From positions 62,001 through 126,000 of the forward strand of contig NZ_AVCS01000006.1 of assembly GCF_000498495.1 (NCBI RefSeq): a DNA stretch of 64,000 nucleotides, in the 5' to 3' direction. Position numbers and translations under genes: made by a program. The DNA comes from Flavobacterium enshiense DK69 (GTDB lineage Bacteria > Bacteroidota > Bacteroidia > Flavobacteriales > Flavobacteriaceae). The stretch's first letter is position 1. Each line of letters starts with the position of its first letter. The notes below the pieces were generated by a model, which did no database searches, was not told where the DNA came from, and saw only the letters and a list, made by a program, of their open reading frames with translations. Of the stretch, positions 1-64,000 are shown piece after piece.

Positions 1-321
1 ATGACGATATGCCGAAACAAACCCGTTTTCCGCATCGTCAAAAAAATTCATGAACCCTTGATGCAAAGCCAGGCCGGCTCTCAGTATTGAACACAAAACT
101 ACAGGTTCGGCAATGGTTGTAGTGTGTTTTATGCCTAGTGGCGTCTGAACGGCTACGTCTTTATATTCTAATGTCTTACTCAGTTCATAGGCCATTATTT
201 CTCCGATGCGTTCGATGTTTTTTCGAAAACGCATACTGTCTTTCTGAATGGTAACGTCACGAAGCTGCGTTAAAAAATGGTTCAGAATGCTGTTTTTATC
301 GGAAATATAATGAATGTGCAT
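1..321 (-). CDS. upp: Uracil phosphoribosyltransferase, N-terminal part (cut by window edge)
   Basis: The enzyme converts uracil and PRPP to UMP in the cytoplasmic pyrimidine salvage pathway. The reverse strand reads as one open frame of 107 codons from an ATG at 321 to the window edge. It begins MHIHYISDKNSILNHF and contains LRDVTIQKDSMRFRKNIERI and the conserved segment PVVLCSILRAGLALHQG, which is typical of UPRT just after the N-terminal arm. The PRPP-binding loop and the uracil-binding C-terminus lie outside the window. The gene is divergent from the DUF4254 gene across a gap of about 77 bases. I recognised it by translating this edge by hand; the family call is strong, although only about half of the protein is visible. 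Confidence 0.88.
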   Translation of the reverse strand, partial: MHIHYISDKNSILNHFLTQLRDVTIQKDSMRFRKNIERIGEIMAYELSKTLEYKDVAVQTPLGIKHTTTIAEPVVLCSILRAGLALHQGFMNFFDDAENGFVSAYRH

Positions 322-372
322 AAATTTTGTTTAAAGTTGGAGTTCTAAGGTAAAGGGTAAAAGTATAAAAAC

Positions 373-380
373 TATATTTG
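373..380 (+). promoter_or_regulatory. Bacteroidetes -7 box (TATATTTG)
   Basis: TATATTTG matches the Bacteroidetes sigma-A -7 consensus TAnnTTTG and lies 18 bases before the ATG of the DUF4254 gene. I see no TTG at the usual 17-20 base spacing upstream, so only half of the promoter is supported. Confidence 0.45.
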
Positions 381-398
381 TAAATAAAATTAAGAGCT

Positions 399-1004
399 AT
401 GTTTGCTGAATTCGCATTTCCTATTTTTGAACAAAGTATCAAGGAATATCATATCATTGACGATGTGTATCAACCAACGTTAAATCCTTATGAAAAAGGC
501 TCGTTGGAGCATTTGTTGTATGCTAAAAACTGGGTGGATACCGTTCAGTGGCATTACGAAGATATCGTGCGCGACCCAAATATCGATCCGGTTGCCGCTT
601 TGGATTTAAAACGTAAAATCGATGCTTCCAATCAGGTTCGCACGGATATGGTGGAGTACATTGACAGTTATTTTCTTCAGAAATATAAAGACGTTCAAGT
701 GAAACCGGATGCAAGAATCAACACGGAAAGTCCGGCTTGGGCTATCGACCGCTTGTCGATTCTGGCTTTGAAAATTTACCACATGAACGAAGAGGCGACT
801 CGTGCAGAAGCTACTGCGGAGCACCGTGCTAAATGCCAGGAGAAACTGAATGTGCTTTTGGATCAGAAAAACGACATGTTTACCTCTATCAGTCAATTAA
901 TCGAGGATATCGAAAAAGGCGATAAGTACATGAAAGTGTACAAGCAAATGAAAATGTACAACGACGAAGAACTGAATCCGGTATTGTATCAGAATAAAAA
1001 ATAG
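399..1004 (+). CDS. DUF4254 domain-containing protein
   Basis: This is a 201-residue soluble protein with no signal peptide or membrane segment. It is mostly charged and predicted helical, with a Trp-containing segment NWVDTVQWHYED near residue 50. It matches the DUF4254 family as I know it; its biochemical role is not established. It lies 12 bases before a GT9-type glycosyltransferase on the same strand, so the two are probably cotranscribed, which hints at a role in cell-surface glycan or lipopolysaccharide assembly (inference from neighbourhood). The ATG at 399 is preceded by a TAnnTTTG box at 373, which supports this start. Confidence 0.8.
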   Translation: MFAEFAFPIFEQSIKEYHIIDDVYQPTLNPYEKGSLEHLLYAKNWVDTVQWHYEDIVRDPNIDPVAALDLKRKIDASNQVRTDMVEYIDSYFLQKYKDVQVKPDARINTESPAWAIDRLSILALKIYHMNEEATRAEATAEHRAKCQEKLNVLLDQKNDMFTSISQLIEDIEKGDKYMKVYKQMKMYNDEELNPVLYQNKK

Positions 1005-1016
1005 TCATCGTAACGG

Positions 1017-2051
1017 ATGTCTAAAAAACAACATATTGCTGTAATAAGGCTCTCAGCCATGGGTGATGTCGCAATGACGGTTCCTGTGTTGAGAGCCTTA
1101 GTTTTTCAGTATCCTGAGGTTGAAGTGACCGTTGTGTCCCGACCTTTTTTTAAACCTTTTTTTGACGGAATTCCGAATGTCCGTTTCTTCGCTGTCGATT
1201 TGAATAAACGCCATAAAGGATTTCCGGGTTTGCTGCGGTTGTATTCCGATTTGCGTGAATTGAAGGTTGACGCCATAGCCGATCTGCATAACGTACTGCG
1301 TTCCAAAGTAGTCCGTAACCTTTTTATGCTGAGCGGAAAAAAAACAGCAGCGACTGATAAAGGCCGTGCCGATAAAAAAGCGCTTACCCGTTTCAAAGAC
1401 AAAATTTTCACACCGGTCAAGCCGATGGTCGAACGCCACGCCGATACTTTCGCAGAATTGGGTTTTCCGATTGATTTATCACATCCGCAGTTTCCGTCAA
1501 AAACCGTTTTGTCTGAAGACATCGTTTCGGTTATCGGGAATAAGGATAATGAATGGGTTGGAATCGCTCCTTTTGCCCAATACGAAAGCAAAGTATATCC
1601 GATTGATTTAATGCAGCAGCTAATTGATGGATTGTCTAGAGAAACCAATCTAAACGTAATGTTGTTCGGGGGAGGAGAGAAGGAAATTCAGCTGTTAACA
1701 CAATTGAAGGCTAACCATTCTAACGTAACTGTCCTGGCAGGAAAATTGAAATTCAAACAGGAACTGGAAGTGATTTCCAATTTAGACCTAATGCTTTCGA
1801 TGGATTCCGGAAATGCGCACATTGCTGCCATGCTGGGCGTAAAAGTGATTACGCTTTGGGGTGCCACACACCCTTATGCAGGATTTAAACCGTTTGGTCA
1901 ACCAGATGATTTCTGCCTTACTTCCGACAGGGAAAAATATCCGCTCTTGCCAACATCCGTTTACGGAAACAAAAAAGTGGAAGGATATGAAGATGCTATG
2001 AGAACTATATCACCGGAAACGGTTTTAGCCAAAATAAAAAAGGAGCTTTAG
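1017..2051 (+). CDS. Glycosyltransferase family 9 (ADP-heptose:LPS heptosyltransferase-like)
   Basis: A 344-residue GT-B fold enzyme expected to transfer a sugar, probably heptose, from an NDP donor to the LPS core at the inner face of the cytoplasmic membrane. Family marks seen are the N-terminal IRLSAMGDVAMTVPVLRAL, corresponding to the RxxxxGDxxxxxP motif of WaaC/WaaF/GT9 proteins, and in the C-terminal half MDSGNAHIAAMLG followed by LWGATHPYAGFKP, which form the donor-binding site. Length is normal for GT9. It follows the DUF4254 gene after 12 bases. A 12-bp terminator hairpin overlaps its stop codon, so the unit ends here. The exact sugar and acceptor cannot be read from the sequence. 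Confidence 0.86.
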   Translation: MSKKQHIAVIRLSAMGDVAMTVPVLRALVFQYPEVEVTVVSRPFFKPFFDGIPNVRFFAVDLNKRHKGFPGLLRLYSDLRELKVDAIADLHNVLRSKVVRNLFMLSGKKTAATDKGRADKKALTRFKDKIFTPVKPMVERHADTFAELGFPIDLSHPQFPSKTVLSEDIVSVIGNKDNEWVGIAPFAQYESKVYPIDLMQQLIDGLSRETNLNVMLFGGGEKEIQLLTQLKANHSNVTVLAGKLKFKQELEVISNLDLMLSMDSGNAHIAAMLGVKVITLWGATHPYAGFKPFGQPDDFCLTSDREKYPLLPTSVYGNKKVEGYEDAMRTISPETVLAKIKKEL

Positions 2052-2069
2052 ATAAAGCTCCTTTTGTTT
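2038..2069. terminator. Rho-independent terminator, bidirectional
   Basis: The arms 2038-2049 (AAAAGGAGCTTT) and 2054-2065 (AAAGCTCCTTTT) pair perfectly over 12 bp with a 4-base loop and are followed by T-rich DNA. The stop codon of the glycosyltransferase lies inside the hairpin. The hairpin sits between two convergent genes and has an A-tract on the left arm, so it can serve both strands. Confidence 0.85.
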
Positions 2070-2076
2070 TTATATT

Positions 2077-3129
2077 TTATACATCGTCAAAATCGATATA
2101 AATTTCATCTGTGGTAGGGTGCGCCTGACAGGTTAAAATCAATCCTTCTTCGATTTCCGCATCGGTCAGGATGGAGTTCTTTTTCATTTCCGCGGCACCT
2201 TTTGTTATTCTTGCTAAACAACTGCTGCAGATTCCGCCCTGACAAGAGTACGGCGCATCAATTCCTTGTTTTAATGCTGCTTCCAAAAGGGTTTGCTTCT
2301 GTGCCATTTCGAAGGTGGTTTCTTCGTCATCGACCATTATGGTAATCTTAGTGTGTCCTCCTAAAGTATTCTCAATTTTGGTTTCGGTTGTTGAAGTTGA
2401 GAATAACTCGAATTTAATGTTTTTCTCTGGTACATTGTTTTCCTTCAGGGTATTGCTCACATTGGCAATCATGTCTTCGGGACCACATAAATAAAATTTC
2501 GAAAACTCTTTTTCGGCATGTTTGTTATTCAGTACAAAATTCACCACTGACTTATCAACCCTTCCAAACAAAGCATCTTCCACATTTACTTTAGTGTATA
2601 CAAACTGAATGAAAAGACGTCCCACATATTTTAACTGCAAATCGTGAAGCTGATCGTAAAAAATAGTTTGCTCCGGATTTTTATTGCCGTAAGTCAACAC
2701 AAACGTACTTTTTGGTTCATTTTCCAATACCGATTTTATGATGGACATGATCGGAGTGATACCGCTTCCTGCCGCAAAAGCAGCATAATTTTTCTGAGCG
2801 TCGGCTTTAGGTTCAAAGGTAAATTTTCCTTCCGGCGAACCCACTTCGATTACGTCGCCTTGTTTTAAGCGGTTGTTGGCAAATGATGAAAAAACACCGT
2901 CGGCAACCTCTTTAATGGTAACACGTAAGTCGCCACTGTTCGGGGAAGAACACAACGAATAAGCTCTTCGTATTTCAGTTCCGTCCAACGTTAATTTTAA
3001 AGTAACGTATTGACCTGCGATAAAGCTATAGTTTGATTTTAATTCTTCAGGAACATTGAAGGAAACAGAGACGGCACTTGGTGTTTCTCGGTAAACTTCT
3101 TTTATCACTAGTTTATAAAATGTCGACAT
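2077..3129 (-). CDS. PaaE-like NAD(P)H ferredoxin reductase with C-terminal 2Fe-2S domain
   Basis: A 350-residue flavin/iron-sulfur reductase that passes electrons from NAD(P)H through FAD to a plant-type [2Fe-2S] centre. Domains in order are an FAD-binding barrel with RRAYSLCSSP (about residues 53-62), an NAD-binding domain with GSGITPIMSI and FYLCGPEDM, and a C-terminal ferredoxin domain with C296, C301, C304 and C334 in the CX4CX2C...C pattern. The architecture matches PaaE of phenylacetyl-CoA epoxidase and HCP reductases, but no paaABCD genes are nearby, so its partner oxygenase is unknown. It is a monocistronic unit with a TATTTTTG box 20 bases upstream of the ATG. Confidence 0.85.
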   Translation of the reverse strand: MSTFYKLVIKEVYRETPSAVSVSFNVPEELKSNYSFIAGQYVTLKLTLDGTEIRRAYSLCSSPNSGDLRVTIKEVADGVFSSFANNRLKQGDVIEVGSPEGKFTFEPKADAQKNYAAFAAGSGITPIMSIIKSVLENEPKSTFVLTYGNKNPEQTIFYDQLHDLQLKYVGRLFIQFVYTKVNVEDALFGRVDKSVVNFVLNNKHAEKEFSKFYLCGPEDMIANVSNTLKENNVPEKNIKFELFSTSTTETKIENTLGGHTKITIMVDDEETTFEMAQKQTLLEAALKQGIDAPYSCQGGICSSCLARITKGAAEMKKNSILTDAEIEEGLILTCQAHPTTDEIYIDFDDV

Positions 3130-3149
3130 GGTATAGTTTGTTTAAGTAG

Positions 3150-3157
3150 CAAAAATA
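3150..3157 (-). promoter_or_regulatory. Bacteroidetes -7 box for the PaaE-like reductase
   Basis: On the minus strand the sequence is TATTTTTG, a full match to TAnnTTTG, 20 bases upstream of the start codon at 3129. No clear TTG -33 element is seen at the expected distance. Confidence 0.45.
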
Positions 3158-3231
3158 ACTATTCTAATTTTTTTAAATATGATAAAAATCAGAAATTAAT
3201 ACCAAAGTAATTTATGTATAAGAAATTTATG

Positions 3232-3239
3232 TATTTTTG
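3232..3239 (+). promoter_or_regulatory. Bacteroidetes -7 box for the PadR operon
   Basis: TATTTTTG lies 16 bases before the PadR ATG. A second TAATTTTG at 3247-3254 also fits TAnnTTTG but ends one base before the ATG, so it is too close to act as the -7 box of this gene. No good -33 TTG is present. Confidence 0.45.
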
Positions 3240-3255
3240 ATAAAAATAATTTTGC

Positions 3256-3591
3256 ATGAAAAATTCGCAGTTGTATAAAGGCAGTCTGAATACCATAATC
3301 ATGAAGCTCCTGGAAGAAAAAGGGCGCATGTATGGGTATGAGATTACACAGAAAGTGAAGGAAATCACCAAAGGGGAGCTCAAAATAACAGAAGGCGCGT
3401 TGTATCCGGCGCTTCATAAGTTGGAAGCAGAAGGTTTTTTGGAAGTAGAGGTGGAAAAAGTCGACAACAGGCTTCGCAAATATTATAAACTTACCGAAAG
3501 CGGAGAAAAAGAAACGGTGAACCGATTATCGGAACTGGAAGAATTTATCCGGAACATGCAGGTATTAGTGAACCCTAAATTAAGTTATTAA
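3256..3591 (+). CDS. PadR family transcriptional regulator
   Basis: A 111-residue winged-helix repressor of the PadR type. The visible family pattern is GSLNTIIMKLLEEKGRMYGYEI at residues 9-30, then TEGALYPALHKLEAEG, whose LYPALH recognition segment is diagnostic, and the wing with the RLRKYYKLTESG core. It is the first gene of a run of four same-strand genes (membrane protein, DUF5687 permease, ABC ATPase). The next gene starts three bases after its stop codon. PadR repressors usually control an adjacent transporter or membrane protein and often themselves, so autoregulation of this operon is likely. The ligand is unknown. Confidence 0.9.
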   Translation: MKNSQLYKGSLNTIIMKLLEEKGRMYGYEITQKVKEITKGELKITEGALYPALHKLEAEGFLEVEVEKVDNRLRKYYKLTESGEKETVNRLSELEEFIRNMQVLVNPKLSY

Positions 3592-3594
3592 AAG

Positions 3595-4284
3595 ATGAAA
3601 CTTACTTCAGAACAAATAGAACGCCTTTACCAATTCACCCGTCAGCATTATGTGGAATATTACGACTTACAGACCGAACTGACGGATCATTTAGCCAACG
3701 GCATTGAAGCGCAATGGGAACAGAATCCGAACTTGTCCTTCGAGGAAGCGTTGCAGTTTGAATTCAAAAAGTTTGGCATATTCGGTTTTATGAATGTGGT
3801 GGAACAACGACAGGCAGCACTGACCAAAAAATACCATGATTTGGTCTGGCAACACTTTAAGGATTTCTATAAACTTCCGAAAATTATCGGGAGCTTGGTC
3901 GCGATAGTACTTCTAAAATTATTTTTGGAAACCATTTCTTTTTCGGAAGAACTGATCATAACCTCTTTTGTTGCAATACTGCTAACATTCTTCGGAGGAA
4001 TGGTTTACATGAAGTACAAAAACCGGAGAAAGACGAGAGTTTCCGGTAAAAAATGGCTTTTCGAAGAAATTGTTTTCGGTAAAGGTTCTTTTGTGGGATA
4101 CATTTATGTTGCAATTTGTGTTTTTAATAAAATCCCAAGGCATTTCGAAAACGATTATACGATTTGGATTTTCAGCATAATGATTGTGTTGATGGTGCTT
4201 TTGGAATATATCATGCTTGTAAAAATTCCCAAAAAATCCGAAGAATATCTCATCACCACCTATCCGGAATATAAATTAACATAG
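3595..4284 (+). CDS. Membrane protein encoded with PadR (HAAS-like N-terminal region)
   Basis: A 229-residue protein with a soluble, helical, acidic N-terminal region of about 90 residues (LTSEQIERLYQFTRQHYV... ELTDHLANGIEAQW), followed by about four hydrophobic segments near residues 95-115, 120-138, 160-178 and 185-207. The N-terminal helix bundle before a membrane domain resembles the small domains that sit next to PadR regulators in many bacteria (HAAS-type); this is a pattern-level resemblance, not a proven match. It starts three bases after padR, so translation is probably coupled. The role is unknown; it may be a membrane partner or signal input for the exporter downstream. Confidence 0.72.
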   Translation: MKLTSEQIERLYQFTRQHYVEYYDLQTELTDHLANGIEAQWEQNPNLSFEEALQFEFKKFGIFGFMNVVEQRQAALTKKYHDLVWQHFKDFYKLPKIIGSLVAIVLLKLFLETISFSEELIITSFVAILLTFFGGMVYMKYKNRRKTRVSGKKWLFEEIVFGKGSFVGYIYVAICVFNKIPRHFENDYTIWIFSIMIVLMVLLEYIMLVKIPKKSEEYLITTYPEYKLT

Positions 4285-4343
4285 GAAATGTAACATTTTT
4301 GTTTTTTTGCATCTAACTTCTTACAATTAATAAGTAATAGAGT

Positions 4344-5813
4344 ATGTTCAAACATTTTATCACACTGGAATGGAAATCGTTTTTGCGATCGGCTTCCCTT
4401 TCCGCCAATCTCGTTCTTAAAATTGTGATGATTTTGGGGGCGGTATATTTCGGAAGTTGCTTCCTGGTTCTTGGTGCGGCTTCTTATTATATGCTAGAGG
4501 ATTATGGTTTGCCTCCATTAGAAACCGTCAACAAATACCTGATTTATTATTTCTTTTTTGATTTGGTCATTCGGTTCTTTATGCAGAAAACACCGGTCAT
4601 GAATATTAAACCACTTTTATATATCAATATCAAAAGGAAAAGCATCGTAAATTTTGCTTTAGGAAAAACAATATTGTCTTTTTTTAACCTTATTCATGGT
4701 TTCTTTTTCATTCCTTTTTCTATTGTTCTTTTAAGGGAAGGGTTTGATGTTGCAGGTGTGTTTTGCTGGTTACTGACCATGTTTACGATGGTTATGCTGA
4801 ATAATTTCATAAATATCCTGATTGATAAAAAAGACAGTGTTTTTTATGTGGCTCTTGTCGTTTTTGCAGGTTTGGGAATCTTACAGTTGTATAGTGTTTT
4901 TGATATTACACAGTATACTGCCCAGTTTTTCACTGGGATTTATGAAACGAAATGGATGATGATTTTGCCATTGATTCTTTTTTCCGGAGTGTATGTTGTG
5001 ACCTTTAATTTCTTTAGAAAAAACCTGTATCTCGATCAGGGACTTTCCGTAAAAGAAGACATTGCGAAATCCGAAGAGTTAACCTGGCTGAATCAGTTTG
5101 GGACTTTGGGGACGTTCCTTAAAAATGATATCAAACTTTTAAAAAGAAACAAGCGCTCCCGGACCACTGTTTTTATGAGTGTTATTTTCATTTTCTACGG
5201 ATTATTGTTTTTCAGTAGTGGAATTGAAGCGTATCAAAATCCGATGATGCAGGTTTTTGCGGGTATTTTTGTTTCGGGAGGTTTCCTTTTTACCTTCGGA
5301 CAATTTGTGCCGAGCTGGGACAGTTCCTATTATCCATTAATGATGAGCCAAAACGTTCAATATAAGGACTATCTGAATTCAAAATGGTGTTTGATTGTGA
5401 TTGCCACGGTCATTTCAACCCTTTTGGCTTCTTTTTACCTGTATTTCGGTTGGGAGACTTATTTACTGATTGTGGTAGGAGCTATCTATAACATTGGCGT
5501 AAACGCGCATTTGGTGCTTTTAGGAGGAGCATATGTTAAAACACCCATTGATTTGGCTTCAGCTAAAGGTGCTTTTGGTAACCGTCAGGGATTCAATGTG
5601 CAGACTCTCCTGATTTCCATTCCGAAATTACTTTTGCCAATGGCATTGTACGCAGTTGGAAAGGCCTTTTTCGGTTTTGAAATTGGACTGCTTTTTGTGG
5701 CATTGGCGGGCATCACAGGATTTGCCTTCCGTAACAAAATGTTTCGAATTATCGAAAATGTTTACAAAAAGGAAAAATACAAAACGATAGCGGCTTATAC
5801 TCAAAAAGACTAA
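4344..5813 (+). CDS. DUF5687 family membrane protein (ABC-2-like permease)
   Basis: A 489-residue integral membrane protein with about twelve hydrophobic segments. It starts with FKHFITLEWKSFLRSASLSAN, the amphipathic N-terminus usual for the DUF5687 family, and has a soluble loop near residues 230-265 (KEDIAKSEELTWLNQFG... LLKRNKRSRTT). DUF5687 proteins are Bacteroidetes permease components of ABC transporters. The ABC ATPase gene follows after 19 bases and the PadR unit precedes it by about 60 bases, so it should form the membrane channel of an exporter. The substrate cannot be deduced. Confidence 0.8.
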   Translation: MFKHFITLEWKSFLRSASLSANLVLKIVMILGAVYFGSCFLVLGAASYYMLEDYGLPPLETVNKYLIYYFFFDLVIRFFMQKTPVMNIKPLLYINIKRKSIVNFALGKTILSFFNLIHGFFFIPFSIVLLREGFDVAGVFCWLLTMFTMVMLNNFINILIDKKDSVFYVALVVFAGLGILQLYSVFDITQYTAQFFTGIYETKWMMILPLILFSGVYVVTFNFFRKNLYLDQGLSVKEDIAKSEELTWLNQFGTLGTFLKNDIKLLKRNKRSRTTVFMSVIFIFYGLLFFSSGIEAYQNPMMQVFAGIFVSGGFLFTFGQFVPSWDSSYYPLMMSQNVQYKDYLNSKWCLIVIATVISTLLASFYLYFGWETYLLIVVGAIYNIGVNAHLVLLGGAYVKTPIDLASAKGAFGNRQGFNVQTLLISIPKLLLPMALYAVGKAFFGFEIGLLFVALAGITGFAFRNKMFRIIENVYKKEKYKTIAAYTQKD

Positions 5814-5832
5814 TTTCTTAAAAAGATAAATA

Positions 5833-6528
5833 ATGATACAAGCAACCAATTTGTCAAAAACATATAACGGAATTACCGTATTGAATATCGAAAATCTGGA
5901 AATTAAAAAAGGCGAGAGTTTTGGTTTGGTCGGAAATAACGGTGCCGGAAAAACCACTTTCTTCAGTTTGTTGTTGGATTTGATTCAGCCATCAAGCGGG
6001 AAAATTACCAGTAATGGCATTCAGATTAATACCAGTGAAGCATGGAAACCATTCACGGCCGCTTTTTTAGACGAAAGTTTTCTTATTGGTTACCTGACCC
6101 CGGAAGAGTATTTTTATTTTATAGGTGAATTGCGTGGACAAAATAAAGCTGATGTGGATGCCTTGCTTGAAAAACATGAGGATTTTTTTAACGGGGAAAT
6201 TCTGAAAAAGAAAAAATACCTGCGCGACCTGTCTAAAGGGAATATGAAAAAAGTGGGCATCATCGCAACACTGATCGGGAATCCGGAAGTGATTATTCTG
6301 GATGAACCTTTTGCCAATCTTGACCCGACTACACAAATCCGCTTAAAAAAAATTATCAAGGAACTGGCAGCCATGCCCGACGTTACTATTTTAGTTTCCA
6401 GCCACGATTTGCAGCATACAGTGGAAGTTTCAGATAGAATTGTAACGCTCGAGAAAGGAAAAATAGTGGGAGACATTCAGACCTCTCCGGAAACACTCAA
6501 AGAACTGGAAGCTTTTTTCGCAGTATAA
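5833..6528 (+). CDS. ABC transporter ATP-binding protein
   Basis: A 231-residue nucleotide-binding subunit. Walker A is GNNGAGKT at residues 34-41, the signature is LSKGNM at 133-138 (a variant of LSGGQ with Lys for the first Gly), Walker B is VIILDE at 153-158, and the D-loop and H-switch region is VSSHDLQHT. It is a cytoplasmic ATPase that energises the preceding DUF5687 permease. It is the last gene of the PadR operon; an 11-bp terminator follows. Closest in style to single-ATPase exporters of the ABC-2 type. Confidence 0.9.
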   Translation: MIQATNLSKTYNGITVLNIENLEIKKGESFGLVGNNGAGKTTFFSLLLDLIQPSSGKITSNGIQINTSEAWKPFTAAFLDESFLIGYLTPEEYFYFIGELRGQNKADVDALLEKHEDFFNGEILKKKKYLRDLSKGNMKKVGIIATLIGNPEVIILDEPFANLDPTTQIRLKKIIKELAAMPDVTILVSSHDLQHTVEVSDRIVTLEKGKIVGDIQTSPETLKELEAFFAV

Positions 6529-6533
6529 TTTCT

Positions 6534-6564
6534 AATCCTCTGAAAATTCAGGGGATTTTTTTTC
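6534..6564 (+). terminator. Rho-independent terminator of the PadR/ABC operon
   Basis: AATCCTCTGAA (6534-6544) pairs with TTCAGGGGATT (6547-6557) over 11 positions with one G-T wobble and a two-base loop, followed by eight or more Ts. Confidence 0.85.
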
Positions 6565-6676
6565 CGTTGAGCCGATTTTTATCCGCAAATTTCCCACATA
6601 TTAAAAAGAAACGTATTTTTACCCTTAGTTATACTAAAAAAAGAGTTTAAAAGTTAAAGGAATAAAACGTTTCATC

Positions 6677-9376
6677 TTGAAAAACATACAGTTAAAATAT
6701 TTTCTTGCGTTTGCATTTTTGGCAATGCTAATCGCGTGCTCCACAAAAAAGAATACGTTTGTCAGTCGAAATATGCATGCGCTGTCTGCCAAAGACAATA
6801 TTTTATACAATGGGCGCATAGCCTTTGATAAGGGAGTGGAAGATGTGAAAAATACCTATAAGGATAATTTTTGGGATATTCTTCCAGTAGAACGTATGCA
6901 GGAGAAGACGGAAGCAATCCTTCCGGGCGAAACAAAAAATCCCAATTTTGTAAGAGCAGAGGAGAAGGCAACAAAAGCCATTCAAAAACATTCTATGTAT
7001 ATTGACGGAAGTGAAAAAAACCCGCAGATGGACGAGGCACATTTGCTTTTAGGGAAAGCGCGTTATTATGACAATCGTTTTCTTCCGGCGCTGGATGCCT
7101 TCAACTATATATTGTATAAGTATTCCAATAGTGATAAGATTTACGAAGCTAAAATCTGGAGGGAAAAAACCAACATCCGCCTCGAAAATGATGCTCAGGC
7201 CATCAAGAATTTAAAACTGCTTCTTAAAGGCAATAAATTGGAGAACCAGCTGCATGCTGATGCCAACGCTATTCTGGCGCAGGCTTATCTGAACACCAAC
7301 GTTAAGGACACTGCAATAGCCAAATTGAAAATTGCCCGTGACCTAACCAAACATAAAGAGGAAAGAGCCCGTTATAATTTTATTTTGGGGCAATTGTATG
7401 AAAGCTTGAATTATCCGGACAGTGCCTATGCTGCGTTTCAGGAAGTAATCGATATGAAGCGCAAATCACCACGACGTTACGTAATCTGGGCACACGCCAA
7501 ACAAGCCCAACAGTTTGATTACAAAAACGGGGACACGCTTGCTTTTTCTGAAAAGTATGATGATTTACTTAAAGACAGAGAGAACAGACCTTATCTTGAC
7601 GTAATCAATCATCAAAAAGGATTGTTTTATGACAAGGTGGGTAAAAACCAAGAGGCAAAAAGATATTATAACAAATCGTTGCGATCCGTTTCTCAGGATA
7701 ATTACCTGATAGCTTCCAATTACCGCAATCTGGCTGCAATTTATTTCGAGGAAGCAAAATACAGAATGGCCGGTCAGTATTATGACAGTACATTGCTTCG
7801 TCTGGACGTAAAATCGAGAGAGCATTACAGTATTAAGAAGAAAAGAGAAAATCTTGCCGATGTAATAAAATACGAAGATATCATTCATGATAACGACAGT
7901 ATCCTTAAAGTCGTTGCCATGAGCGAAAATGACAGGAGGAATTTCTATGAGGAATACATTGCCAAACTAAAAATCGAAGACGAGAAAAAAGCATTGGAAG
8001 CCGCCAAAAGAGCAGAACAGGGACAAGGGCAAAACCCGGCGAACCCGCAAAGCATGATTCAGGGAGGCGATAATCTAGAGGGTGCAAAAGGAGGTAAAAT
8101 TCGTCCGATATCCAGCGAACCTATACCGATGCAGCCACCAACGATGCAGCCGCCAACAACTCAGCCGCCAACAACTCAGCCGCCAGCAGGCCAACCTCCT
8201 GTTGCAATGGGGAACCAATCGAGTTTTTATTTCTACAATCCAAATACAGTAGCTTTTGGAAAAGGTGAGTTCCGAAAAAAATGGGGTAACCGAACTTTGA
8301 AGGATAACTGGCGTTGGTCTTCGGCAGAAGAAACGGCTGATATAAAAGATGAAGATATTGTGCCAACTGAAGAAGTGATTAAGGTGGATGAAAATCCTGC
8401 AGTAAAGGCTGAACAACCGCAGTATTCGGTCGATTTTTATACCAGTCAGTTGCCAAGTGATCAGAAAGTGCTTGACAGTTTGGCCAGAGACCGAAATTTC
8501 GCCTATTTCCAGTTAGGTAATATTTACAAAGAGAAGTTCAAAGAGTACGAATTGGCCGCTTCAAGGCTTGAAACGCTTTTAACGAAGAATCCAGAAGAAC
8601 GATTGGTATTGCCATCAAAATATAATTTGTATAAAATATATGAAATCATCAATCCGTCTAAGGCGGAGGCGATGAAAAACGATATCATTTCGAATTATCC
8701 AAACAGCCATTATGCACAGATTCTGTCCAATTCAGCGATTGGCCAAATAACCGACACTCCGGAAGTTGCATACGCCAACTTGTTCAAGAAATACGAACAA
8801 GGGCTTTATCAGGAGACCTTGATTGAAGCGGATCGCATGATTGAAAACTTTGCAGGAGATTCGATGGCGGCCAAATTCGAATTGTTACGTGCGCGAATCA
8901 TTGCCAGATTGGAAGGTCTTGAACAGTATAAAAATGACTTGATTGCCATTGCAAAAAATTATCCGACCATAGACGAAGGTAAAGAAGCTGATGCTTTGGT
9001 GAAAAACGACATCCCGCAACTGGAGCAGTTACAATTGGGCAAAGGAACTCCGGTTAGCTGGAAAATTGTATATGAGATTCCGTATCCGAATGCCGGCAAT
9101 GCAAAAGTGAAAGCCTTAACCGACAAACTGGCTGTCTATATTAAGGACAGAAACAGTGCGAAAATCGTAATGTCGAACGATGTTTATCTGAAGGATAAAA
9201 GTTTTATTGTGATACATGGTTTCGCAAGCAAGGAAGGGGCTGAATCAACTGTGTCGGTATTAAGAGACTTCAAAGGATATAAAGTGAAGGAGCCTGCTTT
9301 CGTAATTTCGAACGAGGATTATAAGGTAATTCAAATCAAGAAGAACCTTTCAGAATATTTGGCAACAATTAAATAA
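6677..9376 (+). CDS. sprE: Gliding motility / type IX secretion lipoprotein SprE (PorW)
   Basis: A TPR-rich lipoprotein required in Flavobacterium and Porphyromonas relatives for type IX secretion and gliding; it acts on the periplasmic side of the outer membrane and links to the PorK/N (GldK/N) ring. The chosen start is a TTG at 6677, because it gives a complete lipoprotein signal ending in MLIAC with lipid-attachment Cys21; no ATG gives an intact signal. Next come the family hallmarks STKKNTFVSRNMHALSAKD and ILYNGRIAFDKG, then many TPR repeats to about residue 440, a low-complexity QPPT linker (about 485-505), and a second TPR part. The length of 899 residues fits SprE. The bactofilin gene follows after two bases. 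Confidence 0.9.
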   Translation: MKNIQLKYFLAFAFLAMLIACSTKKNTFVSRNMHALSAKDNILYNGRIAFDKGVEDVKNTYKDNFWDILPVERMQEKTEAILPGETKNPNFVRAEEKATKAIQKHSMYIDGSEKNPQMDEAHLLLGKARYYDNRFLPALDAFNYILYKYSNSDKIYEAKIWREKTNIRLENDAQAIKNLKLLLKGNKLENQLHADANAILAQAYLNTNVKDTAIAKLKIARDLTKHKEERARYNFILGQLYESLNYPDSAYAAFQEVIDMKRKSPRRYVIWAHAKQAQQFDYKNGDTLAFSEKYDDLLKDRENRPYLDVINHQKGLFYDKVGKNQEAKRYYNKSLRSVSQDNYLIASNYRNLAAIYFEEAKYRMAGQYYDSTLLRLDVKSREHYSIKKKRENLADVIKYEDIIHDNDSILKVVAMSENDRRNFYEEYIAKLKIEDEKKALEAAKRAEQGQGQNPANPQSMIQGGDNLEGAKGGKIRPISSEPIPMQPPTMQPPTTQPPTTQPPAGQPPVAMGNQSSFYFYNPNTVAFGKGEFRKKWGNRTLKDNWRWSSAEETADIKDEDIVPTEEVIKVDENPAVKAEQPQYSVDFYTSQLPSDQKVLDSLARDRNFAYFQLGNIYKEKFKEYELAASRLETLLTKNPEERLVLPSKYNLYKIYEIINPSKAEAMKNDIISNYPNSHYAQILSNSAIGQITDTPEVAYANLFKKYEQGLYQETLIEADRMIENFAGDSMAAKFELLRARIIARLEGLEQYKNDLIAIAKNYPTIDEGKEADALVKNDIPQLEQLQLGKGTPVSWKIVYEIPYPNAGNAKVKALTDKLAVYIKDRNSAKIVMSNDVYLKDKSFIVIHGFASKEGAESTVSVLRDFKGYKVKEPAFVISNEDYKVIQIKKNLSEYLATIK
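8132..8191 (+). repeat. In-frame 15-nt tandem repeat (QPPT linker) inside sprE
   Basis: Four consecutive 15-base units begin at 8132, 8147, 8162 and 8177; the second and third are identical (CAGCCGCCAACAACT). They encode a Gln-Pro-Pro-Thr-Met/Thr linker between the two TPR parts of SprE. The unit is a multiple of three, so copy-number change would lengthen the linker without a frameshift. Confidence 0.85.
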
Positions 9377-9378
9377 GT

Positions 9379-9735
9379 ATGTTCGACAAACCGCAAAAAT
9401 CATATACGGATTTATTGGGTAAAACCAATAGAATCGTAGAAGGAACGACCATTGAAGGAAATATCGTTTCCCAGGCTGATTTTCGTCTGGACGGACATCT
9501 GAAGGGAAACTTTTCCTCGGCGGGACGTTTGGTTATCGGTCCGTCCGGGAGCGTTACCGGGGATGTTATTTGCAAAACGGCCGATATAGAAGGAAAGTTT
9601 GACGGGAAGATTGATGTAGCCGAAATGTTGAACATCCGTTCTAAAGCTATCATTAAGGGAGAAGCTATAGTCGGAAAACTTTCGGTGGAACCCGGAGCTG
9701 ATTTCAGCGCTTCCTGTGTGATGCGCAATACCTAA
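9379..9735 (+). CDS. Bactofilin (polymer-forming cytoskeletal protein)
   Basis: A 118-residue protein of the bactofilin (DUF583) family, which self-assembles into filaments beneath the cell envelope. The signs are a short N-terminal tail (FDKPQKSYTDLL) and then regular beta-helix turns with alternating Gly and hydrophobic residues: IVEGTTIEGNIVSQADFRLD, GHLKGNFSSAGRLVIGPSG, SVTGDVICKTADIEGKFDG. Length fits the family core without long tails. It lies two bases after sprE and ten before the AtpZ-like gene, so all three are probably cotranscribed. A role in organising the envelope or motility apparatus is possible but only inferred from the neighbours. Confidence 0.9.
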   Translation: MFDKPQKSYTDLLGKTNRIVEGTTIEGNIVSQADFRLDGHLKGNFSSAGRLVIGPSGSVTGDVICKTADIEGKFDGKIDVAEMLNIRSKAIIKGEAIVGKLSVEPGADFSASCVMRNT

Positions 9736-9744
9736 AAAATTTAT

Positions 9745-9975
9745 ATGTCTATGGGAGATCCGGAAAAAAAGTCACCTAACAAATGGTTGGCGTTAATTAA
9801 TATCCCGTTTCAGATGGGAATTATTATTTTTGCATTCGCCTGGTTGGGTACATGGCTGGATGAAAAATACCGGAATGAGAACGATTTGTACGTGAAAATC
9901 TTAACGCTTGTTGGTGTTTTTATCGCGCTTTACAATGTTATCCGACAGGTAAACGATTTAAACAAGACAAAATAA
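9745..9975 (+). CDS. AtpZ/AtpI-like small membrane protein
   Basis: A 76-residue protein with two hydrophobic helices (about residues 21-37 and 48-66). The pattern FQMGIIIFAFAWLGTWLDEKY, followed by a second helix with GVFIALYNVIRQV, matches the AtpZ/AtpI family found before F0 subunit a. In other bacteria these proteins assist c-ring assembly or Mg2+/Ca2+ transport for the ATP synthase. It stands immediately (zero bases) before the next small membrane protein and about 500 bases before atpB. Confidence 0.85.
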   Translation: MSMGDPEKKSPNKWLALINIPFQMGIIIFAFAWLGTWLDEKYRNENDLYVKILTLVGVFIALYNVIRQVNDLNKTK

Positions 9976-10392
9976 ATGAACTGGAAAAAATACAGGACAC
10001 TTTTTACCTTACTTATTATTGCACCTATCTTAGCAGGATTCCATATGCTGATTGTTAAATCCTTGGTTTCTGCTGAAATTTATGAAGCATTCCATTATTC
10101 CTTGCCGATGCTGTATTGCCTATTTACTGCTGCTTCGGCGGTAATCTTGTTGATTAGCATAATAATGAAACAAAGAGGCCCGGAGCAGATCGGGAATGTT
10201 TTTCTGATTACGACTTCCGTTAAAATGGCGCTATGCTATGCCTTGATCCAACCAGTCCTGAATACGGACACACAAAGTGCTCATTTTGAAAAAATCAATT
10301 TTTTTGTAATTTTCATTTTGTTTTTAGCAATAGAAGTTCTTTTGACTTCAAGATTATTAAATGATGGCAATGAAAAGGGTAAAAATTCATAA
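9976..10392 (+). CDS. Small four-helix membrane protein (AtpI-like position)
   Basis: A 138-residue protein with four hydrophobic segments near residues 8-27, 41-62, 72-92 and 103-123. I do not recognise a conserved functional motif. Its ATG follows the stop codon of the AtpZ-like gene directly, and it stands where atpI usually precedes atpB. It is therefore likely a Bacteroidetes AtpI-type assembly or accessory protein, which is an inference from position. A strong promoter for atpB begins 29 bases after its stop codon. Confidence 0.65.
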   Translation: MNWKKYRTLFTLLIIAPILAGFHMLIVKSLVSAEIYEAFHYSLPMLYCLFTAASAVILLISIIMKQRGPEQIGNVFLITTSVKMALCYALIQPVLNTDTQSAHFEKINFFVIFILFLAIEVLLTSRLLNDGNEKGKNS

Positions 10393-10420
10393 ATGCATCA
10401 AAAAAAAGCATTTAATACTC

Positions 10421-10449
10421 TTGAGGTATTAATTTAAAATGTACCTTTG
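10421..10449 (+). promoter_or_regulatory. atpB operon promoter (TTG, 18 bp, TACCTTTG)
   Basis: TTG at 10421-10423 and TACCTTTG at 10442-10449 are separated by 18 bases and match the Bacteroidetes -33/-7 consensus (TTG and TAnnTTTG). The likely start site is near 10456, giving a leader of roughly 35 bases before the atpB ATG. This allows atpB-G to be expressed separately from the sprE-bactofilin-AtpZ genes. Confidence 0.72.
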
Positions 10450-10491
10450 CGCCAAATTTAAAGACCTAAGAATTAAGATATTTAATAAGGT

Positions 10492-11703
10492 ATGGTGATT
10501 TCAAAACAACCTGTAAGATTTATGTTAGCAGCTTTTGTAGGATTGATTTCTTCTGTTGCAATGGCAAATCCAACAACAGATTCTACTCAAGTAAAAACTG
10601 AGACTGCTCACGAAGTACAAGCAACTGCGCCAACAGCTCATGCTGAAGTAGGACATGAAGAAAAAGCGCTAACTCCAGAGGAGGAGAAAAGAACGAAAGT
10701 GGATGCTTTTATCGATCACCACCTTCAGGATTCTCATGATTTCGTTTTCTTCTCAGATGAGAAAGAAGGCGCGCATTACGGATTTTCTTTGCCGGTTATC
10801 TTATTGGATGGCGGATTAAAAGTTTTTTCATCTTCAAAATTACACCACGGTGAAGCTGTTGCTGAAGTAGACGGTAACTACTATAAATTGTTCCATGGTA
10901 AAATCTACAAAACGGATGCTGCCGGGACTATCAATCTTGACGAGCACCACCACGCAACGAATGCAATGCCGCTTGATTTCTCAATAACTAAAAACGTATT
11001 GTCGTTGTTAGTGGTTTCTGCAATGTTGTTATTCATGTTCACAAGCTTAGCGAAATCATATAAAAAAGGTCCGGTTCCGACAGGTTTCGGAAGAGTTTTG
11101 GAGCCACTTATTATTTTCATCAGAGATGAGATAGCGATTCCAAACATCGGTGAGAAAAAATACAGAAAGTTCATGGGGTACCTGTTAACGGTATTCTTCC
11201 TGATCTGGTTGTTAAATCTTTTAGGGATGACTCCACTTGGAATTAACGTAACTGGTAATATTGCAGTGACAGTTTGTTTAGCGATTTTCACCTATATCAT
11301 TACCCAATTCAGTGCGAATAAAGATTATTGGGGACACATCTTCTGGATGCCAGGAGTACCGGTTCCAATGAAGATTATTTTGGCTCCGATAGAAATTTTG
11401 GGAACATTAACAAAGCCATTCGCGTTATTAATCCGTTTGTTCGCAAACATTACTGCTGGTCACGTGGTAATCATGAGTTTAATTGCGATGATTTTCGTAG
11501 GTAAGAATCTGGTTGCTGATTTGCCAATCTCTTTTGGGTTAACGTTGTTCATCTCTTTAATTGAGTTGTTGGTTGCATTCTTGCAGGCCTTCATCTTTAC
11601 CATGATGTCTTCGTTGTTCATCGGTATGGCTGTACAGGATCATCATCATGATGAGCACGAACACCACGACGGGCATGATTTTACTGACAATTCAATTGTT
11701 TAA
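10492..11703 (+). CDS. atpB: ATP synthase F0 subunit a
   Basis: Subunit a forms the proton half-channels next to the c-ring. The C-terminal ~230 residues are canonical: NLLGMTPLGINVTGN, then LLIRLFANITAGHVV with the essential Arg315 (equivalent to E. coli Arg210). The protein is 403 residues, much longer than the ~270 of E. coli, because of an N-terminal extension of about 150 residues. The extension begins with a signal-peptide-like helix (FMLAAFVGLISSVAMA) and continues with an Ala/Glu/His-rich stretch. The C-terminus carries a His/Asp cluster (DHHHDEHEHHDGHD). Both features occur in Bacteroidetes subunit a. It is the first gene of atpBEFHAG and has its own promoter. Confidence 0.95.
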   Translation: MVISKQPVRFMLAAFVGLISSVAMANPTTDSTQVKTETAHEVQATAPTAHAEVGHEEKALTPEEEKRTKVDAFIDHHLQDSHDFVFFSDEKEGAHYGFSLPVILLDGGLKVFSSSKLHHGEAVAEVDGNYYKLFHGKIYKTDAAGTINLDEHHHATNAMPLDFSITKNVLSLLVVSAMLLFMFTSLAKSYKKGPVPTGFGRVLEPLIIFIRDEIAIPNIGEKKYRKFMGYLLTVFFLIWLLNLLGMTPLGINVTGNIAVTVCLAIFTYIITQFSANKDYWGHIFWMPGVPVPMKIILAPIEILGTLTKPFALLIRLFANITAGHVVIMSLIAMIFVGKNLVADLPISFGLTLFISLIELLVAFLQAFIFTMMSSLFIGMAVQDHHHDEHEHHDGHDFTDNSIV

Positions 11704-11734
11704 TTTAGAAGTTTAATTTTATATATATATACTT

Positions 11735-11932
11735 ATGGGAACTATTCCAACGTTAGTAGGTGCAGGTTTAGTAGTAATCGGTGCTGGTTTAGGTTTAGGT
11801 AGAATCGGTGGATCTGCTATGGACGCTATTGCTCGTCAGCCAGAAGCTGCTGGAAAAATCCAAACAGCGATGATCATCATCGCGGCTTTATTAGAAGGTT
11901 TGAGCTTTGCTGCTTTGATCTTAGGAAAATAA
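11735..11932 (+). CDS. atpE: ATP synthase F0 subunit c
   Basis: A 65-residue two-helix hairpin that assembles into the rotor ring. Helix 1 has the glycine-rich GAGLGLGRIGGSA, the polar loop is RQPE (residues 34-37), and helix 2 carries the ion-binding Glu54 in AALLEGLSF. Gly follows Glu54 and the Na+-type Gln/Ser-Thr pattern is not evident, so proton coupling is expected. It is followed by a stable hairpin at 11946-11982, which could protect or attenuate the message and favour excess subunit c. Confidence 0.95.
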   Translation: MGTIPTLVGAGLVVIGAGLGLGRIGGSAMDAIARQPEAAGKIQTAMIIIAALLEGLSFAALILGK

Positions 11933-11945
11933 TAAAGAGAAAAAC

Positions 11946-11986
11946 AGACAATACCTGTAACGGTTGGTTACAGGTGTTGTTTTAAA
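11946..11986 (+). terminator. Intercistronic hairpin between atpE and atpF (attenuator-like)
   Basis: ACCTGTAAC (11953-11961) and GTTACAGGT (11967-11975) pair perfectly around a GGTTG loop. With G-U pairs the stem extends to 11946/11982 and is followed by a short T run and an A-tract. It lies inside the operon, so a partial terminator or a 3'-end-protecting hairpin is more likely than a full stop. Confidence 0.65.
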
Positions 11987-12022
11987 AAAAAGTAAAAAAA
12001 TTAAATCATAATATAGTCTACA

Positions 12023-12523
12023 ATGGAGAAGTTAATTAACGATTTTTCATTCGGTTTATTCTTTTGGCAAGCAATTATCTTATTGGTGTTGATTTTCCTT
12101 ATGGTGAAATTTGCATGGAAACCAATTATGGAGTCGATTTCAGCTAGAGAAGATGGTATCAGAGATGCTATTGCTTCCGCTGAAACAGCTAAGAAAGAGA
12201 TGATGAATCTTAAGGCTGATAATCAAAGATTATTAGACGAAGCTCGTGCTGAAAGAGATACTATGCTTAAAGAAGCTCGTGAAATCAAAGAAAAAATGAT
12301 TGCTGATGCGAAATCAGAAGCTCAAGTACAAGGAGCAAAAATGATCGAGCAGGCAAAAGCGACTATCGAAAGCGAGAAAAATGCTGCTTTGGCTGAATTG
12401 AAAAATCAGGTTTCTGGTCTTTCTGTTCAAATCGCTGAAAAATTATTAAAAGGTGAACTTTCTGACAAATCTTCTCAAACTGCATTGGTTGAGAGAATGT
12501 TAGAAGAAGTAAAATTAAATTAA
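12023..12523 (+). CDS. atpF: ATP synthase F0 subunit b
   Basis: Peripheral-stalk subunit of 166 residues. One N-terminal membrane helix (FGLFFWQAIILLVLIFLMV, about residues 10-28) is followed by KFAWKPIMESISARE, the conserved exit from the membrane. The rest is a long charged coiled coil (SAETAKKEMMNLKADNQRL... EAREIKEKMIADAK), the dimeric stator rod that binds delta. The gene is six bases before atpH. Confidence 0.95.
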   Translation: MEKLINDFSFGLFFWQAIILLVLIFLMVKFAWKPIMESISAREDGIRDAIASAETAKKEMMNLKADNQRLLDEARAERDTMLKEAREIKEKMIADAKSEAQVQGAKMIEQAKATIESEKNAALAELKNQVSGLSVQIAEKLLKGELSDKSSQTALVERMLEEVKLN

Positions 12524-12529
12524 TCGTAT

Positions 12530-13057
12530 ATGTCAAGAGCAGCGATTAGATATGCAAAAGCAATTTTAGATATTGCTAACTCTAACGGAAAAGCGGCAAA
12601 CGTTAACGACGACATGAAGTCTATCGTAGCGGCTGTGGCAGAAAGCAAAGAGTTAAGAGACTTCTTGTCTAACCCAACTGTTAAGGGTGACGTAAAAGTA
12701 TCGGCTATATCAGAAGTATTTGCTTCTGTTCAAAACGAAACAAAAAGTTTGTTCCGATTGTTATTGGAAAACAAAAGATTCGAGATTTTACCTGCGGTAG
12801 CTTCTCAGTACAATCTGTTGTTTGACGAGTTGAGCGGTGTGGAAGTGGCAAAAGTTACAACAGCTTTTCCTATCACTCCGGAATTGGAAGCAAAGGTATT
12901 GGCAAAAGTTAAGGAATTTTCAACTAAATCCGTTACTATAGTTAATATCGTTGATGAGTCAATCATCGGCGGGTTTATCTTGAGACTTGGCGACAAACAG
13001 TACAATGCTTCTATAGCAAACAGTTTACAAACATTAAAAAGAGAACTTTTAAATTAG
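12530..13057 (+). CDS. atpH: ATP synthase F1 subunit delta
   Basis: A 175-residue OSCP/delta subunit that joins the b dimer to the top of the alpha3-beta3 head. Family marks are the start SRAAIRYAKAILDIANSNGK, the middle FLSNPTVKGDVKVSAISEVF, and the C-terminal DESIIGGFILRLGDKQYNASI, matching the GG(F/V)xxRxGDxxxDxS motif. It follows atpF by six bases and precedes atpA by 37. Confidence 0.95.
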   Translation: MSRAAIRYAKAILDIANSNGKAANVNDDMKSIVAAVAESKELRDFLSNPTVKGDVKVSAISEVFASVQNETKSLFRLLLENKRFEILPAVASQYNLLFDELSGVEVAKVTTAFPITPELEAKVLAKVKEFSTKSVTIVNIVDESIIGGFILRLGDKQYNASIANSLQTLKRELLN

Positions 13058-13094
13058 TATTTACCATACCGAAAGGTGTTAAATTATAAACAGA

Positions 13095-14669
13095 ATGGCA
13101 GAAATTAAAGCTGCTGAAATTTCAGCAATATTAAAGAAACAATTATCTGGTTTTGAATCAGGTGCTACTTTAGAGGAAGTGGGAACAGTTCTTCAGGTAG
13201 GAGACGGTATCGCTCGTGTTTACGGTTTGTCTAATGCACAATACGGTGAGTTAGTACAATTCGATAACGGGTTGGAAGCTATTGTATTGAATCTTGAGGA
13301 AGATAACGTAGGGGTTGTATTGTTAGGACCATCTACAGGAATCAAAGAAGGTTCAACTGTGAAAAGAACTCAGCGTATCGCTTCTTTAAAAGTTGGTGAG
13401 CAAATGGTAGGTCGTGTTGTGGATACATTAGGTTTCCCTATCGACGGTAAAGGACCAATCGGTGGTGACCTTTACGAAATGCCATTGGAAAGAAAAGCTC
13501 CTGGAGTTATCTTCCGTCAGCCGGTAAACGAGCCGCTACAAACAGGTATCAAATCTATCGATGCGATGATCCCAGTTGGTCGTGGACAACGTGAGTTGGT
13601 TATCGGTGACCGTCAAACTGGTAAAACTACAGTATGTATCGATACCATTTTGAACCAAAAAGAATTTTATGATGCTGGTAAACCAGTATTCTGTATATAT
13701 GTTGCTGTAGGACAAAAAGCTTCTACGGTAGCTGGTATCGCAAAAACATTAGAAGAAAAAGGTGCAATGGCTTATACAGTTATCGTTGCAGCTAACGCTT
13801 CTGACCCTGCTCCAATGCAGGTATACGCTCCAATGGCGGGTGCTGCAATTGGTGAGTATTTCCGTGATTCAGGTCGTCCTGCTTTGATCATCTATGATGA
13901 TTTATCAAAACAAGCGGTTGCTTACCGTGAGGTGTCTTTGTTGTTAAGAAGACCACCAGGACGTGAGGCTTACCCTGGAGACGTATTCTACCTACACTCT
14001 CGTTTATTAGAAAGAGCTTGTAAAGTAATCGCTGATGACAGCATTGCTAAAAACATGAATGACTTACCAGAATCGTTAAGACCAATCGTTAAAGGTGGTG
14101 GATCGTTAACAGCGTTACCAATCATCGAAACACAGGCGGGTGACGTTTCTGCTTATATCCCAACAAACGTAATTTCGATTACTGACGGGCAGATTTTCTT
14201 GGAGTCTGACTTGTTCAACTCAGGGGTTCGTCCGGCGATCAACGTAGGTATCTCCGTATCTCGTGTAGGAGGTAATGCGCAGATCAAATCGATGAAAAAA
14301 GTATCTGGAACTTTGAAATTAGACCAGGCACAGTTCCGTGAATTAGAAGCGTTCGCGAAATTCGGTTCTGACTTGGATGCTGTTACTTTGAACGTAATCG
14401 AAAAAGGTAGACGTAACGTAGAAATCTTGAAACAATCGGTAAACACTCCGTTTACTGTTGAAGATCAGGTTGCGATTATCTATGCTGGAACGAAAAACTT
14501 ATTAAGAAACGTTCCTGTAAACAAAGTAAAAGAATTCGAAAAAGATTTCTTAGAGTACTTAAACGCAAAACACAGAGATACACTTGACGCTTTAAAAGCT
14601 GGTAAATTCGACGATAACATCACTGATGTTTTAGAGAAAGCAGCAAAAGAGGTTTCTGCAAAATATTAA
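13095..14669 (+). CDS. atpA: ATP synthase F1 subunit alpha
   Basis: A 524-residue regulatory nucleotide-binding subunit of F1. It contains Walker A GDRQTGKT at residues 171-178, the [12 protein letters not shown] segment, the [21 protein letters not shown] arginine-finger region, and the C-terminal helical domain. Length is normal (E. coli 513). The codons are strongly biased to GGT, GTA and CGT compared with neighbouring genes, consistent with high expression. The usual partner atpD (beta) is not in this cluster. An inverted repeat follows the stop codon. Confidence 0.97.
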
Positions 14670-14674
14670 TAAAA

Positions 14675-14736
14675 AGTGATTAGTGATTAGTAGCTGGTAA
14701 AAAGCTAGCTACTAATTACTGGTAACTAATTACTAA
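14675..14736 (+). repeat. Inverted/direct repeat between atpA and atpG
   Basis: The arm at 14682-14695 (AGTGATTAGTAGCT) pairs with 14707-14720 (AGCTACTAATTACT) over 14 positions with one G-U pair and an 11-base loop. Extra copies of the same module (AGTGAT at 14675 and AACTAATTACT at 14724-14734) flank it. There is no T-tract, so it is not a terminator; an mRNA-processing or stability element is possible. Confidence 0.6.
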
Positions 14737-14743
14737 AAGAAGA

Positions 14744-15604
14744 ATGGCAAACTTAAAGGAAATACGTAACAGGATTACTTCCGTTTCATCTACGATGCAG
14801 ATTACATCGGCGATGAAGATGGTATCTGCAGCAAAGTTGAAAAAAGCACAGGATGCGATTACAGCGATGCGCCCTTATGCCGAAAAATTAACCGAGTTAA
14901 TCCAAAATCTTAGTGCTTCTTTGGAAGGTGATTTCGCCGGACAATACACAGAGCAGAGGGAGGTTAAAAAAGTATTGTTGGTAGTGGTTACATCAAACAG
15001 AGGTTTGTGTGGTGCTTTCAATGCTAACGTACTTAAACAGGTTAAAAATCTATCTGAAACGACTTATGCCGGAAAAGAGGTAGGTGTTTTTGCCATCGGT
15101 AAGAAAGCAAACGATGCTTTGGTTAAAACGAATACAATCGTGGCTAACCGTAGTAGCATTTTTGACGATCTGACATTTGACAACGCAGCACACATCGCCG
15201 AAACGCTTACACAATTATTTGTGACAGGTGAATACGATAAAATTGAATTGGTATACAACCAATTTAAAAATGCCGCTACTCAAATTGTGGTAACCGAGCA
15301 ATTCTTGCCATTGGCACCTGTAGAAATCAAGCAGGTAGCTACTTCGGATTATATTTTCGAGCCGACAAAAGAGGAAATTGTGTTGACATTGATCCCGAAA
15401 TCATTAAAAACACAGTTATACAAAGCGGTGAGAGATTCTTTCGCAGCAGAGCATGGAGCGCGTATGACGGCAATGCACAAAGCAACCGATAACGCAACCG
15501 AATTGAGAAATCAATTGAAATTGACTTACAACAAAGCGCGTCAGGCTGCTATTACAAACGAAATCTTAGAGATTGTTGGTGGAGCTGAAGCTTTGAATAA
15601 CTAA
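14744..15604 (+). CDS. atpG: ATP synthase F1 subunit gamma
   Basis: The 286-residue central shaft of F1. It begins ANLKEIRNRITSVSSTMQIT, SAMKMVSAAKLKKAQDA, the signature N-terminal coiled coil, and ends with the antiparallel C-terminal helix containing TELRNQLKLTYNKARQAAIT and EILEIVGGAEAL. Length is normal. It is the last gene of the cluster; a 12-bp terminator follows. Subunits beta and epsilon (atpD, atpC) must be encoded elsewhere, as is usual in flavobacteria. Confidence 0.96.
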   Translation: MANLKEIRNRITSVSSTMQITSAMKMVSAAKLKKAQDAITAMRPYAEKLTELIQNLSASLEGDFAGQYTEQREVKKVLLVVVTSNRGLCGAFNANVLKQVKNLSETTYAGKEVGVFAIGKKANDALVKTNTIVANRSSIFDDLTFDNAAHIAETLTQLFVTGEYDKIELVYNQFKNAATQIVVTEQFLPLAPVEIKQVATSDYIFEPTKEEIVLTLIPKSLKTQLYKAVRDSFAAEHGARMTAMHKATDNATELRNQLKLTYNKARQAAITNEILEIVGGAEALNN

Positions 15605-15624
15605 GCTGATTTTTAAATAAAAGT

Positions 15625-15656
15625 AAAAGAGTCAACATTTGTTGACTCTTTTTTTG
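15625..15656 (+). terminator. Terminator of the ATP synthase operon
   Basis: AAAAGAGTCAAC (15625-15636) and GTTGACTCTTTT (15641-15652) form a perfect 12-bp stem with an ATTT loop, followed by more Ts. Confidence 0.9.
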
Positions 15657-15689
15657 TTTACATTTATTCGAAAATTCAAATACGGAAAA

Positions 15690-16127
15690 GTGGAAATCAA
15701 AGAACTTACCACCTTGGCTGAAATGACATCGCAATTGGAACTGATCCGTCAATTGTATCCTAAAATGACATTTCAGAAATACGAATCTTTTCTAAAGGAA
15801 ATGATCCCGCACAAGTATACTCAGATTGCGGTTTTTGATAACAATAAATGCATCGGAATTACGGGCTGCTGGTTTTCGACAAAATTGTGGAGCGGAAAAT
15901 ACCTGGAAATAGACAATTTTGTTGTGGATGAAGCGCACCGTTCTCAAGGTATAGGTAAAATGCTGACGGATTTTATAGAACAAAAAGCGTTGGCCTTAGG
16001 CTGTACCAATATTGTTTTGGATGCTTTTACAACAAATTTTAAGGCCCATCGTTTCTACTACAATCAGGGTTATGCTCCCAAAGGCTTTCACTTTGTGAAA
16101 ATCCTTGACAAAGATGGGTTAACCTAA
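15690..16127 (+). CDS. GNAT family N-acetyltransferase
   Basis: An acetyl-CoA-dependent acetyltransferase of about 145 residues; the substrate is unknown. The GNAT fold is seen in the acceptor half (IAVFDNNKCIGITGCWFSTK), then beta-4 LEIDNFVVDEAHRSQGIGKML with the RSQGIG pyrophosphate loop (motif A Q/RxxGxG/A), and the C-terminal FYYNQGYAPKGFHF. I chose the GTG at 15690, giving VEIKELTTLAEM, because the more upstream in-frame TTG at 15639 lies inside the atpG terminator hairpin. The ATG at 15723 is an alternative start. It probably stands alone. Confidence 0.8.
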   Translation: MEIKELTTLAEMTSQLELIRQLYPKMTFQKYESFLKEMIPHKYTQIAVFDNNKCIGITGCWFSTKLWSGKYLEIDNFVVDEAHRSQGIGKMLTDFIEQKALALGCTNIVLDAFTTNFKAHRFYYNQGYAPKGFHFVKILDKDGLT

Positions 16128-16159
16128 ATATTCTTTCCTGAATAAACCGTAGGATTGCT

Positions 16160-16167
16160 TATTTTTG
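16160..16167 (+). promoter_or_regulatory. Bacteroidetes -7 box for the flippase gene
   Basis: TATTTTTG (TAnnTTTG consensus) lies 26 bases before the TTG start codon at 16194. No TTG is found at the standard -33 spacing. Confidence 0.45.
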
Positions 16168-16193
16168 CGTATCATTAGTCAAAACAGTACATT

Positions 16194-17666
16194 TTGAGCC
16201 TTTATAAAAATCTTTTCAAGCAAACCTTCATTTACGGAATTGCCACGGTGCTTCCGCGGATGTTGAGTTTCCTGCTGGTTCGTTTATATACCGATTTAAT
16301 GCCCAGAAGCGAATACGGTGAAGTTACCGTTGTTTTATCCTGGATGGTATTCTTCAATGTGATCCTTTCCTACGGAATGGAAACCGCTTTTTTCAGGTTC
16401 TATAACAAGGAAGAGAATAAGAAAAGCGTTATTGAAACCACGACGATTTCCATTTTTTGGACCTCAATATCGTTTCTGTCCATCGCACTGTTGTTTCGGA
16501 ACACCCTAGCCAATTGGGCAGGCGTGGAAATTCAATATGTAACCTATGCCATTTGGATTTTGGTTTTTGATGCCCTGGCAATCATACCGTTTTCGAAATT
16601 GCGTGCTACGCAACGGCCCATGAAATATGCCGTGATTAAAATTGGGAATGTGGTTGTGAACCTGGGACTGAATATCTTTTTCTTATTGGTTTTGCCAAAA
16701 TTAGCGCAGTCGGATCCGGAATCGTTCTGGAGCAGTATTTTTATTTATGATTTTCAGGTAGGCTATATTTTTGTGGCCAATTTAATCGCGAGCCTTGCGA
16801 CATTGTTGGTTTTTCTTCCCGATTATATTTTCCTGAAATGGCATTTCAACATTTCGCTTTGGAAAAACATGATGCATTATGGCTGGCCCATTCTATTTGC
16901 CGGTTTGGCCTTCGGGATCAACGAGCATTTCGATAAAATTTTATTGGAAAAATTATTGCCTCAAAACATAGCATTATCCGAAGTGGGGGCTTATTCAGCC
17001 TGTTATAAACTGGGCTTGTTCATGGTCTTGTTTCGAACCGCCTATACTTTGGGGATCGAACCTTTTTTCTTCAGTCATGCCGGAAACGAAAATGCACCGC
17101 AAACTTATGCCACGGTAACCAAATACTTTGTGATTTTCGGATCGCTTATTTTATTGTGCGTAGTTGTTTTTGCCGATGTATTAAAAGTGATCCTGATAGG
17201 GAATCCGGAATATTGGGAAGCCATGAAAGTAGTTCCCTTAATTATTCTGGCGAATTTCTTCCTAGGAATTTACACCAATCTGTCGGTTTGGTATAAGTTG
17301 ATTGACAAGACACAGGTCGGAGCCTATATTTCTGTTTTAGGGGCCATAGTCACCTTGGCTCTAAACTTTTTGCTGATACCGAAATTCAGTTATATGGGTT
17401 CAGCCATCGCTACATTGGCGGCTTATGGTTCCATGATGGCCATTTCATATTATCTGGGAAACAAACATTATCCCATTCCGTACGATAAGAAAAGGATATT
17501 TGGGTATTTGGGGGTTTCCACGCTTTTATCCGGACTTTCGTTTTATGTTGACGTATTCCGCGAAAGCTATATTTTCGGTATCGTAGCCATTTTAATTTTT
17601 ACCTATTTTATTTATCACAACGAAAAAGAAACTTTACTTCGTGTAATGAGAAGAAAAGTGGCTTAA
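16194..17666 (+). CDS. Polysaccharide biosynthesis flippase (Wzx/MurJ-type)
   Basis: A 490-residue integral membrane protein with 12-14 hydrophobic helices of the MVF/polysaccharide flippase superfamily. It probably moves a lipid-linked saccharide across the inner membrane. It starts SLYKNLFKQTFIYGIATVLPRMLSFLL, which is typical of the family, and has the RLYTDLMPRSEYGEVTVV loop after helix 1. The frame opens at a TTG at 16194 that is directly followed by this motif; no ATG fits. The next gene (dut) starts 42 bases later. No glycosyltransferase cluster is adjacent, so the substrate is open. Confidence 0.86.
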   Translation: MSLYKNLFKQTFIYGIATVLPRMLSFLLVRLYTDLMPRSEYGEVTVVLSWMVFFNVILSYGMETAFFRFYNKEENKKSVIETTTISIFWTSISFLSIALLFRNTLANWAGVEIQYVTYAIWILVFDALAIIPFSKLRATQRPMKYAVIKIGNVVVNLGLNIFFLLVLPKLAQSDPESFWSSIFIYDFQVGYIFVANLIASLATLLVFLPDYIFLKWHFNISLWKNMMHYGWPILFAGLAFGINEHFDKILLEKLLPQNIALSEVGAYSACYKLGLFMVLFRTAYTLGIEPFFFSHAGNENAPQTYATVTKYFVIFGSLILLCVVVFADVLKVILIGNPEYWEAMKVVPLIILANFFLGIYTNLSVWYKLIDKTQVGAYISVLGAIVTLALNFLLIPKFSYMGSAIATLAAYGSMMAISYYLGNKHYPIPYDKKRIFGYLGVSTLLSGLSFYVDVFRESYIFGIVAILIFTYFIYHNEKETLLRVMRRKVA

Positions 17667-17708
17667 TTTTTTTATTTTTAAACTTTTATTACAATAATAT
17701 TACCAGAA

Positions 17709-18143
17709 ATGACAATTAAAATCATCAATAAATCAGAGCATCCGCTACCTAATTACGAAACCAATGCTTCGGCAGGGATGGACTTACGCGCAAATATTTC
17801 CGAACCGATAACCTTAAAACCGCTGGAAAGAGCTTTGGTAAAAACCGGACTTTTTATAGAATTGCCAATCGGTTACGAGGCTCAGGTGCGTCCAAGAAGC
17901 GGACTGGCTTTCAAAAAAGGAATCACAGTATTGAATTCCCCGGGAACAGTTGATGCTGATTATCGTGGTGAAATCGGTGTGATATTGGTAAACTTGTCCA
18001 ACGAACCTTTTGTGGTTGAAAACGGAGAGCGTATTGCTCAGTTAATCATCGCCAAACACGAACGTGCTGAATGGCTGGAGGCTGTTGAGCTTACCGAAAC
18101 GTCCCGTGGCGAAGGCGGATTTGGCAGTACAGGAGTGAAATAA
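17709..18143 (+). CDS. dut: dUTP diphosphatase
   Basis: A trimeric dUTPase (144 residues) that hydrolyses dUTP to dUMP and PPi, keeping uracil out of DNA and supplying dTMP synthesis. All five motifs are present: AGMDLRA (22-28), RPRSGLA (61-67), [10 protein letters not shown] (79-88) with the catalytic Asp, GERIAQ (106-111), and the C-terminal P-loop-like arm [10 protein letters not shown] (133-142). It is intact and of normal length. It is followed by a sugar nucleotidyltransferase gene after 86 bases. Confidence 0.97.
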
Positions 18144-18229
18144 ATTAATTTAAATAATTTAAAAGATTGAATGATTTGGGATTTGTGTGAATTTGTAATC
18201 ATTTAATTTTTCAATCGTATAATAAAAAA

Positions 18230-19240
18230 ATGAAAATAATAGTACCGATGGCCGGACGTGGTTCACGCCTTCGCCCACACACATTGACAATTCCAAAACC
18301 ATTGATTCCGATTGCCGGAAAACCAATCGTACACCGTTTGGTAGAGGATATCGCCGGTGTGATCAATCAGGAAATTGAAGAAATCGCATTTATCATTCAC
18401 GAAAGTTTTGGTAAGCAGGTGGAAGAAGATCTGATTGCTATTGCAGAGAAATTAGGTTCTAAAGGAAGAATCTATTATCAGAATGAAGCTTTAGGAACCG
18501 CACATGCCATTATGTGTGCTAAAGACAGTATGTCAGGACCGATTGTTGTTGCTTACGCAGATACGTTGTTCCGTGCCGACTTCGCGCTTGATACTTCGGC
18601 AGACAGCGTAATCTGGGTAAAACAAGTGGAAGACCCAAGTGCTTTCGGTGTCGTGCAACTGAACGGAAACAATCAGATTGTGGATTTCGTGGAGAAACCA
18701 AAAGAGTTTGTTTCAGATTTAGCAATCATCGGAATTTATTATTTCAAAAGCGGGGAAACTTTACGTTCGGAATTACAATATTTATTAGATAATAATGTTG
18801 TTAAAGGAGGTGAGTATCAATTAACTGACGGATTGGAAAATATGAAACAAAAAGGCATGAAATTTGTGCCTGGTAAAGTAGACGAATGGATGGATTGCGG
18901 TAACAAGGAAGTTACGGTAGATACTAATTCACGTATGCTGCGTTTTCTTCATAATGATGGTGTTAATATGGTTTCAGCTAGCGCAAGAATTGAAAATTCC
19001 ACTATTATCCCGCCTTGTTTCATCGGGGATGATGTGGTGTTGATCAATTCAACTGTAGGGCCTAATGTTTCTTTGGGAAGAGCAACGCATCTTACCAATA
19101 CAACGATCAAAAACAGTTTGGTGCAAACGCATGCGCATATTAAAAATGCGGATTTGGATAATGCAATGATTGGAAACCATGCTGCCTTTGACGGGAATTT
19201 TAAAGCTGTCAGTATCGGAGATTACTCTGTTTTAGAATAA
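18230..19240 (+). CDS. Sugar-1-phosphate nucleotidyltransferase
   Basis: A 336-residue enzyme that makes an NDP-sugar from a sugar 1-phosphate and NTP. The nucleotidyltransferase domain (residues 1-235) has MAGRGSRLRPHTLTIPKPLIP, the GxGxRLxP...PKP loop, plus YADTLF for metal binding and VEKPKEF. The C-terminal ~85 residues have hexapeptide left-handed beta-helix character (IENSTIIPPCFIGDDVVLIN, STVGPNVSLGRATHLTNTTI). This architecture is seen in RmlA-long and GlmU-like enzymes; the sugar cannot be assigned. The following TPR gene starts three bases after the stop codon, suggesting cotranscription. Confidence 0.87.
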   Translation: MKIIVPMAGRGSRLRPHTLTIPKPLIPIAGKPIVHRLVEDIAGVINQEIEEIAFIIHESFGKQVEEDLIAIAEKLGSKGRIYYQNEALGTAHAIMCAKDSMSGPIVVAYADTLFRADFALDTSADSVIWVKQVEDPSAFGVVQLNGNNQIVDFVEKPKEFVSDLAIIGIYYFKSGETLRSELQYLLDNNVVKGGEYQLTDGLENMKQKGMKFVPGKVDEWMDCGNKEVTVDTNSRMLRFLHNDGVNMVSASARIENSTIIPPCFIGDDVVLINSTVGPNVSLGRATHLTNTTIKNSLVQTHAHIKNADLDNAMIGNHAAFDGNFKAVSIGDYSVLE

Positions 19241-19243
19241 GAT

Positions 19244-20596
19244 ATGAAAGTGAAGGTTTGGATAAAAGCTGTGTCTGTTTTGGGAACCATGTTGTTCTCG
19301 GTGTTGTCTTTTGCCCAAACCGAACCGGATTCCATTGCCATTGCTAAAAATGAATTCGAAGAGCATTTCTTTGAAGCGTTAAAGCAGAAAGGTATCGAAA
19401 ACTACGATAAAGCTATCGTTGAGATTGAAAAATGCCTGGTGAAAGAACCCAACAATCCGGTTTTGCATCACGAGTTGGGAAAAAATTACCTGGCTCTGAA
19501 AAAATATCCCGAAGCGCAAAGGGCTTTCCAGAAAGCGGTCGACCTGAATCCAAAAGAGCGCTGGTACTGGAACGGCCTGTACGATGTTTATTATGAAACA
19601 AAAGATTATCCGAATTCGATTATTGTAGTTCAGAAACTAATTGAATTTGATAAAGAATTTCAGGATGATTTGGTTTCGCTGTATATGTACACCCATCAGT
19701 TTGAAAAAGCATTGGCACTGATTGAGGAAATGGAACGGACATCGAATATTTCCCAAATGATGGAGACCTATAAGCTTCAGATCCTGAGTGAAAGTCAGCA
19801 CAATAAACCACAAAAGGAACAGCTGGAACAGGCCATTGTGAAATATCCGAAAGTAGAAGAAAACTACATTCAGTTGATTTATTTGTACACCGAAAGCAAT
19901 CAGGAAGAAAAAGCATTGGAAGTGGCTAAGAAATTGGAGCAGAACATTCCCAATTCCGATTGGGCTCAGGTAAGCCTCTTTAAATTTCATTTGAATAACG
20001 GAGACGGAGCAAAAGCTGCATCGGCCATGCAGTCTGTTTTGAACAGTACCAAAATAGAACAAAAAATCAAACATCGAATCCTGAATGAATTTCTGATTTT
20101 TGTCAACAAGACAAATACAATGGACAATGAGTTGGAAAAAGCCGTTGATGTATTTGAAGACCAGACGGAGGTTAATGTGGCGAAAGAAATTGGTGTGTTT
20201 TTTCTCAATAAGAAAAAGAACGACAAAGCTGTACATTATTTTGAGAAAAGTCTGTTGAAACAAAAAGACGACATACTCGTCATAGAATTGTTGTTACAGT
20301 GCTATACCGATACCAATCAGTTTGATAAAGTATACAAGCGCGCCGAAGATTATCTGGAAATGTATCCCAGCCAGGCACGACTTTATTTTTACGCAGGTTT
20401 GGCTCAAAACCAATTGAAGAATTATAAAAAAGCGGTTTCGATTTTAAATTCGGGAATAGATTTTGTGGTAGACGATATCGACCTGGAAATTAATTTCAAC
20501 ATTCAGTTGGGAGAAGCGTATAATGGGTTAGGTGATCAAAATAAAAAATACGCTTATTTCAACAGAGCGGAACAATTGTTAAAACAAAAAAAATAA
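19244..20596 (+). CDS. Secreted TPR-repeat protein
   Basis: A 450-residue periplasmic tetratricopeptide-repeat protein. A signal peptide is visible (VSVLGTMLFSVLSFAQ), followed by repeated TPR units such as NNPVLHHELGKNYLALKKY and PEAQRAFQKAVDLNPKERWY, and at the end ARLYFYAGLAQNQLKNYKKA. TPR proteins are protein-protein adaptors; no catalytic motif is seen. Its TAA stop overlaps the ATG of the DUF4292 lipoprotein in a TAATG junction, and it lies three bases after the nucleotidyltransferase. A joint envelope-biogenesis role of this block is an inference. Confidence 0.87.
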   Translation: MKVKVWIKAVSVLGTMLFSVLSFAQTEPDSIAIAKNEFEEHFFEALKQKGIENYDKAIVEIEKCLVKEPNNPVLHHELGKNYLALKKYPEAQRAFQKAVDLNPKERWYWNGLYDVYYETKDYPNSIIVVQKLIEFDKEFQDDLVSLYMYTHQFEKALALIEEMERTSNISQMMETYKLQILSESQHNKPQKEQLEQAIVKYPKVEENYIQLIYLYTESNQEEKALEVAKKLEQNIPNSDWAQVSLFKFHLNNGDGAKAASAMQSVLNSTKIEQKIKHRILNEFLIFVNKTNTMDNELEKAVDVFEDQTEVNVAKEIGVFFLNKKKNDKAVHYFEKSLLKQKDDILVIELLLQCYTDTNQFDKVYKRAEDYLEMYPSQARLYFYAGLAQNQLKNYKKAVSILNSGIDFVVDDIDLEINFNIQLGEAYNGLGDQNKKYAYFNRAEQLLKQKK

Positions 20597-21360
20597 TGCA
20601 GAAGTGGCTTGCGGTCTTCGGACTTCTTTTTCTTTTTTCCTGTAAACCAAAGCAGATGGTAGCTGATAGTGGTGCTTCCAAAAATGTAGCGGTTTCAAAA
20701 ATTATTTCCGGCCATTATGCCAATAGTAAGGATTTTGAAACGCTAAATATTAAGGCAAATGCCCGTTATGAAGACGATAAGCAAACCCAGAATGTAACTG
20801 CGGAAATCCGTATAAAGAAAGACGAAAGAATACTGGTAATCGTTCGTTTCTTTGGAATCACAATGGCCAAAGCGATGATTACTCCGGATAAAGTAAGCTA
20901 TTACGAAAAAATCAACGGTAAATATTTTGAAGGGAATTATTCGCTTTTAAGCAAATGGCTTGGAACGGACCTCGACTTTCAAAAAGTTCAGAATTTATTC
21001 CTCGGATTGGCGTTGGACGATCTAACCAAAGGGCAATATGTGGAAGCTTTGGAAAGCAACATGTATAAATTAAAAAGCAAAAACAACGGGAATACAGAGA
21101 AGGAATTTTTATTTGAAGGAGCTAATTTCCTTTTGAAAAAGGAAATCCTTACCCAAAAAACAGAGGGACGATCGCTAGAAATAGATTATCTTACACATAA
21201 GGATTCTCCAAAAGGAATCATGCCTTTTGATATTGCTATTCAGGCGATGCAAAAAGATAAAGTTTCCCTGGAAATTGGTTATAATTCGGTTTCCTTTGAT
21301 GAGGAGTTGTCTTTTTCTTATGATGTGCCGGATGGCTATGAACAAATTTTTATTGACTAA
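20596..21360 (+). CDS. DUF4292 lipoprotein
   Basis: A 254-residue lipoprotein. The signal ends in LFLFSC with Cys16 as the lipid-attachment site. The body fits DUF4292, a Bacteroidetes family with a LolA/LolB-like fold as I recall it (IKKDERILVIVRFFGITMAK, PDKVSYYEKINGKYFEGNY, and the C-terminal SLEIGYNSVSFDEELSF). The function is not established; a role in lipoprotein or lipid handling is possible. It overlaps the upstream TPR gene by one base and is followed 20 bases later by the EnvC-like gene, so the TPR, DUF4292 and EnvC genes look like one operon. Confidence 0.85.
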   Translation: MQKWLAVFGLLFLFSCKPKQMVADSGASKNVAVSKIISGHYANSKDFETLNIKANARYEDDKQTQNVTAEIRIKKDERILVIVRFFGITMAKAMITPDKVSYYEKINGKYFEGNYSLLSKWLGTDLDFQKVQNLFLGLALDDLTKGQYVEALESNMYKLKSKNNGNTEKEFLFEGANFLLKKEILTQKTEGRSLEIDYLTHKDSPKGIMPFDIAIQAMQKDKVSLEIGYNSVSFDEELSFSYDVPDGYEQIFID

Positions 21361-21380
21361 ATTTGCCAAAATTATTTACA

Positions 21381-22628
21381 ATGCATAAACTACTGCTTTC
21401 TATATTTTTCTTCTGTTTGGCCACCGTTGCCTGGGCACAATCCAACGATGATAAGCAACGTCAGTTGGAGGAACGAAGAGCTCAGCTTCAGAAAGAAATT
21501 CAGGAAACGCAAGTTCGTCTTCAGGAAGAAAGAAAAAAAGAAAAAAATATTTTGGGTCAGATTGCACAGCAGAATAAAAAAATTCAGTTGAGCCAGACGC
21601 TGATTAATACTACTTCGAAGCAGAAGCGTTTATTGTCCGATGGCATTTATCTGAAGCAATTGGAAATTAATAAACTAAACAGAGAGCTGAAAGATCTGAA
21701 AGTGGATTATGCCAATATGATTGTGAAATCATATAAAAGCCGTTCGGAACAAAGCCGTTATATGTTTATCCTTTCCTCCCAGAATTTTCTTCAGGCATAC
21801 AAAAGGATGCAATACATGAAGCAGTATGCCAGTTTCCGAAAAATGCAGGGTGAGGAAATTAAAGTAAAAACAACACAGATTTCACGGGCGACCGCTGTTT
21901 TAGAAGTAAAGAAGAAAGAGAAGGAAAAGGTTATTAAGGAAAGTGAGCAGGAAAAGCGCGAATACGAAAAAGACAAAGCAGAGCAACAGCGTTTGGCTAA
22001 AATCGTCCAGAAAGACAAGAAAAAACTAACTGCTGAAATCAAGAAAAAGCAAGCTGAATCCAAAGCCATCGACAGGCAAATCCAACGAATGATTCGTGAG
22101 GCGATTGCTGCGGCCAACAAAAAAGCTGCTGCCTCCGGGAAAACGATTGTGAAATCCTCTTCTGGGGCGGCTGATCCAGCAAAATTTGTCTTGACGACTG
22201 AAGGAAAAGAATTGGCAGACAACTTTAAAGCGAATAGGGGAAGATTGCCATGGCCTGTTGAAAAAGGGTATGTTTATTCTTCTTTCGGAACGCATCAGCA
22301 CCCGGAGTATCCTGATCTTACCATTACCAACAGTGGGGTGGAAATTGCAACGGAATCGGGTTCGAATGCAAGGGCAGTTTTTAGTGGAGAAGTACTACAG
22401 ATTCAAGTGCTCAATGCAAACAACAAGGCGGTCTATATTCAACATGGGGATTACATTACCGTGTACCAAAACCTTAAGAGCGTGTCAGTTTCTAAAGGCG
22501 ACAAGGTAAGTGCTAAACAAACCATAGGTAAAATCCATACCAGTTCAAGCGGTAAGGCTGTTGTCAAGTTCATGATTTTCCAAAATACAACGACACTTAA
22601 TCCGCAGAGTTGGATTAGTAATATGTAA
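21381..22628 (+). CDS. EnvC-like murein hydrolase activator with degenerate M23 domain
   Basis: About 415 residues: a signal peptide (LLLSIFFFCLATVAWAQ), a long coiled coil of about 220 residues (RQLEERRAQLQKEIQETQ and on), a basic linker, and a C-terminal LytM/M23 domain. The start is the ATG at 21381; an upstream TTG at 21363 would put six extra residues before the signal peptide. The M23 zinc ligands are missing: the HxGxD site reads NSGVE and the final HxH site reads VKF, although the middle QHGDY survives. This matches EnvC-type activators of cell-separation amidases rather than active endopeptidases. It is the last gene of its operon, and a strong terminator follows. Confidence 0.86.
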   Translation: MHKLLLSIFFFCLATVAWAQSNDDKQRQLEERRAQLQKEIQETQVRLQEERKKEKNILGQIAQQNKKIQLSQTLINTTSKQKRLLSDGIYLKQLEINKLNRELKDLKVDYANMIVKSYKSRSEQSRYMFILSSQNFLQAYKRMQYMKQYASFRKMQGEEIKVKTTQISRATAVLEVKKKEKEKVIKESEQEKREYEKDKAEQQRLAKIVQKDKKKLTAEIKKKQAESKAIDRQIQRMIREAIAAANKKAAASGKTIVKSSSGAADPAKFVLTTEGKELADNFKANRGRLPWPVEKGYVYSSFGTHQHPEYPDLTITNSGVEIATESGSNARAVFSGEVLQIQVLNANNKAVYIQHGDYITVYQNLKSVSVSKGDKVSAKQTIGKIHTSSSGKAVVKFMIFQNTTTLNPQSWISNM

Positions 22629-22630
22629 CA

Positions 22631-22663
22631 AAAAAGCCGTTTGAATTTCAAACGGCTTTTTTG
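22631..22663. terminator. Bidirectional terminator
   Basis: The arms 22631-22644 and 22648-22661 (AAAAAGCCGTTTGA and TCAAACGGCTTTTT) pair over 14 bp with a 3-base loop. It lies between the convergent envC-like and thioesterase genes, with an A-tract and T-tract on either side. Confidence 0.88.
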
Positions 22664-22683
22664 TTTATATCTAATGATATGTG

Positions 22684-23199
22684 TTATTCTACAGCAAAAA
22701 GAGCTTTTAATTCTGTAGCATCTGCTGGTTTCATTTTACCGGCCAGAATTAAGCTCAATTGTTTTCTTCGTAAGGCCGCTTCAAATCGTTTCTTGTCTTC
22801 TTCTGTTTCCGGTACAACTTGAGGAACTTCGACTGGTCTTCCGGTATCGTCTACTGCAACGAAAGTGTAAATGGCCTGCCCGACGCTGTTTTTGATTCCG
22901 GTTTCGCGGTCCTCTGTCCACACATCGCTCACAATTTCCATTGAACTGGTAAAAGTTCTAGAAACCCTTGCCTCAATGGTCACCACGGCTCCCAAAGGAA
23001 TGGCTCTGTTAAAAGCCACATGGTTTACCGAAGCGGTCACGCAAATTCTTCTCGAATGTCTTCGGGCGGTTATGCTGGCTGCACGGTCAATACGTGCTAA
23101 CAATTCACCTCCAAAAAGATTGTTTAGCGGATTGGTTTCTCCAGGCAAAACCAAGTCGGTTAAGACTGTAACGGAGTCTGATGGTTTTTTGTCTTGCAT
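22684..23199 (-). CDS. Acyl-CoA thioesterase (hotdog fold, YciA/BACH type)
   Basis: A 171-residue hotdog thioesterase that hydrolyses acyl-CoA to free acid and CoA. The signature NNLFGGELLARIDRAA (NxxFGGxxLxxxD, holding the catalytic Asn and Asp) and the second segment VTASVNHVAFNRAIPLG are clear. The C-terminal tail (EEDKKRFEAALRRKQLSL) is common to the ACOT-type family. It is probably monocistronic; the HU/SPOR gene upstream on the same strand ends with its own terminator. A TAACTTTG promoter box lies 16 bases before the ATG. Confidence 0.88.
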   Translation of the reverse strand: MQDKKPSDSVTVLTDLVLPGETNPLNNLFGGELLARIDRAASITARRHSRRICVTASVNHVAFNRAIPLGAVVTIEARVSRTFTSSMEIVSDVWTEDRETGIKNSVGQAIYTFVAVDDTGRPVEVPQVVPETEEDKKRFEAALRRKQLSLILAGKMKPADATELKALFAVE

Positions 23200-23215
23200 A
23201 GCGTGATTATTTTTG

Positions 23216-23223
23216 CAAAGTTA
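23216..23223 (-). promoter_or_regulatory. Bacteroidetes -7 box for the thioesterase gene
   Basis: The minus strand reads TAACTTTG (TAnnTTTG) 16 bases before the start codon. A minus-strand TTG at 23248-23250 lies 24 bases upstream, longer than the usual spacing. Confidence 0.4.
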
Positions 23224-23236
23224 GCAATAAAAGCAT

Positions 23237-23263
23237 AAAAAAATCCCCAAAGTTTGAGGATTT
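23237..23263 (-). terminator. Terminator of the HU/SPOR gene
   Basis: On the minus strand AAATCCTCAAA pairs with TTTGGGGATTT, one G-U pair included, with a one-base turn. It is followed by a run of Ts (plus-strand A-tract 23235-23243) just after the stop codon of the HU/SPOR gene. Confidence 0.75.
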
Positions 23264-23270
23264 AATAATT

Positions 23271-24209
23271 TTATAGTTCTTTAATCAGCACCCAGGCTTC
23301 TTTGTTGTGTGATTTTTGAATTTCTTTCATTTTGGTTTGTGCTTCCGTGTAGCTGGAATAACTTCCATATAAAACCGGGAACAATCCAAATTGATTCTGT
23401 TCCAAACTGATTGGTTCATAACCTAACGCTTTCAATTCATTAAAGATTTTAGTGGCATTTTCAGCATTGCGGAACGAACCGGCAACAATGTGATATGGTT
23501 TTTTGGCATTTTCCGAGACGTTCAATGTAACGGATGGCAGCGGATTTTCAATAAAGAATGTTGCCTGTTGGATTTTGCTCTCCACTTTATGCTGAACGGC
23601 TTTTTCCACCATTAGGCTATCGTTGGCAAACTGTTGCTCGTACTGGTATTTATAAGCGACACCTCCAGCGCCAAGAGTCATAACAATGGCTGCGGCATAT
23701 TTCAGGAACGAATAATTTTTCTTTCTTTCCGGCGTGAAAACAATCGGAGCTTTCTCTTCTAAAGCTTCCACCTGTGCTTTTAAAACTTCACGTTGGATTG
23801 ACGGAGTAACCACAGGACTCAATCCAAAAGCATCAGCCAGGTAATTTACTGAAGTAATTGGTTCAAAAACCCAGTTTAATTCGGCGTTTACTGAGATTTC
23901 ACCAATGTTTTTCAATGTCAGGGTTTCTCTTCGCTGTAATTGGTCTTTCCAGTTCGCTACTTCATTCTGAACCGCAAGTACGGCTTCATCATAAGAGATT
24001 TTTTCCTGCAATGAAACATGGTTTGCTAACAGTCCGTCATTGTTTTTCAAATGCGGATTAAACGAAATAACCTTCTTGGGCGGAAAAAACGTATTCGTGT
24101 TTTCGTCAAGTTTTGCTGATTGGATTTCTGTTAGAAACGCACCGAAACCAGGCACTGTTACGCACTGGTAACGATAGAGTAGGGCCGAGATATAGTTGTC
24201 AATCTTCAT
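23271..24209 (-). CDS. CCDC81-like HU domain plus SPOR domain membrane protein
   Basis: A 312-residue single-span protein. Residues 1-55 (MKIDNYISALLYRYQCVTVP, then GFGAFLTE) and about 60-125 match the two prokaryotic CCDC81-like HU domains, which may bind DNA. A transmembrane helix follows at about 168-186 (FLKYAAAIVMTLGAGGVAY). The C-terminal ~80 residues are a SPOR domain (PYHIVAGSFRNAENATKIF... LFPVLYGSYSSYTEAQTKM), which binds denuded peptidoglycan at the septum. The orientation implies cytoplasmic HU and periplasmic SPOR, so it could link the chromosome to the division site. That function is an inference from domain content. It has its own promoter and terminator. Confidence 0.88.
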   Translation of the reverse strand: MKIDNYISALLYRYQCVTVPGFGAFLTEIQSAKLDENTNTFFPPKKVISFNPHLKNNDGLLANHVSLQEKISYDEAVLAVQNEVANWKDQLQRRETLTLKNIGEISVNAELNWVFEPITSVNYLADAFGLSPVVTPSIQREVLKAQVEALEEKAPIVFTPERKKNYSFLKYAAAIVMTLGAGGVAYKYQYEQQFANDSLMVEKAVQHKVESKIQQATFFIENPLPSVTLNVSENAKKPYHIVAGSFRNAENATKIFNELKALGYEPISLEQNQFGLFPVLYGSYSSYTEAQTKMKEIQKSHNKEAWVLIKEL

Positions 24210-24214
24210 ATCTA

Positions 24215-24244
24215 CAAATTTAATTATTCAATAAGCATAACCAA
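24215..24244 (-). promoter_or_regulatory. HU/SPOR promoter (TTG, 19 bp, TAAATTTG), near-leaderless
   Basis: On the minus strand TTG (24244-24242) and TAAATTTG (24222-24215) are 19 bases apart and match the Bacteroidetes consensus. Only five bases separate the -7 box from the ATG at 24209, so transcription would begin at or very near the start codon, giving a leaderless or nearly leaderless mRNA. Confidence 0.6.
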
Positions 24245-24295
24245 AAATTATCAACAAATTTTATTAACAATCGTTTTTTTTGTGCTAAGGTTTTG

Positions 24296-24386
24296 GAAGC
24301 GAATGGCTTGGGCGTTTTTGGAGGCCCTTTTCCCGTTTTCCTTCCTCCCGATGAAAAATCGGGATCCATATAGTCGGGGCTAGTGG
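24296..24386 (-). ncRNA. Candidate structured RNA resembling the Flavo-1 motif
   Basis: Read on the minus strand this stretch gives AGCCCCGACTATATGGAT, then a hairpin TCCCGAT-TTTTC-ATCGGGA (24364-24346), then GGAAGGAAAACGGGAAAAGG and GCCTCC. This order (AGCCCCGA..., a CCCG/CGGG hairpin, a purine-rich joint, CGGGAAAAG and CTCC) is one I associate with the Flavo-1 RNA motif found repeatedly in Flavobacteria intergenic regions. It is GC-rich compared with the flanking DNA and is followed by A-rich sequence. It lies about 90-180 bases upstream of the HU/SPOR start codon on the same strand. The resemblance is from memory and needs a covariance-model search. Confidence 0.45.
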
Positions 24387-24465
24387 AACAACCATTTTGT
24401 TTTTTGTAATCTTTTTATTTCGAAATTTAAAAAAAATGATTTCCTTTGACCTTCATTTATACGCC

Positions 24466-25569
24466 ATGACAACATCTGATTTATATTATACACTCGCTTT
24501 GTTAAAGGTCGAAGGAGTGGGAGACATCGTTGCTAAAAAACTCATTAACCACTGTGGTTCAGCTGAAAGGGTTTTTAAAGCCAAAAAATCCAATCTTCTT
24601 GCTATAGATGGCGTTGGAGAAATGCTTTTCAAAAATCTTCAGAATTCTTCCGTGTTCGATATGGCTCAATCCGAACTCCGTTTCATCGAAAGGGAAAACA
24701 TCGATTTTGCATTTTATCAGGAAACTCACTATCCCGAAAAACTCAGGCATTGCATTGACAGTCCCACCGTGTTGTTTCAATCCGGAAACATTGATCTGCA
24801 GAACCGGAAACTTATTTCCATAGTAGGAACCCGTCAGATTACCAGTTATGGGGCCGATTTTACCCGAAAACTAATCGAGGATTTAACACCTTTGAATCCG
24901 GTTGTTGTAAGTGGCTTTGCTTATGGGGTGGATATCGTGGCGCATCATACGGCTATCGACTGTGGCCTTCAGACAATAGGTGTATTGGCACACGGACTGA
25001 ATCAAATCTATCCTAAAATGCATAAAAAGTATATCGGTAAAATGGAACAGAACGGTGGGTTTATGACTGAATTTTGGAGCTCTTCCAGTCCCGAAAGGGA
25101 AAATTTTATAAGACGGAACCGTATAGTTGCCGGAATGGCGGAAGCAACTATAGTGATTGAAAGTGCCGAAAAAGGAGGTTCTCTAATTACCGCCAACATA
25201 GCCAATGATTACAACCGGGATGTTTTTGCTGTTCCGGGACGAAGTAGCGATAGGTACAGTCAGGGGTGTAATAATCTGATTAAAACGCAACGTGCACATT
25301 TGCTGACTTCCGCCGCTGATATCATTTATATGCTCAATTGGGAGCTGGAAGAAAAAAATAGAAAACCCGTTCAGAAGCAATTGTTTGTTTCTTTGGAACC
25401 GGAGGAGCAAAAGGTATATGACTTTCTTCAAAAAAACGGGAAGGAATTATTGGATATCATCGCTTTGGAATGTGAGCAGCCTATTTTCAAGATCTCCTCA
25501 CTGTTATTGAATATGGAATTAAAAGGTGTCATTCGCCCTCTTCCGGGCAAGCTTTTTGAAGCGGTATAA
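24466..25569 (+). CDS. dprA: DNA processing protein DprA
   Basis: DprA loads RecA on incoming single-stranded DNA during natural transformation. The protein (about 368 residues) has an N-terminal helix-hairpin-helix-like region (LLKVEGVGDIVAKKLINHCG), a Rossmann core (ISIVGTRQITSYGADFTRKL, VVSGFAYGVDIVAHHTA, KGGSLITANIANDYNRDVFA followed by VPG), and a C-terminal winged-helix region. I chose the ATG at 24466 (MTTSDLYYTLALL); the ATG at 24436 and TTG at 24397 would add 10 and 23 uncharacteristic residues. An imperfect terminator follows it. Confidence 0.9.
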   Translation: MTTSDLYYTLALLKVEGVGDIVAKKLINHCGSAERVFKAKKSNLLAIDGVGEMLFKNLQNSSVFDMAQSELRFIERENIDFAFYQETHYPEKLRHCIDSPTVLFQSGNIDLQNRKLISIVGTRQITSYGADFTRKLIEDLTPLNPVVVSGFAYGVDIVAHHTAIDCGLQTIGVLAHGLNQIYPKMHKKYIGKMEQNGGFMTEFWSSSSPERENFIRRNRIVAGMAEATIVIESAEKGGSLITANIANDYNRDVFAVPGRSSDRYSQGCNNLIKTQRAHLLTSAADIIYMLNWELEEKNRKPVQKQLFVSLEPEEQKVYDFLQKNGKELLDIIALECEQPIFKISSLLLNMELKGVIRPLPGKLFEAV

Positions 25570-25570
25570 A

Positions 25571-25599
25571 AAAAGCGACAATATTGCCGCTTTTCTATT
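25571..25599 (+). terminator. Terminator after dprA
   Basis: AAAAGCG-A-CA at 25571-25580 pairs with TG-C-CGCTTTT at 25585-25594 (one mismatch, short AT loop), followed by a pyrimidine-rich run. It lies between dprA and the convergent trpS, whose stop codon is adjacent. Confidence 0.7.
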
Positions 25600-26570
25600 T
25601 ATTCAAATCCTAATTTTTCTCTGACTCTGGCCAGAACGCCATCCGCAACTTTATGTGCTTTTTCGGCGCCCATTTTTAACAGGCGGTCTACTTCCTCTAG
25701 GTTGTTGATGTAATGGTTATATTTGGCTCTTTCGGTTTCAAATTTGGATACAATCAGTTCGAACAGTTCCTGTTTTGCATGTCCGTATCCGTAGTTTCCA
25801 CCCAAATAATTGGCTCTCATTTTTTCGATTTGTTCTTCGGATGCCAACAAACTGTAGATGGCAAAAGCGTTACAGGTATCCGGGTTTTTCGGTTCTTCCA
25901 ACGGAGTGCTGTCCGTTTGTATATTCATCACTTGTTTACGCAGGGCCTTATCGTCAAGGAAAATATTGATGAAATTATTTCGGGACTTACTCATTTTTTC
26001 TCCATCGGTTCCTGGAATGATCATCGTATTCTCGTCGGTTTTTGCCTGAGGCAATACGAAAGTTTCCCCCATTTGAAAATTAAAACGGGAAGCCACATCA
26101 CGCGTGATTTCAACATGCTGCAATTGGTCTTTTCCTACCGGAACAAATTCGGCATCATACAATAAGATGTCGGCAGCCATCAACATCGGATAGGTGAATA
26201 AACCTGCGTTTACATCTTCTAAACGGTCGGCTTTGTCTTTAAAAGAATGGGCCAATGTCAGTCGCTGAAACGGAAAAAAACAGCTCAAATACCAGGACAG
26301 CTCGGCAGTTTGCGGTACATCACTCTGACGGTAGAAAACCACTTTGTCAACATCTAAGCCACAGGCAAGCCATGCTGCTGCCGTACTGTAGGTGTTTTCA
26401 CGTAACGTTTTTCCGTCTTTAATCTGGGTTACCGAATGGAAATCGGCAATGAAAAGAAACGGTTCGTTTTCGGGTTGATTTGCCATTTCGATGGCAGGTA
26501 AAATCGCACCCAAAAGATTTCCCAAGTGTGGTGTTCCTGTACTTTGAACGCCGGTTAATATTTTTGCCAT
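25599..26570 (-). CDS. trpS: Tryptophan--tRNA ligase
   Basis: A class I aminoacyl-tRNA synthetase (323 residues) charging tRNA-Trp. The HIGH-type motif is TGTPHLGN at residues 11-18 and the KMSKS loop is at 192-196 (DGEKMSKSRNN). Between them, SDVPQTAELSWYLSCFFPFQRL and PVGKDQLQHVEITRDVASRF are characteristic of TrpRS. Length is normal for the bacterial enzyme (about 330). It is divergent from plsC across a 70-base gap that carries a -7 box for each gene. Confidence 0.97.
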   Translation of the reverse strand: MAKILTGVQSTGTPHLGNLLGAILPAIEMANQPENEPFLFIADFHSVTQIKDGKTLRENTYSTAAAWLACGLDVDKVVFYRQSDVPQTAELSWYLSCFFPFQRLTLAHSFKDKADRLEDVNAGLFTYPMLMAADILLYDAEFVPVGKDQLQHVEITRDVASRFNFQMGETFVLPQAKTDENTMIIPGTDGEKMSKSRNNFINIFLDDKALRKQVMNIQTDSTPLEEPKNPDTCNAFAIYSLLASEEQIEKMRANYLGGNYGYGHAKQELFELIVSKFETERAKYNHYINNLEEVDRLLKMGAEKAHKVADGVLARVREKLGFE

Positions 26571-26587
26571 TTATAAAAAGATTTACG

Positions 26588-26595
26588 CAAAGGTA
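26588..26595 (-). promoter_or_regulatory. Bacteroidetes -7 box for trpS
   Basis: The minus strand reads TACCTTTG (TAnnTTTG) 17 bases before the trpS ATG at 26570. No TTG is seen at 17-20 bp upstream. Confidence 0.5.
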
Positions 26596-26601
26596 AACGT
26601 T

Positions 26602-26635
26602 TTGCCAAAATGTTTGCCCTGAATTGTTACATTTG
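26602..26635 (+). promoter_or_regulatory. plsC promoter (TTG, 23 bp, TACATTTG), near-leaderless
   Basis: TACATTTG at 26628-26635 fits TAnnTTTG and ends five bases before the plsC ATG at 26641; TTG at 26602-26604 is 23 bases upstream, at the long end of the allowed spacing. The message would have almost no leader. Confidence 0.45.
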
Positions 26636-26640
26636 ATATT

Positions 26641-27390
26641 ATGAAAATCTTCAAGATTCTTTTCTGGACACTTTGGCGCATTTGGTTTTACATATTAGTT
26701 GTAGTGCCGATCCTTGTGATGTTCCCTTTTCTGTTTTTATCAATTCTCTCTGAAAAAACGTATCCTCAGTTTTTTGTGCTGGCCCGTATTTGGGCAAGAA
26801 TTATCCTTTACGGAATGGGATTCTATTATGAGCTGGAAGAAGATTACAAAATGGAAGAGGGCAAAAGTTATGTGCTTGTGGCAAATCATACATCGATGAT
26901 GGATATAATGCTTATGCTGCTTTTGGTGAAGAAACATCCATTTGTTTTTGTTGGTAAGAAGGAGTTGGTAAATCTGCCCATTTTTGGATTTTTCTACAAA
27001 CGTACCTGCATTTTAGTTGACCGAAACAGTTCTAAAAGTCGTTTCGCTGTTTTCGAACGGGCACAAAAAAGAATCAATCAGGGGTTGAGCATCTGTATTT
27101 TTCCCGAAGGAGGCGTTCCGGAAGACGAGAGCATTATTTTGGATGAGTTTAAAGATGGTGCTTTTCGTATTGCGATTGAACACCAATTGCCGATTTTGCC
27201 TATGACTTTCGGCGATGTGAAAAAGCGTTTTTCATTCACTTTTTTCAGTGGTTGTCCCGGGAAAATGAGAATCAAAATCCATCAACCGGTTGAGACGTCC
27301 GGTAAAAAAATGGAAGAGAAAAGAGAACTTAAGGAAAAGGTACGTAATGTTATTTTATCACAGCTTTTAAAATTTGAAAACGCAAAATAA
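26641..27390 (+). CDS. plsC: 1-acyl-sn-glycerol-3-phosphate acyltransferase (PlsC type)
   Basis: A 249-residue membrane-associated acyltransferase that makes phosphatidic acid from lysophosphatidic acid. An N-terminal membrane helix (residues 12-36) is followed by the catalytic NHTSMMD motif with His83 and Asp88 and by FPEGGVPE at 154-161, the two family-defining blocks. An ornithine-lipid acyltransferase role cannot be excluded from motifs alone. It is a single-gene unit bounded by its own promoter and a terminator. Confidence 0.9.
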   Translation: MKIFKILFWTLWRIWFYILVVVPILVMFPFLFLSILSEKTYPQFFVLARIWARIILYGMGFYYELEEDYKMEEGKSYVLVANHTSMMDIMLMLLLVKKHPFVFVGKKELVNLPIFGFFYKRTCILVDRNSSKSRFAVFERAQKRINQGLSICIFPEGGVPEDESIILDEFKDGAFRIAIEHQLPILPMTFGDVKKRFSFTFFSGCPGKMRIKIHQPVETSGKKMEEKRELKEKVRNVILSQLLKFENAK

Positions 27391-27399
27391 TAGAAATAA

Positions 27400-27431
27400 A
27401 AAAGCACTCTAACCCAAAAGAGTGCTTTTTA
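27400..27431. terminator. Terminator after plsC (bidirectional)
   Basis: AAAAGCACTCT (27400-27410) pairs with AGAGTGCTTTT (27419-27429) around an 8-base loop, followed by Ts. The A-tract on the other side allows it to serve the convergent barrel gene that ends at 27485. The 50 bases that follow contain several CTTAACT repeats of unknown meaning. Confidence 0.85.
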
Positions 27432-27484
27432 CGCCATTTTCCACCACAGAAATGACTACTTAACTAAAACTTAACTAACTTAAC

Positions 27485-29278
27485 TTAAAAACTATAACTT
27501 ATTCCGCTGTAAATGCCTATGAAATAAGGCTTGAAATTTCCAGCGTTATTGTCGTATGTATTGATTTGGTATTTTAACATGGGTTCTACGTTTGCATGTA
27601 GATTTCTCATGAAACTGTAATGTACTCCCAATCCGATATTGGTACTGAAATGTAATTTGTTCAGATTATTTGCTTCGCCAATGATAAGGTTGGTATCGGA
27701 TGAAACTACGGAAACTTTGTTGTCGTTCAGCAATAAGGAACTTACTCCTCCGATTAGGTCAATCCCGAATTTTCTGTCTAAAATTTTGTAGGAAAGCTCA
27801 ACAGGAACTTCAACATAATTTATTTTGTGGTTGATATTTCCGCTGTAACGGGTAGTCACAATGCCATTTTCGTTATAGGCAATATTCTTCGGACTAGGGT
27901 TTTCAATAACGAGTACGGATCCGTTCCCGTTTTCATTTACAAGCTCTAAGCCGGCACCTTCTGCGGAACGGTAGTAGGTGACATCATTGGTGCTGTATTC
28001 AATATTGAGTACATTCACACCTGTACGCACTGCCCATTTTTTATTCAGTTCATATTTTAATCCGGCACCATAACTCATGCTGGTTTGATAACTTTTGGAA
28101 TTTTCGTTGAATTTAGCATCCAAAGAAGATCCCGAACCGTTCAGATTCATATAGATTGGCGAAAAATTGGTGCTTACGATCCAGCTTGATTTTTTTCCTT
28201 TCTCGTCTTCGGCATCATTTTCGTCCGTTTCTTTCTTAGCCTTAGTCTTTGTGCCTTCAGCAATCTTATTTGGTTTTATTGCTAAAGAATCTGGTTTTAT
28301 GGTTGTATTTTCTTTAAAGCTGATGCTTGATTTGTTAGATATCCCTGATTTTGATTTAGTATCGGCAGCCACTACTTTTACGGTCTCTTTTGTTTCAGTT
28401 ACTGTTTTTATTGGTACAACATTATGTGTTATGGCTACTTTCTTCTGAACGTATTTGCTGCCTCCTTCATAAGCTACTTTGGAAGTATTCACATAAGGGT
28501 CGAACTCGTCTTCATTGTCATTCACATCAGTTGTGTCTGTTTCTGGAAAAATATTGCTTAGTGAACGATTTTCGTTGGCGGCAACTAAAACATTTCTTTC
28601 AATAGGGTTTGGGTTTATATCCCGTTCAATTGTACTGTTTTTATCAGTCGAAGCTAAGCTGTGTTTTTTAGCAGTTGAATTTTTTGATGAATTTAAAATT
28701 AAAGCCGAATTGGTGCTGTTTTGAGGTAGGGTTTCAGAAACTGCAATTCTGTTTTTCTCAGACTTATCTTTTATTTTTGAAAAAGAATGATTTGTGTTGT
28801 TTGATTGTTCATTTGAAGAAAATTCTCCGGCACCACCATTAATGTTTTTTCGATTTTCATTAAAATGCGTTTTGCTTAGATTTTTAGAATTGGTTTTGCC
28901 AGCAATTACTTCATTATGAACAACAGTATTGTTTTTATTTGCTATATTTTCGAAAGAGTCAGATCTAACAATAGTATTTTTCGAAATATTTCTTTTGGTA
29001 TTTGTTTCGTTTCCAAGTGTTGACTTGTTGTCCGCCTCCTTGTCTGCTGAAGTCAAAATGCCAAAAGGTCCTGCTATAAAGGTTGTGGCAAGAGAAAACC
29101 CAATTAAGAAGAAGGCAGCATAACTGCATAATCTCAGCCATGGGGAAACAGGCATGATTTCTTTTTCACCAGTATTGATGCTGGACTGAATGTTCTCCCA
29201 TATGCTGTCGGAAGGAGTCACTTCAAAGTCCTTGAATTTTTCTTTAAAAAGGCGGTCTATGTTATTTAATTCGCTCAT
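27485..29278 (-). CDS. Trans-envelope anti-sigma-like / outer membrane beta-barrel fusion protein
   Basis: A 597-residue protein encoded directly after an ECF sigma factor and overlapping it by four bases (ATGA). Residues 1-46 are a cytoplasmic segment (NNIDRLFKEKFKDFEVTPSD, SIWENIQSSI) of the kind found in Bacteroidetes anti-sigma proteins. A membrane helix follows at about 47-70. Residues 75-360 are a low-complexity Asn/Ser/Thr/Lys-rich linker. The last ~235 residues show alternating beta-strand patterns of an outer-membrane barrel (WIVSTNFSPIYMNL, YGAGLKYELNKKWAVRTGVN, VEVPVELSYKI) and end in Phe. I read it as an inner-membrane anti-sigma anchored to an outer-membrane barrel; the fusion is visible, the function is inference. 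Confidence 0.8.
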   Translation of the reverse strand: MSELNNIDRLFKEKFKDFEVTPSDSIWENIQSSINTGEKEIMPVSPWLRLCSYAAFFLIGFSLATTFIAGPFGILTSADKEADNKSTLGNETNTKRNISKNTIVRSDSFENIANKNNTVVHNEVIAGKTNSKNLSKTHFNENRKNINGGAGEFSSNEQSNNTNHSFSKIKDKSEKNRIAVSETLPQNSTNSALILNSSKNSTAKKHSLASTDKNSTIERDINPNPIERNVLVAANENRSLSNIFPETDTTDVNDNEDEFDPYVNTSKVAYEGGSKYVQKKVAITHNVVPIKTVTETKETVKVVAADTKSKSGISNKSSISFKENTTIKPDSLAIKPNKIAEGTKTKAKKETDENDAEDEKGKKSSWIVSTNFSPIYMNLNGSGSSLDAKFNENSKSYQTSMSYGAGLKYELNKKWAVRTGVNVLNIEYSTNDVTYYRSAEGAGLELVNENGNGSVLVIENPSPKNIAYNENGIVTTRYSGNINHKINYVEVPVELSYKILDRKFGIDLIGGVSSLLLNDNKVSVVSSDTNLIIGEANNLNKLHFSTNIGLGVHYSFMRNLHANVEPMLKYQINTYDNNAGNFKPYFIGIYSGISYSF

Positions 29279-29820
29279 TTTATGGATGAGAATTTTTTAT
29301 TTGCGTGCTGAGATTCAATTTTGTCTTTTAATATCATTCGGGCCCGGGCCAGATTAGATTTGGATGTACCGACGGTTATCTTAAGCATTTCGGCTATTTC
29401 TTTGTGTGAATAATCGTCAACTACATAAAGATTGAAAACTAAACGGTATCTGTCGGGTAACTTCTGTATTATAGAAACCAAAAAGTCCATGGTGAGTGAA
29501 TCTTCTTCTATCTCCACATCGGGCGAATCCGGAATGTTCTCATGTACAATTTCAAAAATGCCTTCTGTACGGTATTTTTGCAAAATATGATTAATCAGTA
29601 CTCTTTTTGCCCAACCTTCAAAAGAACCTTTAAATTCAAACTTGTTTATTTTTTCGAAAATCAATATAAATCCGTCCTGTAAATTATCTTCGGCTTCGGT
29701 GTAATTTCTGGAATATTTTAAACTCACACCGAACAGTTTTGGGGAAAGAAGTCTGTACAACTGCTCTTGAGCGGCCGTATCCTTCCTTTGGCAATCATAT
29801 ATGATTTGTTCTAACCCCAA
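29275..29820 (-). CDS. ECF-type RNA polymerase sigma factor
   Basis: A 181-residue sigma-70 family member of the extracytoplasmic-function class. Region 2 is KYSRNYTEAEDNLQDGFILI with FEGWAKRVLINHIL; region 4 is LPDRYRLVFNLYVVDDYSHK followed by EIAEMLKITVGTSKSNLARAR, the helix-turn-helix that reads the -35. The start is a TTG at 29820; no better start is visible. It lies 14 bases after the lipoprotein gene and overlaps the anti-sigma-like barrel gene by four bases, so the three are one operon. Control by the barrel protein is likely. Confidence 0.9.
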   Translation of the reverse strand: MGLEQIIYDCQRKDTAAQEQLYRLLSPKLFGVSLKYSRNYTEAEDNLQDGFILIFEKINKFEFKGSFEGWAKRVLINHILQKYRTEGIFEIVHENIPDSPDVEIEEDSLTMDFLVSIIQKLPDRYRLVFNLYVVDDYSHKEIAEMLKITVGTSKSNLARARMILKDKIESQHANKKFSSIK

Positions 29821-29834
29821 TGTTATACTGTGTT

Positions 29835-30251
29835 TTATTCGACAAGAATGTTATAAGTCAAGAACAAATCGACCCCGTTACTGTTTTTTCCTTTCCAAAA
29901 TTTTAATGTGTATTCGCCTGGTTTGTCCAGATTAAATTTTAAATCTTGAGTTGTCATATTTCCGTTTTGTACAGAAGCACAATCACTATCTGAATGCTTG
30001 TAAACAGTTGATTCAACCGCAATGGTCCTTATGGAGCCTTCTTTTTCGAAATAAATTTTATTAAAGGTGTGACATTCCGTTGGCTGAACGAATTTTATTT
30101 TGATAGTATATTCTTTGTTTATTTTAAAATTAGTGGGTAATTCCACTTCGCTCACCGGCAACAATTCATACACCGTGGTTTCTGTTTCCGACTCTTTGCT
30201 GCAGGATAAATAAAGGAAAGGAATCAGAATCAATAAAAAAACATTTCTCAT
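29835..30251 (-). CDS. Small lipoprotein of unknown function, first gene of the sigma operon
   Basis: A 138-residue lipoprotein. The signal peptide ends in FLYLSC with Cys17 as the lipid site, followed by SKESETETT. The mature part is beta-rich (TNFKINKEYTIKIKFVQPTE, EYTLKFWKGKNSNGVDLFL) and has two Cys (in PTECHTF and DSDCASV) that could form a disulfide. I do not recognise the family. It lies 14 bases before the sigma factor gene on the same strand, which suggests that it belongs to the same envelope-signalling unit, possibly as a sensor or target; this is a guess from position. Confidence 0.75.
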   Translation of the reverse strand: MRNVFLLILIPFLYLSCSKESETETTVYELLPVSEVELPTNFKINKEYTIKIKFVQPTECHTFNKIYFEKEGSIRTIAVESTVYKHSDSDCASVQNGNMTTQDLKFNLDKPGEYTLKFWKGKNSNGVDLFLTYNILVE

Positions 30252-30311
30252 TATATAGGTTGTTGTTGCTAATAAGATGAAATAGAATTCAAAAGGTTGC
30301 GTATGAAAACC

Positions 30312-30337
30312 AAAAATCCCGAAAATTTTCGGGATTC
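30312..30337 (-). terminator. Terminator of recA
   Basis: The 22-base palindrome AATCCCGAAAA/TTTTCGGGATT (30315-30336) is followed on the minus strand by five Ts. It lies directly after the recA stop codon. Confidence 0.85.
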
Positions 30338-30343
30338 TTTATT

Positions 30344-31348
30344 TTAGTTGGCATTATCTTTAATTAGCGTTTTGATTTTTTGTTCCAGTTCTTCCATCAG
30401 TTCCGGATTGTCTTTGATCAAAGCTTTCACAGCATCACGCCCCTGACCCAGTTTGGTATCGCCATAACTGAACCATGAACCGCTTTTTTTGATAATTTCA
30501 AATTCTACGGCCAAGTCTAAAACTTCTCCGGTTTTTGAAATACCTTCCCCATACATAATATCGAATTCAGCTGTACGGAATGGTGGCGCTACCTTGTTTT
30601 TTACAATTTTTACTTTGGTACGGTTACCTAATACATTTTCCCCATCTTTGATCTGGGTTGATTTACGGATATCGATACGTACCGAAGCATAAAACTTCAA
30701 CGCATTACCTCCGGTTGTTGTTTCCGGGTTTCCGAACATTACTCCGATTTTTTCACGCAACTGGTTGATGAAGAAAACGGTACAATTCGTTTTGTTGATG
30801 GTAGCTGTTAATTTTCGTAGGGCCTGTGACATCAAACGGGCGTGTAATCCCATTTTGGAATCCCCCATTTCGCCTTCGATTTCACTCTTTGGTGTTAAAG
30901 CGGCAACCGAGTCGATTACTACTAAATCGATGGCACCTGAACGGATAAGGTTTTCAGCAATTTCCAAAGCTTGTTCCCCGTTGTCCGGTTGTGAAATGAT
31001 CAGGTTGTCGATGTCTACTCCTAATTTCTGTGCATAGAAACGGTCAAATGCATGTTCCGCATCTATAAATGCAGCAATTCCTCCTGCTTTTTGAGCTTCA
31101 GCTATGGCGTGTAATGTTAAGGTGGTTTTACCTGACGATTCCGGTCCGTAAATTTCGATGATTCTTCCGCGCGGATATCCGTTTACCCCTAAGGCTAAAT
31201 CCACACCAAGAGAACCGGACGGAATGGAATCTATTTCTTCCACTGCAGCATCTCCCAACTTCATTACGGTTCCTTTTCCGTAGGTTTTGTCCAACTTGTC
31301 TAAAGTTAATTGTAAGGCTTTTAATTTGGCTTCTTTCTCTGAACTCAT
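30344..31348 (-). CDS. recA: Recombinase RecA
   Basis: RecA (334 residues) forms filaments on single-stranded DNA and drives strand exchange and the SOS response. Walker A is GPESSGKTT at residues 68-76. Walker B is in [20 protein letters not shown]. The L1/L2 loops ([38 protein letters not shown]) are intact. It is a little shorter than E. coli RecA (353) because of a shorter C-terminal acidic tail. Upstream on the minus strand, TTG at 31393-31391 and TATTTTTA at 31374-31367 (16-bp gap, last base off consensus) may be its promoter. Confidence 0.98.
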
Positions 31349-31627
31349 TGTCTATAATTTTTGCTAAAAATAATGTTTTTTTTTAAGTTTCAAATAAGAT
31401 GTTATCAACAGTTAAGTTAAAATTCCTTTCGTACGGCTTTTGGCCTGTGATGATTTTTTCAGAAATGAATTTATTGGGAAACAACTATGTAAGCGGCTAG
31501 AATTATTGTAAAATTTATCTTATACAATTATGATTTTCAGTTCTTTTTGTTTTCTTAAAAAAAATATTACAAAAGCGTGTAGTTTTGTTATTTTCATATG
31601 TATATTCGCGCAAAAAAATATTTATTT

Positions 31628-34318
31628 ATGAAAAAAATCTTACTAACTGGAGCTTTTCTGATGTCAGCTTTGGTTTATTCACAAAATTTAGATTCCACAT
31701 TTGGTACCAATGGCGGTGTTGTGGTTTCACAGTTCTCTACATCTAAAACTAGCGATTTGGTTGCCGGGGCGGCCTTACAATCAGATGGGAAGATGGTTTA
31801 TGTTGGAAGATCAGTCGCTTTTTCAAGCTTTTCGTTTATTGCCAGAACTGATGCTTCAGGTGTTTTGGATACGTCATTTAATACTTTCGGATTTAGGACA
31901 ATCAGCGGAAGTGGTTTTGAAGCTGTAGCCATTCAATCAGATGGAAAAATCCTGGCAGTTGGTCAGTCCAACATTTACCGATTTAATACGGACGGTAGTT
32001 TTGACAACACCTTTTCCGGGGATGGGATTTATTCGGTTACAATTGCCGGTTACAGCCCTTCTTTAAAGTCGATAGCCTTACAGTCTAGCGGTAAAATAGT
32101 TTTGGGAGGATTTGTGTCTAATGGCGGCGATAACGATTTCGCTTTGATTCGATTAAATGCTGACGGAAGTGCTGATACTGCTTTTGATTTTGATGGAATT
32201 GCAACATTGGCTGTTGGTTCTGAGGATGATGAAGCGGTTACGTTAGCAATTCAGGGTGATGGTAAAATCGTATTAGGCGGCCAGTCGTTTAATGGAAGTG
32301 ATTATGATTTCGCCGTAGCCCGATTTAATTCGATAGGAACTTTAGACACGTCTTTCGGTACAAACGGAACTACTGTATCTCCTTTCGGATCAGCCTTGGA
32401 TTTGGGCCGCGCACTTGATATTCAAAGTGATGGTAAGATCTTAATGTTGGGAGCCAGTAACAGTACGCTATCAATAGCAAGATATAATACTAATGGTCAG
32501 TTAGACACCTCTTTCGGCACCGACGGGCTGCTTTTAACAACAACTCCATTAACAGTAGGAAATCCGACTAATTCATTTTATTTTTCAAAACCGGTTGTTA
32601 AGTATCTTTCTGACGGTAAAATTTTGGTTTCGGGAACGTCTAGTAATGATTACGCGTTGTTTAGGTTTAATGCCGACGGAAGCGTAGATAACTCTTTTGG
32701 CTCTAACGGAACCACTTTATACAATCTTGAAACTTTGGATCGACAAGGGTTTTTATTCGTAAAATCAGACGGAAAAATCATATGTGGCGGTTCAAGTCTT
32801 GATGGAGCAACATCTGATTTTCAAAGAGGGGTTCAACTTCAGTTCACAAGTAACGGTCTTTTTGAATCTTTAACAAGTTTCAATCTTAAACAAGGGGCAG
32901 ATCGGGGTATAGCTGTAATTGAACAGTCAAGTGGGAAGACTGTAGTTTTAGGCCAATCCAAAGAGGGAGCAGGATTCAATAACACTCTGGTTCGTTACAA
33001 CACTAATGGTAGTTTAGACACAACTTTTGGAGTTAACGGGATGCTGAACCTTGGAATTTCAAATGTGTATAAGATGATACAACAACCTGATGGAAAAATT
33101 ATACTGATCACTACCGGAGCGGATTTGATTCGTTTGAATGCAGACGGTCAAGCCGATTTGTCATTCGGTGTGAACAGTATTACGAATATGAAGGCAGACT
33201 CTAATAATATTGTGAGTTTTATCGATGCAATTGAGATTGGTCCGGATAATAAAATTTATGTAGCTTTCGACTATGACAGTTCAGCGACTACCAATGGGAC
33301 TTTGTTTGATTTTGGGCTTTTGCGTTTGAATAGCAACGGAACTTTGGATACTACTTTTGGGAATAATGGTAAGGTAAATACCCGTTTTAACTTTTACTCG
33401 GCAGCAGAAATGAATTTCCCGGCAGATCTGTACATTCAAGCAGATGGTAAAATTATTTTGACCGGACCGCTTTATATTCCTCTAAACGGTTCGTATGTAG
33501 GGACTACAGAATTTACCAACGGGATAGTGCGTTATAATACGGATGGGACAATCGATACCACTTTCGGTACAAACGGTAAGGTGACAACGCAAATCGGGAC
33601 TTACAATCACCCTTTTAAAATCGAGGGAACACTAAATAATAAGTTCATTATCAATTCAGGAATATCTACATCTAATTTGCATAGTCTGACACGATATAAT
33701 AGCAACGGTAGTGTGGATACTTCTTTTGGTGTAAACGGATCAGTTGCTGATCAACCCGGGCAGATTTACAGCACGATGGTTGTTCAGTCGGACGGGAAAA
33801 TTCTAAAAGGAGGGCGTTCTGGCAATCAGTTCTCTATCAGCCGTTATAATGCTGATGGTTCTCCAGATACTTCTTTCGGAACGTCCGGAATACTTTCTAC
33901 TCCAATTTATTATAATTCTTCAATTGCCGATTTAATATTGTTGCAAAGTGGAAAATTGCTCGCGACAGGCTATGCATTTAACGGTTCTAATGATGTACTG
34001 GCACAGGTAAGGTATACTGACATAACGCTTGGGACTCTCAATTTTGAAGGGAACAACAACGTTTTATTGGTATATCCAAATCCTATAAAACAAGCGGCTA
34101 CTTTTGAATACACTTTAGAAAATAACGAAACTATTTCCATTGATATCGTAGATTTACAAGGAAAAGTAGTAAAGTCCATTTTGAAAAATAAAGAACAATC
34201 GGTTGGAAATCACAAACAAAGCATTGATTTATCCGAAGGGTTTGCTGCTGGAATTTATATTCTTAATTTCTCTTCTGCTAAAGGGAATCAGTCAGTTAGA
34301 ATAATGAAGGTTGATTAA
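31628..34318 (+). CDS. Secreted delta-60-repeat protein with T9SS sorting domain
   Basis: About 896 residues. I chose the ATG at 31628 because it gives a clean signal peptide (KKILLTGAFLMSALVYSQ); an ATG at 31598 would add ten residues. The body is a string of delta-60 repeats of the form LDTSFGTNG with intervening QSDGKI(V/L)xxG strands; I count at least thirteen DxxF(G) units, which probably build a beta-propeller. The C-terminal ~85 residues are a type A T9SS sorting domain (VYPNPIKQAATFEY... AAGIYILNF). It is exported by T9SS and held on or released from the surface. The ligand or substrate is unknown. Confidence 0.88.
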   Translation: MKKILLTGAFLMSALVYSQNLDSTFGTNGGVVVSQFSTSKTSDLVAGAALQSDGKMVYVGRSVAFSSFSFIARTDASGVLDTSFNTFGFRTISGSGFEAVAIQSDGKILAVGQSNIYRFNTDGSFDNTFSGDGIYSVTIAGYSPSLKSIALQSSGKIVLGGFVSNGGDNDFALIRLNADGSADTAFDFDGIATLAVGSEDDEAVTLAIQGDGKIVLGGQSFNGSDYDFAVARFNSIGTLDTSFGTNGTTVSPFGSALDLGRALDIQSDGKILMLGASNSTLSIARYNTNGQLDTSFGTDGLLLTTTPLTVGNPTNSFYFSKPVVKYLSDGKILVSGTSSNDYALFRFNADGSVDNSFGSNGTTLYNLETLDRQGFLFVKSDGKIICGGSSLDGATSDFQRGVQLQFTSNGLFESLTSFNLKQGADRGIAVIEQSSGKTVVLGQSKEGAGFNNTLVRYNTNGSLDTTFGVNGMLNLGISNVYKMIQQPDGKIILITTGADLIRLNADGQADLSFGVNSITNMKADSNNIVSFIDAIEIGPDNKIYVAFDYDSSATTNGTLFDFGLLRLNSNGTLDTTFGNNGKVNTRFNFYSAAEMNFPADLYIQADGKIILTGPLYIPLNGSYVGTTEFTNGIVRYNTDGTIDTTFGTNGKVTTQIGTYNHPFKIEGTLNNKFIINSGISTSNLHSLTRYNSNGSVDTSFGVNGSVADQPGQIYSTMVVQSDGKILKGGRSGNQFSISRYNADGSPDTSFGTSGILSTPIYYNSSIADLILLQSGKLLATGYAFNGSNDVLAQVRYTDITLGTLNFEGNNNVLLVYPNPIKQAATFEYTLENNETISIDIVDLQGKVVKSILKNKEQSVGNHKQSIDLSEGFAAGIYILNFSSAKGNQSVRIMKVD

Positions 34319-34340
34319 AACCTTTTTTAACAAACTATGC

Positions 34341-34376
34341 AAAATCGGTCAAGAGTAATTTTGACCGATTTTTTTA
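34341..34376. terminator. Bidirectional terminator
   Basis: AAAATCGGTCAA (34341-34352) pairs with TTGACCGATTTT (34361-34372), with an 8-base loop and Ts after. It separates the convergent delta-60 and RND outer membrane genes. Confidence 0.87.
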
Positions 34377-34394
34377 TGCGGATTATAGTGTTTT

Positions 34395-35762
34395 TTAATT
34401 CCAGCCACCTCCTAAAGCTCTGTATAAGTCTACCGTAGCGCTTAATTGTTGTTGGGTCAGTCTGGAAAGTTCCAATTCGGCTTCATATAAATTTCGCTGA
34501 ACATCCAGTACTTCAAGATAGGAAACATAACCATTGTAATATCTGGCATTGGATAATTCAAGATTCTTTCTGGCTGCCATCACTTGTTTATTGCGTGCCT
34601 GCCATTCTTCTTTGTATGTTTTTACATCTTTTAGTGACTGCTCTACCTCGGAAACAGCTATGAGGTATGCTTTCTGATAAAAGAGCTTGGATTGTTCGGC
34701 TTCCTGTCTGAAGATCTCTACCCTGCGTTTGTTTTTTCCGAAATTGAATATCGGACCAACCACACCTGCCGAAGCATTCTGCAAGTAGGAGCTGTTTAAG
34801 AACAGGTCACTTAATTCAGAATTGGCAAAACCAGCCATCGCCGCAATGTTGAAAGAAGGATAACGCATCGCCTGGGCAACGCCGATTCTCTCGTTGGCGG
34901 CCATATAACGGAGTTCTGCTTCTCTGATATCCGGTCGGTTTTCCAGCAGTTTTGAAGGCAGCGAAAGCGGGATGTCGACGGTAATCCTCTGATCGTTGTT
35001 GGATTTGCCGCGCTCAATCGGTCCCGGAACTTGTCCGATTAAAACGGAAATAACGTTTTCCAAAAAAGTGATTTGTCTTTCGATACGGGGAATTCCGGCT
35101 TCGGCAATGGCTACTTGTTGTTCAATTTGAACTTTGTCAACTTCCGATGTATAACCTTTTATAAATCGTTCGTTAATAATGTTGAACGATTCTTGTCTGG
35201 CAATTAAGGTTTTCTTTGTAATATCCAATTGATTGTCGAGATCCCTTAACTGAAAATAAGAAACTGCTATATTGCTGATAATGCCTGTCAATATTACTTT
35301 TCGGGCCTCATCAGTCGCTAATAATTCGGCATTTAATGCTTTGTTTTCGTGGCGGACTTTGCCCCAGAAGTCCAATTCCCAATTCATATTCACGCCTACA
35401 TTAGATGGGATGAAAGCGTCCTTATTGGCGTTTATGGTACCGCCGTAAGAGAATGAAGGGAGTAGATCGGCTTTCGAATAGCCTAATTCTGCCCGAGCAC
35501 GTTCCAATCGGGCCATTGCGATTTTCAGGTCGTAGTTGTTTTCTATGCCTTTGTTGATAAGCCCTTCAAGAACATCGTCGTCGAAAACATCAAACCATTT
35601 CAGATTGACAACTGATTTGGCTGTATCTATGGGGATTTCTGTATTTTGATACCTTTCGGCTTTTTGTTCCTCGGGTCTTGAATATTTCGGACCTACCATA
35701 CAACCCATCGGAAGCAGTGCCAGTCCTAAAACGACAATACCTATTTTTAATCTCTTACTCAT
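34395..35762 (-). CDS. RND efflux outer membrane lipoprotein (NodT/OprM type)
   Basis: A TolC-like outer membrane channel of about 455 residues. The start is the ATG at 35762, which gives a lipoprotein signal ending in LPMGC (Cys21); a GTG at 35783 would prepend seven residues. The NodT-family marks are VGPKYSRPE, then LIEGL-type helices, LPSKLLENRPDIREAELRYM, ANERIGVAQAMRYPSF, and the repeated half at LSNARYYNGYVSYLEVLDVQ. It overlaps the end of the pump gene by eight bases and is the last gene of the adaptor-pump-channel operon. Confidence 0.9.
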   Translation of the reverse strand: MSKRLKIGIVVLGLALLPMGCMVGPKYSRPEEQKAERYQNTEIPIDTAKSVVNLKWFDVFDDDVLEGLINKGIENNYDLKIAMARLERARAELGYSKADLLPSFSYGGTINANKDAFIPSNVGVNMNWELDFWGKVRHENKALNAELLATDEARKVILTGIISNIAVSYFQLRDLDNQLDITKKTLIARQESFNIINERFIKGYTSEVDKVQIEQQVAIAEAGIPRIERQITFLENVISVLIGQVPGPIERGKSNNDQRITVDIPLSLPSKLLENRPDIREAELRYMAANERIGVAQAMRYPSFNIAAMAGFANSELSDLFLNSSYLQNASAGVVGPIFNFGKNKRRVEIFRQEAEQSKLFYQKAYLIAVSEVEQSLKDVKTYKEEWQARNKQVMAARKNLELSNARYYNGYVSYLEVLDVQRNLYEAELELSRLTQQQLSATVDLYRALGGGWN

Positions 35763-38700
35763 GGCTTGTGGAATTTGGTTCACTATTATTTTCAGGCGTA
35801 ATGGCTTCCTCTTTCTTTTTTCCGAAGCTTTCTATGAATACAAATAGTACAGGGATAAAACACACTCCTAATACGGTGGCGACCAACATTCCGCTAAACA
35901 CCGCCGTTCCCATTACTTTACGGGCCTGTGCACCGGCACCGGAAGCCGTTAGCAGTGGAACTACTCCCAAAATGAAGGCAAACGCGGTCATCAGGATAGG
36001 TCGGAAACGCAATTTCGCAGCAGTTAATGCCGATTCCAGCAACGGAACCCCTTTTTCGTATTCGGCTTTGGCAAATTCTACAATCAAAATGGCATTTTTG
36101 GCGGCCAGTCCGATGAGCAATACCAATCCGATTTGCGCAAAAACGTTGTTGACATAATCAGGACTGAACAATTTGCAGAGGAACAATCCCAGGAACGCCC
36201 CAAATACGGCAAACGGAGTTCCCAACAAAACACTGAATGGGAGTTTCCAACTTTCATACTGCGCAGCAAGAATCAGGAACACAAAGACCAAGGCCATTAT
36301 GAAAACCACATTTCCTTTTCCTTCGGCTGCTTTTTCCTGAAAACTCATGGCCGACCATTCATAGCCCATACTTTGCGGCAGGACTTCTTTTGCTGTTTCT
36401 TCCAGCGCTTTTAATGCCTGAGACGAACTATATCCGGGAGCCGGCGATCCCCCAATTTCAGCCGAACGGTATAAATTGAATCGGTTGGTGAATTCGGGAC
36501 CGGTTTCACGTTTGATTGTCGCAATGGAAGACAGTGGGACCATGTTGCCGTCCTTCGATTTTATAAAAATTTTACTGATATCCGTAGGGTTGATGAATTC
36601 ATCCGGAACCCCTTGAATTAAAACGATATACTGTCGTCCGTAACGGTTGAATTCGTTGATATATTGTCCTCCCAAATTGGCTCCGACCGTAGTGTTCACA
36701 TCCGCCAGGGAAAGATTCAGTTCCTTTACTTTATCCCTATCAATTTCCAGGCGTATCTGAGGAACATTGGCATTAAATGTGGTTCGGATGGTACCTATTT
36801 CAGGACGTTTTTTGGCGGCATCCATAAAATTCTTGGTGTTCTCGGCCAGGTATTGCGGAGTGTTTCCTCCTTTGTCCTGTAACATTATGGTAAAACCGGC
36901 TGCATTTCCGATACCTGCAATAGGAGGAGGGCCGAAGGCGAAGACCGTAGCTTCGGTAATTTGAGTCGTGAATTTAGCATTCAATTCCTTCATGATCTGT
37001 GCTACGCTTTTGTCTCTGTGACTCCATTCCACCGGAGAAATGAAGATCAATGCATTGCTTGTGGCATTGGAATTTTTCAGCAAACTGAATCCGGCATTTG
37101 TGGTATAGAATTCGATGTTTTTATCTTGGGCAAGTATTTGTTCTATTTTTTTACAGACCTCGCTCGTTCTTTCCAATGACGAGGCTGAAGGCAATTCGAC
37201 GTTGATGTAGAAGTATCCTTCGTCTTCTTCAGGAACGAATCCGGTTGGAACTTTTTTTCCTAAAATGACAATAACTCCAACAACTATTCCGATGAAGATT
37301 AGGCTTCGCATGGTTTTTTTAATCAGATAACCTGCCAAGCCGGTGTATTTATTAGTGACCGAATCAAATACCCGGTTAAAGCCAGCGAAAAATCGGGCCA
37401 GCCAGCCTTTTTGTTCCTTGGCGGGTTTAAGTAACAATGCACATAAAGCCGGACTCAATGTTAGAGCATTGATGGCAGACAAAATAACCGATATTGCAAT
37501 CGTGATGGCAAACTGCTGGTACAGTCGTCCCGTAATTCCGGGGGTCAATGCTACCGGTATGAATACTGCGGTAAGTACCACGGCAATGGCAATTACCGGT
37601 CCGGCCACTTCTTTCATGGCCTGATTGGTAGCTTCCCTCGGTGTTTTTCCGTGTTCGATGTGGTGCATGACCGCCTCCACAACAACAATAGCGTCGTCAA
37701 CCACGATACCAATTGCCAGTACCAGGCCTAATAGTGACAGTACGTTTACTGAAAACCCTAAAAGCGGGAAGAACATGAATACCCCGATTAATGAAACAGG
37801 TACGGTGATCAATGGGATTAAAGTTGCCTTCCAGTTCTGAAGGAAGATGAATACTACCAAGATTACCAAAATCACGGCTTCAAAAAGCGTGTGGACAATC
37901 TCATTGATTCCTTCAGAAACAGCTAAAGTGGTATCCAAAGAAACGTCATATTCTAAATCGTTCGGGAATTTTTCACTTAATTGTGCAATGGTCTTTTTCA
38001 CATTTTCCGCTACTTCCAAAGCATTGGATCCCGGCATTTGCTTGATCCCGATAACTCCGGCCGGCTTACCATTTAAACGGGCCTGAGTGAAATAGTTTTC
38101 CGTTCCCAGTGAAACGGTGGCCACATCTTTTAGTCGGATTTGCTGGTTTTTTATATTCGACTTAACGATGATGTTTTCAAAATCCTCCTGCGTGACTAAT
38201 CGGTCACTTAACATAACGTTGTAAGTGAATTCGTTTCCGTTTTTTGCCGGCGGGCCTCCGAATTTACCTCCGGGCGCAATTGCATTTTGTTCCTGAATGG
38301 CATTCATTACATCCAGAGCAGTCATGTCATATTTGGCCAAAACATCTGGTTTTATCCATACACGCATGGCGTAATTGCTTCCTCCGTACAGCAGTACCTC
38401 TCCAACTCCTTTAATACGGGCCAAAGGATCCACAATATTGATGGTAGCATAATTATTTAAAAAGTCAGCATTGTAGGTGTTATTTGGCGAATGCAATGAA
38501 ATCAGAAGCATGGGAACCAACAACGATTTTTTGGTGGAAACCCCTGTGGTTCTTACGTCTTGCGGTAATTTAGGAGTAGCCTCCGCAACCCTGTTTTGGG
38601 TAAGCATGGTAGCTACATCCAAATTGGTTCCGATATCAAATGTAACGGAAAGCCCCATGTTACCGTCACCGGCATTAGTGGATTGCATGTATAGCATGTT

Positions 38701-38919
38701 TTCCACCCCATTTACTTTTTGCTCGATGGGCGTGGCAACGGCTTGTTCCACATTGATGGCATTAGCTCCCCTGTAACTTCCGTTTATGTTGATGATAGGC
38801 GGCGCAATGTCAGGGAATTTAGATACCGGAGTGGATCTTAATGAAAGAAACCCGATAATTACGATTAAAATGGAGAGCACAATGGCGACAATGGGCCTCC
38901 TTACGAAAAAATGATCCAT
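35755..38919 (-). CDS. RND efflux pump, HAE1 (AcrB-like) inner membrane subunit
   Basis: A 1054-residue proton-driven multidrug transporter. It has the twelve-helix RND layout with two large periplasmic loops. Visible marks are the N-terminus MDHFFVRRPIVAIVLSI, the TM4 relay LGLVLAIGIVVDDAIVVVEA with the paired Asp, GVNxxSLLGLVLAI context, and the second-half LLIGLAAKNAILIVEFA. Length is typical of HAE1 pumps (E. coli AcrB 1049). It follows the adaptor gene by two bases. The substrate range cannot be read from sequence. Confidence 0.95.
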   Translation of the reverse strand: MDHFFVRRPIVAIVLSILIVIIGFLSLRSTPVSKFPDIAPPIININGSYRGANAINVEQAVATPIEQKVNGVENMLYMQSTNAGDGNMGLSVTFDIGTNLDVATMLTQNRVAEATPKLPQDVRTTGVSTKKSLLVPMLLISLHSPNNTYNADFLNNYATINIVDPLARIKGVGEVLLYGGSNYAMRVWIKPDVLAKYDMTALDVMNAIQEQNAIAPGGKFGGPPAKNGNEFTYNVMLSDRLVTQEDFENIIVKSNIKNQQIRLKDVATVSLGTENYFTQARLNGKPAGVIGIKQMPGSNALEVAENVKKTIAQLSEKFPNDLEYDVSLDTTLAVSEGINEIVHTLFEAVILVILVVFIFLQNWKATLIPLITVPVSLIGVFMFFPLLGFSVNVLSLLGLVLAIGIVVDDAIVVVEAVMHHIEHGKTPREATNQAMKEVAGPVIAIAVVLTAVFIPVALTPGITGRLYQQFAITIAISVILSAINALTLSPALCALLLKPAKEQKGWLARFFAGFNRVFDSVTNKYTGLAGYLIKKTMRSLIFIGIVVGVIVILGKKVPTGFVPEEDEGYFYINVELPSASSLERTSEVCKKIEQILAQDKNIEFYTTNAGFSLLKNSNATSNALIFISPVEWSHRDKSVAQIMKELNAKFTTQITEATVFAFGPPPIAGIGNAAGFTIMLQDKGGNTPQYLAENTKNFMDAAKKRPEIGTIRTTFNANVPQIRLEIDRDKVKELNLSLADVNTTVGANLGGQYINEFNRYGRQYIVLIQGVPDEFINPTDISKIFIKSKDGNMVPLSSIATIKRETGPEFTNRFNLYRSAEIGGSPAPGYSSSQALKALEETAKEVLPQSMGYEWSAMSFQEKAAEGKGNVVFIMALVFVFLILAAQYESWKLPFSVLLGTPFAVFGAFLGLFLCKLFSPDYVNNVFAQIGLVLLIGLAAKNAILIVEFAKAEYEKGVPLLESALTAAKLRFRPILMTAFAFILGVVPLLTASGAGAQARKVMGTAVFSGMLVATVLGVCFIPVLFVFIESFGKKKEEAITPENNSEPNSTSHE

Positions 38920-38921
38920 AA

Positions 38922-40070
38922 TTATTCGGTTTGATTTGAGACATTTTTTTCACTGCTTTCAGCAAATGGAACAGGTTCAACAACGGAACCCGGCTGAACA
39001 AATAAGGTACCTACTATGGCTACACGGTCACCCGATTCCAGTCCTTTAGATATGACCCAATCCGTTCCTATTTTTTCACCTACTTCTACTACTTTCACCT
39101 GTATCTTCTTAGCTTGGTCAATGGCATAAACCTGATAAATACCCTGCATTTCGGTAACAGCCTTTTGCGGGATTACAACAGCGTCTTTTTGAGTCGTTAT
39201 CACTATACGGATTTTTACAAATTGCCCCGAACGTATGATTCTTTCGGGATTGGGGAATTGAGCTTCGAAGGTTACGGTTCCCGTGGTGGGATCGACACTG
39301 GCATCGGCAAAATTCATTTTTCCTTTATGTTGGTAGGTACTTCCGTCGGATAGGATCAATTCTAAGTCGGTTAATGTGGGTGGGTTTGGTCCAAATTTTT
39401 TCTGATATTGTAAAAAGGAGGCTTCACTGACAGCGAAACGCACGCGCACCTCGTTTAATCTGGAAACGGTGTTCAGATGCGCCGTATTTCCTATTCTTGA
39501 AATATAATCCCCGATTCGGGCGTTACTAATACCTATAACACCGTCAACAGGAGCGTAAATATTACAGTAGCCTCGTTCTATTTGTTGGTTTCTCAGGCTA
39601 GCTTGGGCACTAGCAAGGCTGGATTTTGTAGTTTTTACCCTGGCAATGGCTGCGTCGAGTTCTCTTTTACTTACCGCATTCATTTCGGCCAGAGGTTTTA
39701 TTCTTTTTAATTCTTCTTCTGCATTTACGTAGTTGCTATTAAAAGCGGCCACTTGTCCTTTTTCGCGCTCTACCTTTGTGTCATATTCGATAGGATCAAT
39801 CGTATACAACAACTGTCCTTTTCTTACTCTGTCGCCCTCTTTAAAGTGGATGCCCTGCAGGATGCCGTCCACCCTTGCTACCAGATCAACGTCTAAATCT
39901 CCAAATGTCTGCGCAGGATATTCCCTGAAAACTGGGATATCGCTTTTCTCAACTACAACGTATGGGACTTTTATAGGAGGGATAACTTTTTCTTCTTTCT
40001 TGCAGGAAATCCATATGCATGATAAGAAGAACAGTATCAACACGACTTTTGATTTTTTTAGAGCATTCAT
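38922..40070 (-). CDS. RND efflux periplasmic adaptor (MFP/AcrA-like) lipoprotein
   Basis: A 382-residue membrane fusion protein bridging the pump and the outer membrane channel. The signal region (LILFFLSCIWISC) has Cys18 and Cys23; Cys23 followed by KKEE fits lipid attachment best. The barrel-sandwich hybrid has VDLVARVDGILQGIHFKEGD, then RVRKGQLLYTIDP. The helical hairpin and the beta-barrel (FPNPERIIRSGQFVKIRI) complete the family pattern. It is the first gene of the three-gene operon. A near-consensus promoter lies at 40294-40322 with inverted repeats between it and the start codon. Confidence 0.93.
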   Translation of the reverse strand: MNALKKSKVVLILFFLSCIWISCKKEEKVIPPIKVPYVVVEKSDIPVFREYPAQTFGDLDVDLVARVDGILQGIHFKEGDRVRKGQLLYTIDPIEYDTKVEREKGQVAAFNSNYVNAEEELKRIKPLAEMNAVSKRELDAAIARVKTTKSSLASAQASLRNQQIERGYCNIYAPVDGVIGISNARIGDYISRIGNTAHLNTVSRLNEVRVRFAVSEASFLQYQKKFGPNPPTLTDLELILSDGSTYQHKGKMNFADASVDPTTGTVTFEAQFPNPERIIRSGQFVKIRIVITTQKDAVVIPQKAVTEMQGIYQVYAIDQAKKIQVKVVEVGEKIGTDWVISKGLESGDRVAIVGTLFVQPGSVVEPVPFAESSEKNVSNQTE

Positions 40071-40123
40071 CTTGGTTTACTTTTTAAAAATTATAAAATA
40101 GCCGATTCTTATTTCTTTCCAAT

Positions 40124-40144
40124 TTGGCATTTCCTGAGTGCCAA
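40124..40144. promoter_or_regulatory. Inverted repeat TTGGCA-N9-TGCCAA
   Basis: Perfect 6-base half-sites with a 9-base spacer, 54 bases upstream of the adaptor gene start and inside its predicted leader. It shares the TGCCA core with the palindrome at 40243-40256. It could be a repressor site or an RNA hairpin. Confidence 0.4.
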
Positions 40145-40242
40145 TTATTTGATAGCGTTGCATGCTTTTAGGAACTTATCGAAAACAAACAATTAAGTCC
40201 TGGAAATAATTTAAACGTGATTGGGGCAATAACTTTAAAAAA

Positions 40243-40256
40243 TGCCATTTATGGCA
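40243..40256. promoter_or_regulatory. Palindrome TGCCAT-TT-ATGGCA, possible operator
   Basis: A perfect 6-base inverted repeat with a two-base centre, located about 30-45 bases downstream of the predicted transcription start of the RND operon, a position suited to a repressor operator. Confidence 0.45.
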
Positions 40257-40293
40257 CCATGAATTCTTAAAAAATAGTAGGTATGCTTTCATA

Positions 40294-40322
40294 CAAATAT
40301 AAAAAATCTTACATTAATCCAA
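40294..40322 (-). promoter_or_regulatory. RND operon promoter (TTG, 18 bp, TATATTTG)
   Basis: The minus strand has TTG (40322-40320), 18 bases, then TATATTTG (40301-40294), an exact match to the Bacteroidetes -33/-7 consensus. Transcription should start near 40287, leaving a leader of about 217 bases before the adaptor ATG. Confidence 0.68.
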
Positions 40323-40406
40323 CTGTTTTTGAGATAATTACACTTTATTTTCGATGTAATACTTTACTTTGTTTAAATGAGCATCATTGTTTTTTATGAA
40401 CTTGGT

Positions 40407-41510
40407 TTATGTTTGTTCCGGAATGAAATAAAACAATAGGGCAATAAGCATGTACAATGTGATCATCTGTATTCCTTTGTACCAGTTTGACGTGCCGTCA
40501 TTGGAAACAACCGTAGTAAGCAGTACTGCCATAAACATGGCGCCTGTTTCTGCCCGGTTGAAGTTTAAAAACATCGGTTGTGGTCCAATGAAAAAACTGA
40601 GTAATATAAGTAAAGGAGTTACAAACAGCGCAATTTGTATAGAACTGCCAAGAGCTATACCTATGGTAAGATCCACTTTGTTTTTTGCTCCCATGGCAAT
40701 GGCCGAGAGACTTTCTGCTGCACCTCCGATTACAGCCACAAACACAATTCCGATAAAGGCAGGAGTCATGCCCAGTTCTTTTCCGGTTCCTTCGGCTGCG
40801 CCCACCAAAATTTCGCTCATAAATGCTGCGGTTACGGAGGCTGCAACAAGAGCTCCGATGGCTTTTTCTTTGCTCCAGGGTTTGTGTTCTTCACCCAGTC
40901 TATTGTCAGCATTTTTATTGATGCTTTTAAATAGATCAGGATGTGTCTTAATCATGAAAAACAGGTAGGACGCGTAAGCTACTAACAGACCAATGGCAAG
41001 CAGTATGTTGAGGCTGCTCTCGTTGTCCTTATAGACATCACCCATGTTGACAATAAAAAAACGGTGAAATGCACTGGGAATAATTATGCTGCAAACCGCC
41101 AAAAACATCATGGAATTGTAGGTGTGAATGGTAACCGGATTGTATTCTTGGATACGGTGTTTAATGCCGCCAATGAAAAAAGCAACCCCTGTAGCCAATA
41201 ATAAATTAGCAAGTATGGCCCCTGCAATAGATGCTAGTACCATTTGATACATTCCGGCATTCAGCGCGATAATGGCAATGATTAATTCGGGAGCGTTGCC
41301 AAATGTAGCATTCAAAAGACCTCCAATGGCATCTCCTGTATAATGGGCCAGATTTTCGGTTGATTCGCCGATCAGTTTTGCAATGGGAATGATGGATAGG
41401 GCTGCTGAAAAGAAAATGAGAGAATCTTCCACGCTTTTTTTTTCCAATATAATCGTTATCGGAATAAAAATGAAGAGCCAAAACACAGAAGGTTTTAAGT
41501 ATTTTCTCAT
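40407..41510 (-). CDS. cax: Calcium/proton exchanger (Cax family)
   Basis: A 367-residue antiporter that exports Ca2+ in exchange for protons at the inner membrane. It has about eleven hydrophobic segments and the two alpha-repeat signatures of the CaCA superfamily: GLLNATFGNAPELIIAIIAL in the first half and VAVIGGAAESLSAIAMGAK in the second, each with its essential Glu. Length and order fit Cax/ChaA-type proteins. It is a single gene, transcribed away from the trhO operon; a weak TACCTTTA box precedes it. Confidence 0.93.
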   Translation of the reverse strand: MRKYLKPSVFWLFIFIPITIILEKKSVEDSLIFFSAALSIIPIAKLIGESTENLAHYTGDAIGGLLNATFGNAPELIIAIIALNAGMYQMVLASIAGAILANLLLATGVAFFIGGIKHRIQEYNPVTIHTYNSMMFLAVCSIIIPSAFHRFFIVNMGDVYKDNESSLNILLAIGLLVAYASYLFFMIKTHPDLFKSINKNADNRLGEEHKPWSKEKAIGALVAASVTAAFMSEILVGAAEGTGKELGMTPAFIGIVFVAVIGGAAESLSAIAMGAKNKVDLTIGIALGSSIQIALFVTPLLILLSFFIGPQPMFLNFNRAETGAMFMAVLLTTVVSNDGTSNWYKGIQMITLYMLIALLFYFIPEQT

Positions 41511-41683
41511 TTTAAGAGGCTGGTATTTAACCTAATAAAGGTAAAGAAATAATTCAGAAGTAGCAGATTATTCTTATATCTGGCATTTTTTATCGTTGAA
41601 AAACACCAGTTTGAAATTTCGCATTAAATGAATTCTGAAGTCTTCCGAATGTAATTTTTTAAAACATTGAGAATCAGTTTGTT

Positions 41684-41712
41684 TTGAAATTAATCTGAAA
41701 TGTTTATTTTTG
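41684..41712 (+). promoter_or_regulatory. trhO operon promoter (TTG, 18 bp, TATTTTTG)
   Basis: TTG at 41684-41686 and TATTTTTG at 41705-41712 are 18 bases apart, an exact fit to the Bacteroidetes consensus. The start site would be near 41719, giving a leader of about 80 bases. The leader has a locally GC-richer patch at 41738-41765 with two GGC/GCC pairs that could fold. Confidence 0.7.
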
Positions 41713-41799
41713 CACCCGAATTCTTCCATTTAGAACTCGAGGCATAGCCGAATAGGCGAAGCCAATTCATAACATAATTTCTCACTTAAAGTTTATAGC

Positions 41800-43158
41800 A
41801 TGCAACTGTATAACACCTTAAGCGCAGAAGAAAGAGCCGAGCTTATCGATCAAGCCGGAAAACAACGCCTTACGTTGTCTTTCTACGCCTATGCGCACAT
41901 TGAAGATCCTAAAAAATTCAGAGACGATTTATTTATTGAGTGGAACAAGCTTGATGCTTTGGGCCGTACTTATGTGGCCAAAGAGGGTATCAACGCACAA
42001 ATGTCGGTTCCGGCCGAGAATTTTGAAGCCTTCCGCGATACTTTGGAAGCCTATGATTTCATGAAAGGAATCCGTCTCAATGTAGCCGTAGAGCATGATG
42101 ATCACTCGTTTTTAAAATTGACCGTGAAAGTACGTCACAAAATTGTGGCCGACGGTCTAAACGATGACACGTTCGACGTAACCAATAAAGGGGTCCACTT
42201 AAGAGCAAAAGAGTTTAATGCAATTTTGGATGATCCGAATACAATCGTGGTGGATTTCCGAAACCATTATGAAAGTGAAGTAGGTCATTTCAAAGGTGCG
42301 ATTACTCCGGATGTTGAAACCTTCCGTGAATCGTTACCTATTATCAACGAACAGTTGAAAGACTTCAAAGAAGATAAAAATCTGGTAATGTACTGTACCG
42401 GAGGAATCCGTTGTGAAAAGGCTTCGGCTTATTTCAAACATCAGGGATTCAAAAATGTATTCCAACTTGAAGGCGGTATTATCAACTACGCTAAACAGAT
42501 TAAAGAAGAAGGTCTGGAAAGCAAATTCATCGGAAAGAATTTCGTGTTCGACCACCGTTTGGGAGAGCGCATCACCGAGGATATCGTTTCGCAATGCCAC
42601 CAATGTGGAAAACCGTGTGACAATCACACGAATTGTGAAAACGATGCCTGTCATTTATTATTTATCCAATGTGATGAGTGTAAAGAAGCCATGGACAACT
42701 GTTGTTCGACCGAATGTCTTGAAATTACACATTTACCGTTAGTGGAACAGATTAAACGCAGAAGAGGAGCGCAGGTGGGGAACAAAGTATTCCGAAAAGG
42801 GAAATCAGAATCGCTCAAATTCAAGAAATCAGGCGAGTTAACTGATACTCCTTTGGCGGTAGCCGAAAAACCGAAAACCATCCGTCAGAAAATAAAAATA
42901 AAAAAGGTGTTGCTTGGTAAAGTTGAGCATTACTATGTAAAAGCACAGATTGGACTTTTCATTATCGAAAATCAGGAGTTGTATCTTGGGGATAAGATTT
43001 TAATCTCCGGACCAACAACTGGCAATCAGGAGCTGATTTTAGATAAAATGCACGTTAACGGAACTGAAGCATCTCAGGCAAAACCTGGTGATAAAGTAAC
43101 GTTTGCCGTGCCGTTCCGAGTGAGATTATCCGATAAATTATTTAAAATTATCAGCTAA
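41800..43158 (+). CDS. trhO: tRNA uridine(34) hydroxylase TrhO with extra C-terminal TrhP-like domain
   Basis: TrhO uses O2 to hydroxylate uridine 34 of certain tRNAs to 5-hydroxyuridine. The N-terminal domain includes GRTYVAKEGINAQMSVPAE. The rhodanese domain carries YCTGGIRCEKA with catalytic Cys199 and Cys205. A Cys-rich part follows (CHQCGKPCDNHTNC, FIQCDECKEAMDNCCSTEC; ten Cys in all). At 452 residues it is about 100 longer than E. coli TrhO. The extra C-terminal ~84 residues (KKVLLGKVEHYYVKAQIG... VPFRVRLSDKLFKII) are 50% identical by hand count to the C-terminal domain of the next gene. Its TAA overlaps that gene's ATG. Confidence 0.92.
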   Translation: MQLYNTLSAEERAELIDQAGKQRLTLSFYAYAHIEDPKKFRDDLFIEWNKLDALGRTYVAKEGINAQMSVPAENFEAFRDTLEAYDFMKGIRLNVAVEHDDHSFLKLTVKVRHKIVADGLNDDTFDVTNKGVHLRAKEFNAILDDPNTIVVDFRNHYESEVGHFKGAITPDVETFRESLPIINEQLKDFKEDKNLVMYCTGGIRCEKASAYFKHQGFKNVFQLEGGIINYAKQIKEEGLESKFIGKNFVFDHRLGERITEDIVSQCHQCGKPCDNHTNCENDACHLLFIQCDECKEAMDNCCSTECLEITHLPLVEQIKRRRGAQVGNKVFRKGKSESLKFKKSGELTDTPLAVAEKPKTIRQKIKIKKVLLGKVEHYYVKAQIGLFIIENQELYLGDKILISGPTTGNQELILDKMHVNGTEASQAKPGDKVTFAVPFRVRLSDKLFKIIS

Positions 43159-44399
43159 TGACCACCTCTGGAAGAATTGAACTAATGGCTCCGGCAGGAA
43201 ATTTCGAATCGATGCAGGCCGCCTTGGACAACGGTTGCGATTCCATTTATTTTGGAGTAGAACAACTGAATATGCGTGCGCGTGCCACGGTGAATTTCGT
43301 ATTGGATGATTTGCCGGAAATTGCCCGCCGCTGTAACGAAAAAAAAGTCAGAACCTATCTGACTTTAAATACGATCATTTATGACCACGATTTGTCGGTC
43401 GTGAAAACGTTGCTTACTAAAGCCAAGGAAGCAGGAATTACCGCGGTAATTGCTTCGGATCAGGCGGTTATCATGACGGCAAAAACGATGGGAATCGAGG
43501 TGCATATTTCGACTCAGTTGAATGTGACGAATATTGAAACCGTTAAATTCTACAGTCTGTTTGCCGACACTATCGTATTGTCTCGGGAATTGAGTTTGCG
43601 TCAGGTAAAGAAAATTACCGATGAGATCGAAAGGGAACAGATCAAAGGACCTTCGGGGAATCTGGTGGAAATTGAAATATTCGGACACGGAGCATTGTGT
43701 ATGGCGGTTTCAGGGAAATGTTACCTGAGCCTGCATTCGCATAATTCATCTGCAAACCGCGGCGCCTGCAAACAAAATTGCCGTAAAAAATATACAGTAA
43801 TCGATCAGGAAAGCGGATTTGAAATTGAAATCGATAACGAATACATGATGTCTCCCAAAGATTTGTGTACGATTGATTTTCTGGATCAGGTAATCGATTC
43901 GGGCATAAAAGTACTGAAATTAGAAGGACGCGGAAGAGCCGCCGATTATGTGGCAACTGTAGTCAGAACCTACAGGGAAGCCATCGATGCCTATTACGAG
44001 GGAACATTTACCAAAGAGAAAATAAGCACTTGGATGGAAGATTTGTCAACTGTTTATAACCGCGGATTTTGGTCGGGTTATTACTTGGGACAAAAATTAG
44101 GCGAATGGTCAGACAATCCGGGTTCGAGTGCGACGCAAAAAAAGGTATATGTTGGAAAAGGAATGCATTATTTCCCGAAATCAGGTGTGGCCGAGTTCAA
44201 AATCGAGGCTTACGATATCAAAAAAGGCGATAAACTTCTGATTACCGGTCCAAGCACAGGAGCTCAGGAACTGGTTTTGGAAGAAATGCTGGTCAACGAT
44301 CTGGATTCCGAAAAGGCAACCAAAGGAGACAGTTGTACGCTGAAAGTTCCGTTCCGTATCCGTTTGTCTGACAAGATGTATAAAATTGTAGAGAACTAA
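43158..44399 (+). CDS. trhP: tRNA 5-hydroxyuridine synthesis U32-family protein TrhP
   Basis: TrhP (YegQ type, peptidase U32 family) makes 5-hydroxyuridine at tRNA position 34 by a prephenate-dependent, oxygen-independent route with an Fe-S cluster. The 413-residue protein begins IELMAPAGNFESMQAALDNG and has EIFGHGALCMAVSGKCYLS followed by RGACKQNCRKKY, which supplies the four Cys of the cluster. The C-terminal domain ends in VPFRIRLSDKMYKIV. Start and stop codons overlap those of trhO and the ferredoxin gene (TAATG at both junctions), so translation is coupled. Having both routes in one operon differs from the separated trhO and trhP of E. coli. Confidence 0.9.
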   Translation: MTTSGRIELMAPAGNFESMQAALDNGCDSIYFGVEQLNMRARATVNFVLDDLPEIARRCNEKKVRTYLTLNTIIYDHDLSVVKTLLTKAKEAGITAVIASDQAVIMTAKTMGIEVHISTQLNVTNIETVKFYSLFADTIVLSRELSLRQVKKITDEIEREQIKGPSGNLVEIEIFGHGALCMAVSGKCYLSLHSHNSSANRGACKQNCRKKYTVIDQESGFEIEIDNEYMMSPKDLCTIDFLDQVIDSGIKVLKLEGRGRAADYVATVVRTYREAIDAYYEGTFTKEKISTWMEDLSTVYNRGFWSGYYLGQKLGEWSDNPGSSATQKKVYVGKGMHYFPKSGVAEFKIEAYDIKKGDKLLITGPSTGAQELVLEEMLVNDLDSEKATKGDSCTLKVPFRIRLSDKMYKIVEN

Positions 44400-44629
44400 T
44401 GGTCATCATCACATTACAAAGAGACAAATGCATCGGTTGTAATTATTGTGTTGAAATGGCTCCGGCACAGTTTCAGATGTCTAAAAAAGACGGGAAAACG
44501 GTGTTACTGAAGTCGATTGATACCAAAGGGTTTCACACTTTAAAATCGCCCGATCATTCAATCGTTGAAAATTGCGAACTGGCAGAAAAAGCCTGTCCTG
44601 TGAGAATAATTTCGGTAAAAGAAGTCTAA
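44399..44629 (+). CDS. 4Fe-4S ferredoxin encoded with TrhP
   Basis: A 76-residue single-cluster ferredoxin. Cys11, Cys14 and Cys17 form CIGCNYC, and Cys66 in ACPVRII supplies the fourth ligand, so one [4Fe-4S] (or [3Fe-4S]) cluster is expected. An additional Cys59 is present. Its ATG overlaps the trhP stop codon by one base. The position suggests that it donates electrons to, or helps build, the TrhP cluster; this is an inference. A terminator follows 25 bases later. Confidence 0.88.
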   Translation: MVIITLQRDKCIGCNYCVEMAPAQFQMSKKDGKTVLLKSIDTKGFHTLKSPDHSIVENCELAEKACPVRIISVKEV

Positions 44630-44653
44630 GACAGAAATACCGGAATACCAATA

Positions 44654-44693
44654 AAAAAACCTGTCCTGTATAAATACGGGGCAGGTTTTTTTA
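44654..44693. terminator. Terminator after the trhO-trhP-ferredoxin operon
   Basis: CCTGTCCTGTA (44660-44670) pairs with TACGGGGCAGG (44675-44685), two G-U pairs included, around TAAA, with an A-tract before and T-tract after. It can also end the convergent AI-2E gene. Confidence 0.85.
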
Positions 44694-44703
44694 TGTAATA
44701 GAT

Positions 44704-45831
44704 TTAGAGTTCGACTCCTTCGTGGGATTCTTCTATATCAGTCGTACTTCTTTTGATATTCTCTTTGGCATGGACTTTTCCTTCTTCTACCCATGCATCG
44801 AACAATTGGTAGCCAATAGAGAATACGATTGGCCCCACAAATAGGCCGATAAATCCGGACATCATGAACCCGCCGATAACACCAAGGAAAATAACCAACA
44901 TGGGAACGGAAGCTCCTTTTCCTAAAAGCAGCGGTTTTAATACATTGTCGGACAGTCCGCTTACTGCGAAAAATATAGACCATAAAATAGCGGTAGTAGT
45001 ACTGTCGCCAGTTGAAAAAAGATAAACGATTACCCCGATATTAACGATGATAGGGCCAATCTGCAAAATAGATAATATCAGACAGATTAATGTCAGCACA
45101 CCTGCGAAAGGTACCCCGCAGAGAAACAGTCCAAAGGCCTGAATGATGGTCTGTATTACCGCTACTCCCAAAATTCCTTTCACGACCTGATATACCGTAG
45201 AGACCGTTATGTTTATAACTTGTTCTCCTTTTTTTGGTCCGGCGACTCTCATTATTAAATCGGAGGCTAGATCCTGAGAGCTTTTGGATGCCATTAAGAA
45301 TCCGGCAATAATAAGCGAAAGGATGATTTGAAGGAACGTCAGTCCGGAACTTACAATACCTCCTAATGCTATTTTGGAAACCTCCACAATTTGTTCTTTG
45401 TAGTCCACAACGGCTTTTTCAATATTAACAGAGGCAGAACTCAGAAAGTTATATATTTTGTCTCCGATAATAGGCCAATCCTTCATTTTTTCAGCCGGAG
45501 TGTCTATTTTTAATGTTCCGGCTTCCATTTGGTCTTTTACGTCAATAATGCTGCCGACAACTGAATTGAAAAAAGTAATCGTAGGCACAATGATAAGCAG
45601 CAATATGACCGTTATTATTAGAAAAGCAGCCAAACCGCCGCGTCCCTTTAATTTTTTCTGGACAAAATTATATAAGGGATACAGAATAATGGCAAAGATG
45701 ATTGCCCAAAGAATCGGCATTGTAAAAGGTAGTAAAAGCCTAATGCAGAATCCCATGATAAGGAATATCATTCCCAATTGCAGGATGAGGTCGAATAGCG
45801 TTTTGCTATTAAAATCGGAATTGTTTTTCAT
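44704..45831 (-). CDS. AI-2E family transporter (PerM/UPF0118 type)
   Basis: A 375-residue integral membrane protein with seven or eight hydrophobic segments. The N-terminus (FDLILQLGMIFLIMGFCIRL, LLPFTMPILWAIIFAIILYP) and the second half (GVPFAGVLTLICLILSILQI, LLLGKGASVPMLVIFLGVIG and GFMMSGFIGLFVGPIVFSIG) match the AI-2E exporter-like family. Members have been linked to autoinducer export or Na+/H+ antiport; the substrate here is unknown. The acidic tail (STTDIEESHEGVEL) is cytoplasmic. It stands 46 bases from the potassium channel gene, which precedes it on the same strand. Confidence 0.88.
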   Translation of the reverse strand: MKNNSDFNSKTLFDLILQLGMIFLIMGFCIRLLLPFTMPILWAIIFAIILYPLYNFVQKKLKGRGGLAAFLIITVILLLIIVPTITFFNSVVGSIIDVKDQMEAGTLKIDTPAEKMKDWPIIGDKIYNFLSSASVNIEKAVVDYKEQIVEVSKIALGGIVSSGLTFLQIILSLIIAGFLMASKSSQDLASDLIMRVAGPKKGEQVINITVSTVYQVVKGILGVAVIQTIIQAFGLFLCGVPFAGVLTLICLILSILQIGPIIVNIGVIVYLFSTGDSTTTAILWSIFFAVSGLSDNVLKPLLLGKGASVPMLVIFLGVIGGFMMSGFIGLFVGPIVFSIGYQLFDAWVEEGKVHAKENIKRSTTDIEESHEGVEL

Positions 45832-45877
45832 GCCCTTTGGTTTTTAAAAGTTAGTGAAACGGATAAAAGTTGAATTT

Positions 45878-46579
45878 TTATGTTTTATTTTTTCTGAGAT
45901 CGGGAGTGTTGCTGTCTGATACCAGGCGTCCAATCAGGATAACAGGATACAACACGCCAAAAATGGCTTCCATCTGTACCATCGAGCGCGCAAACGGATG
46001 CAGCGGAAGTATTTCACCATAACCTGTAGTGGTGATAGTGATATAACTGAAATACAAAAAATTGGCTTCCAGGCTGTTTCGTTCAAATGGAGGCAGGGTA
46101 ACCTGGAATGAGCCTTCGATATCCTGGAATATATATAAGTAAATGATAGACCAGAGGTTTGCCATCAGCATATAAACTACCACCGATCCGACTACCCTGA
46201 ATATAGTTACAGGTCCGGGTTCAAATACTTTTATAAGAACCAGTATGATTAACAGTAAAAGGGCAGCAATGGAAAGGATGAAGTCGGCAACCACAATAAA
46301 AGTACTGGTATTGAAAAGACTGATCCAGCCAACGACTACAAACAAAACAGGAATAATGGAAATCAGTATGGCTTGTTTTTTAGTGTTCTCCAATGCAAAA
46401 ATACCCGACAAAAGAAAGAGTACCCAGAAAATCTGCATGGCTAATTTTAAAAAGGAATAACTGCCAAACAACGGAATAAAAAGAAAGTGCATGATGAAAA
46501 GCAAAACCAGCATGCTTAAAAGGCCGTCTTCCTTATCCCATAAACCATTGAATAAACGATATTTTTTTGCTTTGACCAT
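45878..46579 (-). CDS. Potassium channel protein (ion channel pore domain)
   Basis: A 233-residue membrane protein with about five hydrophobic segments in the first 150 residues, then a K+-channel pore module: helix, the selectivity filter TITTTGYGEILP (TTTGYG), and a last helix (VQMEAIFGVLYPVILIGRLV). There is no RCK or CNMP domain after the pore, so gating is unclear. The family fit is to two-TM-type pores with extra N-terminal helices. Same strand as the AI-2E gene downstream. Confidence 0.85.
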   Translation of the reverse strand: MVKAKKYRLFNGLWDKEDGLLSMLVLLFIMHFLFIPLFGSYSFLKLAMQIFWVLFLLSGIFALENTKKQAILISIIPVLFVVVGWISLFNTSTFIVVADFILSIAALLLLIILVLIKVFEPGPVTIFRVVGSVVVYMLMANLWSIIYLYIFQDIEGSFQVTLPPFERNSLEANFLYFSYITITTTGYGEILPLHPFARSMVQMEAIFGVLYPVILIGRLVSDSNTPDLRKNKT

Positions 46580-46642
46580 AAGGTTTTATTTTAAGATGGA
46601 AATCAATCAGTAATTGCAAAAATCAATAATGAACGGCTGCAC

Positions 46643-48211
46643 TTAAATGGGTATGGGTTCGACTTCGACCCTTCCGAGCGGCCTTCTTCCCAATCGGAAA
46701 AGCAAAATAATCAGAACCGGTAAAAAACAAATGGCAGACAATACCAGATAGATATCTTTATAAGCAAGTAAAATAGCGGCTTGGGAAGTTTGGTTGGAAA
46801 GACTCCGTTCAGCCATTTTTTGTGCTTCTATTTCGGACATGCCTTTGTGTAAATATACGTTTTTTGTTTGAATTAACTGATCTTCAGCTAATTGGTTTGT
46901 AGGGGATAACTGCTGACTTAAGCCTGTTTTATGATGGATATTGGCGTTAGTAATCATCGTTCCTAAAATGGCACTTCCCAGCAAAACGGCCAGAACAACA
47001 CGGCAAATGACACCGCTCATCATTCGGGAATCGCCTAATTTTTTTGGAATCCCTTCGGCTAAATAAAGCGATGAGGTCGGATACAGAAATCCAATGGCCA
47101 ATCCTTTGATAACAAAAGGAGCCAGGAAATCGGAGGGACTAATTTCCGGATAAAATCTGAAGAAGAGGATGAAATGGTACAAGCCGTAGCAGGTGAAACC
47201 CATAATCCAAACCGTACCGATGTAAATTTTTTTGTATAGGAGATAGGTTGTTAATGGAATCGCTATGAAAATCCCGATCAGCATGGATAAATGGGTCCGG
47301 GCTTCATACAAAGGATCGAAACCAAGCACATTGCCCATGAATCCCGAAACAACGCTTCCCGTACCGTTAATGGCTCCAATATAGAAAAAGAGAAAAGAGC
47401 CTATTGCCACATTGGAGTATTTGAACACGTCAGGGTCAATCAGCGGATCTTCGGTAAAACGGGTATGAAGGATATATATTCCGACAATAATTAACCCAAA
47501 AGCTACGGCAGAAGCTATTTTAGGATCCTGGAACCAATTTCGCGTTTGTCCTTCGGCACACAGGAAAAGAATATCGGTAAACAATAATATCATGAGGAAC
47601 CATCCTCGCCAATCAAATTGGAAAATGCCTTTCATCGGAGCGACGTCTTTTCGGTAAAAAATCCACGCCAAAATAATGCCGATGAAAAAATTGGCATTTA
47701 GAAAGTAAACACTGAAGGTCCAATCGTGTAAACTGGTGAAACTCGTGCCAAAGTATTTATAGATGTGCTGGCTTCCCTGAAGAATGAACTGCATGATTCC
47801 GTACATGATGGCCATATTGAAAGCCGGATTGTATTTCAGGATGATCGGAATCATGGTCGCGAATATCCCGATAATCGAAAGGATGGATAAAAGCGAACGC
47901 CAAACAGTAAACCATCCAATGGATGTTGTGTATAATGAAGCGGTATTGCAGATTATCGACAAAAAGCTAACGGATAAAATCATCGTGCGAAGCGGAAGCT
48001 GTTTGGCGATTCGTATCCCCAACGGTAAAAAGGCTAGCATGGCAAAAACCGGAATGTAACTCGAATAGGTGAAAGCTGTTGTTGATTCTCCGAAATGGCC
48101 AAGTATCTGTGAATTATCGTAAGCGGTAATATTCAGTGTATTAAAAAAAGGAATGGTCAGGACATATAGCCCGACAAGAATCAAAACGCTTCCTTTTTTT
48201 ATCTTAACCAT
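46643..48211 (-). CDS. MFS efflux transporter, DHA2-like (14 TM)
   Basis: A 522-residue major facilitator transporter with about 14 hydrophobic helices. It lies at the end of a TolC-HlyD-MFS set (minus strand), with four bases between it and the HlyD gene. This places it as the inner-membrane pump of an EmrAB-TolC-like tripartite exporter. The loop after TM2 (LGIRIAKQLPLRTMIL) corresponds to MFS motif A in a diverged form. A large periplasmic segment near residues 425-470 (TNANIHHKTGLSQQLSPTNQ) resembles other Bacteroidetes EmrB-like proteins. Substrate not known. Confidence 0.87.
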   Translation of the reverse strand: MVKIKKGSVLILVGLYVLTIPFFNTLNITAYDNSQILGHFGESTTAFTYSSYIPVFAMLAFLPLGIRIAKQLPLRTMILSVSFLSIICNTASLYTTSIGWFTVWRSLLSILSIIGIFATMIPIILKYNPAFNMAIMYGIMQFILQGSQHIYKYFGTSFTSLHDWTFSVYFLNANFFIGIILAWIFYRKDVAPMKGIFQFDWRGWFLMILLFTDILFLCAEGQTRNWFQDPKIASAVAFGLIIVGIYILHTRFTEDPLIDPDVFKYSNVAIGSFLFFYIGAINGTGSVVSGFMGNVLGFDPLYEARTHLSMLIGIFIAIPLTTYLLYKKIYIGTVWIMGFTCYGLYHFILFFRFYPEISPSDFLAPFVIKGLAIGFLYPTSSLYLAEGIPKKLGDSRMMSGVICRVVLAVLLGSAILGTMITNANIHHKTGLSQQLSPTNQLAEDQLIQTKNVYLHKGMSEIEAQKMAERSLSNQTSQAAILLAYKDIYLVLSAICFLPVLIILLFRLGRRPLGRVEVEPIPI

Positions 48212-48214
48212 CGC

Positions 48215-49279
48215 TTACTTTTTTGCTTCAACTGTTGCATTCATTCCGGGTTTTACGGGTTCGAGTTCCTGGGGACTGGCTTCAAATTCGATTTTTACCG
48301 GAATGCGTTGGGTGATTTTCACGAAATTACCCGTGGAATTATCCGGTTCCACCATCGAAAATTTGGCTCCGGTGGCCGGCGAAAATCCAACCACTTTTCC
48401 TTTGAATTCCTTGCCGTCCAGCGCATCTATGGTAATCGTAACCGGTTGTCCCAATTTTATTCGTTCGACCTGTGTTTCTTTGAAGTTGGCGATCACCCAT
48501 AGTTTGTGTTTCAGTACAATGGAAGCTATCACTTGATTCGTATTCACCAAATCGCCCACGGAAAGTTGCCGTTCGCCCACAAAACCATCAATCGGGGCTT
48601 TTATTACCGTATACGATAATTGCAGTTTGGCATTATCCAGATTGGCTTTTTTACCGGCCACGGTAGCTTTTGCGGCTTCCAGATTGGTTTTGCTCTGCTG
48701 GGTAATGGAACTGCTCGCCATCAATTCGTTCTGTCCTGCTTTTAGATAGGCTTCGGTCGATTTCATTTTGGCCAGTACCTGATCGTACTGGTTTCGCGTC
48801 ACGGCCGAATCAGCAAACATTTTTTCAAAACGCTGATAATCTTTTCTCGCTTTTTCAAGATCTGCCATATCGCCGGCTAGTTTTTCCTTTGCAGCCGCCT
48901 GATTGGATGTCGATGTAATAATTGCTTGTTCTAAAGAATGCAGATTTCCTTCGGCTATGGCTAAATCGGCTTCTGCCTGTCTCACTTTGATTTGATATTC
49001 TGAGTCATCAAGAATGATCAGCGTATCGCCTTTGTGTACAGGCTGGTTGGCCTCGAACCGGATTTCTTTAATATGTCCGCTCGCCCGGGCCGCAATGTTG
49101 TTCATATAGGATTCCACCTGGGCATTGTTGGTGGTTTCGTTTTGGCTGAAGTCAAAAAACAGACTCAATATCCACAAAACACCCCCCAGCAGAAAAGCAA
49201 AAGAAAGGATGGTCAGAATGGTGTTTCTTTTTCGTTCTGATTTTTGAACTGCCTCGTTGTTTTGGTTTTCCTGGCTCAT
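48215..49279 (-). CDS. HlyD/EmrA-like secretion adaptor
   Basis: A 354-residue membrane fusion protein. A single N-terminal membrane helix (ILTILSFAFLLGGVLWILSL, about residues 20-40) anchors it in the inner membrane. After it come NAQVESYMNNIAARASGHIK, a coiled-coil hairpin (KARKDYQRFEKMFADSAVTR), the lipoyl-like half YTVIKAPIDGFVGERQLSVG, and the barrel with AKFSMVEPDNSTGNFVKITQ (the TGNFVKxxQRxPV motif of EmrA). It couples the MFS pump, encoded four bases downstream, to the TolC-like channel encoded 12 bases upstream. Confidence 0.92.
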   Translation of the reverse strand: MSQENQNNEAVQKSERKRNTILTILSFAFLLGGVLWILSLFFDFSQNETTNNAQVESYMNNIAARASGHIKEIRFEANQPVHKGDTLIILDDSEYQIKVRQAEADLAIAEGNLHSLEQAIITSTSNQAAAKEKLAGDMADLEKARKDYQRFEKMFADSAVTRNQYDQVLAKMKSTEAYLKAGQNELMASSSITQQSKTNLEAAKATVAGKKANLDNAKLQLSYTVIKAPIDGFVGERQLSVGDLVNTNQVIASIVLKHKLWVIANFKETQVERIKLGQPVTITIDALDGKEFKGKVVGFSPATGAKFSMVEPDNSTGNFVKITQRIPVKIEFEASPQELEPVKPGMNATVEAKK

Positions 49280-49290
49280 AGCATCTTGGT

Positions 49291-50634
49291 TTAAAGTTTT
49301 CCCATGGCATATTGCAGGGTGTAATATTGAATGATCAAATCCAGATTGGCGTTGATGAGTGAAATTTTAGCTCCGTTTAACTGTAATTCGGCATCAACCA
49401 TATCACTGATCAAAGCGAAGTCATTGTCGTAGCGGCTTTTTACGATTCTGTAATTGCTCTCCGATAATTCCACGTCTTTTTTATAGGTCGATATGTTTTT
49501 TTGACTTTCAACATACTTCACAAAAACGGTTTTTACTTCCTTGTCAATTTGGTCTTTGGTCACATCTAGAATCGTTTTGCTTCGGTCAATATCCAATTTA
49601 TCGCCACTAACCTGATGTTTCAGATTGTAAAAGCTGGAAATATCCCAGTTCAGGGACAAACCGGCAGTCCAGAAACTGAGTAAGTTTGGGTAATCAGGCC
49701 ATTGAGCTGGGTACTGGGTATTAAGCATGGCACCGGCGTATACATTGGGCAAAAAGCCGCTTCTTGTGATGCTGAGATTGGATTCGGAAACTTTCACGTT
49801 TAGTTCCGATTGTTTGATTTCATAACGGTTCTCATAGGCTTCGGCCAGGCACTGTTTGATATCTCGTTCTTCCATCGGAATCATGGCTTCGGCCATTTCG
49901 GGTTTTAGAATAGTGTCCGTCGGAATGCCAATCAAAATATCCAGATAGTTGCTGACCAATTTTATATTGTTGGTGTCTTCAAATACTGAAACCTCGAATC
50001 GAGACTGTTGCAATTCGGTTCGCAATAAATCACTTTTAAGGTTTTGTCCGTTGGCCACTCGCGACTGTAGTTGTTTGATTCGTAGATTGGTGTTTATGAT
50101 ATTTTGTTTGGTGACTTCAATCTGGCGGTAAAGTTTTTCAAGGGTGAAATATTGCTGTACTATGGCCAGTTTAATTTCTGCTTCAGTCATTTTTACTGCG
50201 GCTTCCTGTAACTGACTGATTAGCTCTTGCTTGCTTATTCTGTTGTTGATGAGGTTTCCTGTGTAAATGGGCATGCTGGCCAGAATGTTTGCGGAAGCCT
50301 GATAATCAAAGTAATCTACAGTGAGGCTTTTTTCATAAAATCCCTCATATATTTTTGGATTGCCGATGTGATTATAGTTCATATTCAGTCCGACAAGAGG
50401 CATCTTCGCCATTTTTGTCTGGCTTACATTTTCATTGGCAATGGCAACGTCGGTGTTAGCTATTTTTATTTGTCTGTTGTTCTCAATACCAAGTTTCAGC
50501 GCTTCTTCTAAAGTTATGCTTCGTACGTTTGTTAAGGAGTCGTTCTGGGCATACCCATTTTCCATGCCGAATAAGGCGACAATCAGTAGCAGAAAGGCAT
50601 ATTTGGAGCGTTGTAAGAGGGTAATAGTTATCAA
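49291..50634 (-). CDS. TolC family outer membrane channel
   Basis: A 447-residue TolC-like outer membrane factor with a signal peptide (YAFLLLIVALFGMENGYAQ) and no lipobox. The TolC pattern appears twice: LTNVRSITLEEALKLGIENN at the start and SNYRIVKSRYDNDFALISDM near the end, both typical of the duplicated helical barrel. It is the first gene of the TolC-HlyD-MFS operon. A TATATTTG box about 85 bases upstream is the best promoter candidate. The start codon could also be a few codons further in. Confidence 0.9.
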   Translation of the reverse strand: MITITLLQRSKYAFLLLIVALFGMENGYAQNDSLTNVRSITLEEALKLGIENNRQIKIANTDVAIANENVSQTKMAKMPLVGLNMNYNHIGNPKIYEGFYEKSLTVDYFDYQASANILASMPIYTGNLINNRISKQELISQLQEAAVKMTEAEIKLAIVQQYFTLEKLYRQIEVTKQNIINTNLRIKQLQSRVANGQNLKSDLLRTELQQSRFEVSVFEDTNNIKLVSNYLDILIGIPTDTILKPEMAEAMIPMEERDIKQCLAEAYENRYEIKQSELNVKVSESNLSITRSGFLPNVYAGAMLNTQYPAQWPDYPNLLSFWTAGLSLNWDISSFYNLKHQVSGDKLDIDRSKTILDVTKDQIDKEVKTVFVKYVESQKNISTYKKDVELSESNYRIVKSRYDNDFALISDMVDAELQLNGAKISLINANLDLIIQYYTLQYAMGKL

Positions 50635-51050
50635 TTATTATAATTTTAAATATTAATAACAAATCGCTTTCAGGAATCAGAATAAAAACACGGGGAATTG
50701 TGTTAATATCTTGGTTATCAAATATAAATAATTTAACAATAAAAACCTTCTGTTACTCGTTAAAATTATTTTGGGATGTGATTGGACAGTCATAAATTGC
50801 TTTTGAACGGGAAAAAGTAAAACAGATGGGTTTCAGAGGTTTACATCGAAGAGTGCAATCGGTTATTTTTGAGTTTCCGATTTGTTGATTTCGATTAAAA
50901 ACTAAATTGTGTCGATACTCAAATTATGACGAGTTCAGGCTTAAAGTTAAACCGTCAATCGCAAAATAAAAAAACACTATCTTTACACACAAAATCTATT
51001 CACGAATAAGTAGTCTGGCCTAAGGCGGACGATCTATATATATTCAAATT
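50635..51050. other. Intergenic region between the TolC operon and ricT
   Basis: A 416-base divergent gap with no supported gene. It carries a minus-strand -7 box (50719-50726), a plus-strand TATTTTTG at 50864-50871, and a nearer TATCTTTA at 50978-50985 that differs from consensus only in the last base and is a better position for ricT. A short GGCCTAAGGC-type inverted repeat lies near 51015. No operator for the efflux operon was obvious, and no regulator gene is adjacent. Confidence 0.6.
50719..50726 (-). promoter_or_regulatory. Bacteroidetes -7 box for the TolC-HlyD-MFS operon
   Basis: The minus strand reads TATATTTG, a TAnnTTTG match, about 85 bases before the TolC gene start. No TTG lies at the standard spacing. 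Confidence 0.4.
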
Positions 51051-52388
51051 ATGGCATGTAACAGTTGTTCAACCTCTGATGGCAGTGCGCCGAAGGGGTG
51101 TAAAAATAATGGGACTTGCGGCACCGATAGCTGCAACAAATTAACCGTATTCGATTGGCTTTCCAACATGACACTTCCGGGTGGTCAGGAGCCTTTTGAC
51201 TGTGTTGAGGTCCGTTTTAAGAACGGGCGTAAAGAATTTTACCGCAATACTGAAAAATTGACTTTGGGGATCGGCGATATTGTTGCCACGGAGATGTCCC
51301 CTGGACACGACATTGGGATTGTTACCTTGACCGGAGAACTGGTAAAGGTACAAATGAAGAAAAAAGGGGTTAATCACGAAGGTGAGGTTCCTAAAATTTA
51401 CAGAAAAGCATCCCAAAAAGATATTGATATTTGGAGTGATGCCCGTGACAGGGAAGAGCCAATGAAAGTCCGTGCACGTGAATTGGCAATCAGCCTAAAA
51501 CTGGAAATGAAAATCTCGGATATCGAATTCCAGGGAGATGGTTCTAAAGCTACGTTCTACTATACGGCAAATGACCGTGTCGATTTTCGTCAGTTAATTA
51601 AGGATTTTGCTAAAGAATTCAATACGAGAATCGAGATGAAACAGGTTGGTTTTCGTCAGGAAGCATCCCGTTTGGGCGGAATTGGTTCGTGTGGACGCGA
51701 ATTGTGTTGTTCTACCTGGCTGACCGATTTTAGAAGTGTAAATACTTCGGCGGCGCGTTATCAGCAATTGTCATTGAACCCGCAAAAACTTGCAGGTCAG
51801 TGTGGTAAGTTAAAGTGCTGTCTGAATTACGAATTGGATACTTATCTGGATGCACTGAAAGGTTTTCCGGATATGGAGACCAAGTTGTACACCGAAAAAG
51901 GCGATGCGCTTTGTCAGAAGGTAGACATATTCAAAGGATTGATGTGGTTTGCCTATACCAATAATTTTGCACAATGGCACGTTTTAAAGATAGATCAGGT
52001 TAAAGAAATCGTGGCATTAAACAAAGAGAAAAAACGTATTGCAGCACTCGAGGATTATACCGTTGAGACGATTGTTGAAGAAGAGAAAAACTTCCAAAAT
52101 GCTGTAGGGCAGGATAGTTTGACCCGTTTTGATCAGCCTAAGAAAAAGAAACGTCCAAACAAGAAGCGTTCTGTTGCTGATGTCGAAAAGCAAAAAGGAG
52201 CGCCTGAAAGACAAAAAGGAGGACCTGAAAGACAAAAAGGGGCACCTGAAAAACAAAATAAACCGGCTCCTGAAGTGCAGGGCGTACAAAACAAGCCTGC
52301 TTCCGAAGGACAACCAAGAAACAATAACCGCAGACCGCGGCCAAATAGAAATAAACCATCGAACGATAAAAATGATTCAAAACAATAG
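51051..52388 (+). CDS. ricT: PSP1 domain protein, RicT-like (regulatory Fe-S complex subunit)
   Basis: A 445-residue homologue of RicT/YaaT. In Bacillus this protein belongs to the Ric complex that affects RNase Y and development; in Bacteroidetes its role is less clear. The PSP1 core has VEVRFKNGRKEFYRN and the Cys motifs GSCGRELCCSTWL and QCGKLKCCLNYE, which can hold Fe-S clusters; the N-terminus adds CNSCS, CKNNGTCGTDSC. The C-terminal ~75 residues are a basic, disordered tail with three 7-residue QKG(A/G)PER repeats. It overlaps gldH by 17 bases. Confidence 0.9.
   Translation: MACNSCSTSDGSAPKGCKNNGTCGTDSCNKLTVFDWLSNMTLPGGQEPFDCVEVRFKNGRKEFYRNTEKLTLGIGDIVATEMSPGHDIGIVTLTGELVKVQMKKKGVNHEGEVPKIYRKASQKDIDIWSDARDREEPMKVRARELAISLKLEMKISDIEFQGDGSKATFYYTANDRVDFRQLIKDFAKEFNTRIEMKQVGFRQEASRLGGIGSCGRELCCSTWLTDFRSVNTSAARYQQLSLNPQKLAGQCGKLKCCLNYELDTYLDALKGFPDMETKLYTEKGDALCQKVDIFKGLMWFAYTNNFAQWHVLKIDQVKEIVALNKEKKRIAALEDYTVETIVEEEKNFQNAVGQDSLTRFDQPKKKKRPNKKRSVADVEKQKGAPERQKGGPERQKGAPEKQNKPAPEVQGVQNKPASEGQPRNNNRRPRPNRNKPSNDKNDSKQ
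52191..52253 (+). repeat. In-frame 21-nt tandem repeat in the ricT tail
   Basis: Three 21-base units begin at 52191, 52212 and 52233 (core CAAAAAGGAGCGCCTGAAAG with substitutions), each encoding QKG(A/G)PE(R/K). They lie in the disordered tail just upstream of gldH. The unit preserves the reading frame. Confidence 0.85.
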
Positions 52389-52863
52389 ATTTTTAATTTT
52401 TGGATTTGCATTGTCACTATCGCTTTTTTCCTGTGACAAAAAAAGGGTTTTTGATGAATACCGTGAAATCGACGGTTCTTGGCATAAAAAACAGAAAGTA
52501 TCGTTTGCTTTTGAGCAGAAGGACACGATTCAAGATTACAATATGTTTGTAAACATCAGAAACAACAATGATTACCCGTATAGTAACTTGTTCCTTATCG
52601 TTTCCATGCTGCAACCGGATGGGGTGACCAAGGTGGATACGTTAGAGTACCAAATGGCCAATCCGGACGGTACGCTGATGGGAGAAGGGTTTTCCGATGT
52701 AAAAGAGAGTAAGCTCTGGTATAAGGAAAATGCCAGGTTTTCTAAAGCAGGAAAGTATGTGGTAAGTATTCAGCAGGCCGTTCGCGAAACCGGGAAAGTA
52801 TCCGGAGTTGAACAATTACAAGGTATTTCGGAAGTAGGTTTTAGAATAGAAAAAACGAATTAA
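52372..52863 (+). CDS. gldH: Gliding motility lipoprotein GldH
   Basis: GldH is an outer-membrane-associated lipoprotein needed for flavobacterial gliding and, indirectly, chitin use. I chose the ATG at 52372 (163 residues) because it gives a lipoprotein signal (NRFLIFGFALSLSLFSC, Cys21). The open frame extends further upstream to 52129, but that part is the ricT tail in another frame. The mature part has RVFDEYREIDGSWHKKQKVS, VNIRNNNDYPYSNLFLIVSM and EQLQGISEVGFRI, as in known GldH. It overlaps ricT by 17 bases and precedes the PBP gene by two bases. Confidence 0.9.
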   Translation: MIQNNRFLIFGFALSLSLFSCDKKRVFDEYREIDGSWHKKQKVSFAFEQKDTIQDYNMFVNIRNNNDYPYSNLFLIVSMLQPDGVTKVDTLEYQMANPDGTLMGEGFSDVKESKLWYKENARFSKAGKYVVSIQQAVRETGKVSGVEQLQGISEVGFRIEKTN

Positions 52864-52865
52864 AA

Positions 52866-55166
52866 ATGGCTCAAATCAATAATAAAAAAGAAGATTTATC
52901 TCCGTACGTAAAGAAATTCTGGAAACTGTTTTTTTACTGTTTTGGAGGCGTAATTTTATTTTTCCTGTTTGCATCCTGGGGACTTTTCGGATCGATGCCT
53001 TCGTTTGATGAGTTGGAAAATCCAAACTCAAATGTAGCTACGGAAATCATATCTTCTGATGGGGTAACCATTGGTAAATTTTATCTTGAAAACAGAACGC
53101 CGGTTAAATTCGCCGAATTGCCGGATCATTTGGTGAAAGCCTTGGTTGCTACGGAAGACGAGCGTTTTTATGAGCATTCCGGTATTGATACGAAGGGTAC
53201 ATTGCGCGCAGCACTGAGTTTAGGGAGTAGCGGAGGAGCAAGTACCTTAACGCAGCAGCTGGCGAAAAATCTTTTCCACGGTGAAGGCTCTAAATTCCTA
53301 CCGTTCCGTATTATCCAAAAAGCAAAAGAATGGATTATTGCCACCAAATTGGAAAGACAATATACCAAACAGGAAATTATTGCCCACTATTTAAATACAG
53401 TGGATTTCGTAAATACGGCAGTAGGAATCCGTTCGGCATCTAAAGTTTATTTTGGAAAAGAACCGAAAGACCTAACCGTAGATGAAGCGGCTATGTTTGT
53501 GGGGATGTTGAAAAACCCATCATTGTTCAATCCGGTACGTCGCCTTCAGAAAGTGACTGACAGACGTAATGTGGTATTGCACCAGATGGAGAAGAACAAA
53601 TTCCTGACTAAAGAAAAAAAAGAATTTTACCAGTCGAAGCCAATCGTTTTAAAATTCACACCGGAAAGTCATATCGAAGGAAGTGCTACTTATTTCAGAG
53701 AGTATTTGCGTGATTTCATGAAAAAATGGGTGAAAGACAATCCGAAAAAAGACGGTGATGGCGAATATGATATTTACCGTGACGGATTGAAAATTTACAC
53801 AACTATTGATTCCAGAATGCAGCAGTATGCCGAGGAAGCTGCTTCAGAGCACTTGGCAAATCTGCAACAGGAATTCAACAAAAGACAGAAGGACAATCCG
53901 AATGCTCCTTTTACGGGTATTACGCCGGATGAAACAAAAAAGATCATGGAGCGTTCCATGAAAAATTCAGAACGTTGGCGTATTATGAGCGAGAAAGGTT
54001 TCGATGAAAACAAAATTATGAAATCATTCGATGTTCCGACCAAAATGCAGGTGTTTACCTGGAAAGGAGAGAAAGACACTTTGCTGACGCCTCGTGATTC
54101 CATCTTATATTACAAACACTTCCTTCAGACAGGTATGATGGCGATGGAGCCTCAAACCGGCCATGTTAAGGCTTGGGTGGGAGGAATTAATTACAAACAT
54201 TTTCAATACGATCACGTAGGGCAGGGAGCAAGACAGGTTGGATCTACTTTCAAACCGTTTTTGTACGCCACGGCTATAGAACAATTGAAAATGTCACCAT
54301 GTGATTCCATACTTGATTCTCCTTTCACAATGCCAAAAGGACGTTACAATATCGATGCTGATTGGACACCTAAAAACTCAACAGGCAATTACCGAGGAAT
54401 GGTGAATCTGAAATCCGCGTTGGCCAATTCCATCAACACGGTTTCTGCCAAACTGATTGACAAAGTGGGGCCGGAAGCGGTGGTAGACATGACCAAGAAA
54501 TTAGGAGTTAGCTCTGAAATCCCTGTTCAGCCTTCCATTGCTTTAGGAGCTGTGGATATTACTGTAGAGGAGATGGTGGCTGCTTTCAGTACATTCGCTA
54601 ATCAGGGTGTGTACATGAAGCCGCAGGTGATAGCGAAAATCGTAGATAAAAACGGCGTAGTTTTATACGAACCGGTTCCCGAATCCCGTGACGTAATGAG
54701 TAAAGACGTCGCTTATACCGTGATTAAACTGATGGAAGGGGTTACTGAATACGGGACAGGTTCACGATTACGTTGGGGAAGCGCACCGGAATCGGCGCGA
54801 GTTACAGGGGTTCCTTATAATTTAAGAAACCCGATAGCCGGTAAAACAGGGACATCGCAAAACAATTCCGACGGATGGTTCATCGGTATGGTGCCGAATC
54901 TGGCGGTGGGAGTATGGGTCGGAAATGAAGACCGATCCGCGCATTTCGAACAAACCAATATGGGGCAGGGAGCCACAATGGCTTTGCCTATTTGGGGGAT
55001 ATTCATGAAAAAATGCTACGAGGATTCGAGTCTGGATGTTTCGCAGAAACCGTTCGAAAAACCTGAAAACTTCGCCATCAAAGTAGATTGTTACACGCCT
55101 AGGAAAGTGGTTGTAGACAGTCTTGCCACCGAGGAAGATACGCAAACCGAAGAATTCGATTTCTAA
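52866..55166 (+). CDS. Class A penicillin-binding protein (PBP1A-like)
   Basis: A 766-residue bifunctional peptidoglycan synthase. An N-terminal membrane helix (FYCFGGVILFFLFASWGLFG, near residues 20-40) is followed by the GT51 glycosyltransferase domain with ATEDERFYEHSGID (catalytic Glu) and GGASTLTQQLAKNLF, and by the transpeptidase domain with GSTFKPF (Ser460, Lys463), the SxN motif in ALANSINT, and AGKTGTSQ. All catalytic residues are present. It is encoded two bases after gldH, a linkage also known from other flavobacteria. A terminator follows. Confidence 0.95.
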   Translation: MAQINNKKEDLSPYVKKFWKLFFYCFGGVILFFLFASWGLFGSMPSFDELENPNSNVATEIISSDGVTIGKFYLENRTPVKFAELPDHLVKALVATEDERFYEHSGIDTKGTLRAALSLGSSGGASTLTQQLAKNLFHGEGSKFLPFRIIQKAKEWIIATKLERQYTKQEIIAHYLNTVDFVNTAVGIRSASKVYFGKEPKDLTVDEAAMFVGMLKNPSLFNPVRRLQKVTDRRNVVLHQMEKNKFLTKEKKEFYQSKPIVLKFTPESHIEGSATYFREYLRDFMKKWVKDNPKKDGDGEYDIYRDGLKIYTTIDSRMQQYAEEAASEHLANLQQEFNKRQKDNPNAPFTGITPDETKKIMERSMKNSERWRIMSEKGFDENKIMKSFDVPTKMQVFTWKGEKDTLLTPRDSILYYKHFLQTGMMAMEPQTGHVKAWVGGINYKHFQYDHVGQGARQVGSTFKPFLYATAIEQLKMSPCDSILDSPFTMPKGRYNIDADWTPKNSTGNYRGMVNLKSALANSINTVSAKLIDKVGPEAVVDMTKKLGVSSEIPVQPSIALGAVDITVEEMVAAFSTFANQGVYMKPQVIAKIVDKNGVVLYEPVPESRDVMSKDVAYTVIKLMEGVTEYGTGSRLRWGSAPESARVTGVPYNLRNPIAGKTGTSQNNSDGWFIGMVPNLAVGVWVGNEDRSAHFEQTNMGQGATMALPIWGIFMKKCYEDSSLDVSQKPFEKPENFAIKVDCYTPRKVVVDSLATEEDTQTEEFDF

Positions 55167-55171
55167 ATAGG

Positions 55172-55202
55172 AAACGCCTTTTTTAAAAGGCGTTTTTTTT
55201 AT
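55172..55202 (+). terminator. Terminator after the PBP gene
   Basis: AAACGCCTTTT (55172-55182) and AAAAGGCGTTT (55185-55195) form an 11-bp stem with a 2-base loop, followed by five more Ts. Confidence 0.88.
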
Positions 55203-55239
55203 ACTTTTAAGGCCAAAATAAAACAAACGCAATCGCCAT

Positions 55240-55938
55240 ATGATTAATAAGAAAGTAGGTAATGTTCAGGAGGCATTACAGGATATAAAAGACGGGCAAA
55301 CCATCATGCTGGGTGGTTTCGGACTTTGCGGAATCCCCGAAAACAGTATTGCCGAACTTGTCCGAAAAGATGTAAAAGAATTGACTTGTATTTCCAATAA
55401 TGCAGGAGTAGATGATTTCGGATTGGGATTGTTATTGCAAAAACGTCAAATTAAAAAAATGATTTCTTCCTATGTAGGGGAAAATGCTGAATTCGAACGT
55501 CAGATGTTAAGTGGCGAATTGGATGTGGAATTGACTCCGCAAGGAACTTTAGCCGAAAAATGCCGTGCGGCTCAGGCTGGAATCCCTGCATTTTTTACGC
55601 CTGCCGGTTATGGTACCGAAGTAGCCGAAGGGAAAGAGGTACGTGAGTTTAACGGAAAAATGCACATAATGGAATTGGCTTATAAAGCCGATTTCTCCAT
55701 CGTAAAAGCATGGAAAGGCGACGAAGCCGGAAACCTTATTTTTAAAGGAACAGCCCGAAATTTCAATGCTTGTATGGCGGGTGCAGCCAAAGTTACTATT
55801 GCTGAGGTAGAAGAATTAGTGCCTGCGGGAACTTTGGATCCTAATCAGATTCACATTCCGGGAATTATGGTGCAGCGCATCTTCCAAGGTGAGAAATTTG
55901 AAAAACGAATTGAGCAACGTACAACCCGTAAAAGATAA
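55240..55938 (+). CDS. scoA: Succinyl-CoA:3-ketoacid CoA-transferase subunit A
   Basis: The alpha subunit (232 residues) of a CoA-transferase that moves CoA between succinyl-CoA and acetoacetate, in ketone-body or acetoacetate use. The glycine-rich CoA-binding stretch [17 protein letters not shown] is at about residues 20-36, followed by [19 protein letters not shown] and [17 protein letters not shown], all characteristic of the family. The beta subunit follows five bases after the stop codon. Confidence 0.93.
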
Positions 55939-55943
55939 TAGTG

Positions 55944-56603
55944 ATGGCTTTAGATAAAAATCAGATTGCAAAGCGTATAGCTAAAGAAGTAAAAGACCGT
56001 TACTTTGTAAACTTGGGAATTGGTATACCGACCTTGGTTGCGAATTATGTCCGTCATGATATTTCTGTGGAATTCCAGAGTGAAAACGGAGTGTTAGGAA
56101 TGGGGCCGTTCCCTTTTGAAGGCGAAGAAGATGCCGACATCATCAATGCCGGAAAACAAACCATCACCACATTACCGGGAGCAAGTTTCTTTGATTCGGC
56201 TTTCAGTTTTGGGATGATCCGCGCGCAAAAAGTCGATTTAACCATTTTAGGAGCGATGGAAGTTTCTGAAAATGGAGATATTGCTAACTGGAAAATCCCG
56301 GGTAAAATGGTGAAAGGAATGGGAGGTGCTATGGATTTGGTGGCTTCTGCCGATAATATAATCGTTGCCATGATGCACGTAAATAAAGCGGGGGAATCGA
56401 AAATACTTAAAAAGTGTACACTACCGTTAACAGGTGTTGGCTGCGTGAAAAAAGTAGTAACCGAATTAGCTGTGATGGAAGTTACGCCAAAAGGGTTTAA
56501 ACTTTTGGAAAGAGCTCCCGGCGTTTCTGTTGAAGAGATTATTAAGGCTACCGAAGCCGAATTAATCATTGATGGCGACATCCCCGAAATGATAATTGAT
56601 TAA
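55944..56603 (+). CDS. scoB: Succinyl-CoA:3-ketoacid CoA-transferase subunit B
   Basis: The beta subunit (219 residues) with the catalytic Glu47 in SENGVLGMGPFPFEGEED, preceded by FVNLGIGIPTLVANYV. The start is the ATG at 55944; a GTG three bases upstream is a possible alternative. Together with the preceding gene it forms the complete two-chain transferase. Confidence 0.93.
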   Translation: MALDKNQIAKRIAKEVKDRYFVNLGIGIPTLVANYVRHDISVEFQSENGVLGMGPFPFEGEEDADIINAGKQTITTLPGASFFDSAFSFGMIRAQKVDLTILGAMEVSENGDIANWKIPGKMVKGMGGAMDLVASADNIIVAMMHVNKAGESKILKKCTLPLTGVGCVKKVVTELAVMEVTPKGFKLLERAPGVSVEEIIKATEAELIIDGDIPEMIID

Positions 56604-56626
56604 GAACCTGATAAAAAAGAAATAGA

Positions 56627-57670
56627 ATGAAAGACGGATTAATGACGTATGAATTTGCTGCTGGGCACCTGAATATTGGAGATTATGTCCAGAGTATTGC
56701 TGCAAAACAATTTTTGAACGATAAAACTAATTTTACTTATGTAGATAGGGAACACCTGAACAGCTATGAAGGTGAAGATATTAAACTGATCATGAATGGT
56801 TGGTTTCTGATGACTCCGGAAAATTTCCCACCATCTCAGAAAATTAAACCTGTCATAGTATCGCATCATATTAATGTTACGGTTCAGGAAGTTTTTGCTA
56901 AAAACCAGGCAGTAATTGATTTCTATAAAGCCAATGAGCCGGTTGGATGCCGTGATTTTTTTACGATGGATTTCTTAAAGGGATTGGGTGTTGAAGCTTT
57001 CTATACAGGATGTCTGACCTTAACGATAGGGGATACCTTTTCATCAGAAGAAAAATCCAATAAAATCTATTTTGTAGACCCTAGGTACAAAAAACACCGA
57101 GGTAAAGTAAACAGGCTTAAAAATATTGGCCTTTTACTAACTAAATTTTCTGTTATCAATTCCATCCGAAAAAAATTCAAAAAGAACAGCGATTGGGAAA
57201 GTTGGTACAAAACTTTGGAATTTTATAAGTCATATTCCCAGATTTTCGATGACAATGTTCTTGTAAATGCGGAGTACGTGAAGCATTTCGTTCCGGCAGA
57301 TCAGTTCAAGAACGAAGATGAGATTTTTGCTTTTGGTGAAGACCTGCTTAGACAATATGCTAAGGCAAATTTTGTGGTCACTTCAAGAATCCATTGTGCT
57401 TTGCCAAGTTTATCCATGGGTACGCCTACTTTATATGTTGATATTCCTGATGATGGCGAGGTAAGTTATTGTCGTTTGAACGGTATCAAGGAATATTTCC
57501 ATGTGGTGGAAAATCACAAAGGAATTTTAAGCACTGATTTACTTAAGAAAGGCGAAAAATTCAAATGGGATTCAAAGTTCGAGAATAAAAAAGATTTCAT
57601 ACCGGTAAAGGAAAAAATATCCAAACTGGTAAAGGAAAAAATGAATCAGGTAAAAACAGAGCAAGCGTAA
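56627..57670 (+). CDS. Polysaccharide pyruvyl transferase family protein
   Basis: A 347-residue protein of the polysaccharide pyruvyl transferase (CsaB/WcaK-like) superfamily, which adds ketal pyruvate to surface sugars or acts as a related transferase. The recognisable pattern is the opening AAGHLNIGDYVQSIAAKQFL (N-x-GD), the middle GCRDFFTMDFLKGLGVEAF, YTGCLTLTIGD (TGCxT), and the C-terminal VVTSRIHCALPSLSMGTPTL (TSRxH). The activity and substrate are not known. It stands between the CoA-transferase pair and the methyltransferase, with no other glycan genes next to it. Confidence 0.8.
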   Translation: MKDGLMTYEFAAGHLNIGDYVQSIAAKQFLNDKTNFTYVDREHLNSYEGEDIKLIMNGWFLMTPENFPPSQKIKPVIVSHHINVTVQEVFAKNQAVIDFYKANEPVGCRDFFTMDFLKGLGVEAFYTGCLTLTIGDTFSSEEKSNKIYFVDPRYKKHRGKVNRLKNIGLLLTKFSVINSIRKKFKKNSDWESWYKTLEFYKSYSQIFDDNVLVNAEYVKHFVPADQFKNEDEIFAFGEDLLRQYAKANFVVTSRIHCALPSLSMGTPTLYVDIPDDGEVSYCRLNGIKEYFHVVENHKGILSTDLLKKGEKFKWDSKFENKKDFIPVKEKISKLVKEKMNQVKTEQA

Positions 57671-57673
57671 ATC

Positions 57674-58840
57674 ATGAGCTATCCGAAAGTAATATTAAAA
57701 CCGGGTAAGGAAAAATCCGTGCAACGCCGTCACCCATGGGTATTCAGCGGTGCTGTTTATGGCGTTAGCCAGGAATTGAATGACGGGGAAATGGTGGATG
57801 TGGTGGATTCCAATAACAAACACCTGGCAACCGGTTATTTCAGCGATCGTGGCAGTATAGTTGTACGCATGCTGACTTTCGGAAAAGAGGTTTTTGATAA
57901 AAATTTCTGGGCAGATAAACTGAAGTCGGCTTGGGAATTACGTTTGAAATTATTGAAATTGGATGAAACTAATGCCTTTCGTCTGATTCATGGTGAAGGC
58001 GATGGTATTCCCGGATTGATAATTGATTATTACGATAAAAACTGGGTATTGCAAGCGCATTCGTCTGGGATTTATTTTCAGCTGGAGCAAATTGCCGAAG
58101 CCATAAAGACAAACTTCGCCGATTACTGTGAAACCATCTATTGCAAAAGCAGCGGTACTTTGCCTAATACGGGAAAAGATTTCTTCTTATACGGCGATAA
58201 ACCTGAAACGGTTGCCAAGGAAAACAATATTTTATTTGCCGTTAACTGGGTGGAAGGACAGAAAACTGGTTTCTTTTTGGATCAGCGTGATAACAGAAAA
58301 TTGTTGGCTCATTACGCACACGAGAAACGCGTTTTGAATACGTTTTGTTACACGGGAGGTTTTTCCATTTATGCGATGAGCGCCGGTGCGCAATTGGTTA
58401 CTTCGGTTGATATTTCGGAAAAAGCCGTTGCGCTTGCCGAAAGAAATATGGAATTAAATTACGACGACTGCAATCACGAAGCGGTTGCTTCTGATGTGTT
58501 TGATTTCCTGAAAGAACACAACCAGCAATACGATTTGATTGTGCTTGACCCGCCTGCCTTCGCCAAGAGCATTAAGAGCAAACATACGGCCACACAGGCC
58601 TACAAACGTTTGAATATTGCAGGATTGAAAGCTTTGGCGCCAAAAGGGATTTTATTCACTTTCTCCTGTTCTCAGGTAATTGATGACGTGTTGTTTTACA
58701 ATACTGTCGCAGCAGCAGCCATCGAAACAGGAAGAAATATCCGTGTATTGCACAAATTATCACAAGGACCAGATCATCCAACAAATATTTACCATCCTGA
58801 AGGGCATTACCTGAAAGGATTGGTATTGTATGTAGAGTAG
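57674..58840 (+). CDS. Class I SAM-dependent rRNA methyltransferase (RlmI-like, PUA domain)
   Basis: A 388-residue enzyme like RlmI (m5C1962 of 23S rRNA) or its relatives. An N-terminal PUA domain (PGKEKSVQRRHPWVFSGAVY, residues 8-27) precedes the Rossmann methyltransferase domain with FFLDQRDNRKLLAHYAHEKR, VLNTFCYTGGFSIYAMSAGA (SAM binding), the DPPAFAKS motif, and the catalytic-type FTFSCSQVI near the end. It starts three bases after the pyruvyl transferase gene. The exact target base is not proven by motifs. Confidence 0.88.
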   Translation: MSYPKVILKPGKEKSVQRRHPWVFSGAVYGVSQELNDGEMVDVVDSNNKHLATGYFSDRGSIVVRMLTFGKEVFDKNFWADKLKSAWELRLKLLKLDETNAFRLIHGEGDGIPGLIIDYYDKNWVLQAHSSGIYFQLEQIAEAIKTNFADYCETIYCKSSGTLPNTGKDFFLYGDKPETVAKENNILFAVNWVEGQKTGFFLDQRDNRKLLAHYAHEKRVLNTFCYTGGFSIYAMSAGAQLVTSVDISEKAVALAERNMELNYDDCNHEAVASDVFDFLKEHNQQYDLIVLDPPAFAKSIKSKHTATQAYKRLNIAGLKALAPKGILFTFSCSQVIDDVLFYNTVAAAAIETGRNIRVLHKLSQGPDHPTNIYHPEGHYLKGLVLYVE

Positions 58841-58861
58841 ACATTTTTCAGTTATAATTTC

Positions 58862-58895
58862 AAAGACCATCCATACCGATGGTCTTTTTTTTTTG
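58862..58895 (+). terminator. Terminator after the RlmI-like gene
   Basis: AAAGACCATC (58862-58871) pairs with GATGGTCTTT (58878-58887) around a 6-base loop, followed by more Ts. Confidence 0.87.
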
Positions 58896-59167
58896 ATATA
58901 ATTTGATCTTCTTTGTTTTAATGGTGAACAATAATCAATTTTTGGGATGTATAGTTTCGCTTTTAGATGTTTTTTACTAAAAATGATGCCTCAGTAAGTT
59001 TATTTAATTAACAAGAATGATGTCTATAAACCAAAATAAATGTAAGGATTGGTTAATTGTCTCAGATTGGCAGGTTAATATTTTTTTGAATGCGTAATAA
59101 TCTAATATACAACATTTTAATTAGGGTCTAAGTTTTAATTTTGCAATCGGAATAAAATAAAAATTAC
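58896..59167. other. AT-rich gap upstream of the M4 protease gene
   Basis: No gene or repeat is supported in these 272 bases. The only signal I accept is a TAATTTTG -7 box at 59136-59143 near its end. Confidence 0.6.
59136..59143 (+). promoter_or_regulatory. Bacteroidetes -7 box for the M4 protease gene
   Basis: TAATTTTG (TAnnTTTG) lies 24 bases before the ATG at 59168. No TTG sits at the standard -33 spacing. Confidence 0.5.
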
Positions 59168-61894
59168 ATGAGTAAAAAACTACTTCAAGCGGTTACATTG
59201 ACTGGTTTCCTGTTTTCGGTTATCTCTTCTTCAAATGCTCAGGAAGGAGATAAGTACGTAAAACAGCAAATCAGAGACGGAAAGGGAAATGTGTCTTTAA
59301 TCACTTTTAATGAACGAGCTATCTACAAGACAAGCGATTTTAAACAAGTATTTAAAGATCAGTTGGGAGCAAAGGAAGATGCTCATTTTCAAAAAATGAC
59401 TTCAGAGACAGACAAAGAAGGGTTTGTACACGAGAAATATCAACTTTTTCATAAAGGGGTAAAAGTAGAATTTGCAACTTATTCTCTGCATTCTAAACAG
59501 GAAAAATTGGTTTCATTAAGCGGAGAGTTTTATTCTTTGGAAAATATTGAAATGAATCCGGTTCTGACAGGCTCTCAGGCTTTTGATATAGCATTGCGCC
59601 AAATCGGAGCAACTGCATATCTTTGGGAAAATGATTTGGAAGCTGGGAAAATGGGTTATGCCAAACCTGAAGGAGAATTGGTTTTACTTCCTTCTGTCGA
59701 TGATGAAAATGAGGGAGTCACTTCTTTCAAATTGGCATATAAATTTGATATTTATGCTACAAATCCGGTAAGTAGAGGGGATGTTTATATCGATGCGTTT
59801 ACAGGAAATACGTTGTTCTACAATGCCACTATTAAACATATTGGAGAATTCACGCATGGAGCCAAAGGAAATGCCTTGTTCAAAAAAGGTACAATGGTGG
59901 ATTCTGCGAATTCAGCTACCAGATATTCAGGAGATCAAAATATTGAGACTTCATTAAACGGTTCGAATTACGTTTTGGCCGATAATACCAGAGGATTGGG
60001 AGTTTTTACTTATAATATGCAAAAAGGGACCAATTATAGTGCTGCGGTAAATTTTACAGATGCTGATAACAATTGGACAGCCGCGGAATTCAATAACGCC
60101 AATAAAGACAATGGTGCTTTGGATGCTCACTGGGGTGCCGGTAAAACTTATGATTACTTGTTAAATGCTCACGGAAGAAACGGTTATAATAACGACGGTG
60201 CAGCAATTAAAAACTATGTTCACTATAGCAATGCTTACAATAATGCGTACTGGAACGGTAGTGTGATGACTTACGGGGATGGCAGTGGAGTCGGGGGATT
60301 CAATATGCTAACATCATTGGACGTTGCAGCTCACGAAATTGGACATGCATTATGCAGCAGTACTGCTAATTTGGCTTATCAAAAAGAATCTGGCGCACTA
60401 AATGAGGCTCTTTCTGATATTTGGGCAGCGTGTGTTGAATATTTCGCAGCGCCATCTAAGCAAATATGGTTAATAGGTGAAGATATTGAGATGAGAACCG
60501 GACACGTGTCACTACGTTCTATGAGTAATCCTAAAGCTGAAGGTCAACCGGATACTTATGGCGGTACAAATTGGAAAAGCCAAAAATGTGTTCCGACTTC
60601 CAATAACGATTACTGTGGTGTTCATACCAACAGCGGTGTCTTGAATCACTGGTTCTATATTTTGACAGAAGGTAAAACAGGGACTAATGATTTAGGAAAT
60701 GCATATAGCGTTACCGGAATAGGAATAAACAAAGCGGCTAATATAGTTTACCGATTGGAGACTGTATACCTGACATCAAATGCAACTTATGCAAGTGCGA
60801 GAACTTACGGGATTCAGGCAGCTACCGATCTTTTTGGAGCAAACTCACCTGAAGTTATAGCTACAACAAATGCTTTTTATGCTGTGGGTGTAGGCGCTGC
60901 TTACGTTAGCAACATTGATACTACAGCTCCAAGTGCTCCTATAAATTTGATTGCTGCTGGAACTACACAAACAAGTACAAATTTGACTTGGTCAGCTTCT
61001 ACAGACAATATCAGTGTTACGGGCTACAATGTTTATCAGGACGGATTGCTTATCGGGACTTCACCTACGGCTTCCTTCGCTGTTACAAGTCTTGCTCCTG
61101 CTACAAATTATTTGTTTACTGTAAAAGCGTATGATGCGGCAGGTAACCTTTCAAGTGTGAGCAATACGGCTACAGCAACGACTTTGGCCATCGGAACTTA
61201 TTGTAATTCAAAAGGAAATGATGCTTCTAAGGATAATATCGCAAAAGTTGTTTTCAATGCGATTTCCAACAATTCGACATCAACAAATGGCTATGAGAAT
61301 TTTACGGGCATTTCAACGGATGTTTTATCAGGTTCGAGCTATACAGTTACGATAACGCCAAACAGATCAAGTAAAGCGGCAAAAGAAGGTTATGCAGTAT
61401 TTATTGATTTGAATGCTGATGGTGATTTTGTTGATTCTGGTGAGACTGTATGGTCATTGGCCGCTACAAATGCTTCGGTTGTTTCGGGTACGATTAGAAT
61501 TCCTGGCAATGCAGTTTTGGGGAATACAAGAATGCGTGTATCAATGAAATTGAATGGTATACCAACTGCTTGCGAAACATTAGCGTCAGGTCAGGTTGAA
61601 GATTATACTGTGAATGTGATTTCCACAAATCCTGTAGCTACAAATTACGAGGTTTCTGCCGTAGATGACTTTGATGTAATAATTTATCCGAACCCGGTTG
61701 AAAACTATTTGCAAGTTATAATTTTAAACAATATAGAAACTTCTTATTCGATTGTTAACCAAATCGGACAGGAAGTGAAAAGTGGAAAAGTAAACGGAGG
61801 AAATATTGACGTTTCAGATTTGACTGTCGGAATTTATTTCCTTAGAATTAATGGCTTAAATTCATCTGTTTCTAAGAAATTCATCAAGAAATAG
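59168..61894 (+). CDS. Secreted M4 metallopeptidase with FN3, GEVED and T9SS sorting domains
   Basis: A 908-residue thermolysin-family zinc protease exported by the type IX system. Domains in order: signal peptide (LTGFLFSVISSSNAQ); FTP/PepSY propeptide (to about residue 220); M4 catalytic part with HEIGH at 389-393, third zinc ligand Glu413 in NEALSD and the transition-state His486 in GVHTNSG; a fibronectin type III domain (about 590-675); a GEVED domain (about 700-815, ending in GQVEDYTV); and a C-terminal type A sorting domain (IIYPNPVENYL... VGIYFLRI). The 20-residue gap from His393 to Glu413 equals that of thermolysin. All catalytic residues are present. Confidence 0.93.
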   Translation: MSKKLLQAVTLTGFLFSVISSSNAQEGDKYVKQQIRDGKGNVSLITFNERAIYKTSDFKQVFKDQLGAKEDAHFQKMTSETDKEGFVHEKYQLFHKGVKVEFATYSLHSKQEKLVSLSGEFYSLENIEMNPVLTGSQAFDIALRQIGATAYLWENDLEAGKMGYAKPEGELVLLPSVDDENEGVTSFKLAYKFDIYATNPVSRGDVYIDAFTGNTLFYNATIKHIGEFTHGAKGNALFKKGTMVDSANSATRYSGDQNIETSLNGSNYVLADNTRGLGVFTYNMQKGTNYSAAVNFTDADNNWTAAEFNNANKDNGALDAHWGAGKTYDYLLNAHGRNGYNNDGAAIKNYVHYSNAYNNAYWNGSVMTYGDGSGVGGFNMLTSLDVAAHEIGHALCSSTANLAYQKESGALNEALSDIWAACVEYFAAPSKQIWLIGEDIEMRTGHVSLRSMSNPKAEGQPDTYGGTNWKSQKCVPTSNNDYCGVHTNSGVLNHWFYILTEGKTGTNDLGNAYSVTGIGINKAANIVYRLETVYLTSNATYASARTYGIQAATDLFGANSPEVIATTNAFYAVGVGAAYVSNIDTTAPSAPINLIAAGTTQTSTNLTWSASTDNISVTGYNVYQDGLLIGTSPTASFAVTSLAPATNYLFTVKAYDAAGNLSSVSNTATATTLAIGTYCNSKGNDASKDNIAKVVFNAISNNSTSTNGYENFTGISTDVLSGSSYTVTITPNRSSKAAKEGYAVFIDLNADGDFVDSGETVWSLAATNASVVSGTIRIPGNAVLGNTRMRVSMKLNGIPTACETLASGQVEDYTVNVISTNPVATNYEVSAVDDFDVIIYPNPVENYLQVIILNNIETSYSIVNQIGQEVKSGKVNGGNIDVSDLTVGIYFLRINGLNSSVSKKFIKK

Positions 61895-61930
61895 AAGCAT
61901 TTGTTTTCTGAAAAAGCAACCACAATAAAT

Positions 61931-61964
61931 GGGAGGCTGTCCAAATGTGTGGCCTCCTTTTTTA
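61931..61964 (+). terminator. Terminator after the M4 protease gene
   Basis: GGAGGC (61932-61937) pairs with GCCTCC (61952-61957), with a 14-base loop, followed by T7. The stem is short, but the U-tract is good. Confidence 0.72.
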
Positions 61965-62151
61965 TTGATACCAAAATAAATCCTGAGGCAAAATATCGTA
62001 CAAGATTATAAGCCGATTTTACATATAGTCTATTTGTGTTGCGAGTATGGTTAATCAGGGTTCTCATAGTATAATTCGAAAAGGATTGGTATTATGCAGA
62101 GTAATAATAAGTTGGTGGTTTTCAGAAAGCAGTTGTTAATGGATTAGTAAT

Positions 62152-62192
62152 AGAAAACCCGTCTCAAAATAAGAAGACGGGTTTTCTTTTTT
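62152..62192. terminator. Terminator hairpin (likely for the minus-strand lipoprotein gene or both strands)
   Basis: AGAAAACCCGTCT (62152-62164) and AGACGGGTTTTCT (62175-62187) pair perfectly over 13 bp around a 10-base loop. T-rich sequence follows on the plus strand. It is 80 bases beyond the stop codon of the lipoprotein gene. Confidence 0.8.
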
Positions 62193-62266
62193 TGTTGCTC
62201 TTTGTTCTATTTTCCCTAATAAAGCAAATATTTAAATTTTCAAGAATGGTGTTTCGGGAATAATCC

Positions 62267-63070
62267 TTAAGGGTTGTTGTTTTGTTCTGAGTTGGTTTCG
62301 TCTAGTTTGGCAACATTCTTTTTTGTCGGGAATTCTACTTTTAATCCTAACGATATCATATCCCATTCCTGGTAATTCTCGTAGAAATATTGGTCTCCTA
62401 AATTATAACTGAGTGTATATTGAAGTTGTAATTTAACTTTCTCAAGTCCACCTTGCAGGGTTATGGCCGGTTCTGCAACCCATTGCGAATTATTATCTTT
62501 TAAGTAATCTGCTTCGGTAATATAGGTATAAGTATTTTCTGCGCTATAGAAAGGATAATTTCCTGAAATGTTGTTGTAATTCACATTTGCAAGGCGGGTA
62601 GATAAAGAGGCATTAAAGTATTTACTGCTAAAACTTATGCTGGGTTGAGCTCCAAAACGGGTAAAGTGAGTCTTAACGTACGCATATTCGCCGGTTCCTT
62701 CAGATGTTTGTTCATATTGTGTTTTCCCAAAAGCAATCAGGCCATAAGTTTCAAAAACGAATGATTTGGAAATTTTTTTATAATAGCCTCCGCCGAATTC
62801 TATAATATTTCCTTTTCCGCTTGAGTTATATTCCATGTCGTCTGCAGAATTTACCCAATCGGCATTTAATTGCAAGGCAATTTTATCGGTTAATCCGTAG
62901 GCGCCCTGAAGTTCGAAACCGTTCGTGTATTCAGTGGCATTAATGCCAATTGAAAGGTTTGTTTGTCCTTTTTCTTTCATTACCGGTATGTTTTGAGTGT
63001 TTGGGGCATAGTAAAGAGGAAAACAGCCGGACAGAGAGAGGCAAACTAAAAGTATAGTTGTATTTTTCAT
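62267..63070 (-). CDS. Putative outer membrane lipoprotein of unknown function (beta-rich)
   Basis: About 267 residues. The start is the ATG at 63070, which gives a lipoprotein signal (TTILLVCLSLSGC, Cys16); the frame opens nine bases earlier at a TTG. The mature part has alternating beta-strand patterns (QTNLSIGINATEYTNGFELQ, GAYGLTDKIALQLNADWVNS, ISKSFVFETYGLIAFGKTQY and LQLQYTLSYNL), resembling an eight- or ten-stranded outer membrane barrel attached to a lipid. I do not recognise a named family. It is a single gene with no operon partner. Confidence 0.75.
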   Translation of the reverse strand: MKNTTILLVCLSLSGCFPLYYAPNTQNIPVMKEKGQTNLSIGINATEYTNGFELQGAYGLTDKIALQLNADWVNSADDMEYNSSGKGNIIEFGGGYYKKISKSFVFETYGLIAFGKTQYEQTSEGTGEYAYVKTHFTRFGAQPSISFSSKYFNASLSTRLANVNYNNISGNYPFYSAENTYTYITEADYLKDNNSQWVAEPAITLQGGLEKVKLQLQYTLSYNLGDQYFYENYQEWDMISLGLKVEFPTKKNVAKLDETNSEQNNNP

Positions 63071-63285
63071 AAGCACCAATTTTATATTAAATAAAATCTC
63101 TCCGAACTAAATTGATTGCCTGCCGCGATTTAGAAACAGACAATGAGCATAATCAAAAATTCATCGGTGTTGGAAAAATGTAAAGTGCTTAAAATCAATT
63201 TGATTACAGCCTGTATAAAGTTACAATTTTTCTGAATAAATGGTTTTGAAAAGTTTCAAAAAGATGAAGGTGTTTTTCTATACTA

Positions 63286-63314
63286 AAAAAGACCGCTGTT
63301 GAGGCGGTCTTTTT
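63286..63314. terminator. Terminator after the fumarase gene
   Basis: AAAAAGACCGC at 63286-63296 pairs with GCGGTCTTTTT at 63304-63314 around a 7-base loop. It lies just beyond the fumarase stop codon and has A- and T-tracts on either side. Confidence 0.85.
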
Positions 63315-63338
63315 GTTTTATCTAAAAAACGGTCTTTC

Positions 63339-64000
63339 TTACAAATTTTCAAAAAAATCATTCCCTTTATCATCCGTAATGATGAACGCAGGGAAATCTT
63401 TAATAGTGATTTTACGAACCGCTTCCATGCCCAATTCTTCAAAATCAACCACTTCTACGGAAAGGATGTTTTCTTTGGCTAAAATCGCGGCAGGTCCGCC
63501 AATCGAGCCTAAATAAAATCCTCCGTATTTGTTGCATGCATTGGTGACATCTTTGGAACGGTTTCCTTTGGCCAGCATGATCATGCTTCCGCCATTTTTC
63601 TGGAATTCGTCCACATAAACGTCCATACGTCCGGCAGTAGTTGGTCCGAAACTTCCTGATGGCATTCCTTCCGGAGTTTTCGCCGGTCCGGCATAATAAA
63701 TCGGATGGTTTTTGAAGTAGTCCGGCATAGGTTTTCCGGCGTCTAACAATTCTTTGATTTTCGCATGGGCGATATCACGGGCCACAATCAGGGTTCCATT
63801 TAGTTTCAAACGGGTTTTGATCGGGTATTTTGACAATTCTGCCAATACTTCCGACATCGGTCTGTTCAAGTCGATTTCTACTGGATCTTCCAAATGCGGA
63901 GCCGTTTCTGGTAAGAACTGTTTTGGATTTACTTCTAATTGCTCAACGAAGATACCTTCTTTGGTAATTTTTCCTTTGATATTTCTGTCGGCCGAACAGG
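63339..64000 (-). CDS. Fumarate hydratase class I (Fe-S), C-terminal part (cut by window edge)
   Basis: An oxygen-sensitive [4Fe-4S] fumarase that converts fumarate to malate in the TCA cycle. The reading frame stays open to the window edge; a TTG at 63893 is internal. The edge reads [20 protein letters not shown], whose first Cys corresponds to one of the three cluster ligands (Cys318-like in E. coli FumA). The C-terminal beta domain follows ([40 protein letters not shown] and [16 protein letters not shown]), typical of class I fumarases. About 220 residues are visible of roughly 535 expected. Confidence 0.92.

What the first reader, a model, noticed from the sequence alone, without database searches (positions are those of the whole stretch)
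27485..30251. Lipoprotein - ECF sigma - trans-envelope barrel operon
Seen in sequence: three minus-strand genes with a 14-base gap and an ATGA overlap. The last protein starts with an anti-sigma-like cytoplasmic segment, has one membrane helix near residues 47-70, then about 285 residues of low-complexity linker, then an outer-membrane beta-barrel domain ending in Phe. Inference: a single chain could connect an outer membrane event directly to sigma release without a separate TonB receptor or protease cascade, and the lipoprotein may be a sensor or regulated product. The linker is long enough to cross the periplasm.
Basis: partly seen in the sequence, partly recalled or inferred. Interest (0 to 1): 0.7.

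Follow-up and report, generated by a model that had tools for sequence, protein, structure and literature searches.

The report
Envelope-spanning sigma-factor brake in Flavobacterium
A Flavobacterium operon encodes a gene switch (a sigma factor), a brake protein whose single chain appears to reach from the cytoplasm to the outer membrane, and a small lipoprotein; this kind of brake is already known from gut Bacteroides, but here it comes with a sharply conserved promoter that offers a short, testable list of genes it may control.

Summary
Window 27485-30251 (minus) is lipoprotein, ECF sigma, then a 597-residue protein: N-terminal helices, one membrane helix (46-69), about 270 disordered residues and an OmpA-like barrel ending in Phe. 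[quoted passage not shown] Homology was tested: window-derived profiles find Dma-type proteins beside NigD genes and a natural sigma-barrel fusion elsewhere in Bacteroidota, and the sigma factors share a clade (98/96).

New here: (1) the cassette lies behind recA in Flavobacteriaceae (lipoprotein in 78, sigma in 79 of 80 named loci); (2) a sharp putative promoter, ACGCAACC-N15-(C)ATCT, precedes it in 77 of 78 testable loci, with one base changed in the last; (3) elsewhere the motif often lies just ahead of small-lipoprotein genes (7 of 8 close intergenic targets, but only 2 of the 7 in genomes with the orthologous operon and none in the own genome); (4) the lipoprotein's predicted fold weakly resembles NigD C-terminal domains, without a sequence link. 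The lipoprotein looks more like output than sensor. The slack, unconserved linker argues against direct mechanical signalling. Sigma binding, signal and release step are untested.

The parts
30312..30339 (-). terminator-like hairpin behind recA, separating recA from the operon
   Evidence: 12 pairs, T-rich tail; 5 such sites in the region, 2.9 expected
30275..30301 (-). putative sigma promoter CGCAACC-N15-CATCT ahead of the operon (an A precedes the C)
   Evidence: only match of the pattern in the 64-kb window, 0.02 expected; same element in 77 of 78 recA-operon gaps of named loci, AGCAACC in the last
29835..30251 (-). small lipoprotein, 138 aa, predicted beta sandwich
   Evidence: present in 78 of 80 named loci
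29275..29820 (-). ECF sigma factor, 181 aa, TTG start
   Evidence: Pfam Sigma70_r2 and r4_2; tree
27485..29278 (-). Dma-type protein, 597 aa, putative envelope-spanning anti-sigma factor
29144..29278 (-). residues 1-45: cytoplasmic helices, putative sigma-binding segment (F11, P22, W27 invariant in 76 of 76)
29072..29143 (-). residues 46-69: membrane helix, N-terminus inside by charge
   Evidence: mean net charge +3.28 in the 20 residues before and -1.37 after
28256..29071 (-). residues 70-341: disordered linker rich in N, S, K, T
   Evidence: pLDDT under 50; composition, length range and low identity
27488..28183 (-). residues 366-597: OmpA-like beta barrel, terminal Phe
   Evidence: Foldseek best match OmpA 9fzc_A, E 2e-7, TM 0.66 on the target
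27399..27430 (-). terminator-like hairpin behind the operon

Best explanation
A flavobacterial member of the Dma/Das kind. At rest the cytoplasmic N-terminus of the 597-aa protein holds the ECF sigma factor at the inner membrane (inferred from the published family); the same chain crosses the periplasm as a slack disordered tether and is anchored in the outer membrane by an OmpA-like barrel (predicted). Disturbance of the outer membrane or of barrel assembly removes or cuts the brake (inferred, untested). Freed sigma then reads ACGCAACC-N15-ATCT promoters (comparative evidence, no biochemistry), raising its own operon, lipoprotein first, and a few other genes, among which small lipoproteins recur in relatives. 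The lipoprotein is most likely an output of the switch, perhaps a counterpart of NigD in Bacteroides, rather than its sensor.
For: Architecture and conservation. Homology to Dma-type loci: 6 of the 14 NigD places were read, and in 2 of the 6 (L216, L217) NigD is divergent from a sigma-Dma pair that window-derived profiles detect (N-terminal model 8.8e-5, barrel model 1.3e-5, E within one locus); in G432 one 547-aa ORF (L214) carries sigma (1.2e-35) and barrel (9.9e-11), and the same barrel was found in the whole-genome search at 2.6e-11. Profile-profile comparison aligns the barrels, probability 94%, E 8.8e-8. Sigma clade 98/96 with the sigmas of L214, L216 and L217. Promoter in 77 of 78 gaps, 0 expected in simple shuffles. 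Motif excess over the reversed control in genomes with a Dma match: 40 hits against 6 in 19 genomes (7 of the 40 are operon promoters), against 10 and 8 in 21 without. Published: inhibition of sigma by Dma and induction of the own operon when Dma is lost (PMC13088901; PMC9308784).
Against: No binding, localisation or expression datum here. The N-terminus has no Pfam anti-sigma match and hhalign aligned only the barrel. No ECF21 model was at hand. The promoter was not found in the three Bacteroidota Dma loci read. Of the 7 close lipoprotein targets only 2 are in genomes with the orthologous operon, 4 are in genomes with a more distant Dma and 1 in a genome without a Dma match (G004); none is in the own genome. 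One motif-bearing gene is shared by only 3 of 24 genomes. Seven of the 19 Dma genomes have the motif at most once.
Confidence: 0.75

Rival explanations
1. Direct trans-envelope signalling: an outer-membrane event pulls on or rearranges the single chain and releases sigma without proteolysis.
For: One continuous chain with both ends conserved and no break in the frame of 76 orthologs.
Against: Linker identity 15%, length 151 to 346 residues; at about 0.35 nm per residue (recalled) even the shortest exceeds 50 nm against a periplasm of 20-30 nm (recalled), so it is slack.
Confidence: 0.12
2. The lipoprotein is the sensor or a feedback partner of the barrel, not merely an output.
For: Gene order is fixed with sigma and dma in 78 of 80 loci; an acidic stretch after the lipobox in 52 of 61 resembles lipoprotein export signals (PMC5080379 passages), so it may face outward like the barrel loops.
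Against: At this locus L126 keeps sigma and dma without it, and G005 keeps it without sigma and dma; in G026 it has moved behind dma; other lipoprotein genes carry like motifs.
Confidence: 0.2
3. The conserved GCAACC/ATCT element serves recA, its terminator or another regulator rather than this sigma factor.
For: The element lies behind recA in the named loci, so shared place alone could conserve it.
Against: It lies beyond the recA terminator; in G026 it heads sigma where no recA was found within 7.5 kb; its genome-wide excess is seen in genomes with a Dma match; in G005, which lost sigma and dma at this place, the ATCT part is gone (one case).
Confidence: 0.07
4. The chain is cut constitutively behind the membrane helix, so that a short anti-sigma factor and a free barrel act as two proteins.
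For: Short proteins with a similar N-terminal segment and no barrel exist beside ECF genes, one in this genome (L226) and in many phylum genomes as N-terminal-only matches.
Against: No A-x-A follows the helix in 76 of 76 orthologs, 1.3 expected (a crude test); no ortholog of the 76 is split.
Confidence: 0.08

Closest known systems
Dma1/Das1, Dma2/Das2 and Dma3 of Bacteroides thetaiotaomicron (PMC13088901; the 2024 PNAS paper on Dma1 is known here only as cited)
   Same: N-terminal segment, membrane helix, long disordered tether, C-terminal barrel, adjacent ECF sigma; for Dma2 a three-gene operon; own operon among the genes raised when Dma is lost
   Different: Located behind recA; first gene is a small lipoprotein with no NigD Pfam match; conserved GCAACC-N15-ATCT element, not found in the three Bacteroidota loci read; link to vesicles unknown
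Sigma/anti-sigma pair M0N98_03761-03760 of Phocaeicola vulgatus and EcfO with its anti-sigma partner of B. fragilis (PMC9308784; the 2013 EcfO paper was not held)
   Same: Anti-sigma predicted to span the periplasm with an outer-membrane barrel, encoded behind its sigma gene; NigD orthologs among genes induced by the toxin
   Different: Signal and regulon of the Flavobacterium pair are unknown
NigD-like lipoproteins
   Same: Small envelope lipoprotein linked to a Dma pair; first four chains in the structural second look are Bacteroidales proteins, two of them NigD by profile
   Different: 138 aa against 221-245 aa of the six NigD genes read; no Pfam NigD match in 61 members; sequence profiles do not align beyond the lipobox

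Membership tests
Dma (dual membrane-spanning anti-sigma) | N-terminal sigma-binding domain | tested here: inconclusive
   F11, P22, W27 invariant in 76 of 76; window-derived N-terminal model finds the Dma-type protein beside NigD in L216 at 8.8e-5 within one locus; hhalign did not align this part; binding not testable
Dma (dual membrane-spanning anti-sigma) | single membrane helix with the N-terminus inside | tested here: met
   helix 46-69; charge +3.28 before, -1.37 after; by prediction
Dma (dual membrane-spanning anti-sigma) | long intrinsically disordered tether | tested here: met
   70-341 at pLDDT under 50; 151-346 residues in orthologs
Dma (dual membrane-spanning anti-sigma) | C-terminal outer-membrane beta barrel | tested here: met
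   predicted barrel, OmpA best match, homologous to the barrels of L214, L216, L217
Dma (dual membrane-spanning anti-sigma) | adjacent cognate ECF sigma gene | tested here: met
   sigma in 79 of 80 named loci, the exception cut by the contig end
Dma (dual membrane-spanning anti-sigma) | inhibits the sigma factor; affects vesicles or PULs | not testable with these tools
   needs mutants
ECF21 sigma factors | score to the ECF21 group model | not testable with these tools
   no ECF21 model held; indirect support from the tree: clade 98/96 with the Bacteroidota Dma-linked sigmas, holding 1 (L226) of the 10 other own-genome ECFs; some branches long
NigD-like lipoproteins (for the 138-aa protein) | match to the NigD_C family | tested here: not met
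   0 of 61 members match NigD_C at 0.01; none in the own genome at E 1 or better
NigD-like lipoproteins (for the 138-aa protein) | NigD fold | tested here: inconclusive
   Z 6.9, 6.2, 6.1, 5.5 for the first four chains, under the Z 8 below which a match may be only a common arrangement; 3qwn and 3k0y are NigD by profile, 5bmt and 3nqi were not matched, and the other three NigD structures are not among the 50 rows shown
FecR-type or zinc-finger anti-sigma factors | FecR or zf-HC2 type Pfam domain | tested here: not met
   only OMP_b-brl found in the window protein at E 1 or better; neither is among the 5 families matched by the 76 orthologs

The most novel reading that the evidence does not exclude
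The switch is a lipoprotein-homeostasis circuit of the flavobacterial outer membrane: an OmpA-like barrel on a slack tether reports whether barrels or surface lipoproteins are being assembled or exported, loss of proper assembly removes the brake, and the freed sigma restocks the surface with small NigD-fold lipoproteins from GCAACC/ATCT promoters. Sensing by assembly state, rather than by tension or ligand binding, would then be the general logic of the Dma family.
Probability: 0.15. Interest if true: 0.72.

Novelty: new member of a known kind. Interest (0 to 1): 0.45.

Why it matters
It extends a recently described class of envelope-spanning sigma brakes, studied in gut Bacteroides, to a fixed locus of Flavobacteriaceae and supplies what can be tested at once: a sharp candidate promoter and a short target list. 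If the lipoprotein is a counterpart of NigD, envelope lipoproteins would be a common output of these switches across the phylum. The linker comparison also turns the open question of how the signal crosses the periplasm into a choice between tension and loss of the brake.

Tried and rejected
NigD membership of the lipoprotein by sequence: Pfam over 61 members, NigD_C in the own genome and hhalign all failed. Foldseek alone gave no lipoprotein match at E 0.001 or better; only the second look pointed to NigD.

The same promoter in Bacteroidota Dma loci: the pattern GCAAC-N13/18-NATC was not found ahead of sigma, NigD or the fusion in L214, L216, L217; a site with GCAAC and TATCT at shorter spacing lies ahead of NigD in L216 and was not counted.

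The 219-aa ACT-like gene as a general target: the motif stands at -122 to -126 in the own genome, G009 and G011 only, 3 of the 24 genomes with the gene (in G014 the locus is truncated and the gene start was not placed).

Own-genome motif hits: 6 for the first pattern with 1 reversed-pattern control, 7 for the second with 3 controls; 3 of 6 and 3 of 7 lie inside genes and were set aside. One intergenic site (L171, also L243) has no clear gene close by. None of the other own-genome targets is a lipoprotein.

Constitutive cleavage behind the membrane helix: no A-x-A in 76 of 76, a crude test. RNA families and repeats at the operon: nothing of note.

Literature on a flavobacterial case: searches (no paper). 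Listings were seen, and passages of PMC9723704, PMC7406223, PMC12596196, PMC12045153, PMC8999054 and PMC5080379; in what I saw none describes this operon or promoter. The F. psychrophilum start-site paper reports an ECF motif with a CGT -10 box, a different one. Supplements could not be read.
Full report
OBSERVATION. The three minus-strand genes are as described: lipoprotein 29835-30251, sigma 29275-29820 with a TTG start, and a 597-residue protein 27485-29278, with a 14-base gap and an ATGA overlap. The sigma factor matches Sigma70_r2 and r4_2; the third protein matches only OMP_b-brl, just under that family's cut-off. On 76 sequences AlphaFold2 gives helices 4-19 and 24-35, a membrane helix 46-69, disorder from about 70 to 341, a helix 342-358 and strands 366-596, which I read as eight (mean pLDDT 61, barrel blocks 70-96). 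Foldseek's best match is OmpA, E 2e-7, TM 0.66 on the target. The own genome has one copy.

CONSERVATION. Of 40 related genomes, own included, 19 match the protein at E 0.001 or better, one of them (G037) by the N-terminus only. A scan of named species genomes kept the best 80 of 438 relatives. In these, sigma is found in 79, lipoprotein in 78 and recA in 78, in the order recA, lipoprotein, sigma, Dma; a convergent plsC-like gene and trpS follow in most. L076 and L130 are cut by contig ends; L126 lacks the lipoprotein at this place. Median identity to the window is 47% for residues 1-45, 29% for the helix, 15% for the linker and 45% for the barrel; the linker segment runs from 151 to 346 residues. 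F11, P22, W27, W47 and the last Phe are invariant in 76 of 76. Net charge is +3.28 before and -1.37 after the helix, and no A-x-A follows it in 76. In the phylum 86 of 395 genomes match the 19-sequence profile at 1e-5; many of these are N-terminal-only matches, often in short ORFs, so the N-terminal module also exists without the barrel. One such short protein stands beside an ECF gene of this genome (L226).

WHAT IT IS. The same four-part architecture beside an ECF sigma gene is published as Dma/Das in Bacteroides thetaiotaomicron (PMC13088901: abstract, introduction, two results sections, discussion and part of the reference list read) and as an unusual anti-sigma factor in Phocaeicola vulgatus (PMC9308784: passages and one section). 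Homology was tested. NigD_C is found in 7 of 395 phylum genomes, 14 places. I read 6 of the 14: in 2 (L216, L217) the NigD gene is divergent from a sigma-Dma pair that the window-derived profiles detect, at 8.8e-5 with the N-terminal model and 1.3e-5 with the barrel model (E within one locus), and in 4 there is none. In G432 one 547-aa ORF (L214) carries sigma and barrel (1.2e-35 and 9.9e-11), as published for Dma3; the whole-genome search had found that barrel at 2.6e-11. hhalign aligns the barrels, probability 94%, E 8.8e-8, but not the N-termini. In a 30-row sigma tree the window's sigma, its orthologs, more distant flavobacterial Dma-linked sigmas and those of L214, L216 and L217 form a clade with 98/96 support; of the 10 other own-genome ECFs only L226 is inside. 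Some branches are long. No ECF21 model was at hand.

PROMOTER. Between recA and the lipoprotein lies ACGCAACC-N15-(C)ATCT. A script found CGCAACC-N13/16-NATC(T/C) in 74 of 78 gaps, 0 expected in simple shuffles; the spacer is 15 in 68 and 14 in 6. Three of the four misses were due to my gene boundaries and carry it; the fourth, L085, has AGCAACC. These loci are relatives, not independent samples, but much of the spacer and most of the gap drift freely. In the window it is the only match, 0.02 expected. In 40 genomes CGCAACC-N14/15-CATCT gave 50 hits and the reversed pattern 14. Split by Dma match: 40 hits against 6 controls in 19 genomes, 7 of the 40 being operon promoters; 10 against 8 in 21 genomes. 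Same genus only, hits minus controls: one-sided Mann-Whitney p 0.008, 16 against 9 genomes.

TARGETS. DNA was read for 32 of the 50 hits: 9 lie inside genes, 5 head the operon itself, 3 have no ORF of 60 aa within 200 nt, and 15 precede another gene, of which 7 are lipoproteins by eye; within 50 nt it is 7 of 8. Against a simple reading: only 2 of the 7 (L176, L199) are in genomes with the orthologous operon; 4 (L177, L183, L187, L196) are in genomes with only a more distant Dma, and 1 (L181) is in G004, which has no Dma match. They may answer to sister sigma factors. In the own genome four intergenic sites stand out: the operon, a run of three proteins that look secreted and have no Pfam match (L223), a 219-aa ACT-like gene and one without a clear gene; none of the last three is a lipoprotein gene. 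The 219-aa gene carries the site at the same place in G009 and G011 but in none of the other 21 genomes with the gene, one of them truncated. In G005 sigma and Dma are gone from this place, the lipoprotein remains and the ATCT element is lost. In G017 two tandem lipoprotein genes each have a site, one of them AGCAACC. In G026 the lipoprotein lies behind dma and the site is ahead of sigma.

LIPOPROTEIN. 138 aa; lipobox Cys in 61 of 61, a further Cys pair in 58 of 61, and at least two acidic residues at +3 to +7 in 52 of 61, like the export signals reported for surface lipoproteins of the phylum (PMC5080379 passages); surface exposure is possible, not shown. The predicted beta sandwich (pLDDT 89) has no Foldseek match at 0.001. 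In the second look the first four of 997 chains are Bacteroidales proteins, Z 6.9 to 5.5, ahead of unrelated chains at 5.4 and below. Z under 8 may be only a common arrangement. Of the four, 3qwn and 3k0y match a NigD profile; 5bmt and 3nqi do not, and three further NigD structures are not among the rows shown. Sequence comparison with NigD fails. 'NigD counterpart' is an inference from place and fold.

MECHANISM. Supported by prediction and comparison: architecture, gene order, promoter, candidate targets. Taken from the published family: inhibition of sigma by Dma, and a rise of the own operon when Dma is lost. Inferred here: the tether is passive. At about 0.35 nm per residue even the shortest exceeds 50 nm against a periplasm of 20-30 nm (both recalled), and its sequence drifts freely, so the signal more likely acts through loss of assembly or cutting of the brake. 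In P. vulgatus the pair responds to an envelope-damaging toxin, which fits either release step. The lipoprotein is read as an output because it is first behind the promoter, because like sites precede other lipoprotein genes in relatives, and because at this locus either partner can be missing without the other (L126, G005).

VERDICT. A real, well conserved member of a kind already described, in a new branch, with a new putative promoter and target list.

Noticed in passing
L226 (own genome G000:C9:253833): A second ECF sigma gene of the same clade, followed by a 226-aa protein with a similar N-terminal motif and a membrane helix but no barrel: a short relative of the brake.
   Followed up: partly
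L221 (G005:C13:493500-499500): The lipoprotein gene is kept between recA and the plsC-like gene while sigma and dma are missing there, and the ATCT part of the promoter is gone: a natural knock-out.
   Followed up: partly
L214 (G432:C1:498000-506000), 3763-5406 (-): Natural fusion of an ECF sigma domain with a linker and barrel in one 547-aa ORF, like the published Dma3.
   Followed up: partly
L223 (own genome G000:C6:138500-146500), 1596-3963 (-): Three tandem proteins that look secreted, with GIGTTNP-like N-termini and no Pfam match, behind a GCAACC-N15-CATCT site: possible second target of the sigma factor.
   Followed up: partly
G015:C10:509696-509902 and G008:C2:769082-769287: Pairs of motif sites about 180 bases apart on the same strand in two genomes that have only a more distant Dma; the genes they serve were not worked out.
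   Followed up: no
window 31598-34318 (+): 906-aa DUF5122 beta-propeller protein with a type IX secretion tail (Por_Secre_tail), next to recA.
   Followed up: no
window 26641-27390 (+): PlsC-like acyltransferase convergent with dma; a conserved neighbour in most of the 80 named loci, with no evidence of a functional link.
   Followed up: no
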